Below the pieces are notes generated by a model. It did no database searches and was not told the origin of the DNA. It was given only the letters and a program-made list of their open reading frames with translations. This document shows, piece by piece, positions 1-64,000 of a stretch of 64,000 nucleotides of DNA (position 1 is the first letter of the stretch; each line of letters starts with the position of its first letter). The position numbers and the translations under genes were made by a program. Source of the stretch: Paramacrobiotus metropolitanus (Eukaryota > Tardigrada > Eutardigrada > Parachela > Macrobiotidae); the NCBI RefSeq assembly GCF_019649055.1, contig NW_026570302.1, forward strand, positions 248,001 to 312,000, in the 5' to 3' direction.

Positions 1-678
1 TTACGCAGCTTCTGTTTGTTGGCGGAAACAATGCCATTGCCTACTCGTAGTATCCAAGAGCTTGCAAAATCTTCGCCTGATTTAACGCACTCAAGTTTCG
101 GCACATTGAGTTTCTTGCATGTCCACTTTTCAATATGGCTCCTGTTCAAAACATTGTTATCTTAAGTAGATTCGTTTTTGTTCTTGTCCTAGTGAAACAC
201 CTTTGCGCGGCAATAATCTAAAAAGTTATCCCGATTTCTAAGCGAGTCCCGTTTTCAGAGCTAGTAATTATTACAAAGAAGTAAGTGGACCACGTTTTCG
301 ACAACAAACTATAATGCACGCACCCGATCCTCTACAGAAATTCTCACGTTGCATTGTTGCAGCAATAACAGTTTTATTTTGGGATGAACTGACGGTTGCT
401 TGATAAGTTTTCTTGCTATTTTTCTCTAATCCATTACGGTGGGAAAATAAGTACATATTAAATCATGTACAATATTTGCGATACGGATTCGGTTTATGAT
501 TGTTGTATGTAACCGCTACCGAACATAACAAAACAATAAACAGAAGTATCATTCAGGATAATCAGAAGGATCGACAAAATCAACAAAAATAATAAAACTA
601 ATTGAGATACAAGTAAAACAAATGTCATAATTAATAGAGATTCCACGGCCCTTTGCATAAACCTTCATGATCATATGC
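1..678. other. Left edge: no supported gene
   Basis: No family exon is visible here. On the minus strand a frame is open from 161 to the window edge, after a TAA at 162-164, and reads ...IEKWTCKKLNVPKLEC... It could be the end of an exon that continues outside the window, but I do not recognise it and 53 codons is weak evidence. The rest is AT-rich sequence without a convincing signal. Confidence 0.3.
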
Positions 679-2995
679 TTAGTAGTATAATCTAATCTTA
701 TATCCCCTTAGAATTTCGGGCCCGAATCTGATCGGTTCCAGAGACTCCTTCAAGTCCGCCACCAGCTGAATGAGGAAATGCAGTGCAGTGCGCGACAAAT
801 CCTGCAGCCGCAAACCCTCCAGTCCATCCACACACCAAATCTTCCCGCGGTAATACAACGAAGGACGGGGATCAGCTGTCTGTGTCGCACATAGGATCTG
901 GAAAATTAAATCTATTTTTAGGTGTTTTCGGAATTTGGTTCAAAATGTTGACCGACATTTTATGGTGCATATGAAAACAAATGTACCGTTCTATCAGTTC
1001 ACGAATACTGCCGGATCTAACCAAATTGCCCAGAGCGTATTAGCGTACTATAATTGCAGATTTTATCGAAAGGTAATAATATTATTGACTGCAGTTTCAA
1101 CTTTCAGTAGCACTGTAATTTTTCTTATGGCACGTGTTTACAAACTGACTTTGACCGCTAAAACTTGAACGTTGAACTCTCCTCCATTATTTTCATAGTT
1201 TCGATAAGTGACTTTATATTCTTGCTAAGCCTACACTGCTACTAGCTTCCTCGAAGCGCAGACTAAGCAATTCAAATTGTGGTACTCTGTAGCAGCTTTA
1301 TTTTAAAGCCAGCAAAACATCCATATCTTTCGCAGCACCTCACCTTGCCTGCTAATCGGGGAAATATCACGCGGAACCGAGCTGCTTCAGGTCATACCGC
1401 GTATCGAAAACCCCAGCCACAAATCTGCTGAGTGCATGCATTTGCTCATCACTCGGTACCGGCAAACCCGCTTCCAACACTTCCCACACTGTACTCGCGA
1501 AATGCCCGTTTATGTTCAATGACGCTCCGGACATGTTGATAATCAGGCGAGAAAAGTTATCCAGACAGTCGACGTACAAATCCGCATTGCATCCGTAAAA
1601 CTGGATCGTGTCACAAGGAAGACGGGAGCATACGGCAGTGAAATCCCGGAGAAAAATGCTGTCTAGACTGGTCTCGCGTACCTCGCATTTCGCCGCGTTC
1701 GGATGATGCAGCGCACACTCGTCTCTGTCCATCATGTGGCTACTCAGGCAGAAATGGCATGGTACGCGCACTAGACAGAGTGCTGCCAAGGGGATGCCGG
1801 TGGTGCTCTGCGCCACGTGCTGCATTATGCCGATCACTTTGAAAAGGTCACCTACCCATTCCTCACGCAGCGAGGTCAGAATGATACGGCGCGTAGATGG
1901 TCGTAAACATCTGAAGATTGGAGATGTCAGAAGATAATCGTCCAGCTCAGAACTCTGCTCATCAAGGCTGCCCAGAACTAGGTTAGCTGTCAGCAAAGGT
2001 GACTGCAAGATAGAAGCCCAGGCACTGCACACCAGTTGCAATGCGTTCTGCGTCACGGTCTCCAGGAAGGAGAACACCTCCAGCAACAACTACACAGGCA
2101 GCACGTTAATGCCGTTCAAGGCTTCAAGCTTTCCAGGCGCCGTGTTAGATTTCTTCGTAATACGCGGGAGTTGTTCCACGATTACACGATGGAATTGTTC
2201 GATCTCTTTCTGCAAAGACATACCAACAAAATTATATTAATTTATAAAATTTCTTAAGAAAACCCGATTAAAATCTCACAATATGCGCGCATGTTGTCTG
2301 CTCCAACCGATTGCTCCACACTCGACGCATAATGTACCACAAAGATCCGTTCTTGACCTCCACGAAGCAGATTCCACGAGCGTTGGATTCGTTACAATAC
2401 CACTCGTCATTGTCCAGTTCCTTTAACAGTTCTTCAGTCGATAATGAATCAAAATCCTTTGTCAACTTCCCGCTGCTTCTAATGAGTGAATGTCTGCCAA
2501 CGTATTCCGCATGTTCCTCTGCTCCGCAGAAGGTTGATGTTGTGATTTGCTAACTCTGTCGTAGCAAGTCTTCAGAACTCTGCTGCGAATTCGTGCAATA
2601 GGCACAATGTCTGTGTGCGAGAAATCGTTGCCCCATTTAACTACCGCGGCACGGCATCGTACGGCACTTTTGCCGCGCGGCAAATTGATCAATTCAGCGG
2701 GAAACCACATCCATGGACTGGAGGCATTGTCGCGCATCAGCACTTCCACCGGTTCGGTCGTCTTCTGTTCAGCATTCAAATCTACTGCACTCTTTATGCG
2801 AGAATCCGCTGCTCTCGTTGCAAAGAAAACATCGCGACCAAGCCTTAGTAACGGGATGAACTGACGTCGTGCAGTGGAACAATGGAGGTCCACGAAGAAT
2901 CCTCTGATAGTTAGGTCCACCACGTGTCCATACCGAACCAGACCATCGCAGCTGACAACATCCACACTGTTTGCTCGGTGGATTCCGCTGGACAT
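679..2995 (-). pseudogene. FF1: decayed FMRP-like Tudor / F-box gene
   Basis: All three exons are recognisable: exon 1 2280-2995 (ATG of MSSGIHRANSVDVV), exon 2 1344-2209 and exon 3 679-897 (starts ILCATQTADPRP, stop TAA 679-681). Intron 1 is 70 bp and intron 2 is 446 bp. Damage is clear. Exon 1 changes frame near 2462, between the second Tudor-like segment and the KH0-like segment. The F-box motif LPVEL reads LPV-stop (TAG 2090-2092). The last part of exon 2 is out of frame, with TGA at 1367-1369 before the donor at 1343. The reading frame also extends upstream of the conserved start to 3148 with a hydrophobic stretch, which I take as chance. Probably non-functional, though parts may be transcribed. 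The exon 1 and exon 2 sequence is closest to FF6. Confidence 0.8.
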
Positions 2996-2999
2996 AACG

Positions 3000-4182
3000 G
3001 AGGATTTGCGAGAGCTTAATAAACGTAATTTTATTAGTTTATGAAGAAGTAGCACAATGCAATAAAAACTAACGATCAAAGTAGACGTGAAAAAGGACAA
3101 CAGGGTCACGCAGCGTAGCACCGCTAATATGGACCACCTGCTTTGCAATGTTGTATGCTGCGCTTGTCATCTATACATCGAAAGTCCTATAAGTGAAAGC
3201 CGAATGTACGACCAAGCCGTAAGCGGGTCATTGGAACTTTTGTCTTTACATATATAGAACAGTGGGCATGTTGGGCTGCCTCAGCCTGCCTGTACGATGT
3301 AGCCTAACAGCACAATATACTTCAAACTGCTGGCTGGGTCGGCCAGCTTTGTAGAGCCTTTTGCCGCCGTTAACCGTTTCAGTTTGCCCTTTTCAACTTG
3401 ACCTTATGTTGCCTTTATCACCGTGAAAATTGTTACGTCCAAATTTATCACTGAAAAAAGCCGTTTCAAATGCACATTTACCGTGGGAATAAATTGCTGT
3501 CATCATATTGCATTTTTATGACAATTTCCCCGGAAGCTTGTTCTTTGTACTTTTTAATTTTTGCTGTACCGGTACGACAGTTAACGCTTCTTGTTACAGA
3601 TACGATTACAACATTTGTCAAACTTGTTTTCAACATTGCCTTCTACTGCAGGCATAACCAGTTGCAAAGGTCACTTTGTCGGTACAGACATATTTCGGCA
3701 CGAATCGGTATTTAGAAGCGTCACTAAGCATACCGTCCGTGACGGTGGTACTAGTGTACGTTGAAATAATTGCTGTCAATCAATTTTAAGGTTGTACCGA
3801 ATTGTACCCATATCAAAGGGCATTCCGTAATCCGCAATGACAATTTTAAGTCTCCATATTGTTAACCTAAACTCCCGATTTCTTACAAGTTCAAAAACAA
3901 TCGTAAGCACAACACCTCATACACCGACCAATCAGCCTGGGAACAAAAGAGCTTCTTTACATTACGGGATAAACCAGACAAAATGCTTTAATTTTAAAAA
4001 CAAACACAACAGAAAGGTCAAAACTCATAGGCTTAACAGTGCATGGTGGATCGTGTACCACACGCGAAAAAGCAAGCGCTGGCGAATTAATAAAATCATT
4101 AATCTGTCATAGCCAGTCCAGACGAGTGGATGGGAGCAGGTTCTTCGACGCCGCTGACACATCGTAGGCAGTCACTAGGCAC
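3000..4182. other. Intergenic between FF1 and FF2; dispersed repeat
   Basis: No gene seen. Around 3335-3425 lies one copy of a dispersed repeat (GGGTCGGCC followed by TTTGCC and TTTGCCCTTTTCAACTT motifs). Related copies occur near 20690-20800 (reverse), 38700-38825 (reverse), 51945-52080 and 53290-53370. The stretch 3930-4120 is a 3' flank also found beyond FF4 (12060-12260) and, weaker, FF7 (20995-21180). This shows that FF2, FF4 and FF7 arose by duplication of a block larger than the gene. Confidence 0.5.
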
Positions 4183-6099
4183 TCACTCCGTATCATTTAC
4201 GCCACACACAGTAGGTGGCTTTACCCGATCGATGAGAAAGTACATCGCTATCCCGGACAGCTTCGTCAAGTCGATCCCTTTCAAACCGTCAAGGCACCAT
4301 TTCTTCCCGCGATAATGCAACCAGGGCCGAGGATCAATCGTGTGCGTCTCACATAAAACCTGCAGAAACGTTAATTATATTTATGACAAGGATTTATTGG
4401 CCTGGCTACGGCCATGGTTTACTCAGCTGCCAACATCAGCGCGCTGTTCACCGACCTTGCAAACCATTTTTATACTTTCTTCGCCGGTTAATGCAGCGAA
4501 CCATTCAGACACCATTCCCAGTTGGTCGTTGTTTGGTACCGCCAAACTGAACTCAAAGGCTTCCCACATTAAACTTTCGAAGTTGACATCGAGCGCCAGC
4601 AGCGGCGTGGTGATGCGAACAAGACGATCCTTACTATGACATTCTCCGAAGTCTTCGTGACCAGTGTCCAGAAACACGGACGAGTTGGTTAGCCGCAGTG
4701 CAGCGCATGGAAGACTTCGGCATCGGTCGACAAAATCATCAAGGTAGACTTCGAAACGATCGCCGTAGAGAACGATGTCTGCAGGGTTGATCTGATGCAG
4801 TTTACACTGGTCAGTATGACAGTACCCAGCAACCTGCAGGTCCAGACGAAAGCGCACGAAATTCACTGACGCCAGCTGGATGAGCGGATTGCGGGCTGCC
4901 ACATAGTGAATCATGTCCAGCACCTTTAAAGCATCAAAATTATCACCGCTCCCGTAACACTCCCATCGATTAACCACAATGATGCGTTTTGTGGATGTCG
5001 TCAACCGAGCAAAGATAGGGGCTATCATGGAGTAAACGATCAGATCGTAGTTTTCCAGGTTGTTGTTCTCGGAGAGTTTAATTATAAGGTTGGACGCCAG
5101 CTTAAGCGAGTCCATGGTGTCGTTCCACGCCGAGCAGACGGCACGCAGCATGGTCTGCGTCAGTGTATCCAGCTGGGAGAACGCTTCCAACCATAACTCC
5201 ATAGGCATCCACTTGAAATCATTCGCGTCATCCAAATCCAAAGAGGATGCAAAATTCCATGGAATATTTCGTGGTAGGTTTGTACCCAACCGAAATAAAA
5301 ATTCGCGAATCTTCTGCAAAGATATGCCAAAACACGTAGGCTACAAATAAACCATCACTTGTACCGGTATTCTTCTTACCGATTCGTGATCACAGACAGG
5401 CTGATGCATGCACTCGATGTACCGCAAACGTTCACCCTCGATATCCACCAACGAAATCGGCCAGTCGCTCAACACGTCCAAACCCCAACCACCACTCAAC
5501 AAGCGACGTAATTCCACCCCAGAGAAGTGACAAAATTCTTTCGGGAACGGCACGGTGTACTTTTTGAACGTGCCTTCAGTAACGCGCTGCGGCAGACTGC
5601 CCCGGCGACTGGGATCATCCACGGTGCCAAACCAAGGAATTTCTGGTAAAGGCGACAATTCCACAGCTGTCCACCAGCCACTCGGCACTCTCCAGCGAAT
5701 TCGCTCGATTGGGACGATATCAGCGCGAGTTAAATCAGTCCCCCAATGGATTACAGCTATATTACACGAGTCAGGCAATAATCGATCACTTGCAAGGCCG
5801 ATCATTTCCCCAGGAAACCACGTCCATGGTGAAGTGGGTGTTTCGCGCATCAGGACCTCCACAGGGACAATTTCGCCGACTGTATTAAATGTTAGGGTGG
5901 TGTCTTCTTTGCATAACCACCTTGACCCTTCTGTAAGAAAAACGTCGCTGCCATATGGAAAGAACTGGCGTCGTTGGCTGGGGCAGAGAAAGTCCACGAA
6001 GAACCCGTGATGAGACACATCTACCACGCGTCCATGGCGTACCAGTCCGCAGGGGTCCAGGACATCGACGCTGCTTGGTTGGTAGATTCCGCAAGACAT
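4183..6099 (-). CDS. FF2: FMRP-like Tudor-KH0 / F-box protein, intact
   Basis: Exons: 5380-6099, 4456-5313 and 4183-4359, giving about 584 residues. Intron 1 is 66 bp (donor GTAAG, acceptor TTTGCAG); intron 2 has donor GTCGGT and acceptor CTGCAG. Both are phase 0. Residues about 8-55 form a first Tudor-like barrel (VRHGRVVDV, GFFVDF, RRQFFPYGSDVF). Residues about 80-140 form a second (VEVLMRET, PWTWFPGEM, DIVPIERIR). A KH0-like segment starting TFKKYTVPFPKEFC follows. Exon 2 carries the F-box (LWLEVFSQLDTLTQTMLRAV..AW), and exon 3 the DPRPWLHYRGKKWC motif. I place the start at MSCGIYQP because this context is shared by paralogues; an upstream in-frame ATG exists at 6129. Inferred role: substrate adaptor of an SCF-type ubiquitin ligase. 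It is divergent from FF3, 700 bp away. Confidence 0.82.
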
Positions 6100-6798
6100 G
6101 ACGACAGCGCAGGTTGGCTGCGATAACAAAAGTGCACTACAGGGAATGCGAGAACAGCGAAATCGACAAGGTCTCCGAGGAAAAGAACACCATGTTTTGT
6201 ATTAAGCGCGGATTACGGTATATTTGCTAGAACGCTAACGTGGTTAAAGTAAGTAGTACTCAACCTATATGGCGTACAAAATGCGCAAAATTAAAAATGC
6301 GCAAAAATTAAAAATACGCGAAGTGGTGAGTTATGAATGGTGATTAATAAGTAGTGAACTAGTGATTAATAAGATGATCAAAAAGGGGTGATCTTAATTA
6401 AATCGGTGATTTTTAAGTGGTGATAGAAAAAGGAAAATGACACCTCGCTGCGCACTTTGCGCTGTGCACAATAATACTGTACGGAATACGGAAGTCCATG
6501 TCGTCAGCTCAACCGCCCAGGTAGTGTTTACGACACTCCATCTGCTTTGATTTTCATACGGAGACTGTGACAGTTAATATTACTTTTGAAGTTTCAGTAC
6601 TCCTTTTCCTTGCAGACCCTGTTTTTGCGTTATATATTTTCACGCCTCCTTAGAGTTTAGTGCGGTTACTTGGAGAAATTTGTAGTGTGGAACGTTAACT
6701 TCCGAAAACAGGATTACAGGAATACCATCGTCAGATCTTCTGGCATCTGTGCTGCTCTGTTGTGCACTATATATATTTCTTGTTTCGTAACAACAGCC
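6100..6798. promoter_or_regulatory. Divergent intergenic region FF2 / FF3
   Basis: This 700-bp gap separates the starts of two head-to-head paralogues, so it should hold both promoters. A TATA-like TATATATTTT lies at 6631-6640, about 160 bp before the FF3 start. Short direct repeats (GCGCAAAATTAAAAA near 6289-6325) and AGTGGTGA-rich sequence (6320-6425) are visible. I see no conserved motif that I can name. Confidence 0.3.
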
Positions 6799-9214
6799 AT
6801 GGCTGGCAATCTCTACCGGCCAAACAGTATTGATATCGTGGGGGCTGACGGCCTGGTTCGTTATGGGCGCGTGGTGGATGTCACGGACAACGGGTTCTTT
6901 GTCGACTTTCTCTGTCCCAGCAGGCGACGCCGTTTCTTCCCTTTCGACAGCAGCGTTTTCCCGTCGGACATTCGACGGGTTTTTCGCCAGGACATTGTGG
7001 CCGATGCTTGGGCCGCGTCACAGGCACCTTCCCCCGCTCGTGTGGAAGTGCTGATGCGGGAGAGTCCCTCCGGTCCGTGGACGTGGTTCCCTGCTGAGAT
7101 TGTTCATCCGCCGCGCATTGCTGACGGACCGCACCGACACTATCACGTCGTTGTAGTCCGGTGGGACACCTGCATTCATGGTGTGATGCAGTCGGATGTC
7201 GTTCCTGTTGAGCGTATTCGTTTGCCCATGCCCGTTGCGCGGTGGGCCAGTGCCAAACGACGACGTTCGGAGGTAATGCCGAATGAGCTGCAGATCGCCG
7301 CTCAGCGTGTTGGTAAGTGGACGTTTGTTAAGCGCAGCGTGAAACTGCCAGACAACGTTGCCTGGATGTCAGTGAATGAGCTACGTAGATTGTGGCATTC
7401 TAATGACGATGTGGTGAATTATCGGCCCATTACCTTCGTGGAAGTCAGAAATGGGTGTTCATATTATTTGGAGCGAAGTTTTGCCCACCAGTGGTATGAA
7501 CAGATGGATGGGACGTTTCATCCAGAATTCCCGGTAAATTCGGCTTTCTTATTGTATTAAATAATCAATGAGCCCCTTCAAAAACTGTTTTTCTAAAGGG
7601 TGACCATATCCATATGTAGTTGCTCTGAAACATTAGTTTCGATAATCGATGAAATACGGCCACTCAGGTACTCGTACTGTGTTGCTTAAAAATGGAACGT
7701 TTTCTAGGAAACTATCCGGAAATTTCACAACCAGTTCATCGAACGTCTTCCGCGCATTATCGGGACACCCTTGATCAACACTACAGAAGTTAGGGACGTT
7801 TTCCCTTTGCTGCCGCCGGAGTTACTGCTGGAAGTGTTTTCCCATGTGAACACGATGACGCAGACAAAACTGCGCGCTGTCTGTCTCACCTGGGACTATA
7901 TCCTGCAATCACCGCTGTTGACTGCAACCCTTCTTATTACCAGCTGTGAAAGCGTCGATCATCCCGAACGGCTTGAATATCATCTGACGGCGCCTGTCTA
8001 CAAATGTCTGTCTGCCAAGACACAGCGCTTTATCGTGGCTGACTGGTGGAAACAAATCAATGTGCAGGAACTATTTAAGCTGTCGGACATGATCCGCTAT
8101 ATAATGGAGAATAAACACGGGATTGGATTGACCACGGTGTACCTTGTGGGTGTCCGCTTGTCTGTTCCGGTTAACGTGATGTATGCAGTTCATGGGGAGG
8201 ACGACTGTGGCCTGCATCCTCCTGCGGAGGGTGCTGCGAGCAATGCACTACCCGAAGCGTATCGTCACTACAACGACGGTCATTTCCGGGATTTCGTTGC
8301 ACTCTTTCGGCAACTTTGCTGCGATTCGGTACGGTTGATCTGCGGCACTATCGACGTGTTCATCAACGCAATGCCAGATCGACTCATGCGGAAATTGCTT
8401 CTGCGCATTCCGGCTGCCCTGCTGATGGTCTATGACAAAGACCTGGAGTGCGCAATGTGGGATATGCTGGAGCTGGGTTTGCCGCGAGTCGACGACGCGC
8501 AGCTGGTAACCTTGTCCGAGTTCTTGGTGTGGGTGGCCGCGGGGAAGAATGCTTCATCGGCAGCCGGATTAGCTTGGGACAGGACAGTGTGCAAGGTGAG
8601 ACGGTTTTAGTCCAAGGGCAATTTTTATAATTATACGTACAGAGGGTAACTACAGATCCGTTTTCTGATTATCTTAAGGGAAGTGTGCCGGCACAGGGTA
8701 CCATATTCGGGTACATGTGCTAAAACTTTGGCTTTCGCGCACTCCCAAACGCTTTTTTGCATTGCTTTATGACAGTCTATATCCAAATGATTTATATACA
8801 CTGGCGTGAAAACCGCCTGTGTGCGCAACATCCGGTAGCGGAGTTATCGGTGTAACAAATAGCCAAAAGTTTAAGTTCACGGAGGTGTACCAAAAGTCTT
8901 ATTGTAAACCGACCCTCTTCGAATTTTGTATGAAATGGTCTGCCAAGCCAGCCAAGGCCCTTCATGATCGGACTGTAAGGAACAACCGCCCGCGTTTAAA
9001 CTTGTCCGTTTTGATTGACGTAAACCCTCTGTTTTGCGTACTACGATACATTTTGCAGGTACTGTGTGCAGCGCAGTCACCGGATCCGCGGCCGCAGTCC
9101 CACTACCCTGGGAGAAAATGGTGCGTGGAGGGCTTGCAGGATCTGCAGTTGGACAAGCTGTCCCGTATTACGCTGCGTTTTCTTATCCTACTGGCGAACT
9201 CTGCTGGAGAATGA
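6799..9214 (+). CDS. FF3: FMRP-like Tudor-KH0 / F-box protein, intact
   Basis: Exons: 6799-7533, 7708-8595 and 9059-9214, about 592 residues. Intron 1 (174 bp) runs from GTAAAT to TTTTCTAG. Intron 2 (463 bp) runs from GTGAGA to TTTTGCAG. Exon 1 begins MAGNLYRPNSIDIV and has both barrels (VRYGRVVDVTDNGFFVDF and PWTWFPAEI) and a KH0-like part starting WTFVKRSVKLPDNV. Exon 2 starts with an amphipathic lead (RKFHNQFIERLPRIIG) and then the F-box LPPELLLEVFSHVNTMTQ. Exon 3 has DPRPQSHYPGRKWC. The frame is open from an upstream ATG at 6670 with a hydrophobic run (CAALLCTIYISCFV). If translated this would act as a signal or membrane anchor, but the start shared by the family favours 6799. Confidence 0.82.
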
Positions 9215-10016
9215 GAATGATGTGCTTAACAGCGGTTGCAACGTTTTGAGCGGTCTTGAGTTTGTTGTTGTATCTGCATGATCAACTGCTTTTGTAGTTG
9301 ACAAACTTCCATTCCAATCGTACTTCTTTTGCGGGTAATGATTTGAACCGCTAAGCGTGATGCACAGGTATTAAAATCTTTTGTCAGAGCTGTACGGTTT
9401 ACTAAATCTTTGATACATATTATTATACCAGCAGAAGAATTGAATGTAGCGTATGGATCATCCATAAAGGGAAAAAGCAATCTGGACGGCAACGCAGGGT
9501 TGGTTATTTGCGCATGTGAAGCTTAGCTGAACTTTTTTACAGTTTTGTTATATGGTTTTACTAGAACCTTATTATACCGTACTTATCCGGATACTGCCAT
9601 ACATCCGTATAGATGGCTGATTCCTTTGCCAGTCTCCGAAGTCGTTTAACTCGTGTTAAGAAATAAATTTTGAATAAGCTCCTTAAATAAATGCGACTGA
9701 TCTTTTATCATTATTTAGCTATTGTTTGCAACATTTAGGTGATGTTTAAAACTATGAACTTATTATAAGTAAGCTATTCCTGCTTTGTTTATTGTAAGTT
9801 TCAGTCCTTATAATTACGGGATGGACTGCAGTGGTAGTTACGACTACAACTCAAATAATTCTGCAAAGCTGCCTCCGCTCTCTACTGCAGGGTAACAGAA
9901 TCCGTGGTTAAATTTTTTAATCCAGTGACCAGTCGAAGGAAATTTTCAGCAGGTGCTTCCAATACGATAACTTCGAAGGAAGCTTAACCAAGTGACCTAT
10001 CATCACTAAACGAGTA
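9215..10016. other. Intergenic between FF3 and mariner
   Basis: AT-rich sequence. I see no exon of the cluster family, no RNA gene and no ordered repeat. Confidence 0.4.
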
Positions 10017-10042
10017 CGAGGGTTGTTAGCTATGTTCTGTCG
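10017..10042 (+). repeat. Mariner left terminal inverted repeat
   Basis: 26 bp, exact reverse complement of 11301-11326. Preceded by TA. Confidence 0.93.
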
Positions 10043-10208
10043 TGCGTATATTAGTTATGAAACTAAAAATATGAAATTATTTTTTAAAAGTAGAGCATAT
10101 CATAACTGTAATAGTGGGCTAATGGCCGACCCAGTGCCCCCTCTCGGTGGCAGTCAGCATGACTCATAGCAGGAGTCAGTGTTCCGAATTTTTAATTCCT
10201 AATTTAAA

Positions 10209-11267
10209 ATGGCGTCAATGTCGAAGCGCGATTTTCGCGCTGTCATGTTCGCAAATTTTTTAAAAAAGATGAGCGCTATCCAGTGCCATTCGGAAATGGT
10301 GGTTTTATTCGGGAATCAGTGCCCTTCTTTGCGTACGATTGAGCGCTGGTTCTGGAGGTTTCGTGCGGAGAAATTTGATTTGGACGACGACTGCAGATCG
10401 GGACGGCCAGTCTCAGCGAGAACCCCGGAAACGATCGCCGCTGTAAAGCTCCTGATTGAGAAAGATCCTCATATAACGGTAAGGGAGATAGTTCAGGAAG
10501 TGGGGATTAGCGCTCCAGTTGTGGATGCAATTTTGCGTTCGGATCTTCAGCTACGGAAAGTAGTGTCCCGATGGGTCCCACATCTCCTCACTTCTGGTCA
10601 GAAACATTCTCGCGTGAAATTAGCCAAAGAAATACTGAAAGTTCTTTCGACCAAACGTCATTCCGAAATCTACACCGAGGATGAATCCTGGTTCGCGTAC
10701 TACGATCCCAAAAGGAAGCAACAAAACATGGTACGGATGTCAAAAGGCAGCGCGAGACCCACCACAGTGAAGCGTTCTCTCAGTGTCCGCAAGGTTATGT
10801 ACGCGATGGTATCCGGTAAAAGCGGGATAATTCATAAACAGTCCTTGGCAGCTAAAAGTACGGTGAACGCTGCATGGTACTGTAATAACGTCCTGGAACC
10901 TTTCTTTGAAAAGTTGCGAGAAAAACGCCCCACTAAAGGATTGACCGGTATAATTTATCACCACGACAACGCGCGTCCCCACACTGCTAATTATACAAAA
11001 AATTTTTTGACCGAATCGGGTGTGCGAATCCTTCCTCACCCTGCATATTCTCCTGACTTGGCCCCCCACGATTTCAAGATTTTCCCGAAACTGAAGAAAT
11101 TACTGCGAGGACAAAAGTTCGAAAATAACGAAGAACTCGAACGAAACCTTCAGGACGCCATCGGTTCTCTTGATCGTAACTTTTTTAAGGCAATGTTTAC
11201 TGAATGGATATCTAGATGTAGAAAGTGTATTGAGGTGGCAGGTGAATACTTTGAAAAGATCAAATGA
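10209..11267 (+). CDS. Mariner transposase (DD34D)
   Basis: 352 residues, the usual length for mariner-family transposases. The N-terminal half holds the paired helix-turn-helix DNA-binding region (IERWFWRFR, DCRSGRPVS), followed by the WVPHLL motif typical of the family. The catalytic triad is visible: the first Asp in TEDESWF, the second in HHDNARPH, and the third in YSPDLAPHDFKIFPKLK. Exactly 34 residues lie between the second and third Asp, which defines DD34D. It has a single exon starting at ATG 10209, 192 bp inside the left end. All key residues are present, so the enzyme is plausibly active. Confidence 0.95.
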   Translation: MASMSKRDFRAVMFANFLKKMSAIQCHSEMVVLFGNQCPSLRTIERWFWRFRAEKFDLDDDCRSGRPVSARTPETIAAVKLLIEKDPHITVREIVQEVGISAPVVDAILRSDLQLRKVVSRWVPHLLTSGQKHSRVKLAKEILKVLSTKRHSEIYTEDESWFAYYDPKRKQQNMVRMSKGSARPTTVKRSLSVRKVMYAMVSGKSGIIHKQSLAAKSTVNAAWYCNNVLEPFFEKLREKRPTKGLTGIIYHHDNARPHTANYTKNFLTESGVRILPHPAYSPDLAPHDFKIFPKLKKLLRGQKFENNEELERNLQDAIGSLDRNFFKAMFTEWISRCRKCIEVAGEYFEKIK

Positions 11268-11300
11268 TTTGTGTGGATTGGAGATTAAATAAAAAATAGG

Positions 11301-11326
11301 CGACAGAACATAGCTAACAACCCTCG
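11301..11326 (-). repeat. Mariner right terminal inverted repeat
   Basis: 26 bp, exact reverse complement of 10017-10042. Followed by TA. Confidence 0.93.
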
Positions 11327-11602
11327 TACATTCAGCAATTCTGAGAGCGCACACACAGTCTACTTCCTTCCTTATAAGCTTCAGTGCAAATTTTTGTATT
11401 ATGCACGATAAAAATTTTTTCGGGTTAGATACAGAGTACAGAACTTCAGACATCATTTATATGATTACTTACTTTTATCCTAAATAAAATTGTGCATGTT
11501 AAATTCATTTTTGAATTTTCTCACCTTTTTTTATTTATAAAATAGCAACGTCAAAGTCTCATTTGCGTCTGAAGCTGTTTGGCGTTGCACAGCCCACTGG
11601 TG

Positions 11603-12030
11603 TTCATGTTTTTCCCCTCGAAAATCCGATACGACTATTATTTCATGTTGTCTTCGGCAGTATAATGTGGTTACGCCCAAACAGCTGTTTGGGCCCTGCC
11701 TATGCCGATTCCACTTGGAGGCGATATATTGGCCCCATTGGCTCAGTGGTAGAGCATTAGTCTCGTAAACTAAGGGTCCTGGGTTCAATTCCCAGATGGG
11801 GCTAGTTTTTTTGTTTTTTTAGCGTTTAAATTTCAATAACAATTTGATTAGTGTACGGTACATCCGCGCAGGCTGATCTGATCTACGTACGTATCTGATT
11901 TCTAATGGCTTTGCTGAACAAATGAACTTGGCAGCGTGAGTCTGTTCACGTTTTTCCCCTCGAAAATTCGATTCGACCATCATTTTATTTTGTCTTCGGC
12001 AGGATTATGTGCGTTATGCTCAAACAGCTG
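11603..12030 (+). repeat. Direct repeat pair flanking the tRNA gene
   Basis: Segments 11603-11686 and 11943-12030 are diverged direct copies. Shared anchors are TTTTTCCCCTCGAAAAT, TGTCTTCGGCAG and CAAACAGCTG. They lie on either side of the tRNA-Thr gene. They could be remains of a local duplication or of flanking terminal repeats; I cannot assign them to a known element. Confidence 0.5.
11732..11803 (+). tRNA. tRNA-Thr (anticodon CGU)
   Basis: The 72-nt cloverleaf is complete. Acceptor GCCCCAT pairs with ATGGGGC (11796-11802) with discriminator T. The D arm contains TGGCTCAGTGG (Pol III A box). The anticodon stem TTAGT/ACTAA holds loop CTCGTAA with anticodon CGT at 11764-11766. The T arm CTGGG/CCCAG holds TTCAATT (B box GGTTCAATTCC). 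A T-run at 11806-11812 serves as Pol III terminator. No intron. It decodes ACG. Confidence 0.93.
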
Positions 12031-13570
12031 CAGCCCAAAACACAAACAACAAATCATAAGTTCACTGATCATACAGCCTGGGAAACAAAAGAGCTACTCA
12101 ACATTACGGGATAAACTAAACAAACTCTAGCTTTGATTTTTAAAAAAATGACAGAAATGTCAAATACTCATAACACTACAGTATGCTGGATTGTGTACCA
12201 TACGTGAGAAAACAAGCGCTGGGGAATCAATAAAACCACTTTATTTGTCATAGCCAGACCGGACGGATAGGTCGGACCAGTTTCTCTACCAACGCTGAAA
12301 CACCATAGGCATTCACTCTGTATTATTTGCGTCCCTCACAATAGCTGAATCCACCAGATCCATGAGAAAATACATCGCCACGCCGGACAGCTTGCTCAAG
12401 TCGATCCCTTTTAAACTATCGAGGCACCATTTCTTCCCGCGATAATGCAACCAGGGACGAGGATCAATCGTGTGCGTCTCACATAAAACCTGCAAAACGC
12501 TAAAATTAATATTAAATGGACTCATTGAACCTGGCTACAGCTGCGGTATCCTGGCAGTCTACACCAGCACGCTTATACACGGTTTCACCGACCTTGCAAA
12601 CCATTCTGATACGCTCTTCGCCGGTTAGTGCAGCGAACCATTCGGACACCATTCCCAGTTGCTCGTCGCTTGGTGCAGGCAAACTGAACTCGAAGGCAGC
12701 CCACATTCGACTTTCGAAGCTGTCATTTAGCGCTAGCAGCGGCGTGGTGATGCGAACAGGACGATCCTTACGATGACATTCTTCGAAGTCTCCGTGACCA
12801 GTGTCCAGAAACACCGACGAGTAGGTTAGCCGAAGCGCAGCGCACGGAAGACTACGGCATCGGTCGGCAAAATCATCCAGATAGACTTTGAAACGATCGC
12901 CGTGGCTGACCAGAAATTCCGGGTTGACCTGGTGCAGCTTACACTGATGCTCGTCAGTGAAACAGTAGGAACCGATTTGTAAGTTGAAGCGGAACCACAC
13001 GAAATTGATCGACGATATCTGGATGAATGGTTTGCGAGCTGTTACATACTGAATCATGTCCAACACCTTTATGGCATAGAAATTATCGTAACTCCCATAT
13101 TTGTCGCATCGCTTAACCACGATGATGCGTTTCGTGGATGCCGTCAGCAGGGCACAGATTGATGCTACGATGCGATCTGATTTTCCAGGTTGTTATTCCC
13201 GGAAAGTTTAATTATAAGATTGGACGTCAGCATAAGCGAGTCCATGGTGTCGTCCCACGCTGTGCAGACGAGACGCAGCATGGTCTGCGTCAGCGTATCG
13301 AGCTGGGAGAACACTTCCAACCATAACTCCATAGGCAACCACTTGAAATCACCCGCGCTATCCCAATCCAGACAGATGCAGAGTGCATGGCCATAATTCG
13401 TGGCAGATTCGCACCCAGCCGAAATAAAAATCTGCGAATCTTCAGCAGCCAGAAATAAGTATGTGAGAAAATGCAAGTTACAGCAGCAGCTGTAACAGCA
13501 GTTATTAAGTTAATTAACAGCAGGAAACACGTCCATCGGGAGGGAAATTTAGGGGGCGGGGACTGGATTC

Positions 13571-13605
13571 ACTCAAACAGGTGGAGTGCACCACCTGTTT
13601 GAGTG
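13571..13605. repeat. Perfect hairpin next to the MITE end
   Basis: A 15-bp stem (CACTCAAACAGGTGG with its exact complement) closes a loop of about 6 nt. The right arm overlaps the left end of the MITE-like insert in FF4 intron 1. Confidence 0.6.
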
Positions 13606-13978
13606 AAATCGAGTTACCTCCCGAATAGTGCCCGGTTATAATTTAAATTCGCCCAACCATTTGTCAGATATATCAGTAGATATGACAGATAATTCTTAAG
13701 GTTTATTTTATTTGTTGTCTTGTAGAGATTTATCAATGCAAGACACAAGGTTGATCCGGGCAAGAGTATTTCTTTCATAATTTTGCGGAATATTATACTC
13801 AAAGATTTAAGTCGGTTTTTGTCTTTCAGATGCTGCAACCTTTTAAGAGAAACAGTGAAATATGTTAACGGCAGCAATATCTGTACTGCAAAAAGATTAC
13901 TCAGGTTATTTTAAGAATTAGTCTGAATTATTATAACTGAGAGCTATCTGGAGGGTAATTCGGTTTCACTCAAAACAG
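13596..13978. mobile_element. MITE-like insert in FF4 intron 1
   Basis: Left end TGTTTGAGTGAAATCGAGTT... (13596-13622) and right end (13950-13978) form terminal inverted repeats of about 27 bp with a few mismatches. The interior is AT-rich and has no coding capacity. The insert accounts for most of the extra length of intron 1 compared with the sister genes FF2 and FF7. Target duplication not resolved. Confidence 0.6.
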
Positions 13979-15078
13979 ATGCAGTGCATTCGATATTCTT
14001 GCCTTTGTATTCCTCTTAACGATTCATGATCACAGACGGGTTGATGGCTGCACTCGATGTACCGCAAATATTCACCCTCGCTATCCACCAACGAAATCGG
14101 CCAGTCGCTCAACACATCCAAACCCCAACCGCCACTCAACAATCGACGTAATTCCAACGCAGAAATGTGACAAAATTCTTTCGCGAATGGCACGGTGTAC
14201 TTTTTGAACGTGCCTTCAGTAACCCGCTGCGGCAGGCTGCCCCGCCGACAGGGCTCATCCACAGGACTTAACCAAGGAAACTCTGGCAAAGGCGACAGTT
14301 CAACAGCTCTCCACCAACTACTCGGCACTCTCCAGCGGATTCGTTCGATCGGGACGATATCAGCGCGAGTTAAATCAGTCCCCCAATGGATTACAGCTAT
14401 ATTACACGAGTCAGGCAATAATCGATCACTTGCAAGGCCGATCATTTCCCCAGGAAACCACGTCCACGGTGAAGTGGGTGTTTCGCGCATCAGGACCTCC
14501 ACGGGGACAATTTCGCCGACTGTATTAAATGTTAGGGTGGTGTCTTCTTTGCATAACCACCTTGACCCTTCTGTAAGAAAAACGTCGCTACCATATGGAA
14601 AGAACTGGCGTCGTTGGCTGGGGCAGAGAAAGTCAACGAAGAACCCGTCATGAGACACATCTACCACGCGTCCATGGCGTACCAGTCCGCAGGGGTCCAG
14701 GACATCGACGCTGCTTGGTTGGTAGATTCCGCAAGACATGGCGACAGCGTAAATCACCTGCGATAATAAAGATGCACTAGTGAGAAGGCAAGAACAGCAA
14801 GCGTACTAGGTACTACAAAGCGATAAATCAACGGTATTTCAATAGTCTTAATTTATGGTACACTGTACTCCGGTACTCCACTGAACCTGATCGGCTCTGC
14901 CAGTGTCTCCAACCTCGAAGCGTGAGTTGGTGTAGCTTGTGGAAAGTTGTACCGTACATGGGTTTTGCAGCTTTTGCTGGCTCTTCACAGTACGTACATT
15001 AGACTGATGCCAGCCAAAGAGAACAGCCAGCGAGACATTGGACCAGACAGACTGACAGAGTGCGAGTGAACGCTCACA

Positions 15079-15792
15079 TCGGGCCCGCGCTCACGCTCGG
15101 ACTTGGACTACTAAAACTTGGACTTCACTTGGACTCTAAAACTTGGACTTCATTTGAACTCTAAAACTCCGACTTCATTTGGACTCTCATACTCCGACTT
15201 CACTTGGACTCTACAACTTGGACTTTATGACTTAGACTTGGAATTAGGCGTTTCTTATGTTTCTTATGTTTCTTAGGCGTTTCAGAATACCAAAGAATAC
15301 CTAGATAGCCTAAGAAATGTTAGTAACCTCAGAAACCTCAGAACACCCAACAAACCTCAGAAACCTAAGAAAACCAAAGAAGTCTCAGAAACCTAAGAAA
15401 CCTGAGAAACCTAAGAAACCTATGAACACCTAAGAAACCGAAAAAGCCTAAGAAAGCTAAGAAACCTGAGAAACCTAAGAAAACATGAAGAAACGTAAGA
15501 AGACAGGAGAAACGCCTAAATCTAAGTCTAAGTCATAAAGTCAGAGTTTAAGAGTCCGCAATACTAGTTAGAAACTTAGAATGCGCATTAGATTGACGAT
15601 AAAATGGCGGACAAATCACAAGCACGCAAACACAACCAGTTGTTTGTCGTGTTAAGCTGACAGTTTCAACTTTCTACCGATGTGAGGGCCCGCGCTCAAG
15701 CTCGGACTTGGACTACTAAAACTTGGACTTGGACTTCACTTGGACTCTAAAACTCGGACTTCACTTGGACTCTAAAAACTCGGACTTCACTT
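15079..15792. repeat. CTTGGACTCTAAAA arrays around a foldback
   Basis: Arrays of about 20-bp units (ACTTGGACTCTAAAACTTGG and variants) occupy about 15100-15236 and 15695-15792. Each is introduced by GGGCCCGCGCTCA.GCTCGG. Between them, 15209-15255 and 15508-15556 are inverted copies of one another. They enclose a CCTAAGAAAC-type simple repeat, the reverse complement of the TTTCTTAGG repeat found elsewhere in the window. Confidence 0.6.
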
Positions 15793-15831
15793 GTGCGTTT
15801 TTATTCCCATAATTACATAAATTCGCAGAAC

Positions 15832-16594
15832 ATGTCTTGCGGAATCTTCCAACCGACCAGCGTCGATGCCCTGGACCAGAACGGCTTGGTTCGCCACGGA
15901 CGAGTTGTTGATGTCGCTGATAGCGGGTTTTTCGTCGATCTGCTGTATCCCAGCGCACGATGCCACTTCTCGTACGGAAGCGACGTTTTCCTGACCCAAA
16001 AATGAAGATGGATGGATAGAGAAATCGTCGATCTAACTGGTCAGCAAGGGGCCGAAAGTAATCTCGTCGATGTCCTGATGCGCGAATCATCTACTTCACC
16101 ATGAACATGGTTTCCTGCGGAGATGGTCGATCTGGCGCACTATGTTTTGCCCGAATGGTACGAAGCAGCTGTAGTTCAGTGGGGCGACGATTTGACTCGC
16201 ATGTATATCGTGTCTGCTTCCTGTTCGGGTTTGGATACTGTGAGTGAATTCAAGCAAATACCGAAGGAGTTATGGTTGAAGGTGTTTTCCCAACTGGACA
16301 TGCCGACGCAAACTAAGCTGCGTGCGGTTTGCTCAGTGTGGAACGATAAATCTGAACCTTATGATTGGCAACGTCAAGAAAGAGAATGTAGATCGGATCG
16401 TTTATTTCATGTTATCATCCATTTTTGCCCGTTTGATAGCATCCACAAAACGTATCATCGTGGTTGATCGAGATGAGAAGTTCAACCGGTATCATATGTT
16501 GGATATTTTTGACATGATCAAGTGTGTGGCAGCGCGCAACCCGCGGATTCACCTCAAATCGATCCAGTTAGTGGGCTTCGGGTCAGCTTTTTAA
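15832..16594 (+). pseudogene. FF5: truncated, rearranged FF paralogue
   Basis: Starts MSCGIFQPTSVDAL and encodes the first Tudor-like barrel up to GSDVFLTQK, then a stop (16003-16005). The second barrel resumes at VDVLMRES and has a stop in the PWTWFP motif (16102-16104). The remaining barrel joins without an intron to the F-box part of exon 2 (IPKELWLKVFSQLDMPTQTKLRAV). After the F-box the frame shifts again, then DRIVYFMLSSIFARL... runs to a stop at 16592. Intron 1, the KH0-like segment and exon 3 are missing. The sequence groups with FF2, FF4 and FF7. Upstream lie the CTTGGACT arrays. Confidence 0.8.
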
Positions 16595-17423
16595 TCGGCA
16601 CCGCTGCTATAACGGCAACCACATTCATTACGCTGCATCAGCTCGACTTGGCGGATGCTGAACTATCAAAGATGACGACGGCATCAATTTGGCACAAATA
16701 CTCGTACCAAACGTATGAGCACACTTGAAATGTTTCATTTCAAATGTGAAAATCTTTAGTTGAGCTTTGAAAGAATTCCAGTTTGCCACTGTCTCTTGAT
16801 TTTTGTACAAAACACTTACAATTAGAAACAAACAAAAACTTAGCCATTGCGATGAAATTCAGACTGCCAATTGGCAGCACCGTCAGCCAGTTCAACATGT
16901 TCAGACAGTTCAGTGGGTGCTGAATGGGAGCATACCGCGCATCCAATGGTTATTAGTTACTTATTATGTAGAGTTTTAGTAGAGTATGTAGAGTTTTAGC
17001 AGGAAACAGTAGTTTAAGTGTCTTATTGCAAAGCAAGTGTAAAGTGTCGAACAGCCAGTATTGCATTGCGTTTCTTACTTGTATGTGTACAAATCACGCA
17101 TACATCTATACAAGTAAGCAAAAGTAGGCCGGGCTAGCCAATGGCAATTGCGAAAACGTCTTAGTTGTATGCATGTATGTGTACAGAGATCAATTGCACC
17201 ATCTTCGTAGAGATGCCTTGTCCTGATCGACACGAACACGTTGCTGCCAAAAGGGAAGAATCGTGCCTGTGTTACGCGCTAGTGTGTTACGCGTCTTACT
17301 CTGCCAGTATTACACGTTTTCGTTAGTCTCCATTCTATTTAGTTTTTATCCCGCCGCGCCACTGCTTGCTTATTTGACAAGATTGTCGGTAGCAGTCTGT
17401 CACGCATCTACAAGACCGCAACT

Positions 17424-19315
17424 ATGCCCAACGGAATCCATCCATCCAACACAGTGGATATTGTGGACGATGACGGTCTGGTTCAGTACGGACGCGTGGT
17501 GGACCTAGGCCCGAACGGTGTCTACGTGGGTTTTTGTTTGCCCACCGAACAACGCCGATTCTTCCCTTTTGGCAGCAACGTGTTCGTGTCGATCAGGACA
17601 ACGCATCTCTACGAAGATGGTGCAATTGATCTCTTCGCCAAACGACCTTCAATTTTGCCCGTGGAAGTGTTGATGCGTGAGACTGTCTCCAGTCCTTGGA
17701 TGTGGTTTCCCGCTGAAATGATCAACCTGACGCAGGGCAAAAGGCACGGATGGCACGATACGGCCATAGTAAAGTGGGGTGAAGATTTCAGTCGTACGGA
17801 TATCGTTCCTGTTGCCCGTATCCTACGGCGAACCCCGAAGAACTGGACCCGGGTTAACACTCGACAGGGTAAAGATCCTGAAGGTCCGCACTTGAGTCAT
17901 TTTGTGGAACGCGTTGACCGAGATTCCTTCGTTCGACGCGCTGTGGTGTTGCCGAAAAATTTGATTACGGTGTCGGTTAGAGAATTGCGCAGGATGCTGA
18001 ACAGCGACCAGTGGTACTGTCATGAATTAAATGAATGCGGAATCTATTTCGTGGAGGTCATGGACGGGTCTCTGTGGTATATTAAGCGTCGATTTTGGGG
18101 CAAATGGTCCGGCGAGACAAAACATGTAAGTGAGAATTCTTAATTATTTTTATTATTTCTCGGTGGTCCTGACACTTCCAATCTCCCGATTTTTGCAGGA
18201 GATTGAAAGGTTCCATATTATGATCATTGAACTCCTAATCTGCATGATGGGAACACCAAGCTCATCATCTGCGGAGCAGGGCGTTATGGGCGGCATTAGT
18301 GTGCTGCCGGTGGAGTTATGGCTGGAAGTGTTTTCACATCTGGACACGCTAACACAGAATGCCCTGCGCGTGGTGTGCACAGCTTGGAATTCCATCTTGC
18401 AATCGCCATTGCTTACTTCTGACATTATTACGACTTCTAACGAGCTGAACGACTTCATTCTGGCAGCCCCTGTTTTTAAGTGTTTTGGTCCATCCACACG
18501 CTGCATCATTCTGACTGCCGGGGCCAAACAATGGCGCGGTAGGATGAGCGACTTTTGCAAAGTGTCCGATATGATACAATATATGGCGCAGAACTCCGCA
18601 GGCCTCCACTTGACTGCGCTCTGTCTGGTGCGCCTTCCATGCCGCTTATTCGTGACGGAAAATTATGAGACGATGCCGTGGTATAGGTGCACGCTACACC
18701 GCACTAACGCACCATTAACCGGTGCTCGGGAGGTACTTGTAAACTTGTACGACATGCATTTACGGGATTTCCTTGCCGTGTGCTGCCGTCTTCCGTGTGA
18801 TGTGCTCCAGTTAATCGAGTGCCCCGTTACATTGTCGGTTGACTATTCGGACAATTTTCCCCAGTTGGAAATCAGCATTACCCGGATGCCATTGAAAATA
18901 AAAGGCGATTTCGCCAGCACGATGTGGGCAGCTTTGGAAGCCGGGCTGCCGGTGCCCAGTGAAGGCCAGCTGCGTACACTGAACAACTTCCTGACACGGC
19001 TTGCTGATCCGCAGAATGGCAGTCTTTGGGTTAGCCAAGCTACCTGCAAGGTGAAAACAGTGATAATCAGTAGCGGTCGAAGGATCTGATATGTATTACA
19101 GAGCATGGTCAGTGCTACTGCTTGAAAGCTACGATAGCAAGGTACATTACTTTTTTCAGATTTTGTGTGCGATGCAGACAGCTGACCCGCGCCCTTCGTT
19201 GAATTACCGCGGGAAGGAATGGTGCGTGGATGGGTTGAGTGAGTTGGAAGTTAACAAGTTATCGCGCATTGCCCTGCATTTTCTTATTGAGTGGGCGGCG
19301 TGCATGGAAAAATAG
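17424..19315 (+). CDS. FF6: FMRP-like Tudor-KH0 / F-box protein, intact
   Basis: Exons: 17424-18125, 18199-19050 and 19160-19315, 569 residues. Intron 1 is 73 bp (GTAAGT to TTTTTGCAG) and intron 2 is 109 bp (GTGAAA to TTTTTTCAG). Exon 1 starts MPNGIHPSNTVDIV. Barrel 1 reads VQYGRVVDLGPNGVYVGF, barrel 2 PVEVLMRETVSSPWMWFP and DIVPVARILRR, and the KH0-like part SFVRRAVVLPKNL...RELRRML ending in SLWYIKRRF. Exon 2 has the F-box LPVELWLEVFSHLDTLTQNALRVV..AW. Exon 3 reads ILCAMQTADPRPSLNYRGKEWC and ends in MEK. One of the cleanest copies. Confidence 0.85.
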
Positions 19316-21247
19316 CGTAACAACGAACGGTTTCTTCACCGGGGATGAAACGCTTACGGGATCGGGGACATTTTTGATGTGTAATCGTTGCTGAACCATA
19401 TGATCTAATTATGTAAACTGAATATTATGCACAGCTGAGATCTTGATTATATTTTCTAACACTGGCATTAAATAGATATTTGTAGACGTCGATGCCTTAC
19501 GATGTTTTTCTTAAGAACAAACATTCGTTGTGATGTAAATTAAAGTTTCAAATCAATCAGCCATTCTGAATGTTAGTACGTGGCACTACCTGCTATGATT
19601 GATTTAAGTACATCTGTACCACATTCAAGAAAAGTAAGCCTACCCTAAATTTCTGTCGTTTATTCCCGGTACCATTTTAAGGCAAAACCATTTTACTGAT
19701 TAGGGCAGCCTGTTTTCCTGTTTGGCCAGCCTGTTTCACGCTAGAGAAACCGGTATCAGCGGAAATATGTGCAAGTATAACATTTGGTGTTCTTATTTAT
19801 TGACTGGCCCTCTAACTACTGATTTTTTGCCTGACCTTATTGTCGTTTTCAAGAGAATATCTGCATAGGTACAAGAATTCGGAATACATGCATGCATCCA
19901 CTTGTAATCAATGCGATCAGTTTAGTACAAACAGAAACCATAAACATGTTCTTGCCACTCTTCACAATAGCGAGTAATCACGAAACTAATCAACTGTCGC
20001 GGAATCGGAACGGCCGCGACGCCCGAAAACGGGCAACGGTAGAAGCAACAAAAGCACGAAGCCGAGTGCGAGTGTTTTGTTGGGGAAGCAACCAAGAACA
20101 ACCAAAACCAACGATGAACGACTGCCGCATGAAACTTTAATATCGGCGGTAACGCCGATATATATATGAACAACCAGATGCCCGGAGGGGCAGAAACAGA
20201 GAAACGAACCGAAGAACATAGAAACCCACAGAAACACACATATCACGAGGTGTGCTCGTGACACAACAACACAATGGGTAATGGTATATACTGTAACGCT
20301 GATTTAAGCTGTTTGAAATTTCGTCCCTGCGAAAGTCCTCATTAGTAGTAGAGGAGTTTGGAATACCTGCACGATTAGGGCTGCGATGAACAGCTGGTTA
20401 GCCGTAGCTCGCAACGCTACTGATATCACAGTCTGAACGCAAACGGCTATAAATTTAGCCGGCTGTTCATCGCAGCCTAATCGTGCAGGGTATGTTCACA
20501 GCACCCAAATGTCCTCGTATACTTAATCGAATTTCATGGCTTTATTTCACAAGCTTTATAGTCAAGTCCTGTATTAATAAATAGAGCAATATTTTCACAT
20601 ACTTGATTGTCGGTGATAGATTACGAAAATGGTAAAGTGACTAACGGTGGTACGCCATACAGCAGTTACAATTGACGGTGAAAATTATAAAGAGGAAAGG
20701 TCAGATAGAACGGCGAGGTTGTGACGGCGGCAAAGGTAAAGGTGAAGTAGGCAAAGTAAAAAAGCAGAGGTGAGGTAATGCCAGCTGTAATCTCGGTCGA
20801 CCCGCGTTATACCGTTTGAACGTCACAAGAGTTAATGTCAGAGATTCACTTTCTGTTTACTGATGGCTCTTGACAACGTGCATTTGATCTAAGAAACCAC
20901 TTTTGTTCCCCATGGGAAACTACTGCTATTTTTGTCAGATTGATGAGAAATTACTTGGCTGGAAAGTTCTGTTACGTAACCTTCGTACTCTAATCAATCA
21001 GCCCCGGAAACATGGCGCCAGTCTACACTGGATAAACGGAGCCAAAAGAATTGCCTTGTTTTCACCGTCAACAACAAAGACAACACAAATATCAAAACTA
21101 TTAGCCTTAAAAATCTACGCTGGATTTGCATAGCAAACGCGAAAAACAAGAGCTGGTGAATTATCAATACCGTTGGCGGCCAGACGTCGACCGTACGAGC
21201 ACCTGTGAAAAGTGTTCCTTTAACACTGCCGCAGCCTCAGAAGGCAT
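19316..21247. other. Intergenic between FF6 and FF7
   Basis: No exon of the family and no RNA gene. The open frames at 19922-20264 have no recognisable domain. A short hairpin (ATATCGGCG..CGCCGATAT) lies near 20141-20161. A MITE-like hairpin is at 20366-20489 and a dispersed-repeat copy near 20690-20800. The stretch just right of FF7 (20995-21180) is a diverged copy of the 3' flank of FF2 and FF4. Confidence 0.4.
20366..20489. mobile_element. Short MITE-like hairpin (about 124 bp)
   Basis: Inverted arms CCTGCACGATTAG...TGCGATGAACAGC (20366-20400) and its near-exact complement (20458-20489) surround about 60 bp. TA occurs directly outside each end, as expected for a TA-targeting element. No coding capacity. 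Confidence 0.5.
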
Positions 21248-23145
21248 TCACTCAATAAAATTTGTGTCCCTCTCAGAAGCTGATTCCATTAGATCGATGA
21301 GAAAGTACATCGCTATGCCGGACAGCTTTTTCAACTCGATGCCTTTCAAACCATCAAGGCACCATTTCTTTCCGCGGTAATGCAACCAAGGACGCGGATC
21401 AATCGTTTGTGCCTCACATAAAACCTGCAGAGAATACGTAGAAAATAAATCAACTGCATTTTTGAACAATCCAAACCCGCACACTTATTCACCGACCCTG
21501 CAAACCGTCTTAATCCATTCTTCGCTGGTTAGTGCTGCGAACCATTCGTACACCATTCCCAGCTGATCTTCGCTCGGTAACGGCAAACTGACTTCAAAGG
21601 CTTCCCACGCTAAATTTTCAAAGTTGTCATCTAGCGACAGCTGCGGTGTGTTAATGCGAACCAGTCGATCTTGACGACGGTAATCTTCGAAGATCCCCTG
21701 GCCAGTTTCCACAAACACCGACGAGTTGGTTAACCGCAACACAGGGCATGGCATACTACGGCATCGATCGGCAAAATCATTAAGGTAGACTTCGAAACGA
21801 TGGTCGTAGCTAACCAGATCTGTCGGATTGATCTGATGCAGTTTACACTTGTCAGTTTGACAGGACCGGCCAGTTCGCAGGTTCAGCCGGAAGCGCACAA
21901 AATTAATTGACGTCAATTCGATGAACGGATTGCGCGCTACTACATACTGAATCATCTCCAACACCTTTAAGACATAGAAAGTATCGTCACTCCCGTAATT
22001 CTTCCATCGGTTAACCACAATGATGCGCTCTGTGGATGCCGTCAACCGGGCAAAGATGGGTGCCAGCATGAAATAAACGACTCGATCGTAGTGTTGCAGG
22101 TTGTTGTTCTCGAAGAGCTTAATTATAAGGTTGGGAGTCAACACGTACGAGTCCATCATATCGTTCCACGCTGAGCAAACTGCGCGCAGTTTAATCTGCA
22201 TCAGTGTATCCAAATGGGAGAACACTTCCAGCCATAATTTTTCGGCATCCATCTTAAATCATTCGCGGCGTCCAAATTCGAATAGAATGCAGAGTGCTTT
22301 GCAATGAAGTGCCGAAGATTTGTACCCAACCGAAACAAGAATTCGCGAACCTTCTGCAACCAAATGCCATACAACGCTAGCTACAAAGCTACAAAGAATC
22401 AACTGGAAACATGCGCCTGTCTTACCGATTCAGGATTACAGACAGGCTGATGCTTGTATTCGATGTACAACAAACGTGCATTCTTGATATCCACAAACGA
22501 AATCGGCCAGTCGCTCAACACGTCAAAACCCCAAGCACCACCTAACAAACGACGCAACTCCACCGTGGAGATGTGACAGAATTCTTTCGGGAATGGTACG
22601 CTGCACTTTCTGAACGTGTTTTCGGTAACCCGCTGCGGCAGGCTGCCCCGCTTACTGGGATAATCCACAGGATCTGACCAAAGAAAGTCCGACAAGGGTG
22701 ACCATTTAACCGCTGTCCACCAACCGCTCGGCACTCTCCAGCGGATGCGCTCGATCGGTACGATATCAGCATGAATGAAATTAGGACCCCAATGAACCAC
22801 AGCTATATTATACGAGTCAGGCAACAATGGAACACTTGCAAGACCCATAATTTTCCCAGGAAACCATGTCCACGGTGAAGTGAGTGATTCGCGAATCAAG
22901 ACCTCAACGAGGACAGTTTCGCCTACTGTAGCGCTGGTGAGAGTGAAGTCATCTTTGCATAGCCACCTTGAACGTTCTGTGAGGAAAACGTCGCTATTAA
23001 ATGCAAAGAACTGGCGCCGCTGACTGGAGCAGAGGAAGTCGACGAAGAATCCGTTGCAAGACACATCGATTACGCGTCCATGGCGCACCAGTCCGCAAGG
23101 CTCCAGGACATCGACGCTGGTCGGCTGATAAATTCCGCATGACAT
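21248..23145 (-). pseudogene. FF7: FF2-type gene with a single 1-nt deletion
   Basis: Exons: 22426-23145 (MSCGIYQPTSVDVLEPCG), 21497-22353 and 21248-21424. Intron 1 is 72 bp (GTAAG to TTGCAG) and intron 2 is 72 bp. Exons 1 and 3 are fully open and splice sites are present. Exon 2 is 857 nt where FF2 has 858. One base is missing just before the F-box, in the run CATAATTTTTCGGCATCC near 22230-22240, so the lead peptide (REFLFRLGTNL) and the F-box (LWLEVFSHLDTLMQIKLRAV) lie in different frames. An internal ATG at 22252 opens the F-box frame. This is either a very young pseudogene or a homopolymer error in the assembly; a corrected base would give a complete gene. Confidence 0.75.
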
Positions 23146-23436
23146 GGCTGCAGGGTAGAATAGCTAGGACAGCAAACCAGAAAGTTCGAGAACAAAGAAA
23201 TCGAGAATATTTGACAAATATTCTCAGTAGTGTCCTCGGTAGTGTAATTACACTCAGTAGTGTAAGGTACAGTATATATGGCTTGTACCTTGTAGTGATT
23301 GTACTCCTGAAAAAGCTGAATATCTTAATGCTTATGCAAACAAACCACGTCTGAAAAATGGGCTTTTATGGCGGATGTCAGTTTAATAGGCATATTCGTG
23401 TGGGGCTCTGATACACTTTCTATAGCTAAAACTTCC

Positions 23437-23640
23437 TTAGTGATACCACTTGTGTCTACTCCTGTGATGTCCACTGCGGCACACTGACAATTTGCCGGCC
23501 GCTGTTTTGCCGACCGACAATTGGCTGACGACCTTTTGCTGACAGACAAACTGTTTACCCGAACGATTGTTGAAACGACAACTCGATGATCGATAAACTG
23601 CTGAACGACAGTTTGCTGAACCCGGACAATTTGCTGATGG
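23437..23640. repeat. Degenerate GACAATTTGCTGA minisatellite
   Basis: Irregular units of about 17 bp built on GACAATTTGCTGA / GACAAACTGTTTA lie immediately upstream of the FF8 fragment. No coding meaning seen. Confidence 0.35.
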
Positions 23641-23720
23641 CAATCTGCTGGCCTTATTATACACAAGCTAACATAAAAAATCGTAACCAAAACATAAAAG
23701 AAAATTTGGTACGAGACGAG

Positions 23721-23892
23721 CTTGTGCAAATACCAAATATGCATTTGCGGGATTTCATTGCCGTATGCTGCCGTCTGTGTGATATGATCCAGTTAAGCGA
23801 GTGCCCCCTTACATTGTCCATCGACGATTGGTGCAGCCTCCCTAAATTGGAAATCAATCTTCCCGCAATGAAGTTGAAGGCAAAAGGTGCTC
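23721..23892 (+). pseudogene. FF8: exon 2 fragment
   Basis: Encodes MHLRDFIAVCCRL.CDMIQLSECPLTLSIDD...LPKLEINLPAMKLKAKG, aligned with the middle of FF6 exon 2 (MHLRDFLAVCCRLPCDVLQLIECPVTL). A Pro codon is missing from the LPCD motif. Nothing recognisable remains of the F-box upstream or of the C-terminal exon. A short solitary relic. Confidence 0.7.
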
Positions 23893-24849
23893 AGGAAGAA
23901 GTGAAGGTCAGTTCAAGCAGGAACACTCTATTGAATGTGTACTGTCCTGTGTCATACACAGCATGTGTCCAAAATCAATCGCTTTAGGTGTTATTGACTT
24001 GTGACAGTAGCAAATCGACGCCATCAGTATGTAAGTATAAGTATTGTTTTTCACTTTTCAAACAGCCCATGCCGGGCTTAGCTTGTTGAGTATGACTGTG
24101 CATTGAATATGACTGTGACATTTGCTTATTTCACTAATAATAATTAAATGAATGTTTATTTCTCTGATAATAGTTCTCATCATCATTATTGTGTAAATAC
24201 AGCAGAGGCTGCAGAGCAAACTTTGCACTCTGTTCTCGTATGAGAAAGTACAACAACAACGCGCATTGATCTTTAAGGTCTTTAAGGCAGCGCAAAGGTT
24301 TTTATAACGCCTGCTCAAAGCCAGTAGAATATACTAAGCCTTGAAGCTGATCTTATCAGCAAAGCGGAGCTCCGCTGAGTTAGCATACGAGTCTACGGCG
24401 AAACGGCTGAAAAAGTCGTTAAAAAAATCGTATTAATTCAGCCGTCCAATATGCGCAGGTGTGTTGCACGGTGGCCACCTGAAAGTTAACGTTATCCAGT
24501 TTTCTCTGCACTGATCAAGTATGCTTTTTCAAACCATGAATTTTAAAGAATTTTCGTAGCGAACATCCATTCATCAAAATGTCAACGCACATGACCTGAA
24601 TTCAGAAAGACAATATCGCGCGATGAATGGGATGAATAGGGTGCTTGCCAAAACATCCTGTATTACTTTCCTGGTTTAGTTATAATTTTTTTCTAAAGCT
24701 ACATCCGTTTCGCCACATTGTTTTGTACACCTGGTACTGCAAGCACATCCCTCTATCTTGCACGAAGAATTACTTACGAATTAATTTTCACCAACCATCA
24801 AAGGAGGCTGGTCTGAGCTCCGTTCAAATCAGCGGAGTTGGCTTGAGGA

Positions 24850-25375
24850 CGTGACCGTGTTATATGCCTGCTTCCAGGCTTTGTATATTCTACTGGCATT
24901 GGCCTGCTTCGGTTGCCATATCGCACTCCAGTCGCCGGTATAGTCTGCAGCGTCTTCGACTGAGCGCGACAAGCTAGCCGGACTACGGCGTAAAGCTCTG
25001 AAAACCATCACTGATTACAAGATGCCGGTTACTCCGGAACTGTATCAGAAGTTGGGTATTCCTCACATATTCGACCGATGGCGTCAGAGCGATGCGGTGT
25101 GGCTGTTCAAGATCTGGAACAAAGACCAATTCCCGCTTCCTGTCTACCTCCTGGATATGGTCTAAGTAAAGGATAACACCTTGCGTAATAATCTGCGGAA
25201 GCCGGCACGGATCGAGGTTGCACGGGCAACGAAAGCAATCGGAGAGAAGACTTTGGAAATGCGTACGAGTCTAATGCGTCTTCTTGATAAAATGCTTGCT
25301 GTGAACTCTAAAATTCTCGATGCCAGTTCTGCACCTGCCTTTAAATTTCTACTCAAATCTGTGGATCTGTCTTAG
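24850..25375 (+). pseudogene. Degenerate LINE-like reading frame (tentative)
   Basis: One frame runs through two stops (a TAG near 24942 and TAA 25163-25165) and still reads like protein: ...LRRKALKTITDYKMPVTPEL, LGIPHIFDRWRQSDAVWLFK, PLPVYLLDMV, then TLRNNL...RATKAIGEKTLEM. The order of these pieces resembles the poorly conserved C-terminus of non-LTR reverse transcriptases, but I see no catalytic motif, so the assignment is weak. Confidence 0.35.
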
Positions 25376-25894
25376 TTCGTTACTTGCATTTAAAATGGTT
25401 TTTGCTCGACCAGGCTCGAAGTTCCCTTGGGGTAGTCTGCTCTTGTGCCGTAATAACAATAATAATAAAATTAATAATTGAACAGAAATAATCGAATTTC
25501 TGGCTTATGACAGTATTCCAGGCTTCAGAAAATAACTTATGTTTTTTTCAGGTTCTCAGAACTGGTAGAAAGAAAACTGCGTATCAGCAGCACATCCAAC
25601 TTGATCCAAGTAAATTTCAATCCAGCGAACAAACAAAGGGTTTTTACAATTCCAGTTCTGTTGCAAGTTCCGATACGAAATTAAAGAACATGGTAAGAAC
25701 CAGTTATGATCATCTCAGATAAGAAAACAAAAGCTAACTGACACTTGGTGGCGACTGACTGATATAAGCAAACAGCAATAAACCTATGTAAAAAACTGTT
25801 ATGGTTAATGCTTTAAATATGCGAAATATGACCGAAAGGGAAGATGAAAACAGCCATAACAATATGATATGATCCGCGTTATGATACATCCGCG

Positions 25895-27760
25895 TTAGAG
25901 TTCCATAATGCAATCCGCGTTAGAATCCGTCAGCAAGATGAGGAAGTGTATCGCAATCCGGGTTAGCTTCTCCAGCTGCAACTCGTGCAGTCCATCAGCG
26001 CACCATTTCTTCCCGCGATAATGCGAGTGTGGACGAGGATCCGTAGTCTGCGTTGCACACAACACCTGCAAAGATAATACCTGGAGACAACTGTTCCTGA
26101 TCCCGATGGCTCCCGCTTTTGAATAAATGAGTCTGTTAAAAAAAAAAAAACTCACGTGCACTGGTTACTATTTCCTTAGCAATAATTTAGGTTGTTCAAG
26201 TTTTTCTTACAGTTTAAATTGATCCTTAGTTTCCTTAGGGTTCAAGTTTTCTTACGTTTAATTTCCTAGTTTCCACGGGATTTCTCAGGTTCCTTTGTTT
26301 TTTGTTTCTTAGGTTTTTGAGTTTTTCTCCTCTTTTTCAGGTTGTATCAGAATATTTTTTAAGCAACTTTTGAAATACGACGGAGAAAAAATAGCAAAAT
26401 GAAAAAAAGAACACACTATAAAACCCGTAAGATTATCTATGTCCTTATTAAAAATTTTTAAAACTTCGCTTCCCCCCTAAGAATAAACCTAAGACAATCT
26501 TAGAAACTTAGATCATGCAACTGGGGAAAAAGTCCCAACTTCGGCGCGCGAGCTGTTTTTGTGCTACCGGCAAGGGACACGTTCTCGATTCTCTTGTTTA
26601 CAACCAAACGTGACTGTCTCACCTGGCTTACTGCATCGCTCCAGACCGATGCCGCGTGTGATTTCTCACTTTGTTCGGCAATCATGACATGAATTCAGAC
26701 AGCACTTCCAGCTGGTTGAGACTAACAGCCGGCAGACACATTTCCAGAGCATCCCACATTGCCCACTCCATGTCATCATTGTTCAACAATCGAATCAACT
26801 GGACGTCGATATCTGGTGTGCGTTGTCGGAAACGAAGGAATGACAGGGCGATACGCAGACCCACCGTGCAGCTCATCAGCTGGATCAAAGTGCACGGAAG
26901 ACCCCGGCAGGCTGCGATGAAATGACCAAAATCGCTCAGCCGAACGCGGGAGCTAAGCAAATGATTGTTGTCATAACTCGGATGTTGTTTACATTCATTC
27001 CGATTATAGAATCCGTAACCCGGGTTAATTTCGAAGCGACAGCGGAAGCCGAGCAGAAAATGGCTGCACATTTAATTCCTGAGTTGTGCGCCGCAACATA
27101 ACGTATCATGTCTGATACGTGCAAAAACGCATCGTCGCTGATCAAGTGCCACCAATCAGCCATAATGATGCGCTGGGTCGATGCGCGCAGACATTTGAAG
27201 ATAGGAGCTGTCAGAAGATAATCAAGGCAGTCGTCACTTCCCAACCCGTCGAAGCTTGTCACCACAAGATTTGCAGTTAACAATGGCGAATCCAGAATAG
27301 TATTCCATGTTGAGCAAACAACGCGCAACTTCGTCTGAGTGATTGTATTCAGATGGGAAAACACTTCCAGCCACAACTCCGGTGGCAGACTGTCTCTGTA
27401 ATGTCGGCAGTTTTGGACTGCAGTGTTCCGAGCAACCCTGGAAGACTTTCAATCAAACGGCGGTGGAATTTACCAACAGGATTCTGCAAAAATGTACGGT
27501 ACATCAGCAATGAAAAATGTATCAATCGCGCCGCGCGCGTATGTGTTCTAGTTTACCGAAAAATGGTCATGTTTTCTCTCGCCGCAAAATCGTTCCTCGA
27601 GATAATGCAATCGCCCATCTTTCACCTCCACGAATGTAACTAGCCGCTGACGTAGCACATTATTGGCATGGTTGGGTTGCACCGTTCCACATCGCAAAAT
27701 TTCGGACCGTGGCACATTCCATCTATATCTACACATGTGGCACGGTTTGTTTTGCCACGA
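25895..27760 (-). pseudogene. FF9: FF paralogue, 5' half replaced by satellite
   Basis: Exon 3 (25895-26065, VLCATQTTDPRPHSHYRGKKWC) is intact. Exon 2 (26623-27483) has at least three frame changes: before the F-box (near 27395), near 27065 between RYVAAHNSG and FLLGFRCRF, and near 26690 where ATGTC is inserted in SEFMIAEQ. Exon 1 survives only as its KH0-like end (27557 to about 27760: RLVTFVEVKDGRLHYLEERF), with a usable donor GTAAAC. Upstream of it the coding sequence stops abruptly at the 20-bp satellite array, so both Tudor-like barrels are gone. Confidence 0.78.
26225..26345. repeat. TTTCTTAGG-type degenerate simple repeat in FF9 intron 2
   Basis: Irregular TTCCTTAGG / TTTCTTACG / TTTCTTAGG units. 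It belongs to the same low-complexity family as 28705-28950 and 29765-29995. Confidence 0.5.
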
Positions 27761-27783
27761 AGATCGGTAAATTTCCAGTCCAA

Positions 27784-28150
27784 CGTACCTATGCAACCCA
27801 ACGTAACCCAACGCAACCGCCACGCAACTGCATGCCACCCAACGCAACTGCACGCAACCCAACGCAACTGCATGCAGCCCAACGCAACTGCATGCAACAC
27901 AACGTAACCGCATGCCACCCAACGCAACTGCACGCAACCCAACGCAACTGCATGCAGCCCAACGCAACTGCATGCAACCCAACGCAACTGCATGCAACCC
28001 AACGCAACTGCATGCAACCCAACGCAACTGCATGCAACCCAACGCAACTGCATGCAACCCAACGCAACTGCACGCAACCCAACGCAACTGCATGCAACCC
28101 AACGCAACTCCACGAAACGTAACGCAATCGCATGCAACCCAGCGCAACTC
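27784..28150. repeat. 20-bp satellite array (about 18 units)
   Basis: Unit CCCAACGCAACTGCATGCAA is repeated head to tail. Many units are identical and others carry CACGCAA, CATGCCA or CATGCAG variants. Part of the array shows an 80-bp higher-order period (27837 onward repeats at 27917). Because 20 is not a multiple of 3, the array yields open frames in several phases on both strands (MQPNATACNPTQL and VALGCMQLRWVA types); I regard these as artefacts. Confidence 0.93.
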
Positions 28151-28175
28151 TACTTAATTTCATGTATCTTCATAT

Positions 28176-28459
28176 CTATACTTCGCCTTGCCCATTATTT
28201 CAATCAGTACCGCTTTAGGGATCAATATATTGATCACTTTACCGAATTGAGAGCCTTTGTGGCGGGCGGCTACATGACCACGGCTGACTGAAATGCAACC
28301 ACCACCACGGCTGACTGAAATGCAGTCTATGCAGCCTACGCAGCTTATCAGTGTGCAATCTATGCAGTAAGACCAGCACTGCATCTATGCAGTAAAAGTG
28401 ATTAATATATTGATCCCTAAAGCGGTACTGATTAAAATAATGGGCAAAGCGAAGTATAG
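28176..28459. repeat. 65-bp inverted repeat pair
   Basis: Arms 28176-28240 and 28395-28459 are inverted copies with only a few mismatches (core GTACCGCTTTAGGGATCAAT). The spacer of about 154 bp contains short CTATGCAG repeats. It could fold into a long hairpin. Family or transposon origin unknown. Confidence 0.8.
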
Positions 28460-28704
28460 TTGAATGCAGCTCAACCTCACATACTACATGCAGTTAAATA
28501 ATCAACGTAACACAAAGCAACCTAGCGACTAAACGCAATACCATGCAGTTAAACACATCTTGCGGATTATTCTTGCCGCAGGTCAGCTTAGCTCACATGC
28601 TGCAAGAAATTGTTTGAGTAGAAAGCTCTGGAAACTGTACGAAGTCACGCATTTGACGGAACTAATCTTGAATGCCATTACAACAATTTGTAAAATTTTT
28701 TAAT

Positions 28705-28950
28705 TTCTTTTTTAGGTTCTTAGGCTCTTAGGCTTCTTAGGGTTCTTAGGTTTTCTTAGGTTCTTAGGGTTCTTAGGTTTTAGGTTTCTTAGGTTTCTAG
28801 ATTTCAGGTTTCTTAGGTTTCTTAGGTTTCTTAGATTCTTTAGATTCTTAGGTTTGTTAGGTTTTCTTAGGTTTCTTAGGCTGCTTAGGCTCTTTAATTC
28901 TTAGGTTCTTCTTAGGTTTCAGGCTCTTATGCCTTAGGTTTCTTTAGTTT
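28705..28950. repeat. TTTCTTAGG degenerate array
   Basis: A run of 9-10-bp units TTTCTTAGG / GTTCTTAGG with many variants. Confidence 0.75.
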
Positions 28951-29039
28951 GCCTTTGCTTTTCCTCAGTTTTTTTGCGTGTTTAAGTCCCTGAAAGAATA
29001 AGTTTCAGAGTTTCATGCATTCATTTCCATCTGCGTTGT

Positions 29040-29400
29040 TGCTGAGCTGCGCTGGATTGCATTGACTTTACGTTGAGTCGCAACTTACGGTGAGTTACGC
29101 TGAGTTATACTGGGTTGCGTTGAGTTGCAATAAGTTGCATGGAATTGCGTTTGGTTGCATTTAATTGAACTGAGAGCATTAACTTACGCTGAGTTGCGTT
29201 AATTACGTTCAGTTGCGTGCAGTTGCGTTGAGTTGCGTTGGGCTGCATGCAGTTGCATTGAGTTGCGTTCAGTTGCGTGCAGTTGCGTTGGGTTGCGTTA
29301 GGTTGCATTGGGCTGCGTTGGGTTGCGTTAAGTTGCGCTAAGTTGCGTTGGGTTCCGTTGGGTTGCATGCAGTTGCGCTAAGTTGCGTAGAGTCTCGTGA
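29040..29400. repeat. Diverged satellite in reverse orientation
   Basis: Units such as GTTGCGTTGGGTTGCATGCA repeat irregularly. They are the reverse complement of the 20-bp satellite at 27784-28150 but more degenerate and mixed with GAGTTGCGTT and GAGTTACG variants. Confidence 0.7.
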
Positions 29401-29664
29401 GGTTACGGTAACGAAAATAATAACCGCATTACGTGCGAAAACGAACCGTGCCATATCTACACTTTATACCCTGACACAGTAGGTAACTTAGCCGATTCCA
29501 GCTGTCATTCAAAAAGACGTTCAAAAATCAAGATTCAGCCATTGTCGTAAATTCGTAATGCACTACTGTACTTGTATAAAAGTTTTACTACCCGGTATGC
29601 ATTTGATTGCTGAGTGCCACTAAAAAGATCGCCACAAGAAAGACAGAGACGGAGTAGGTAGGTC

Positions 29665-30745
29665 GCGTCCGATCACTTCGGCCAACGTTCATTTCGGCCG
29701 TGGCTCACTTCGGCCAACACTCAATTCGGCCAACGCTCATTTCGGCAACAGGACGTTTCGGCCATCATAGGTTTTCTTGTATTTCCTACGTCTTCTAGGT
29801 TTTCTTAGGTTTCTTAGGTTTCTTAGGTTTCTTGGGTTTCTTAGGTTTTTTAGGTTTCTTAGGTTTCTTAGGTTTCTTAGGCTTCTTAGGCTTCTTAGGT
29901 TTTCTTAGGATTTCTAAGGGTTTCTCAGGTTATCCTTAGGTGGTTTAGGATTTGAAGATTTCTTTTCATTTCTTATGTTTTCTTAGGTGTCGTACGGTTA
30001 GGTTTTCAATACCTCCGGTGACGGTAGACTTTCTTGTCATTGAAAGGGAGACATGATGGTGATTGCATAGCAAGTAAATGTATGGTTCGACTGGAACGAA
30101 TGTCGAAGGGGGCGGCATAGCCCAACTGGGCCCAGCGGGTAGTATGATGACGCGACCGTGCTTGTGCACTTTGCACTTGTTCGCAACGTACCGCAGATGA
30201 CCATTGGGCCGAGTTTACTATTCTCAAACTATGTAAACATCCCCCTCCTACGATTTTCGATTCGTTAAACGGAACGTATCGACACTGCAGACCAGGAACA
30301 CTGTACACAGGGAACCTGGCACACTGTTTAGTTGCAGCTATGATTTGTTTCCGTTGCATGCGTGTTACGCTCGGCAATGGGTGCATTTTGCCTGCTGGCA
30401 CACTGCAGTTTCGGTTTTCTGAAGTATTTTAAAGCGATTAATAAAGTCACCAGTGGGGCAGTACATTAAGGGGCCATGGTGATAGTATCCTTTCGAAAAT
30501 TGCTCAAACAAATTATGCGTGCAAAATGAAAAGAAACAGATCAAAATTTCGCGTATAGCGAGAACTTAGCTAGTTACATGTTGTAGATTATAAGGTTTTG
30601 GGAACCCTATTTCCGCCGAAATGTACTGTGGCCGAAGTGAATTGCAGCCGAAATGAATAACGGCCGAAGTGAGTGGCGGCCGAAAAACTTTGGCCGAAAT
30701 GAGCGCTGCCGAAATGAAAACGGCCGAAGTGATCGGTAGCCGGAG
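29665..30745. mobile_element. Element bounded by inverted CACTTCGGCC arrays
   Basis: The left end (29670-29765) holds tandem units CACTTCGGCCAACG / TCATTTCGGCC. The right end (30607-30745) holds the reverse complement (GGCCGAAATGA / CGGCCGAAGTGA). The outer edges match best (CCGATCACTTCGGCC at about 29668 against its complement at about 30725-30740). Inside are a TTTCTTAGG array (29765-29995) and about 600 bp without a recognisable gene. This looks like a non-autonomous element with repetitive inverted ends. Target duplication not determined. Confidence 0.5.
29765..29995. repeat. TTTCTTAGG array
   Basis: More regular than the array at 28.7 kb: TTTCTTAGG repeats almost without interruption from 29805 to 29895. 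Confidence 0.75.
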
Positions 30746-30749
30746 TAGG

Positions 30750-32344
30750 TGTAGAAGCAGACGATGAAAATTGCGTAATACATTGTACTTGTTGATATTC
30801 TGTCGTAAATTTTCATGCATGCGTAAATACAATTACGGACTGTGCTGTCCTAAGTGTGTTAATATTATGTTAATTTTCTTCTGTGTTCTGGGATTGTTCT
30901 TTGGCGAATTCCGCAATAAAATATGGCAGAAAACAGAAGAAAGTTACTAAGTTAACTAGGTAAACAGAAATTTTTTCAGCAACTGTAATACCTACATCAG
31001 CGCGGAAATCGCAGAAACGTCTGAAGCAGAAAACTTTATGATTAAAAAATTGTCTAAAGGGGCGCACAGGAGGAGAAGATGAAAAAGTAGCGTATTACCA
31101 GGAAGCATCAAAATACTAAGTCCCGTGTATGATATACAGTTAAAATTGCCTATAGAGGTCAGAAGAATGGTAAAAGCAGTAACATCTACTGCGTGACCTG
31201 GTACACCTGCCGATAGCACTGCTCCGCTTCTGGCAGTAGTACTGTCTTCGTCCGGCAGACACGGTGGGCATAGTAAGACTGCCTTGCCATCACGTCGCCG
31301 ATCACGGCTTAAGCTCGTTCTAACGTTGAGTGCAGAAACTTGTCCGAATTCAGCGTATTCCCCGCTACCGTTTCCTTGGTGCAGATAGTCCTGCCGGTCC
31401 GCGTTTCCTGCTCTTAGTCATCATCCTGAGATTTCAAGCTGGAAATGGCAAATCGAGCCAAAAAAAGAAAGGACCAGGATGAAAATTAATAACCGGATGG
31501 GGGAATCCAGGAACGATTCTGACAAGCTTCAAGTTTGCAGCAAAACTTTACCGTTGCAGGCTATCATATAGTGACAAAGCTTAGCTGAACATGTCAAAAA
31601 ATTAGGATAACTAAAAAAATACTGACGAGAATCTGTCGCAAGCATCTACAGCTATATGTCAAAACTCGGGAACCAAAGCAGGGAAAATGCATGATCGTTA
31701 GCTTGTAATTTATGTTCCTTAGTGTTGATGCCGCCATATGCTGCCGGCAGTAAGGGTTGGCAGTAGCACGTCGATGGAAACAACTGGAAATTTGAAATTT
31801 TTAGTGGCGCGCAGCAATGAATGCTTAGTAGAACTGTAATATTAGTGCCACAGTAGTACTCATAAACAGTGGAATAGCTTCAAAAAATCATTAGACGTTG
31901 AGCGTCTATAAAGCAGCAGTATGTATGAGTAAATTACGTACTAGTAAATTTCTTTCTCGCCCCTATACTGAGCATTTTGCAAAGTACTAACGAAAATAAT
32001 TCCCGAACGACTGGTGTACGAGCCATAAGTGAGTTTCGAGGCTACATATGACAAGTGACATACAAATATACGGTCGCATACATGTTATTCAGCAAAACAA
32101 AAGAGTTGACTGTTTCTACCACAAAATCCAGTAATTATTGTATAATAGATAAAAACCAAATGCAAGCATGTGATCAACAAAGATATCTAACAGACACTTC
32201 CTTTGAATTGACCTATTTCAGCAACATGCCATTGAGGCAAATGTTATGGTTCAGTTATAGCTTTGTACTGTGCCCAAACGGAAGACAAAAACAAAAGAGT
32301 TTATCAAACTATGAAAGCAAGGCACATAACCACAAGAAATCATA
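30750..32344. other. Intergenic, no gene seen
   Basis: I see no family exon, no RNA gene and no ordered repeat. The open frames are short and lack recognisable motifs. Confidence 0.35.
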
Positions 32345-34413
32345 TTATTCCACGTTAGAGCTTGTCAGCAAGAGGAGAAATTGTATCGCAATCCGGGACA
32401 GCTTATCCAACTGCAACTTGTCCAGTCCGTCAACGCACCATTTCTTTCCACGATAATGCGACCACGGACGTGGATCCGCAGTCTGCACTGCACACAGCAC
32501 CTGCAAAGATATTTCGATGTGCACAAAACAACCAACAACTTTGAGTAAACGGTTTGTACTCGATCAGCAGCCTGTCATGTAGTGGCCTGCAGTGCATCCA
32601 AAAATAAAACGATCCTACTAAGTACCTCTGTAACCGTGCCGAACTGTGTAGTGACGAATTATTTACATGACTACATCCACTTCGCTCTTTTAGAGCTACG
32701 AGATATTCCGTGTACTTTGATATCATAATAGAATATCGTAACTTCAGTCCGGACTCTGCCGTAGGTTAATACAACTACAAAAATCGAATACCTTACCCTG
32801 CACACCATACTCTTCCAGTTCAAACCCACTTGAGGTACTGGTGTTCCATCGCCTTTAGCAAGCCGTGCAAGGGTCTCCGAAAGCACTTGCAGCTGATAGT
32901 CATCTACCAGAGGCAGACACATTCCCAGAGCATCCCACATTGCACACTCCAGGTCACTGTTGTTCAGCAGTCGAACCGCGCGAATGTTGATAACCAGACT
33001 GGGCACGTACGAGAATGGGATAATACATAAATCGACGGTGCAGATGAATAGCTGTATCGAAGTACACGGAAGGTCACGACATGCGGCGATGAACTCACGC
33101 AATAGAACGTTTTTAGACCGCCTGATAGACTGACTGCTTAAAGTGCTCTTATGCTGCCCGCAATCAGTCAGTCCCAGAACGCTATGGGCGGGCTCAATTG
33201 GGTTAAGTTGGAACCGGCACTGAAAACCCAGCAGATACGTCGAAGGTAGTCGCACTCCGGTATTATGATCGACAACATAGCGTATCATATCTAACACGCG
33301 CAAGAGCTCAGTATCGGTTATCAGCCCCCACCAATCAGCCAAAACCAGGCGCTGTGTTGAGGCGAGCAGGCATTTGAAAATCGGGGACGCGATGTTATAA
33401 TCAAGGCGATCGCGATTCTCCATGCTGTCAAAGCTCGTAATAAGGAGGTTAGCAGTTAACAACGGCGAATCCAGAATAGCGTTCCACGTTGGGTACACAG
33501 CACGCAGCTGGGTCTGTGTCGTCGTATTCAGATGGGAGAACACTTCCAGCCATAACTCCGGAGGCAGCATTCGGACACCATCCGCGGTTTGCGAGACTGC
33601 GGAATGCAGTTGCCGTGATCCGACCACGCCCGAAAGGCGATCGCCCAGTTGGTGATGGAATTTACCGACAGGATGCTACGAAAATGTTTGGTTAGCGACA
33701 TTGGATCATCGAAGTGAATCGAAACAAGTTTACCGGCACTCCAAAAAAATCGTTTACCGCCTTAGAAGTACGGTCGCCCTTCGACTGATTCTCTATGTAA
33801 CAGAGACGTCCATCCCTCACTTTCACAAATGCCACTGGCCGATGGTGTATCACACGGTCGGAACGCCAGGCTCCACTTTGCAGCAACCGGGGTAAATCTT
33901 GCAATGCGCACGATTCGTCCGGTAACTTCACACAGCGTTTCTCAAATGTACAGGTTTTAACGCGTTCCCGCTTCACTTCGAAAGCATACTGAACGAACTC
34001 GGACATTGTCGGTACGCGAATGCGCTCGATAGGAACGATACCAAGCCGTGCGAACTTGTAGCCCCATCGCACCAGTGCAAAAGAGCGGGAGCGAGTAGCG
34101 TAACGGTTCATGCTAACCATGCGAGCAAGACGCCACGTCCACGGAACGGAAGACGTCTCGCGCATCAGAACGTCCACGGTGAAGTCGTCTTCGTGTAGGT
34201 CCGGCCCAGCAATGTTGATACCGTCAGCAAATGGTCAACGTGCAGTATCAGACAGACATTGCTGCCAAAAGGGAAAAATCGGCGTCGTCCGGTAGGACAG
34301 AGAAAGTCCACACAGAACCCGTTGTCAGCAACATCCACCACGCGCCCGTAGCGAACCAGGCCGTTGCCAGCCACCACATCCACACTGTTGCTTTGGTAGA
34401 ATCCGTAAGCCAT
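32345..34413 (-). pseudogene. FF10: FF gene with one frameshift in exon 1
   Basis: Exons: 33734-34413 (MAYGFYQSNSVDVVAGNG), 32797-33675 and 32345-32500. Intron 1 is 58 bp (GTAAAC to TTTCGTAG) and intron 2 is 296 bp (GTAAGG to TTTGCAG). Exon 1 is 680 nt, not a multiple of 3. The frame changes in the variable linker between the two Tudor-like barrels (about 34205-34240), separating VCLILHVDHLL from DDFTVDVLMRET. Both barrels, the KH0-like segment (TFEKRCVKLPDES), the F-box LPPELWLEVFSHLNTTTQTQLRAV and exon 3 are otherwise complete and splice sites are good. A single corrected indel would give about 577 residues. Exon 2 is closest to FF14 and FF9. Divergent partner of FF11. Confidence 0.75.
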
Positions 34414-35353
34414 GGTTCAGGGGAGTTTCGAAGACCATAGCGCAAATCAACAAACCAGACACCACGGCGTAGTTTTTTCGTAAAACTAGGCCCCCATCCT
34501 GAACAAGGATTCCAGAAAGCTCACAAATATCAGGTAAACTTGAAAAGCAAACTTTAGTTTACTGTTTCGACCGTCGCACGGTCGACCGCACGACGTCGCT
34601 CTGATAGTCGGCTGAACTTCTATTTGAAGTGGTACCGCTCACACCTTACAAAAGTTTTAGACAAGTGCAGGCAGTACACTGAGTGCAGTACAATTAAAGT
34701 ACAGTTTGGTTAAGTACAGTACGGTACGTATTGTACGTCACTAACAAACAGGGATTTTACAGTGCGCCAACAGGAGAACTACGCATGTCGCTCTGTTTCT
34801 GGTCGTGTGCTAAAATTTAAGGTGGTGGAGTAATACCTTGGCCATCAAGCTACCGCTTAATTTAAGAATACTGTAAGCATTTTTATCACACATTTTTTCC
34901 TCGTTTGCAGAGGATGGTTTTCTGTGAATTTTCATGTAACTGTCTAGTTAACAAACAGTACAGTTTGCGACCGCGCGCGGTTTAAAAAGTGCCGGGATAA
35001 GCACTAGTTTCTATGGGCCTACGATGACTTCCCGTCGCACCTGAGTCGCACGGCTCCCAACCGCCCCAGGGCGCCATCCGGGCGAGAATCATCAATTGCG
35101 AGGTTACGATCTACCGGTTAGTATGTCACTGGCAAGCCACTAGCAAAGTGATTAATATTAATATTACAATATGAATCACTTTGCAACTAGCAAGCAGGCG
35201 CGACTGAGCATTTTTGCTTCGTCACACGTTTCCCGCGTTTGTTCATCAGTATTTAACTGTGCTTTCGAATTTATGTTCTTCTGAGCTTTTCCATTACTTA
35301 TTTAAACTCTCAACTAATCCCAGTTTTTTCTTTGTATCACGCAGGTTGTAGCT
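34414..35353. promoter_or_regulatory. Divergent intergenic region FF10 / FF11
   Basis: 940 bp between the starts of two head-to-head paralogues, so both promoters should lie here. A short palindromic block with GACCGTCGCACGGTCGACCG lies near 34570. No other motif recognised. Confidence 0.25.
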
Positions 35354-37506
35354 ATGTATACTTATAGTGGAATCCATCAAACAAACAGCGTGGATGTTGT
35401 GGGCGCCGACGGCCTGGTTCGGTACGGACGCGTTGTAGATTTGACTGACTGCGGGTTCTACGTAGATTTCCAATGTCCCACGGCACGACGTCGTTTCTTC
35501 CCTTTTGGCAGCCAGGTCTTCCTGAAGAGTGGAAAACATCTTTACGGAGACGATCTGGCAGCTATGTATGCGCAAAGGCTGTCAGTTATGCCCGTAGAAG
35601 TGTTGATGCGTGAGACCCTTTCCAGTCCATGGACGTGGTTTCCAGCCGAAATAATTGATCTGACGCGCGGCAGAAAGTACGAATCGAATGATGCCGTCGT
35701 AGTAAAGTGGGGTTACAATTTAACGCGTACCGAAATTGTCCCCTGTGGCCGAATCCGGTACAGAATCCCAAAGACTTGCTGGAATACCGTTGGCAAGCCA
35801 GATGATTCGGTTTCTTCTGGCGCAAGTACAGGAGACGGGCATGGTGATCCCACTGCACAGGGCTCTCCCGATTACGTGGCCCGTTGCGTCGGAAAATCTT
35901 TGTTTGTTAAACGCGGCATACAGTTGCCGAGCGAATACTGCTCGGTAACCGCTGAAGAGCTACGGAGAAATCTCGACAATGACCCTTGGTGGTATTACGA
36001 ATTGGTAGCTTATGAGGAGGTGGGTTTTGTGGAGAATAGAGATGGCACCCTGTGGTATATTGAGCGCCGGTTTGCGGATTACCAGAAAGAAGACATAGAA
36101 GAAGCCCTCCGCAGCGAACCAGCTGTAAGTACGGTATTTGTCGGGTTCATTTCGGGTCGGCTCTCTCGCTGCACATCTGTAACTGCTCTTTAAGTTAGAG
36201 TGCGATTTGGGTTTATTGTCAAACAAACCAGCCAACAGATTTGTATTTATAAGCGTTCTTTAACTTAATGGTGCTGTCTGTGTTCAGTTATGCTGTACGT
36301 CGCATACAACTTTTGACTGTAAGTATACTGTACTTGCACAATACTGCTGAGCAGCCTGTCAAAATACTGTTCTCTGCAGGCACGCATTGCAAGATTCGCA
36401 AGTACAATCATCCGAAGTCTGAGGTACCTTCCGAGTAAAGAAAAATCGTCGGCCGAGTTAGATGCCATGGCCATGGGCGACGTCAGTGTACTGCCGGTGG
36501 AATTGTGGATGGACGTGTTATCCCATCTGGACACGCTGACACAGCAAGCACGACGCGTGGTCTGTACAACTTTCGACTCCATCCTTCACTCGCCTCTACT
36601 GACTACCACTATTATTCCGGGGTTCTGGCATGTGGACGATTACGATCGACGTGACTATGTACTGACATCTCCTATCTTCAAATGTTTACGACCGTCCACA
36701 CGCCGCCTGGTTCTGGTCGGCGAGCGGGGAGACTGCAGGATGGACAATTTGTGTAAGGTTGCGGATATGGTGGGGTATGTTCAGCAGGACACTCCCGGAA
36801 TTCGATTGGCACTCTGTATGGTGCGGTGTTCGCTCCAGCTTCGATTGGAGAAGGAAAACCACATGATACCTTGGTATGACTGTTCGATGCATCATGCTCA
36901 AGCAGCACTGACCGCTGCACACGACACTCTGGATGATTTTATTTCGATATACCGTTCTCTTCCGTGCGATACGATCCACCTAAGCCAGTGTCAGCTGAAA
37001 TTGTCGTTGGACGGTACGCCAGGTGTACTCCAACTGGCTATTAATATTTCCGGTACACGGCTGACAGTGAACGATGGCTTAGCGAATACGGTGCGGGAAG
37101 CGTTGGAGGCGGGTTTGCCCGTGCCGCGTGATGACCAGCTACATGGACTTTTGACCTCTCTGGCCCGGATCACTGATGTGCAGAACGAAGATCCTCGGTT
37201 TCGTGTTAATTACCGGAAAGCGGTTTGCAAGGTAAGGTGTGGCGCGCAAGACTTCAAGTTAAAATCGGTGAATCTGATAGCATAAGGCTGTCACTTTGGT
37301 CGCCAAAAGCGAAACGTGCGCTTTTGTAGATTCTTTGTGCAACGCAGACAGCGGATCCGCGCTCGTCGCTGCATTTCCGCGGAAAAAAGTGGTGCGTGGA
37401 TGGTCTGAAGGATTTGAACCTGGGAAAGCTGTCACGCATTGCGATACATTTCCTCATGGAGTTGGTGAAAGACGTCGATGTATTGTGCGCCAGCCGCTCG
37501 TTTTGA
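35354..37506 (+). CDS. FF11: FMRP-like Tudor-KH0 / F-box protein, intact
   Basis: Exons: 35354-36124, 36380-37231 and 37330-37506, about 599 residues, the longest intact copy. Intron 1 is 255 bp (GTAAGT to TCTCTGCAG) and intron 2 is 98 bp (GTAAGG to TTTTGTAG). Exon 1 starts MYTYSGIHQTNSVDVVGADG and has both barrels (VRYGRVVDLTDCGFYVDF and PVEVLMRETLSSPWTWFP). A Ser/Gly-rich linker (SVSSGASTGDGHGD) longer than in other copies comes next, then a KH0-like part starting LFVKRGIQLPSEYCSVTAEE. The F-box reads LPVELWMDVLSHLDTLTQQARRVV; the usual VF of the EVF motif is VL. Exon 3 has DPRSSLHFRGKKWC. Confidence 0.84.
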
Positions 37507-37643
37507 CATGCCTACGCATTACTAAACGACGCCGTTGAAACAAAGTATAAAGTTTTGCTTTTGCAGAATCATTACTGCTTACATGTATGCATTATGCTTC
37601 TTGCAGTTAGTCATAATTATGGTATGTCGTTTTCAGGTACACC

Positions 37644-38018
37644 GTGGCTATGTCGCACGTGAAAGCCAGCTCGAAGAAGTCAGGCAGCGTGGCCCAGCTA
37701 GCAGAAGGCAGCGTGGCCCAGCTAGCAGAAGACTTTAAGCGGCGGAAGTACGGCTTTGTAGAGGATATGGGATACATGTTCTACCCTCTCGCAATAGAAA
37801 CATTTGGAACTTTTGGGCCTGCCTTTGCTGAGATGATACGCTTCGTCGGTAGGAAAATCCGCGATTTAACCGGTGAATCTCGATCCACTGCCTTCCTTAG
37901 ACAACGTTTCAGTCTCGCTGTTGTTAGAGGAAATGCGGCCGCTGTCTTGGGTACATTAAATGCCCGATTGAAAGTTGGAAATGACTGTAATGATTTTGGT
38001 TGTTTCTTCAATGTGTAA
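37644..38018 (+). pseudogene. LINE (non-LTR retrotransposon) C-terminal remnant
   Basis: 124 codons. The core KYGFVEDMGYMFYPLAIET, ...GRKIRDLTGESRSTAFLRQR, ...VRGNAAAVLGTLNARL matches the conserved tail found downstream of reverse transcriptase in many animal LINE proteins (the R-STAFL-QR-S-AVQRGNAAA block). No reverse transcriptase catalytic motif is present, so this is a 5'-truncated copy, as LINE insertions usually are. A 24-bp unit encoding GSVAQLAE is duplicated in frame near the start (37690-37737). Confidence 0.7.
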
Positions 38019-38487
38019 ATTCGGAATCTTTAATTAGTATCTACCAGCGCAGGCTTGCTGTTCTGTTAATAGGCTATTGCCCGAATAAATATAATTATGG
38101 TTAACATCATTAAGTGCGTAACATCCACATTGCAGCACTTTATGCTGTGGAAAGAGGTATCATTGTTTTTTACTACGGGTCCACATGTTGAAGATAAAAG
38201 ATCGCACGCTGTTAGGGATGATCTTCCTCTTTGTTAGGATGGTTATGTTGAAAATGGCCTTATTAGCTTAGTGTACTGTAGTCTCTGTAACGCTCGCTTG
38301 CTTGATCGAGACTGACAGCTCCCGAAGTATTCTTGCAACCTTTTCATTTGATAAGAAACGTGAAAGAGAAATGAGGAGAATGAAAAGAGCAATGAACGGA
38401 TCATCAATTTTATTCTAACGCGAGCACTTCTATCAGCGTAAACAACGCTTACTGGAGACCACAGACTGGCATGCAAGTCACCTGCAT

Positions 38488-38612
38488 TTACGCTGCAAAT
38501 AAGAAATGTCGGTTCATGCATGAAAACGTTTCGCACTTCAAACCGTCCACGCACCACGCTTTTCCGCCAGAATGCGACGAGAGAATCGGATCACCCGGCT
38601 CCTTTGCACAGT
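38488..38612 (-). pseudogene. FF12: orphan exon 3 relic
   Basis: Reads CAKEPGDPILSSHSGGKAWC VDGLK (gap inserted here for length), which matches the exon 3 motif CATQTADPRP.SHYRGKKWC.DGL with many substitutions, then diverges and ends at TAA 38488-38490. No neighbouring exon 2 was found. An old relic. Confidence 0.5.
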
Positions 38613-39039
38613 CACACTAAGTCTACCTAATTAATCTCGCACAAATATTTCTAAGTTGTAACAAATTGAATAGTTCGCTAACGGGTTATTCAAAACGGTT
38701 TTCAGGGAAGGTTAAGTGTAACGGTAAGGGTTTTGATGACGGCAAGGCACAGTTGAAAAGTCACAAGTGAAAATGAAAAAGCAAAAGGGAGGCAGGCAGG
38801 CAAGGGTAATCTTGGCCGGACCACCTAGTAGAAGCAGGTTCAGTAAATTAAAGTAAGTTTGATCAGAGTTGTAACAGATTGGTGTGTTGTATGTTTTCCG
38901 ATTGGATGTGCCCGATGACTAACCGGAAATTGTGAGTGCGTTTTCGCGCTCTCGATCATCGCGCTTTTTTTCTCGTACAGCGCATTTCGCTCTTTGAAAA
39001 CCAGGTTCGCTTCCGCCATAAAAAAATTCACCAGTCGCT

Positions 39040-39812
39040 GCGTTAATTAACAGTTACTGTAGTCGCACCGCACGTGATTTCGCTACCAGTGGTAGCGACA
39101 TGAACAGTTGTGGCAACTGGTAACTTTCCAATTTCGAAAACAATACCATGTGTCGAGTCAACTGTCAACAAAGTGTCTTGCTAATCGCCGCCAGAAAAGA
39201 TGGAATTCTTATCGCCATATGCTCTGACCATTTGGAAAAGACAAGGTTTCGAATTAACAATAGAGTTACCGGTATATGAGCGAAAGCATGAAAGACACAA
39301 ACGGCACAATATTCGGAGGGAACAACAATGCCGATGTTACGGCTGTGTCGTTACGATACTGAAAATGTCTAAATTGAAGATGGAAGCCGTTTTCGGAAAC
39401 TGAAGCAGCTGCAATCAACATACCGTAATTCCGCACTTCGACGTGCTGTTTGAAAGCTTTTGCTACGAGGAAGCCAAGATGCTGAACATCCGCGTTGCAC
39501 GGTTGCGTTATCCTAAACTTAAAGAGTTCTTAATATGAGCCTTGTCCTAACGCAAAAGTGTTACATCAAAATAATTTTTATGCACACAGGATAAGGAAAA
39601 TCTAGATATGGCCACGACCACCACGAAGAAAGTTGAAAACAGTTCAGTCCAAATACCAGACCATTTCTCTGCTATAGCTTTGCCCACATGCATTTACCGG
39701 AAGCAATCGAAAGCAAAAACATCCTTGTCACACATTAAGTCATCCACTGGTGTCTGGCAAAAACTGAAAAAATAACTGTAGCGTCATTTTGTGCGCAAGA
39801 ATTGTGCGTTCA
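39040..39812. other. Intergenic between FF12 relic and FF13
   Basis: An open frame at 39200-39403 and another ending near 39536 (IPHFDVLFESFCYEEAKMLN) have protein-like composition, but I do not recognise either and see no splice signals to join them. Possibly a decayed gene of another family. Confidence 0.25.
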
Positions 39813-41625
39813 TCATTCAGCTTGTCCTGCGACGATATCCGCCAGTCGGATGAGGGCATTTAAAGCAACATGGGACAGCTTCTCTAACTGCAAATTTCCC
39901 AGGCCTTCGATGCACCACTTCGTCCCACGATAGTGCTGCGTGGGTCGTGGATCAGCTGTCTGCGTCGCACATAGTACCTGAAAATTCACGCCATCCACCG
40001 TCATGTGCTTTATTTGCCCGAAAGACGATACCAGTAGCAAAATTACCTTGCATGCAGCAGGAGCAAGCAGATCCTCGCCAACCGCATTGCCCAGCGTAGC
40101 CAACCACCGCGTCAGCGCTTGGCGCTGCTCTAACGTGGGCAAGGGCAAACTGGCTTCCAACGCATCCCACACCGCGACTTCCAGATTATTCGCTGTCTCC
40201 AGTCCCGCCATAGAAAAGCAGCTAATAACTATAAATGGCGACTGCTCAGTATCCGGCCAGCCGCTGACACGGTCGATGTGAGCAATGCAGTTTTGCAGGC
40301 GAATTCGGTCGCATGGAAGGCTCCGACATGCTGCGATAAAATCAATCAGGCGGATAATATTATATTTATCGACGTGAACGTTGAACTTGCGCGGCGCTGG
40401 TTTGGGCCCATGCTGCACGCAGTCATCGTGCTCTATCTCTGAGTCGAAATTCAAACCGAGCTGGAAACTGCAGCGGAACCCGTCTAAATATAGTGCCGGC
40501 AGTCGCAATCCGGCTTTTTGTTCTGCAACATAGTGGATCATGTCCAGCACAATATGGATATCGCTAGTTCGCAGCGGGGATCCGCGATCAGCCACGATGA
40601 TGCACTTTGTCGAGGAGCTTAGACATTTGAAAATGGGTGCCACCACAAAATAATCACGGCGGTCAGAATTTTCCATCTTTTTGGATTCCGCGGTCGTGAT
40701 TATAATACTATCAGTCAAGAGAGGTGAGTCCAGTAAGCAAGAAAATGTTACGCACACACCCCGTAGTTCATTCTGTGTCAATGTGTCCAACTGGGAGAAG
40801 ACCTCCAACCATAGCTCTCCGGACAAAGCATTCAAAACATCAAGTGGTTTCTCTTTTCCTAGCTCCAAGTTCGCTGGATTCGGCATGGGAAGGAAACGAG
40901 CAATACATTTCATTAAACTGTCATCGAATCCTTCTTCTGAGAATCCCTACAAATTTAAATCAAGCTTAGCGTTAGCGCACTTAAAATAATGATGAGATGC
41001 AGTTCTACCAGAATCTTGTCTTGGAGACATTCGCTGTTTGGATGACAACGCGGATGACTCTCAATGTACCACAAACGCCCATCCACAATCTCCACGAAAG
41101 CAACTGACCGCAGCATACCTGTATACTACCCATAACAAGTTTTCCTTTTTCGACGAGGTTCACCAGCGTGCCAGCCCACCAATCGCTGGGTACTCGCCGG
41201 CGGATTCTGTCGCTGAGGACAATATCTGTACAGGTCCTCACGGTGCCCCAGCGCACGACAGCCACATCGTACGAAGTGTGCACTGCCCCGCGCGCCAAGT
41301 TAACCATCTCAGCGGGATACCACTTCCAGGCACCGGAAACCGCCTCGCGCATCAGAACCTCTACGGGAATTGTGTCATTTGTCTGGTTGGATCTTGCGTA
41401 CTCTTCGGCTATACCCTCTCCGTACATTAGCTCTGTGGCAGCAGGGCTTATGTCAGTAGTTGGAAGAAACACAGGGCTGCCAAATGGGAAGAATCGGCGT
41501 CCTTCAGTAGATAGCAAGTCCACGAAGAACCCGTTCTCGGTAACGTCGACCACTCGTCCGTAGCGTACCATGCCGTCATTGTCCAGAATATCCACACGGT
41601 TTATCTGTTCAACTCCGCTGAGCAT
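39813..41625 (-). pseudogene. FF13: FF gene with KH0-like segment deleted
   Basis: Exons: 41009-41625 (MLSGVEQINRVDILDNDG; a second ATG lies 4 codons upstream), 40047-40946 and 39813-39977. Exons 2 and 3 are fully open (F-box LSGELWLEVFSQLDTLTQNELRGV; exon 3 DPRPTQHYRGTKWC). Both barrels in exon 1 are intact (VRYGRVVDVTENGFFVDL, PVEVLMREAVSGAWKWYP). After NLVEKGKLV about 80 nt of the KH0-like segment are missing and the frame is shifted; VAFVEIVDGRLWYIE continues in another frame. Intron 2 is 69 bp, open and in frame with both neighbouring exons, so retaining it would only add 23 residues. Groups with FF17-FF19. Confidence 0.75.
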
Positions 41626-41639
41626 TGTGGAGGACACCT

Positions 41640-43019
41640 GATAAACGGGTAACGAAACAGGTAACTAGTTTTCAGTTTCACAATGATTTGCAATGAGTGA
41701 AACTGGGAAGAGAACTTTCGGCGGAAGGACCAAATAGTTCAACCATATTCACACAGTCTTCCACGGACCGTCTTGAACTGATGTTTCTCTTACTGCTGAA
41801 TTGTTGTGATTCCGAAATTCAGGATCCGCTCACCTTCAGAGTGCACACTGCACAATAAGCAGAGAAAAGCAGCTTCAGTAAATGGAAAATCGCTACGATG
41901 TAGAAAGGTGGCAGACCTACTCTTACGTGTTGTTGTATTTGAATGCAGAACTGAAGAGCAGATTAACGGGATATACTTGTTTGAAACATGCCACTATTTA
42001 TGGCTACTTTGAAAATTTTTTCTGTGCCTTGTTTTGGTCCGTTTTAGAAGTGTATAGGCTCATTAGAAAGCTAAAAAATCGCGCTTTTTAACAGACAGAT
42101 TTTCAAAAGCAGCGCTAAAAGCACAAATGTTAGAAACATTTTATGTTGCGTTTTGCCCTTAAAATCCCATCAAGCAGTAAATAAACATCTTCAGGTTTGA
42201 TGTTTTCAGTTGAAACATAAAATTATTTTACATACTGGGTTTATTTGAAAAAACTTTGAATTAAAGCTAAAAGATGTGAATTTTTAAACATAGAACTAAT
42301 TGTTCCCACCGATAAAACCACTGAGCGCTGGAGTTCGAAGATTCTATCGCAAAACCAAAGTAAACCCAGTATGTGAATAATTTTCTGTTTCCAGCGGTAC
42401 AGAACATCCAATTCCATTGCGGCAATGGAATACAAAACGCGTAGAACTGTCCAAATATTATTCCTAGTAAATTAGGGTCTCCGTGTTTCGAAAATGGTCC
42501 GCTGCATCGGTGCACGAGTTTGAGGAGACAACCACGCTACCTGCAGGCTGCGCATGGCGTTCATGAAATCGCAGCCTGCGCACGGTCGTAGCGCTACGCA
42601 GACACGCAGCCCGCGTGCGGTTGGGTACACTTTGATTCGAAATGTGGTGGCAGCTACGTGAATCGAACCGTGCTGCTGCACCCGTGCGTCATTTTAGACC
42701 CCCGGTACTTTTTGGTTTTAGACAGATTTCTGTTTCTGTTCAGTTTCTATGCTTTTCAAAAGATCTCTCATTTTAAAGAGCATTTTTTTCTATTCTACAA
42801 AATGTAGTTACTGTAACTTCTCTAGGAATGAAGCAAAACAAATAGATCGCCTTAAGTAACTGACAGAGTGCGAATACATAGTCAACAGACTGAGCTGCAG
42901 CCTGAGCATGTCAAGTGGCACAAGTATGTCGTGTTCCCGGCCACCACGGGGATGTCATTCACCGAACCTTTTTTTAGTTTCTGACAAAGTGCGTTAACTG
43001 TGTTGCCGTTAATTATGTT
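41640..43019. other. Intergenic, no gene seen
   Basis: Several open frames of 60-80 codons without recognisable motifs. No repeats of note except AT-rich stretches. Confidence 0.3.
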
Positions 43020-43712
43020 GTACGCAGGCCCGTCATGAGACCTGTGCAATTTTCAAAAAAAACTCCTCCTACAGTTTTCATCGGAAAATTGTTCTGAATG
43101 CACCATTGGATTCGTCGAATTCTGAACAAAACGGTTGAGGCCGATTTTTGAAATTCGCATTTCCCCAGACCGTTACTGCGGTCGCCATGTCGACAGCCAG
43201 TTCTTAGGGCATTCCCCTGGCCCCAAGGGCAGTCAAAGACACCTTCTCGAGCCATTTTCAGTGATACAATTAGTATTTCAAGCGCAAATGGTTTCTCTAT
43301 TTCTGAGGGGTCAGGGGGAAAAGCCCCAAAACTTGGGTTGTGACATAGGCGACCGCCCGGGTGGACGTGCTTGGGGAGGAACGAATTTTGAAATTTGGCC
43401 TCAACCGTTTTGTTCAGAATTTTACGGCGAGTTCAGGAATGTTTTCAGAAAAAATATGCGATAAAAACTGCAGGAGAAGTATATTTTTGAAAGTGCACGG
43501 GGGAATTCCCCAGAAGTCAGGCTGTCGAATTGGGGACCGCCCGTAGTGAGGTCTAGGGAAATGTGAATTTCAAAAATCGGCCTCAACCGTTTTGTTCAGA
43601 ATTTCACGACGAATCCAATGGTGTATTCAGAAAAATTTTCCGATGAAAACTGTAGGAGGAGTTTTTTTTTGAAAATTGCACAGGGGTCTCGCGACGGGCC
43701 TGGTTGTACGTG
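43020..43712. repeat. Three-copy inverted/direct repeat block
   Basis: A segment of about 160 bp at 43020-43182 is repeated inverted at 43531-43712 (shared GGCCCGTC, TGCAATTTTC, CTCCTCCTACAGTTTTCATC and CAAAACGGTTGAGGCCGA motifs). A third, more diverged copy at about 43379-43510 lies in the same orientation as the right arm. The right copy is joined to CGCCCG-rich sequence. The whole block could form a large hairpin. No coding capacity. Confidence 0.7.
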
Positions 43713-43849
43713 TTCTGGCACAAATGTATAACGATGACAAGTTTCGCTGTAACTCCAACCGCGGCCGGAACGGATAATAATAATAATACCGACAGCAATC
43801 AGTTGTGTTGTCGACGTGGTTTCTCTCGATCGTGCGTTTTGGTCGGCAC

Positions 43850-44110
43850 CAGACCTGGGCAGTTATGGAAAATTGACCCGCAGTTAAAGTTACGAGTTAC
43901 AAGAAGCGTGCGAGTTGCGCTAAGAGTTAAGTTACTTATGCAGGAAAACCGAGTTCCGAGTTACACCGCGAGTTACGCTACCATAGACAATATATAGAAA
44001 TTTTATGAGAGTTAAGTTTTCTTCTGAGTGGAGTTACGTTCAAGAGTTAAGTTTCAACTCAAACATAACTCGCGCTCAGTTAAATAGTTAAAACTAACTG
44101 CCCGGGTCTG
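43850..44110. mobile_element. hAT-type MITE (261 bp)
   Basis: Terminal inverted repeats CAGACCTGGGCAGTTA (left) and its complement with one change (right). The flanking 8-bp direct repeats GTCGGCAC (43842-43849) and GTCGGCGC (44111-44118) differ at one position. An 8-bp target duplication and CAG..TGGGCA ends are typical of hAT elements. The interior is composed of degenerate GAGTTAAGTT / GAGTTACG units with no open frame. Confidence 0.75.
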
Positions 44111-44119
44111 GTCGGCGCC

Positions 44120-46274
44120 GATGCATAAAAAGTTACTCATGATCGATCGGCAAGTCTAAGTGCGGAAATGCAGCAACTTTTTGAAACTCGAAAACTAATA
44201 TCGATTGTGCCGCTCGATTGAGTTACCGATATTACACGTTATTTGCACGTGCAACACCGGATATCGGGGTCAAAATGTACAAACTTTTGTAGAGTGATCC
44301 CATTGAGACTGGACTTACTGTGATTTCCTGTTTGAACAGTTACCCACCGTTTGCGCACGACCACCATTCGCCACCTGCTTTACCCCGTTTCCAGATAATT
44401 CTGCCGGCTTTCGTAGATCTAATGCACAACGTTCTGGCCTTGCCATCGACATCCGCTAATCTCAGTGTTATTGCCCTGCGATCCCGATATTTTCGGATCT
44501 TTGCTGTGGCGCAAAGCAAAGCAAGCAAAGGGCCCAAAGTCCGGGAAGAGGGAAATACTGCAAACTTTTGGTTTGCCGATTTTCATACGCTTGAGCGAAG
44601 ACACCATCATAATTTATATGTAATTTTCTGACAGTACGGTCTGTACAGATTTCAAAAACCAGGAATCTTTTTACTCGTACATTAAGCAGAAATTGTCTGC
44701 TTTCCCGTGTTATTACATACAGAAGTAGTTTTCCCAGACGTAGAAGACGACGGCGACGACGTTTACATACACAAGTACTTCTACTAGTAGTACAACGTTA
44801 AGCTCCCAGTTCTGTTGTCCTTATCACAAATTCAAAGAAAGATTGTTTGAGCAGTTTCCAGTCTGTCCAACGCCTGTGGTCTTTATGTTGTCCTGGTCGC
44901 AAAATCAGTTTCACGAACTGGATTTCATCTTCGAGACAAAGTTTCCAAATAATATAAATTTATTTCGTTAATAAAGTCCAGTTCGGCAATCCCGAAGGTC
45001 AATTTCAAATCGTGCAACGGCCATTTCTTACCATTCAGGTCACATCCGTGTTCCTCTTATTTTTAAGGTTTCTCCTTCGAACGCTAGACTTCCTGTACAA
45101 GTTGACGCATAACATGTGTGCCTGATCAACTGTTCAAAGAATAGATGAGTTGCCATAGAGCTCGTGACGTCACGAACCGGAAAAAAAACCAAACCTCGGC
45201 AAAACCGACGGCGAAATTACCCGAAGCGCCAACAGAGATAATCAACTGCTCCAAATGTAGGCATTTCTAACCGGAAATGCGAGGCAGCAAGGGTTCCTAA
45301 CAAAATCGCTTATAACTGTAACTTTGGTGCTGTTGGAATCTGCGCTTCTATGTTCCCCTTATACAAATCACCTAGTATCTAATTAATTTGGCACAATGCG
45401 CTTGTCGAAACTCAGTTTTGAAGGCAAGCAATCGAGGTACGAACATGGGCCGTATAGCGTTGCGGCTTACGGGCGAAATCGTTTCCGGTCCATCTATTTT
45501 TTTCACGTGATTAGAGATCACCTGTGGGCTGTGGCAGCTCATCTATTACAGCATGAGTATTGTAAGGTGTACCGCTTGAGATGGAAACTTCATCTGAGTC
45601 ACCCGCGATGTATTCTAGCGCATTCATCTATTTAAACTGCTAGTGCAGTCAAGAATTGTGCGGATAGTCATTATGCCGGAATCATTCACGGTGGTCATTT
45701 TCAACAACATCGGCATCAGCAGTAGTTTTTCAGACCACCGTACTAATTGCGCAACTTGGAATTGCTGGTTAAACATTAACGTAGCCTAAACTGCCTAATG
45801 ACACGGGGATTTCATCCAATAGGTATTTAATAAGTTGCTGGAACTCCATCAGATAAAACAATGCTATCGTTTCTCCTGGGCTTGAATCGTAGACAGAGCT
45901 TTATATTTAATTAGACCAACACAGATAAGTCACGTGATACACATTGTATGCCAATAAGAAAATTTCGATGTTTGACACAAAAAGCCATTGTGTACTAAAT
46001 CTTTACACCAAAACCGAACGCTTTACTATTCCATTTCCTCTACGAAAAACTTTATTCTGTCATAGGATTACATCATTACAGGCAAAAACTAATTACGAGC
46101 ATCTGAAATAACAATAAAACGTTATCGATACCTGGTGGCATTTGACGTCCATACAAACATCAACAGCAAAGGGTGCTGTAACTAGTTCTTTAGATTGATT
46201 AAATTGAAGACGAAAAACAAACTCAGGTACATCAAAGTATCAAAGTATGGCACATAACCAATGATATCTCATAT
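44120..46274. other. Intergenic, no gene seen
   Basis: No family exon, RNA gene or element recognised. Small open frames (44320-44631 and 45396-45635) have no recognisable motif. Confidence 0.3.
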
Positions 46275-48610
46275 TTAATCCGCATTAGAACCCCCAGGCA
46301 TGACGAGAAAGTGCATCGCAATCCGGGACAGCTTATCCACCTGCAACTCGCCCAGTCCGTCAACGCACCATTTCTTTCCGCGATAATGCGACCGTGAACG
46401 CGGATCCGCAGTCTGTGTTGCGCACAACACCTGCCAAAATAATAAATGGAGTGGTCTGGCCGTAGCTGTTTGTGCCCGGTGAAACCGGTTGTTTAATTTG
46501 TGAGCTGTGAGCAAATATTCTGATTGTTATTTTATCCGAATCGTGTACGCTAGTACTGGATTGCATGAATAATACTTGCATTTCAGGATAAAACTACCCT
46601 TTCGACGCTTATTATCGCTCACGACCCAATAAAAAGTGCTTTCGTGGTCATACAAAGGTCATTGCAAAATCGGTAGCGAGAAAAATAAGGTTCTACCCAG
46701 TGAGAAAGTGAGCACCGGATTCTTTAAGGAAAATTTTATAGGTTTTTTGTTGGAGAAATGCACAGAAAGAAAGACAGTAAGGGGCTAAATTATCGAAGAG
46801 GAAGAAACGCAATGAGACCAGCACTGCATACACACACCAAGAAGTATTCCGGTAACTGCGTGGCCAGACAGGCCAGCGAGTAAACGCTTTCTGATTCGTG
46901 TTCAGTGTCCAGTGTCGGTCTCCAACAGTCAACTGCCTCCTGCACTAGTGTACTGTAACTAACGATTGCGTACTGTAACTAACAGCATTAAATAATGTGT
47001 ATCTCACCTTGCAAGCCACACTCCTTAAATCCGATTCCTCTTGTGATCTTGCATCCTCTTCAGCTAAAAATGCCAGGATCTCCGTCAGTATCTGCATCTG
47101 GTTGTTACTGATTCCCGGCAAACACATTTCCAGAGCATCCCACACTGCGCCCTCCAGGTCATTGTTGTTCAGTAGTCGAGCCGCGGGGACATTGATAACC
47201 AGACTGGGGTAGTAATCGGGGACGACATACAGTTCCACGGTGCAGCTGATCAACTGTATCGAAGTGCACGGAAGAGCCCGGCAGGCTGCGACGAAATCGC
47301 ACAAGTGAACGTTACTGTATCGCCTGTAAGGCTGACTGTTTACGCTGTTGGGATGCTGTCCACAGTCAGGCGGGTCCAGTTCGTCCAGAGAATCATATTC
47401 TGCGTTAATTTGGAAACGGCACTGGAAACCCACGAGACAAATCGCTGTTAATCGGATTCCGGCGCGCTGTTGCGCAACATAGCGTATCATGTCTGCGATC
47501 TTTAAGAACGTTACGTCCCTTATCAGCCACCACCAATCAGCGATAATGATGCGCCGTGTCGACGCGTGCAGGCATTTGAAGATGGGCGATGCCAAAAGAT
47601 ACTCCAGCCGGTCGGGATTCTCGAAACTTTCAAAGCTCGTAATGATAATGTTTGTCGTCAACAGAGGCGACTCCAAAATGGAATTCCTCGTTGGACAGAC
47701 CGTGCGCAGCTTCGTCTGCATTATCGTGTCCAGATGGGAGAACACTTCCAACCATAACTCCACCGGCACTGCGCATACGCCGGCCGGACTTCCGGACGTT
47801 TCGGATCGCGGTATTGATGCTCCGATCACGCGCGGAAGACGTTGGATCAGCTGGTGATGAAATTTAGCAACAGGATGCTGCAAATACAAAAACATTTACC
47901 AGCTCCAGTCATCCCAGAGAGACGTACCATGTTTACCGCTAATCCTGCAAAATCGCCGCTCGATCGCCGCTTCTCCAGATAACAGAGTCGCGTATCCTTC
48001 ACCTCCACAAATGCAAGTGGACGATGATGCAGCACACGGTCAAAACGCCACGGCGCACTGTGCAACAACCTCGGCAGCTCATTCGGCGATGACAACGCGC
48101 ACAATTCATCCGGCAGCTTCACATTCCGTTGTACAAATGTCCATTTCTCAACACGTTTTCTCCTCAAATCAGGAGCATACACATACGAGAAAGCAGACGT
48201 TGATGGAACCCGGATGCGCTCACTAGGAATGATATCCCATCGAGCAAACTGCTCGCCCCATCGGACCACTGCCATACAAAGCGATCTTTCTGTGAAGAGG
48301 TAGATTTTAACCATACGAGCTGGAAACCATGTCCACGGAGCCGACGGCGTCTCCCGCATTAGAATTTCCACGGCGATGTTGTCTGCCTCCTTTCCGCACC
48401 CCGCAGCACCGATACTTTCGGTGATCGAGTGGCGTGAAAATTCACATAAAAAGACGCTGCTGCCAAAAGGAAAAAATCGGCGCCGTCCGGTGGGGCAGAG
48501 GAAGTCAACGAAAACCCATTATCCGTCACTTCCACCACGCACCCGTAACGAACTAGACCATTGCCAACCACAACATCCACACTGTTGATTTGGTAGATTC
48601 CGTTAGACAT
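46275..48610 (-). pseudogene. FF14: FF gene with a single 1-nt deletion in exon 1
   Basis: Exons: 47937-48610 (MSNGIYQINSVDVVVGNG), 47008-47877 and 46275-46430. Intron 1 is 59 bp (GTAAAC to TTTGCAG) and intron 2 is 577 bp (GTGAGA to TTGGCAG). Exon 1 is 674 nt. One base is missing around 48508-48516 inside the first barrel (GF.VDFLCP), and after it VFLCEF...DNIAVEILMRET continues in the expected frame through the KH0-like end. Exon 2 is open (VPVELWLEVFSHLDTIMQTKLRTV; the conserved CxxWN of the F-box reads CPTRN). Exon 3 has DPRSRSHYRGKKWC. Otherwise complete, so this is a young lesion or an assembly error. Confidence 0.75.
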
Positions 48611-49617
48611 GGTTGGGGTTTAGTTGGAATAAATCAACAATGAAGCTTCTGCTTTACGCAAAACGGAAGATCTAAAATCTGCACTACAATTCGAGATAAG
48701 TCAATGCTCAGTGTGGCTTTTTTAGGATTGCTGAAATGTGAAATGTATAGTTTCGCAGTCTGTAATGCAAAGCTGCTTAACCGTGTTGGCTTTATCCCCG
48801 AGTGGAAATATGTAGCAAGTAAAAATGTGTGGAAGCCTGTCTTGCAAAATACGGTATGTACAGCATAATATACAGTAGCATTTCATACCGAGAAGCTGGA
48901 TCTTGCATTGTCTTTATTAGGCTTTATAGTTTTAGATGTTTTTCCTCTTCGGTACGTTGTACAATAGAACAAGTCACATAAATTGCACTCTGTTAACCTG
49001 TGCCAGTAATCTTTGGCACGCCCATTATTTGCACCCCGTATGTAAAATGCATGCCCCTGGAGGTGGTACCTGGAATGTAGCTCGATGTTTAGTGATCTGC
49101 ATGGGGTAACTAACTGTAAACAGCACCCGCTCGCGGTCTGGGCGCTCACTTTTCGTACTTGCGGGAAGTCGGACAAAACACTGCATGAAGCGCGCTGACC
49201 TGCTCATAAAATCTATACGACGCACGGCACTGCCGAAAAATGTGGAACATTTCACACTCATCGGCGGCTGACTGTAAAGCAGTAAGCACGATGAAGCAAC
49301 AAAAACAGTGAAAACACACATTTTAAATCGTACGTATCTTATTATACGGTAAAATAATATGTACGAGTAGCGATGATTTATAATCAACGTAGTGTTACGT
49401 GAAAGAATATTATTAAGATTCGTGAAAAAACTGAGGTACTACCGATTTGCATCGTTCAAACAATAACCAAATAATTCCTTCAGTAAAATGTATGCCAGCT
49501 GGAGCAGTGTAATAACTGTAACGGAAAAAATGCCGTAACTGTGTAAACTGTAAGTCTATAACTGCTGATGCAGCACAAGTACAGCAAAACTTGAAATGCG
49601 CTACTGTACACAACAAG
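48611..49617. other. Intergenic FF14 / FF15, no gene seen
   Basis: About 1 kb with no family exon and no recognisable open frame. It should contain the FF14 promoter near its left end. Confidence 0.35.
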
Positions 49618-51597
49618 CTACTCTCGCCGGCAAATTAAACTGAAGGGATGCCTTTTGTCCGCTCCCTTATTACATGCCAGGAGAACTAGAAGCCCCAGTG
49701 CAGTGCGAGACAGCTTTTCCGGTTGCACATTCCGCGATCCATCAACGCACCATTTTTTCCCGCGGTAATATGTCGACGGACGCGGATCCGACGTCTGCAA
49801 GGAGCACAGTATCTGCAAAACCTAAAAACGAAACCAATGCTTGCAGTGCAGAACCACGTCAATTAAAGATCATTACCTCGCATGCCGCGTCTTGCCGTTT
49901 CGCTTCATCTTTCGATGAAGCGATTTGCTCGTTGGCAATCCAAGCCAGGAACTTTGACAGCGTTTGCATTTGCTCGTCACTAGTGGCCGGCAAATTCATT
50001 TCCATCGCTTCCCACATAGCGCACTCTAGGTCATCGGTGTTCATCAGTCGAATCACACGGGCATCGAAAAACAGAGATGGCAGGCGTCTGTCAGGCGTTC
50101 TATCATGGATGAAAAGCTCATGTGTGCAGCGGACGTAGTAAACCCGGTCGCACGGCAACCAGCGCCATGCTGCCATCCAGCTGTCGGAAAGCCCTTCACC
50201 ACGGTTAGGCAAATTGTTAGAGTCTTTAAAATGCACTCCACAAACATCTCGTTGAGTGTCTTTATAATGAATCGTTCTGGTGGCAAACGAGATGCAAACA
50301 GCAACCAGATAAATCGCTGTTAATCGAATTTCGGGGTTGGCTTCCGCAACGTAACGAATCATGTCCGCAATTTTCAGGAAGCCCTCAATCTGGAGCCGCT
50401 CGCATCCGTCAGCAACAATGATACGACGTGTGGATGCGCTTAGGCATTTGAAGATTGGAGATGTCAGAGGGTAATCCAGTCGGCCACGGTCACTACTGCA
50501 TTCTGAACACTGGGTACAAACGTTAGCAGTTAACAGAGGTGAATTTAGAACATGGTTCCACATTAAGCAGACAGTGCGCAGCTTGGCCTGCGTCCTCGTG
50601 CTCAGGTGGGAGAACACTTCCAGCCACAACTCCGGCGGCAATCCAGCATAAATTACCGTTGCCTTTGAAACTTCGGAGGCCTCGGACGTTTTGGTGATAC
50701 TGAGAAGGCGTTCAATCAGTTTCACATGGAACGCATCGAGTTCTGCCTGCAAAAACCTTTGGTAGAAGTTCTCCGATTCTGATAATAGCAGTGGTTACTG
50801 TGGCCAGGTCAAAACCCACAAATAAAACGCTTACATAAAATAACGAAGTAATAACGAAGTTCACTATTTAAAACAAAATAATAACGAAGTTCACTATTAA
50901 AAGCTGATCATTTAGTACATCAGTATATACAAATACTAACCGCAGCTAATTCGGGTACTGTCTGATGATCGACGTAAAACAAACTTCCATTCACAATCTC
51001 CACAATCGCTCCAAAGATATTACGCGTTCCCAGGTCGGAAAAACATCGCACCTTTTCGCGGCCCAGCTGTTTACGCAGTTCTTTGGCTGACATTGACGGA
51101 AAATCATCAGGCAGCTGCATTCTCCGCATTACAAAAGTCCGACTTCCAACGAGCTTGGCGCCCGTACCGTTGGGCACGGGCCAGCGTAGACGCTCAATGG
51201 GAACGATTTCCGAACGAGCATAATTTTCGCCCCATCGGACGATAGCCGTATAATTATACCATCCGCGGCTTTTTCTGGTGCAGCGCGCTGGATTCACAAC
51301 CTCAGCCGGCACCCACGTCCACGGATCCGAAAGGTTTTCGCGTTGCAGCAGTTCCACCGGGATATGACGTTCTGGTTGTTTTTCCCAGCTACACACCAGT
51401 TGACCTGGATCAACATTACGATCCATTGCGAGAAGGAAAACCCCGCTGCCGAAAGGAAAGAAGCGACGTCGTGCGCGGCTGCACAGAAAGTCCACAGTGT
51501 ATCCGAGGTCAGTCAAGCCCACCACTCGTCCATAGCGAGCCACTCCATCGCTGTCGACCACATCCACACTGTTTGTGCGATAGACTAATCTCAGCAT
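49618..51597 (-). CDS. FF15: FMRP-like Tudor-KH0 / F-box protein, intact
   Basis: Exons: 50941-51597, 49877-50746 and 49618-49812, about 573 residues. Intron 1 is 194 bp (GTTAGT to TTTTGCAG) and intron 2 is 64 bp (GTAATG to TTTTGCAG). This copy shows the FMRP likeness best. Barrel 1 is SVDVVDSDGVARYGRVV..LGYTVDF...RRRFFPFGSGVF. Barrel 2 is PVELLQRENLSDPWTWVP...RSEIVPIERLRWPVPN. Then TFVMRRMQLPDDFPSMSAKE begins the KH0-like segment, ending in IVEIVNGSLFYVDH. Human FMRP has EIVTIERLR..NPN, then DTFHKIKLDVPEDL and MCAKE in the same order. Exon 2 has LPPELWLEVFSHLSTRTQAKLRTV..MWN (F-box). Exon 3 has DPRPSTYYRGKKWC and the longest tail. Substrate unknown. Confidence 0.85.
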
Positions 51598-52397
51598 GGC
51601 TCTGCAACATATGTGTAGGAAATGCGACGCTAACACAGTTAAACATTCGTACAAAACTTAAGCCAGAAAACTTAGACATGTATCAATAAGTCTCGGACGC
51701 ACAACAGTATTTAGCATACTAACGCTTAAACGCAGAATTAGAACAACTTCACGAATTTTTGAAAAGTTTCGCTTTGGCGTTTGTTTAAGTTGTTTCAATA
51801 TAATCAGGTCGCGACAGTACCACAGGAACGATAACGATGTAATTAGTGCGCTACCCAGATAATTCGAAGTGGCTATGTTGAAGCAGTGTTTGCAGTAAAA
51901 CAGCCTTAGCTATTTTGCCGCACTATGGCCGGCAAAATAGACGGGTCGGCCTACTTTACCACTGCCCGCCCTTTGCCTTTGCCTTTACACTTTGCCCTTT
52001 TCAACTTTAGCTTCGACTTTGCCGGCGAGATTACCTTCACCGTCCCGGATGACCTTTGGAAAAAAAGGTTGCAAAGCCCGTCCCGTTAATTAACCTTTAA
52101 AATATTAGCGTCGCCACTTCACCGTTTGAAAAATGCATCTTTCTGTCGCTGTTCGATGAGTTAAAATTAGGCATGCAATTACTGGCCATTACCATTCATA
52201 TGTACGAAAACATAATACTACTGTATGATTGTATCCACCCGGTAGACCTGCACCACAGAGTCTTTTAGACGGAAAAGGACGCGCACGCTGTTCGGAGGCC
52301 GGTGCTCAACATAGCGTATGCCGCATGCGATGCCCGGTCGGGAGCAGGCAGCTGCCGGATGTGAAAGTGGTGCCAGTCTATCGGACGCATACAGTAC
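51598..52397. other. Intergenic with dispersed repeat
   Basis: No gene. CTATTTTGCCGCACTATGG (about 51912) recurs in the tandem block at 62.9-63.0 kb. The segment 51945-52080 is a copy of the dispersed GGGTCGGCC / TTTGCCCTTTTCAACTT repeat. Confidence 0.4.
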
Positions 52398-52950
52398 GAG
52401 TGCAATACTATGTTATTGTGCAGCAGTGGCGTTTTAAGCAATTTTATTGCTGATTTTACTGGCATTGCACCATTTGTGGACCCTCCGGTTGTCGAGCGAC
52501 AACGTAACAGAAGCACGCGTGCGGTGGCCCATGCCACAGGCTGTTTTAACGTAAATCTTTGAAAATTCATAACTTTGTTCATTCCTCCATTAAATTTTTA
52601 TGCATAGTCTTTGAAAAATGCAGAATAATACACAGTATCAGGCAAAAGAAATGCTTTTTAATTTTTCTTTCAGGATTGTGCGCTGTTAGCCTGCGCGGCT
52701 AGCATAGCCGCCTATGGAGGATTTCCCATAGGCGGCTATGTTAACCGCAGAGGCTCATACTGCATTACCCTAAAGAAGAAACAGAAAACATTTATTTGGG
52801 GCAACAGCCTGTGGCATGGGCCACCGCACGCGTGCTTCTGTTACGTTGTCGCTCGACAACCGGAGGGTCCACAAATGGTGCAATGCCAGTAAAATCAGCA
52901 ATAAAATTGCTTAAAACGCCACTGCTGCACAATAACATAGTATTGCACTC
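52398..52950. repeat. Perfect 148-bp inverted repeat (foldback)
   Basis: Arms 52398-52545 and 52803-52950 are exact reverse complements over all 148 bp by direct comparison. The 257-bp spacer itself contains a perfect 15-bp hairpin (52703-52717 with 52726-52740, loop 8 nt). Perfect identity implies a recent origin or conversion between the arms. A transcript through it would form long double-stranded RNA. It may be a foldback transposon or an inverted duplication; no target duplication was identified. Confidence 0.93.
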
Positions 52951-53369
52951 ACAGTACCTGTAACAGCCAGTCTTTGCCGTTGTGTGGTCTGCGTACAGTA
53001 TTACAGTTTCATACCATAAAGAATCTAACTGCCTACCAACGAAACAATTTCAGTACAGTACCTTACTCTGTCTTAATAGGATACGCGATACTAAACGGAC
53101 TGTTGTAAAATGTGGCCTGTGGGTGTCTGTACCTTTTTTCGTGAGGATCGGAATAATAAAATTGCATTATATCTGTATATGCATTTTTAAATTTTATGCT
53201 TCGAACAGCAGGAAGAATCTCTGTGCTGTGGTGATAGTCGCATTTTTCAAACGTGAAGTGGCTCATTTTTTTAAGGTTAATTTAACGGGATAAGCTTTTA
53301 AAACGGTTTTTTCCAAAGGTCACCGGGCACGGTGAAGGAAATCTTGCCGGCAAAGTCAAAGCAAAGGAG

Positions 53370-53575
53370 AAGACCCGGACTAACACTGCGATGCATTCCG
53401 AGGAGGAAAACCTTGCTGTCGAAAGGAAAGAAGGGCCGTCGCGCGCGGCCTCACAGAAAGTCCACAAAGAACCCCAGATCAGTCACATCTACCACTCGTC
53501 GTCACATATACCACTACTCCATCGACCATCGCAACCCACTACATCCACACTACCTGTCTGGTGGACTCCGCTTAT
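53370..53575 (-). pseudogene. FF16: exon 1 relic
   Basis: On the minus strand SGVHQTGSVDVVGCDG, then VVDVTDLGFFVDFL-stop, then RARRPFFPFDSKVFLL matches the first Tudor-like barrel of the family, closest to FF15. An internal duplication and a stop break it, and no other exon is present. Confidence 0.65.
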
Positions 53576-53579
53576 AAAC

Positions 53580-54226
53580 ATGCTTAACCTGGTATCGTGT
53601 TCATCGCAATGAATAAGCAATTAGTGTCATTTGAATTTTGGATACAGAAAAAGAGACCAATTTACGAAATCGTTAGCAGGACGCAATTAAATTCATTCCA
53701 TCGAATTTTGCTGTGGAGCATGGATTTTTGGTTTACGGGAACAAAAACCTTGTAACGAGTGAATGCGAATTGTGTTGCATGCCAGCTCATTAATATGGAA
53801 CACGCTCAAAATTAAAAAAACGGTTTCCGATTTTCGTATCCAGAGTCTAAGTAACGTGTGTGATCATAAACGTGGTTTTGACCACAAAGCAAATTTGCAC
53901 GTGCTCAACTACGGGTAGACTGCGGTACAGAATGCATCAAAAATTTGCCTAAACGGGAGTCCAAAACTCATCATTCAGGATTTCAGTAGTTCACGAAATT
54001 TTGTAACCGACAACCTTCCGTAATCGGTAGTTGAATTTAACTAAAAAAAACAAGATCCGCTCTGCCATCTTTGCTAAAATAATACGAATATCGACACGAC
54101 TACTTATTCAGCGGAGTTTTTGCAGTAACTAAGTTACAACAGAATTAGTAAGAACAACAGTCAACGTTGTAAACAAGGAGCTGCATCTGAAACCCAGTCG
54201 CTGACAGCATCCCTCCCACGGCCAGT
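53580..54226. other. Intergenic, no gene seen
   Basis: AT-rich spacer between the FF16 relic and FF17. Part of 54050-54180 resembles the 3' flank of FF19 (60640-60800), which supports duplication of FF17 and FF19 as larger blocks. Confidence 0.35.
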
Positions 54227-56110
54227 TCATTTTTTACCGATTTCGGCCAGACGGATAAGAAAATGCACAGCAATGCGGGACAGTTTCTCTAACTGCAAAT
54301 TCTGCAGTCCATCGATACACCACTTCTTCCCACGATAGTGCAGCATCCCTCGCCGATCCGCTGTCTGCGTCGCACACAATACCTGCAGAATAAAACCATT
54401 CATATAGCCCGACGGAGAATTGCAGCAAAATAAAGTACTGTACCTTGCAAGCAACTTGAACAAGGACGTTTTGGTTAGCCGCAGAGGCTACTGTTGTCAG
54501 CCACTGCGTAAGCATTTGCTGCTGCTCCAAAGTGGGCGTTGGCAAACCTATCTCGAACGCTTCCCACACCGCGCATTCCAGGTTGTTTGCTTTCTCCAAT
54601 CGAGCCATAGAGACCTTGCTGGTGAACTGCGGCTTTAACATGTCCGGCCACCCGTTCACGTGATTAACGTGGACACTGCAGTTTAATAAGCGGATTCCAT
54701 CACATGGAAGATTCTGACATGCCGCAATGAAACCATCGAGGCGAATTACATGCAGTTCATCAATAATCCCGTTGAACTTTCTGGGTGCTGGTTTAGGCCA
54801 ATGCTGCACACATTCGTCAAGATCCCACACAGAATCGTAACTCAGACCGATTTGGAAGCTGCAGCGAAAACCCTGAAAGTACAGTGCTGGCAGGCGCAGT
54901 GATGATTTTTGCTCCGCCACATAGTGGATCATGTCCAGCACTTTATAGATATCACAGTCGCTCAACAACGGCTTGCGATCAGCCACGATGATGCGCTTGG
55001 TCGAAGAGCTTAGACATTTAAAAATTGGAGTCACCACGTAATAATCTCGGCGGTCATAATTTTTCATTTGACTGGATTCAGTGGTCGTAACAACAATGTT
55101 GGCCGTCAGGATAGCGGAGTCAAGTAAGCAGGAAAACGTTTCACACACAGCCCGCAGTTGATTCTGCTTTAGCGTATCCAACTGCGAGAAGACCTCCAAC
55201 CACACCTCCACGGATAACGCGGTCAATACACACTGTGCTTCCTCATTTTCAAATTCCACGGTCGCTGAATGTGGCACGCGAATAACACGCGCGAAGCATT
55301 CCATTAAGCTTTCGTGAAATTTCGTTGAAGTGGCCTGAAAAATAAAGCGAGACATTTAACTAGAGAAAACACACTGCGACGATTAGAGGGCGTATTTCGT
55401 ACAGTACAGCTGTCAAGAACTTGGTCGGCGGCACAGTCCCGTCTAGGACGCTCGATAAACCATAAGTAATCATCCAGAATGTCCACGAAGGCAACTGACC
55501 ACATCTGTAATTCAGTGTGATCCATCCAGCCACCCGTCATCTGTCTACGTATTTCTTCAGCCGACATGGAGCAATACATTTTCGGTAACAGCATGCTACC
55601 CTTAACAAACGTCCCTTTCTCAACACGTTGAACACGTTCGGTGAATGCGGCAGCTTGTTCTGCAGACGCGTCACCGGCAGTCCACCAGTCGTCTGGTACT
55701 CGCCGACGCACTCGGTCGGCAAGGACAATATCCGTACGCACCGCTGCAGTGCCCCAACGCACGATACCCACGTTATAGGATTCGTATTCTTTACCGCGAG
55801 CCAAATTAGCCATTTCAGCGGGGAACCACTGCCACGGACTAGAGGGGGTTTCACGCATCAACACTTCCACGGGGATGTTCAGGTCCAATGTGGCGTACAT
55901 GTCGGCCACACCTCCAAGTCCGCCCATGGTAGTTGTGCCCGTGGAATGCAAGAAGACGCTGCTGCCGTACTGGAAGAATCGGCGGCGCTCGGTAGATAAG
56001 AAGTCGACGAAGAACCCAGTGTCCGTAACATCGACCACTCGCCCGTAGCGTGCTACTCCGTCGCCGTCCACAATATCCACACTATTTATCTGATCGATTC
56101 CGCTAAACAT
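54227..56110 (-). CDS. FF17: FMRP-like Tudor-KH0 / F-box protein, intact
   Basis: Exons: 55403-56110, 54444-55334 and 54227-54382, 584 residues. Intron 1 is 68 bp (GTACGA to TTTTTCAG) and intron 2 is 61 bp (GTACAG to TTCTGCAG). Exon 1 starts MFSGIDQINSVDIVDGDG. Barrel 1 is VARYGRVVDVTDTGFFVDF, with STERRRFFQYGSSVF in place of the CP-type loop. Barrel 2 is PVEVLMRETPSSPWQWFPAE and RTDIVLADRVRRRVP. The KH0-like part is TFVKGSMLLPKMYCSMSAEE...WSVAFVDI. F-box: LSVEVWLEVFSQLDTLKQNQLRAV. Exon 3: DRRGMLHYRGKKWC, ends EIGKK. A downstream copy (FF19) is very similar. Divergent to FF18. Confidence 0.85.
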
Positions 56111-56900
56111 GCTGAAGGGTATCTGACACTGACAGACGATCAACCGTACACGTAGGGCTTACAACGGCGCACTGGAAGTAAAACGTATGATATTATGAAA
56201 CCAACTTTACAGCGTCTATTGGAAGCGTTCGTACTGAAAATCAGATGAATCAATGACATCAGTCAGTGATTCATCTGATTTTCATAGTAATAATTATTTC
56301 GTTTCAAGTACTGTTGTTCCGCTTGAATGATCCTCAGAAGTTGAGAACTTACCATAAGGAGACCACCTTTTTGTACCAAAGTTATGCTCCAGGGATAAAG
56401 TCAATAAAAAGCCGAAATCACCTACAAAAAGCGAAAACACAACGAACCTCACGTACAACGAGCTGAAGGCTAAAGCGTTTTATTTATCTGGCTTCGTGCT
56501 TCATCTAAGAATCAAGTCTCAGGCTGACTAGATCGCAGAAGTGCAGACTGCAGACCAAGAAGCGCGCTGTTTGCTTGATTTTCTCCTTTGCCGAGTTGGC
56601 TCTGCTTCTGACGGACAAATTGGTCAAATTGCGCCAACCTTGTTTGACAGTTAATTTATTAAAAATTGCGTAAAGAATCGTGTTGCTTTTATTCTCGGTA
56701 GATCGAAGTGGAGCTGAAAGCCAGCAAGCAGTTGAAGGTAAAAGTTTGCGTCACTTATGCCTTCGATCTTTAGCACTTTTAGTACTCTCACAGTCAGGAA
56801 CGCTACTGGCTGCCATAGCGTCCACATGTATCGTATCTGAAGTTTGAACTTCATTTGTCGTTTCCCAGGTATCGTGTACAATTTCAGCGGAACTGGCCAG
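56111..56900. promoter_or_regulatory. Divergent intergenic region FF17 / FF18
   Basis: Holds a 16-bp perfect hairpin (56237-56252 with 56267-56282, AAAATCAGATGAATCA). The sequence near 56225-56250 is repeated upstream of FF19 (about 62805-62830). The stretch 56882-56900 is the decayed beginning of FF18 exon 1, where the family start codon (ATGTTCAGTGG in FF19) reads AATTTCAGCGG. Confidence 0.4.
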
Positions 56901-56936
56901 ATGAACAGCGTGGATATTGTGGGCTATGACGGTGTT

Positions 56937-57113
56937 GTGAGCGGAGAAGCGGCTCACGTACAGCGATAAAGTCATTCAAAGGATTTCAACGTATTGTGCC
57001 GTGGTGCAGTGGTACTGCCTACGCGGATCTAACGACGTAGCCGGGGTTCTATTCCCCCATCGGCGCCTTTTTCAGCAGTTTCTCGGTTTCCCTCGGATTG
57101 CGCCCTGCTGATT
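56937..57113 (+). repeat. Left terminal repeat (LTR) of the TRIM
   Basis: 177 bp, same length as the right repeat. Begins GTGAGCGGAGAAGCGGCTCA and ends CGCCCTGCTGATT. Its B box carries one change (GGTTCTATTCC). Confidence 0.8.
56996..57067 (+). promoter_or_regulatory. tRNA-like unit in left LTR (Pol III A and B boxes)
   Basis: A box TGGTGCAGTGG, B box GGTTCTATTCC and terminator TTTTT (57068-57072). Same layout as the unit in the right LTR, but with acceptor strand GTGCCG and a mutated B box. Confidence 0.65.
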
Positions 57114-57338
57114 TGGTAGCAGATCGTGGTTGGATCACGGACCTATGGTATGAGACTAGTGCGTTAGCCTTCCTTGACGAGCCGGGAAAAAGAGAAAAAG
57201 AAAAGATGCGGTTATCGGGAAGCCGCTGCGGTTATCGGGAAACCGCTTGAAAACGGATAAAAGGATGCGGTAACTGCAGCCGCTTAGGAGGATCGCTTAG
57301 TCTTGCCACGAGGACGTGGCGAAAGCTGCAAAGGGGGC

Positions 57339-57515
57339 GTGAGGAGAGAAGCGGCTCACGTACAGCGACAAAATCTTTCAAATGATTTCAACGTATTGCG
57401 CCGTGGTGCAGTGGTACTGCCTACGCGGATCTAACGATGTAGCCGGGGTTCGATTCCCTCATCGGCGCCTTTTTCAGCAGTTTTTCGATTTCCCTCGGAT
57501 TGCGCCCTGCTGATT
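57339..57515 (+). repeat. Right terminal repeat (LTR) of the TRIM
   Basis: 177 bp. Begins GTGAGGAGAGAAGCGGCTCA directly after the polypurine tract and ends CCCTGCTGATT, followed by the GTGT target duplication. Confidence 0.8.
57398..57469 (+). promoter_or_regulatory. tRNA-like unit in right LTR (Pol III A and B boxes)
   Basis: 72 nt. GCGCCG at the start pairs with CGGCGC at the end. A box TGGTGCAGTGG and a perfect B box GGTTCGATTCC are spaced as in tRNA genes, and TTTTT follows (57470-57474). The acceptor ends and D arm resemble animal tRNA-Gly. The anticodon arm is not canonical (CTAC/GTAG stem with a 14-nt loop), so it is unlikely to act as a translating tRNA. It more probably serves as promoter and start of the element's RNA. 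Confidence 0.7.
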
Positions 57516-59503
57516 GTGTGGTACGCTACGGACGAGTGATCGATGTGACTGACATCGGGTTCTATGTGGATTTGTTGTCTACCGAGGGACGCCGATTCTT
57601 CCCCTTCGGCAGCAACGCCTTCCGTCCGCCCACTGCCCCGAACCGTGAGTGGGGAGGTCTAGCCAACGAGTATGCTAAACCGGACCTGACCATCCTCGTG
57701 GAAGTGCTGATGCGCGAAACGCCTAGCGGCCCATGGAGATGGTATCCTGCTGAAATGGTTAATCTGGCTCGCGGTGCACAGTACGAATCGTACAACGTGG
57801 CTATTGTGCACTGGGGTGCGACGGTGGCGCGTACGGATATCGTCCTCGGCGAGCCAATCCGCCGCAGAGACCCGAGCCATTGGGGGACAGCCGCAGCAGG
57901 CAAACGCATTGAGAAGGAAACATTTGCTAAAGCTGGCATGCCATTACCTAAGGCTTACTGCTCGCTGTCGGCAAAAGAATTGCGCCGATTGATGCCGAGT
58001 TACCGGTTGGATTGTGCTGGATGGTGGATGTGGTCGTTTGCCTTCGTGGATATTGTGGACGATCATTTATGGTACATCGAGCGTCCTCGGACAGAACGCG
58101 CAGCCGGCGGAAATTTTTTGGATGAACTTTTGGTAAGAATGTGCCTTTGGGTTGTTTCAACAGGCTTTTCTAGTCCCTTCGCGCTGATTGTGTAGGATTT
58201 TTCACCAGCGGCGCTTCACAGCATATTGTTTGACCATTTTGCACGCACCTTTCGACTGCCAAAGCCAACGACCGTAGAATTGGAAAACCAGGAATCACAT
58301 GATGTTTCGACTGTGTTGTCTGGGGAATTATGGTTGGAGGTCTTCTCTCAGTTAGGTACCTTGCCACGAACTTTACTGCGGACTGTGTGCCAGATGTTTG
58401 CCTGCTTACTGGACTCCCCCACTTTGAGTGCAGATATCTTTATCACGACCGCTGACTGCGACCAAATGGAAAATTATGACCGACGGGATTATTTTGTTGT
58501 GGCACCAATTTATCAGTGTCTGAGCTCGTCGACAAAGCGTATCATCGTGGCGGATCGAAAGACGCTGCTGAGTGATAGCGATATTTGGAAGGTGCTGGAT
58601 ATGATCCACTACGTGGCAGAGCGCAGACCACAACTGCGACGGCTAGCACTGTATTTTTTCGGATTCCGCTGCAGCTTCGAACTCGGTTTGACTTGCGATT
58701 CTAGGATGGAGCACGGCAACTGCGTGCTGCATGGGCCTAAACCACTGCAGCAAAATTTCAACGGGTACACCGACGCATCGGATGATATTCGTCTCTGTGA
58801 TTTCGTCGCAGCATACCAGAAGCTTCCCTGCGATGCGATCCGCTTGATTAACTGCACCATGAACGTCAACATGTGGCCTAATACACTGCATCCGCTAGAG
58901 ATCAACCACCTGTCCTTAACTCCACTGGAAAAACCGAATAACCTAGAGTGCACGGAGTGGGAAGCTTTGGAGACGAGTTTACTCGTGCCCACGTTGGATC
59001 AGCGGCAAATGGTATCGCAGTTGTTGACGAAGCTGGGAAATGCCGCGGAGGGCGATCCCCTCATGTCATTTGTCTGCAAGGTAATTTGTTTGTCTAATGC
59101 CATTTTGTGGCAGCATTCTACCGTGTGAACAAATAGTCTTCCGCAATTTTGTCCAACACATCACCCGTAAATGCAGCAACATAACAAAGTGATATTGCGG
59201 CGCAGTATGCGGCAAGGCAAGTAAGGTTCAAAGACGGCTTTGTCGCATAAAGAAAACAACTGAAGTGTACGTTGCCGCAAAAACAGGGATAGAATAACCT
59301 CTTCAAGTATTTTCTGTTGCTGTCGGTCCTCGGGGCAACTTTATTAAACGGCCTTCATTTGCAGGTGTTGTGTGTAACGCAGACAGCGGATCCGCGAAAA
59401 CGTTACACTATCGTTGGAAAAAGTGGTGCATAAATGGCCTAAAGGATGTGCATGTATTGCTGTGCACGCCCTTGTCCCACTGGTGGAAATTGGCACAGGA
59501 TGA

Positions 59504-60820
59504 CGTGAGCAGGAGACTTCTACAATCTTACACTGCAAGCAGATTTTGCTCTCTGCATAGTTAACCTCTTGGGTTAAGGGTAGAATTGTCATTGCTTTTT
59601 CAAAACTGGTTTGAACTTTTCCGGGAGAGAATGTTTTACGCACGCCTGTACAAGTTCTTTTTTATAATTACTGGATTAAGTGGGTTGAGTGCAGGAAGTG
59701 TTTCTGTAACTTTTGATTGAGTGCTAGATGAGTTCATCTACCCTGCATCGATATACGTAGCGTAGCCCGTAGGATATTACTCCACTTTACCTTTACCGTT
59801 GTGAAAACATACATTTGCCTTTACCGTTTTCATTTGCCGTTATCTGTACATTACAACACCAGGTTAGCGCCAACACATTGCTGTTTTCAGTCTTTTCAAT
59901 ACTGTAAAATTATGCAAACATGTTAACAGGTGACTTCGACGTGTATTACGAAATTCAAGTCTAATTACACAGCGGGTGCACCGGCACAAGGCACCGGAAT
60001 GTTTAGTAAACCCCGAAAAGTTATCGCTGTCGCTGACATTCTTCACCTCCAGTCAAACCTTTTAAAATAAGCTCAAGGCTCGGGGCAACCGTTTTCGTCT
60101 TTAATGGAATTTTATTTAATGGAAATGGATATTTAACAAAAAATGTAATTAATTTTCGAATAATAAAATTTTTTAAATTAGCAATTTTTTTAAATCGTCA
60201 GTTTAATTTTGTTGGTTTTTGTTGAAGTTGAATTACATATTTATTTAAGTTCAAATAATATATATTTAAAAAATAAATTTTTAACTTTCTGTACTTGGGA
60301 ACTTTGGGGTAGATTTTTCGTGACAGTGTGACAGCTCCTCCCACCTGTATGACGTCAACCACCAAATAAAATGTATTTAAAAATTATTTATTTTAATTTT
60401 CTATACTTGTGAGCTTTGGGGTACATGAATAAAAATTTGCAAGCAATACAAATGTCTAGAGTAGGAATTGACTAATGACAATGTGTAGAAAAGGCGTTAA
60501 ACTGTAGCTGCAAATACTTCATTCATGATTTTATTACTATACAGATTATTAGTTTACGGAAGAACGTGGCCGGCGACCTTCAGTTATGTGTTAATGAATT
60601 TTATTTTGAAAAAACAAAGATCACTTATACCATTTTTGCTAAAAGAATGCTAATATCGGTACTAATTATTTATTCAGCAAAGAGTCTTCGTACTGTAGTA
60701 ACTAAAGTTGTAGAATCAGCAAAAAGCAGCAGCAAACAGTTGTAGAAAACAGCAGCAGTCAGCTACGTAAACAGGGAGGTGCATCGGCATCTCGTTTGAA
60801 ACTCATTAACTAACACCATC
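59504..60820. other. Intergenic, no gene seen
   Basis: Contains two AT-rich direct repeats around 60240-60310 and 60370-60430, both ending GCTTTGGGGTA or ACTTTGGGGTA. A faint dispersed-repeat copy (TTTACCTTTACCGTT) lies near 59790-59850. The right end (60640-60800) is the duplicated 3' flank shared with FF17. Confidence 0.35.
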
Positions 60821-62706
60821 CTACTCTGCGCCCGTTAATTCTGTTACGATTTCAGCCAGACGGAAAAGAAAGTGCACAGCAAGACGGGACAGTTTCTCCA
60901 GCTGCAAATTCTGCAAGCCACCGATGCACCACTTCTTCCCACGATAGTGCAGCGTCTCTCGTGGATCCACTGTCTGTGTCGCACACAATACCTACAGATC
61001 AAAATAGTAGTTAATATTGCTGGAGAAAGAATAGCAGCAAGACGTATTACTGCACCTTGCAAGCAACGGGAACATGAACGTCTTGGTCAGCCGCAGTAGC
61101 TACCGTTGTCAGCCATTGCGTCAGCATTTGCAGCTGTTCCAAAGTGGGCACTGGCAAACCCATCTCCAAAGTTTCCCACACCGCGCATTCCAGGTTGTTT
61201 GCTTTCTCCAGTCGAGCCATAGAGATCCGGCTGCAGAACTGCGGCGGCAACATATCTGGCCACCCGTTCACGTGGTTGATGTGGACAGTGCATTCTAGCA
61301 AGCGGATGGCATCACATGGAAGACTCTGACATGCCGCGATGAAATCATCGAGGCGAATAACATGCAGATCGCTGGTGTAAGCGTTGAACGTCTGCGGCGC
61401 TGGTTTGGGCCCGTGCTGCACACATTCGTCTTGATCCAACACTGAGTCGTAACTCCGACCGATTTGGAAACTGCAGCGAAAACCTTGAAAGTACAGTGCT
61501 GGCAGGCGCAGTGATGATTTTTGCTCCGCCACATAGTGGATCATGTCCAGCACTTTATAGATATCACAGTCGCTCAACAACGGCTTGCGATCAGCCACGA
61601 TGATGCACTTGGTCGAAGAGCTTAGACATTTAAAAATTGGAGTCACCACATAATAATCCCGGCGGTCATAATTTTCCATTTTACTGAATTCAGTGGTCGT
61701 GACAACAATGTTGGCCGTTAGGGTAATGGAGTCCAGTAAGCAGGAAAACGCTTCACACACAGACCGCAGTATGTTCTGCGTCAGCGTATCCAACTTCGAG
61801 ATGACCTCCAACCACACCTCCACGGATAACGCGGTCAAGGCACGATGTGATTCCTCATTTTCAGACTCCACGGTCGCTGATTGTGGCACGCGAATAACCC
61901 GCGCAAAGCATTCCATCAGTTTATTTTGGAACCTCGTTGAAGTTCCCCTGCAAAATTAACAAAAAGGACAATCAGATGAGCACACTGAAACGATCAAAGG
62001 GGGCATTTCATACCGCCGAGCGGTCGTTGAGTGCACCGTACTCCCTGGGACGCTCGATAAACCACAACCGACCATCAACAATGTCCACGAAGGCAACTGA
62101 CCACATCGACAATCCAATATGATCCAACCAGCTACCCGTCATCATTCTACGTAATTCTTCGGCCGACATGGTGCAATACGCTTTCGGTAACGGCATGCTG
62201 CTTTTAACAAATGTCGCCTTTTCAACCCGTTTGGCTGGTGTGACTGTTTGCTCGGCTGCGGGTGCGTCCACGGTTGTCCACCAGCTGCTTGGCACTCGCT
62301 GACGGATTCTTTCGGCAAGGACAACATCCGTGCGCACCGTCATCGTGCCCCAACGCACGATCCCCACGTTATATGATTCGTACTCTTTACCGCACGCCAA
62401 ATTATCCATTTCTGAGGGATACCACTGCCATGGACTGGAGGGAGTCTCACGCATCAGTACTTCCACGGGGATTGTCAGTCCCGATGTGGCGTACAAGCCG
62501 GCGAGACCTCCAAGTCCACCCATGGTTGTTGTGCCCGTGGAATGCAAGAAGACGCTGCTGCCATACTGGAAGAATCGGCGGCGCTCGGTTGATAAGAAGT
62601 CGACGTAGAACCCGTTGTCCGCAACATCGACCACGCGTCCGTAGCGTGCCACCCCGTCGCCGTCCACAATATCCACACTGTTTGCCTGATCAATTCCACT
62701 GAACAT
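60821..62706 (-). pseudogene. FF19: FF17-type gene with one extra nucleotide at exon 2
   Basis: Exons: 62014-62706 (MFSGIDQANSVDIVDGDG), 61056-61947 and 60821-60991. Intron 1 is 66 bp (GTATGA to TTTTGCAG) and intron 2 is 64 bp (GTGCAG to TCTGTAG). Exon 2 is 892 nt against 891 in FF17. The acceptor is followed by GGGAACTTC where one G fewer would keep the frame (GTSTRFQNKLMECF). With the extra G the frame meets TAA after eight codons. All other parts are open: both barrels, KH0-like TFVKSSMPLPKAYCTMSAEE, F-box LSVEVWLEVISKLDTLTQNILRSV, exon 3 DPRETLHYRGKKWC. The extra base lies in a CCCC run on the + strand, so an assembly error is possible. Translation could also start at the internal ATG 61916. 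Confidence 0.75.
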
Positions 62707-62879
62707 GCTGAAGGGTACCTGGGAGACGATTCACAGAACATGTAGGGTTTACAGTGGAGCTGTGTAAGTAAAATTTAGGAAACCAAGTTGGCAACGTCTA
62801 GATGAAGCGTTCGTACAGAAAATCAGACACAAAACTGACATAGCAGTAATGATTAACCATAATTATTAGGCTATGGCTA

Positions 62880-63060
62880 TTTTTGCCGCAGTATAACAAT
62901 AAGGGTCTGAATAGCCCTCAGGCTATTTTGCCGCACACTGCGCCAGAATAGCCAGTTGGCTATTTTGCCGCACTACGGTGGGCGAAATAGCTTGTTGGCT
63001 ATTTTACCGCACACTGCGTTAAAACAGCTCGTGAGCTATTTTGCCGCACTATGGACGGGA
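62880..63060. repeat. Tandem GGCTATTTTGCCGCAC repeat
   Basis: Four or five degenerate units of about 50 bp, each with GGCTATTTTGCCGCAC followed by a spacer ending in AATAGC or ACAGC. A single copy of the same motif occurs at about 51912. Confidence 0.65.
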
Positions 63061-63065
63061 ACAGC

Positions 63066-63182
63066 ATAATTATAATGCTGCGTGCACGGCGAAACACGGG
63101 CGTTGGCTGCGTGCACGGGTGAATGCACGGGCGTTGGCTATTTGCACGGGGTTCGGGCACGGGTGTTGGGTGCGTGTACGGC
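63066..63182. repeat. GCACGGGCGTTGGCT minisatellite
   Basis: Short GC-rich tandem units GCACGGGCGTTGGCTGCGT with variants, directly after the previous block. Confidence 0.6.
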
Positions 63183-63189
63183 ATTTTAA

Positions 63190-64000
63190 TTTTGTGTTTT
63201 TTTACGTTAACGTATTGGCTGATTTGTGTTAGAAATTATATTACCAATATAATATACACTCATGATGTGTCATGTACTTGTGAACTATGACCATTGTCTA
63301 ACTAGCTGATCTATGAGTGTACGGTGCACCCAGGTCACCAATCCCCTTGTTTAGGTGCAGTAACTTACTAATATCGAGAATGTACCGTGTGCTATATAAG
63401 CAACCAGCTTGTATAACGTTGGATGAACAGAACATAACAGAACTGACACCAGTGTGTGCGACGCTTCCGGTTTCTGTTCCCGTGACTATAATAATCTCAT
63501 AATATAAATTCTGAATAAAATATATATTTTGACGTGATAACATCTTGTGGTTCCCCACGTTTTATTCAGTCACAGCAGGTTTTTCTACCGGTTTTCTGAC
63601 ATATGTTTGATTCAGGTGGTAATGGTGTCAGCTGCATGCTTTCATAAGCAGCTGCCAGGTAAGTTTGCAACGGTTCCAGCTCAAAAATGGCCGTTCCAGG
63701 ATCCATCCCGAAAACGACCGCGGTAGTCACAGCTATCGCATTTCACTTCGCGCTGCTTTTGGCATCTCTCACTTCGATTTTATGCCCTTCATCAAGTTTA
63801 TAATCTTCTTCCAATTTTGCAATATAATAATTCTGAAGCAAAAGAAATCGCCCGTGCTCGCAGGCAACGCCCGTGTTTACCCGTCCACGCAGCATTGAAA
63901 AGTATGTCGGGTTATACCACAAATTACGTTGGCATCGAGATCTTGTCGCCTTCGCCTTAATTGCACCTACGATCAAAAGTCGATTCCTTTAGACTGGAAA
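63190..64000. other. Right edge: no supported gene
   Basis: No family exon, RNA gene or ordered repeat recognised. Open frames are short and unremarkable. Confidence 0.3.

Follow-up and report, generated by a model that had tools for sequence, protein, structure and literature searches.

What kind of protein is encoded by a gene that joins a tandem Tudor module of the FMRP type to an F-box? The question is raised by a locus of the tardigrade Paramacrobiotus metropolitanus, situated in a window of 64,000 nucleotides (the whole stretch of DNA analysed) that corresponds to bases 248001-312000 of contig C82 (NW_026570302.1); the genome searched comprises 169.8 Mb in 533 contigs, and L- and C-numbers are the locus and contig labels of this analysis. 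Members of a single gene family are arrayed in tandem along the window, on both strands. The focal gene occupies positions 49618-51597 on the minus strand and has three predicted exons, encoding 219, 290 and 64 residues, for a protein of 573 aa (Table 1). The reading regarded here as probable is that in this protein an FMRP-type module (Tudor 1, Tudor 2 and a KH0-like part) is followed by an F-box and then by a C-terminal region of alpha/beta type that bears a short conserved tail, and that the protein is a putative SCF adaptor, its binding to Skp1 and its target being inferred.

The limits of the gene had been given exactly in the original prediction: exon 1 opens at 51597 with the A of its ATG, and the exon-3 stop codon closes at 49618. 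Only two exons had been described, and it is the presence of the third (ILCSLQTSDPRP...GKKWCVDG...) that explains the lower coordinate; queries with exon 3 match 16 window ORFs at E<=1e-3, some of them weakly. Splice sites are predictions from the sequence and from comparison with other copies, without transcript. The motifs on which the likeness to FMRP and the F-box had been founded (RRRFFPFGSGVF, VELLQRENLSDPWTWVPAEVV, SEIVPIERLR, TFVMRRMQLPDDFPSMSAKEL and LPPELWLEVFSHL...LRTVCLMW) are all present in the focal copy, and the FMRP motifs given for comparison agree with the FMRP chains in the PDB. The statement that every copy carries them was too strong, several window copies being decayed or frameshifted (among them those at 15751-16591, 53301-53620 and 27551-28153).

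Table 1. Predicted features of the focal gene, in window coordinates
Feature	Position	Strand	Basis
Exon 1, FMRP-type tandem Tudor + KH0-like module, 219 aa	50941..51597	-	ORF; AF2 model; Foldseek and VIA-align matches to FMRP
Tudor barrel 1, residues 9-56	51430..51573	-	Strands 10-55 in model; FMR1 Tudor 1 by hhalign, 37.6
Tudor barrel 2, residues 78-141, with invariant W95	51175..51366	-	Strands 79-133 in model; FMR1 Tudor 2, 31.1
KH0-like segment, residues 152-213	50959..51144	-	Model; VIA-align match to 4ova_C up to residue 214
Intron 1, GTTAGT...TTTTTGCAG, 194 bases, phase 0	50747..50940	-	Predicted from sequence and other copies; no transcript
Exon 2, 290 aa, F-box + C-terminal alpha/beta region	49877..50746	-	ORF; Pfam
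F-box	50513..50644	-	PF12937 7.3e-8, PF00646 4.9e-7; whole-genome scan agrees on place
C-terminal alpha/beta part of exon 2; may be a degenerate substrate domain, LRR-like	49877..50512	-	AF2 pLDDT 63; weak matches
Intron 2, GTAATG...TTTTGCAG, 64 bases, phase 0	49813..49876	-	Predicted from sequence
Exon 3, 64 aa + stop, conserved GKKWCVDG motif	49618..49812	-	Translation; window matches

Likeness of exon 1 to the FMRP N-terminus

Alignment of ten exon-1 copies from the window, all but one of which have a start codon, gave 26 identical columns, and the fold of the focal copy was predicted by AF2. The model (mean pLDDT 76.8, pTM 0.72) displays two five-strand barrels followed by a smaller, KH0-like alpha/beta piece, ordered beta-alpha-alpha-beta-beta from residue 155 to 211 and of uneven quality (pLDDT 48-87 by blocks of ten). 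When compared by Foldseek with 350,542 PDB chains, all ten matches at E<=0.001 were FMRP, FXR1 or FXR2, the best being 4qvz_B (E 6.6e-10, 215 columns); the next protein outside this group was BAHCC1. Alignment with 4ova_C by VIA-align gave a Z of 10.2 for 172 aligned residues (model range 7-214) with an rmsd of 7.4, a value suggesting that the domains are perhaps placed differently. The N-terminus of FMRP, FXR1 and FXR2 (tandem Agenet/Tudor and KH0; 4ova, 4qvz, 4qw2, 3h8z and 3o8v) shares with the modelled exon 1 the order and fold of its two barrels and of a KH0-like piece, and the key motifs are aligned by profile.

In sequence the likeness is distant, with an identity to FMRP/FXR of only about 20-28%. 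A profile of 24 exon-1 copies drawn from several subfamilies matched ten distinct PDB sequences, the first six being FMRP, FXR2 and FXR1 (E 4.4e-5 to 2.7e-4; best coverage at profile positions 13-188) and the remaining four uL24m (E 0.003-0.008), whereas with the profile of the ten window copies uL24m (0.025) came ahead of FMRP, which scored no better than E 0.30-0.36. The uL24m chains (7aoi_AY, 6hiv_AY, 7ane_O and 7aih_O) match the Tudor 2 part weakly, around sPWtWfP, at E 0.003-0.9, which is probably a small-barrel likeness.

Another reference is the FMR1 that the genome itself possesses elsewhere (L001/L005), with Tudor_FRX1 at 49.5 bits, KH_9 at 64.5 bits and a match to PDB FMRP at E 6.5e-36. 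Alignment of the exon-1 profile with the N-terminus of this FMR1 by hhalign scored 63.3 (E 2.9e-9), as against 24.8 for the best of 200 shuffles, 15.8 for the reversed control, and 40.6 and 27.4 for the best and next of 195 non-family ORFs; with 24 copies the score rose to 77.1, the best of 200 shuffles being 17.8. The ORF that gave 40.6 (L013:2797-3690, in the C82 array) is Tudor-like by eye only, and no Tudor is found in it by Pfam. Taken alone, Tudor 1 and Tudor 2 of FMR1 scored 37.6 and 31.1 against the exon-1 profile, whereas the KH0 part scored 16.8, and in another run 17.1, with the best of 100 shuffles at 16.5. Since each Tudor is recognised alone and the KH0 part is not, the Tudor-Tudor-KH0 N-terminus announced in the original prediction is unevenly supported: Tudor 1 and Tudor 2 are secure, by sequence and by structure, whereas KH0 has the support of the predicted model only. 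The barrels, the alpha/beta piece behind them and the closeness to FMRP among PDB structures are as had been expected, and the match to the FXR type is far above what chance would give.

A Pfam scan of the ten window exon-1 copies gave nothing of use and no Tudor_FRX1 match. In the genome PF18336 (Tudor_FRX1) was found at 27 places, three of which, all below the cut-off, lie inside matches to the exon-1 family (C65:323715, C65:314925 and C118:253760). It was also the best Pfam match, again always below the cut-off, in three of ten further proteins: L009, which belongs to the family (0.0011), and L016 (1.3e-4) and L004 (1.9e-5), two relatives with a Tudor exon. A phmmer search with L009 alone placed FXR1 behind sialidases and FtsI.

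F-box, exon linkage and selection

At E<=1 in Pfam, PF00646 was detected in 13 of 13 exon-2 copies and PF12937 in 9 of 13; the F-box that had been predicted in exon 2 exceeds both cut-offs in the focal copy, and some other copies fall below. By this domain assignment, family members are F-box proteins. The AF2 model of exon 2 is weak (pLDDT 63), and the F-box fold is not confidently displayed in it. Foldseek gave nothing in the PDB at E<=0.001 for this model, VIA-align did not exceed a Z of 5.6, with leucine-rich repeats of the NLR type prominent, and the exon-2 profile had no PDB match below E 0.14, the best being the F-box of KDM2B. No convincing Pfam family was found in the remainder of exon 2, and FTH (PF01827) and FBA2 (PF07735) were absent from the 13 copies at E<=1. 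With so poor a model and such weak matches, an LRR-like C-terminus is merely hinted at, and an alpha/beta substrate domain, perhaps LRR-like, is only a guess from the model.

Several features tie exon 2 to exon 1. It lies downstream on the same strand in all 26 copies considered, i.e. the exon-1 copies with their 3' end present in the window and in loci L006-L015, some of them frameshifted fragments. In the copies inspected by eye, GT and AG stand at the expected intron ends and the joint is in phase 0. At L006 (C195) both modules occur about 20 codons apart in one stop-free frame of 454 aa, from which the second part of the KH0 segment is missing, and at L007 (C106) a frame of 650 aa spans all three exons and may read through an in-frame intron. 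Both exons are under purifying selection, dN/dS being 0.22-0.36 in exon-1 pairs (n=7) and 0.17-0.39 in exon-2 pairs (n=8); by segment, the values are 0.11-0.35 for Tudor 1, 0-0.39 for Tudor 2, 0.17-0.43 for KH0 and 0.08-0.64 for the F-box. The observation of a fused FMRP-like Tudor module and F-box is confirmed.

In FMRP and FXR proteins the module is followed by KH1, KH2 and RGG, and in the tardigrade family by the F-box instead. Pfam at E<=1 gave only the F-box in the 650-aa frame of L007 and no KH match in 13 exon-2 copies, and the focal exons and L007 contain no RGG triplet. As no KH1, KH2 or RGG was found in the copies searched, the family members are not members of the FMRP/FXR family.

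Possible role of the encoded proteins

F-box proteins are known to bind Skp1 and to deliver targets to Cul1 ligases. If the tardigrade F-box likewise binds Skp1, the protein would be placed in an SCF (Skp1-Cul1-F-box) ubiquitin ligase, where a target would be held by the Tudor-Tudor-KH0 module, by the C-terminal region or by both, and would then be ubiquitylated. The original interpretation of the architecture in these terms is supported, and family members are most likely SCF adaptors; the recruitment of methyl-lysine-bearing proteins or FMRP partners, which had also been suggested, is inference only, and no target is known. Skp1 binding, the SCF role and the holding of a target are inferred, as distinct from the architecture, the predicted exon-1 fold, the F-box recognised by sequence, the exon linkage and the purifying selection. 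The Tudor-Tudor-KH0 head may be the target-binding part, by analogy with the extra N-terminal domain of the Caenorhabditis A2 F-box family (PMC12062965, in the portion available); according to the same partial source, the predicted partners of A2 proteins mostly contact the N-terminus. The conserved Tudor core suggests that many members could read one target class, either a methylated residue or a shared partner of the FMRP module, and specificity may be tuned by the KH0-like and C-terminal parts, which vary more.

Weak binding of trimethylated lysine peptides, with a Kd of hundreds of micromolar, is described for FXR tandem Tudors in the accessible part of PMC2970552; from that part, the FXR pocket residues cannot be mapped with certainty onto exon 1. 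Residue W95, aligned with the first Trp of the FMRP WW pair, is Trp in 24 of 24 copies, W93 in 22 of 24, and W122, aligned with an FMRP Tyr, in 17 of 24. With W95 invariant and W122 conserved in part only, methyl reading is possible for many members and has been demonstrated for none. A bolder proposal, speculative and on present evidence unlikely, is that the FMRP module has become a mass-produced SCF docking head, with hundreds of adaptors that would recognise a mark or partner normally read by FMRP and clear chosen proteins of RNPs or chromatin, perhaps as a way of rebuilding RNP granules on drying and rewetting.

Three known systems offer partial parallels. UHRF1 is an E3 ligase with a tandem Tudor and a RING. 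As inferred for the tardigrade family, tandem Tudor and ubiquitin-ligase function are united in one protein, and the tandem Tudor of UHRF1 is among the Foldseek matches; however, UHRF1 is a RING-type E3 and not an SCF adaptor, and its match is far weaker than that of FMRP (E 7.3e-3 versus 6.6e-10). Fbxo4, an SCF adaptor that degrades FXR1 (PMC5688124, partial text), also connects an F-box protein to the FXR family, but FXR1 is its substrate, and no FXR module within Fbxo4 is mentioned in that partial text. The A2 proteins of Caenorhabditis (Mos1-type HTH, F-box and FTH; PMC12062965) are likewise, as far as the available text describes them, a large lineage-specific family in which an additional N-terminal domain precedes the F-box and a C-terminal region follows it; their N-terminal domain is a transposase HTH, whereas that of the tardigrade family is an FMRP-type Tudor module, and neither FTH nor FBA2 was found in 13 exon-2 copies of the latter.

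No published description of the Tudor-F-box family was found, which does not prove its absence from print. Among openly licensed papers, no such family was apparent from the titles and opening lines of abstracts on tardigrades and F-box, nor among the matches listed for FMRP, Tudor or Agenet with F-box, of which only such parts were available; nor did term look-ups in PMC11191345, PMC5531438, PMC8665587 and PMC12062965, each limited to the passages concerned, reveal one.

Other readings of the family have to be weighed. One, unlikely but not ruled out, is that the Tudor-Tudor module pairs with FMRP-type N-termini, in FMRP or in other members, and not with methyl marks, and that FMRP-containing RNP particles, or fellow members of the family, are what these proteins control. 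Among known folds FMRP/FXR in particular, KH0 part included, comes closest, and not a generic Tudor; the genome also encodes an FMR1 bearing Tudor_FRX1 and KH_9; the position aligned with the FMRP aromatic is not conserved throughout; and an F-box protein that degrades FXR1 is on record (PMC5688124, in its accessible portion). With identity to FMRP/FXR so low, a shared interface is unproven, and there is no dimer model.

That the family is an arms-race set directed against viruses, transposons or selfish elements, with the Tudor module as a mere scaffold, is rather doubtful. Hundreds of copies, many in tandem and several decayed in the window, are what it can call upon, together with comparable giant F-box expansions in Caenorhabditis (PMC8665587 and PMC12062965, both in part). 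It has to face a dN/dS that exceeds 1 in no segment with a defined value and reaches at most 0.92, for a linker of 18 codons; two of the values for linkers are undefined, and the 15 comparisons are pairwise and non-independent, without a site-level test.

It is quite improbable that exon 1 belongs with the Agenet or Royal-family tandem Tudors, without common descent with FMRP, and resembles it only through a common fold. Other tandem Tudors and Agenets do match the exon-1 model (VIA-align Z 7-8.5), uL24m appears in the 24-copy search and precedes FMRP with the smaller profile, and one member used alone in phmmer reaches FXR1 only at E 0.97. Yet FMRP/FXR stand apart in Foldseek (6.6e-10 versus 1.3e-3 for the next protein), the structural match to FMRP extends beyond the Tudors, and the 24-copy profile ranks FMRP/FXR first. 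Finally, the idea that exons 1 and 2 are separate genes or pseudogenes, merely adjacent, can draw on the lack of transcript evidence and on several broken copies, and is scarcely tenable in view of the 26 same-strand pairs out of 26, the GT-AG ends and phase-0 joint in those inspected, the single-frame copies at L006 and L007 and dN/dS values well below 1.

F-box families of giant size have been described in nematodes and plants; to our knowledge, none carries an FMRP-type Tudor module. Understood as putative SCF adaptors, the members of a gene family so large in a tardigrade suggest a large set of unstudied protein-degradation adaptors, and a large set of F-box genes in a stress-tolerant animal becomes legible. 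The fusion would also offer, through natural ligase variants, a direct route to what the FMRP N-terminus binds, of relevance to fragile X biology.

Extent of the family and its neighbours in the array

The family is very large in P. metropolitanus and largely tandem. The genome search with exon 2 gave at least 129 matches (about 150 of 843 candidates scored) and that with exon 1 at least 150 (about 150 of 792); two divergent exon-1 queries gave at least 152 and at least 151 (about 150 of 1051 and of 568). Merging the 150 matches listed for each of the three exon-1 queries yields 431 places matching at least one of them. These are matching places and not proven genes, and the weak matches, down to E 2.7e-4, were not checked singly. 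The figure is perhaps inflated, some C35/C195 and C68 entries resembling allelic or assembly duplicates, and is lowered by the fact that only 150 matches are listed per query.

A Tudor exon was found upstream on the same strand in 12 of 14 other F-box loci, hand-picked and not random, the weakest of the 12 being L026 (E 9.6e-5). At L030 and at L028, the latter an F-box gene whose LRR match is weak, the stretch examined contained no Tudor exon; for L030 one lies about 6 kb away in the genome search, and the stretch was maybe too short. From this proportion, the Tudor + F-box architecture may dominate the F-box genes of P. metropolitanus, as far as a hand-picked sample can tell. Among L031-L034, chosen from the Tudor_FRX1 list, L033 alone matches the exon-1 profile (E 9e-6).

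A second group of Tudor genes is seen at L002-L004 and L035-L037 (C106 and C209), with the first Tudor on its own exon; three of its places are above the Tudor_FRX1 cut-off, one of them only together with its neighbours. Of the possible F-box pieces noticed by eye downstream in L035 and L036, one matched in Pfam at E 0.022 and the other had no match; neither was counted. A further divergent frame is found at L016:514-1542 (C114; Tudor_FRX1 1.3e-4), and a large cluster of weak exon-1 matches with some F-box matches at about 430-1236 kb of C19, perhaps another subfamily.

Within the window, the decayed copy at 15751-16591 (+) retains part of Tudor 2 and the F-box in one short frame. In that at 27551-28153 (-), exon 1 contains about 18 tandem copies of a 20-base repeat (27791-28149), an array that by eye sits just before the apparent remaining KH0 end. 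The array also harbours an open mariner-type transposase frame of 354 aa at 10203-11264 (+), with HTH_48 at 4.5e-12 and Transposase_1 at 9e-6; HTH_48 is named for Mos1, and a Mos1-type HTH is fused to Caenorhabditis F-box genes according to the part of PMC12062965 at hand. A tRNA-Thr (CGT) lies inside the array at 11731-11804 (+).
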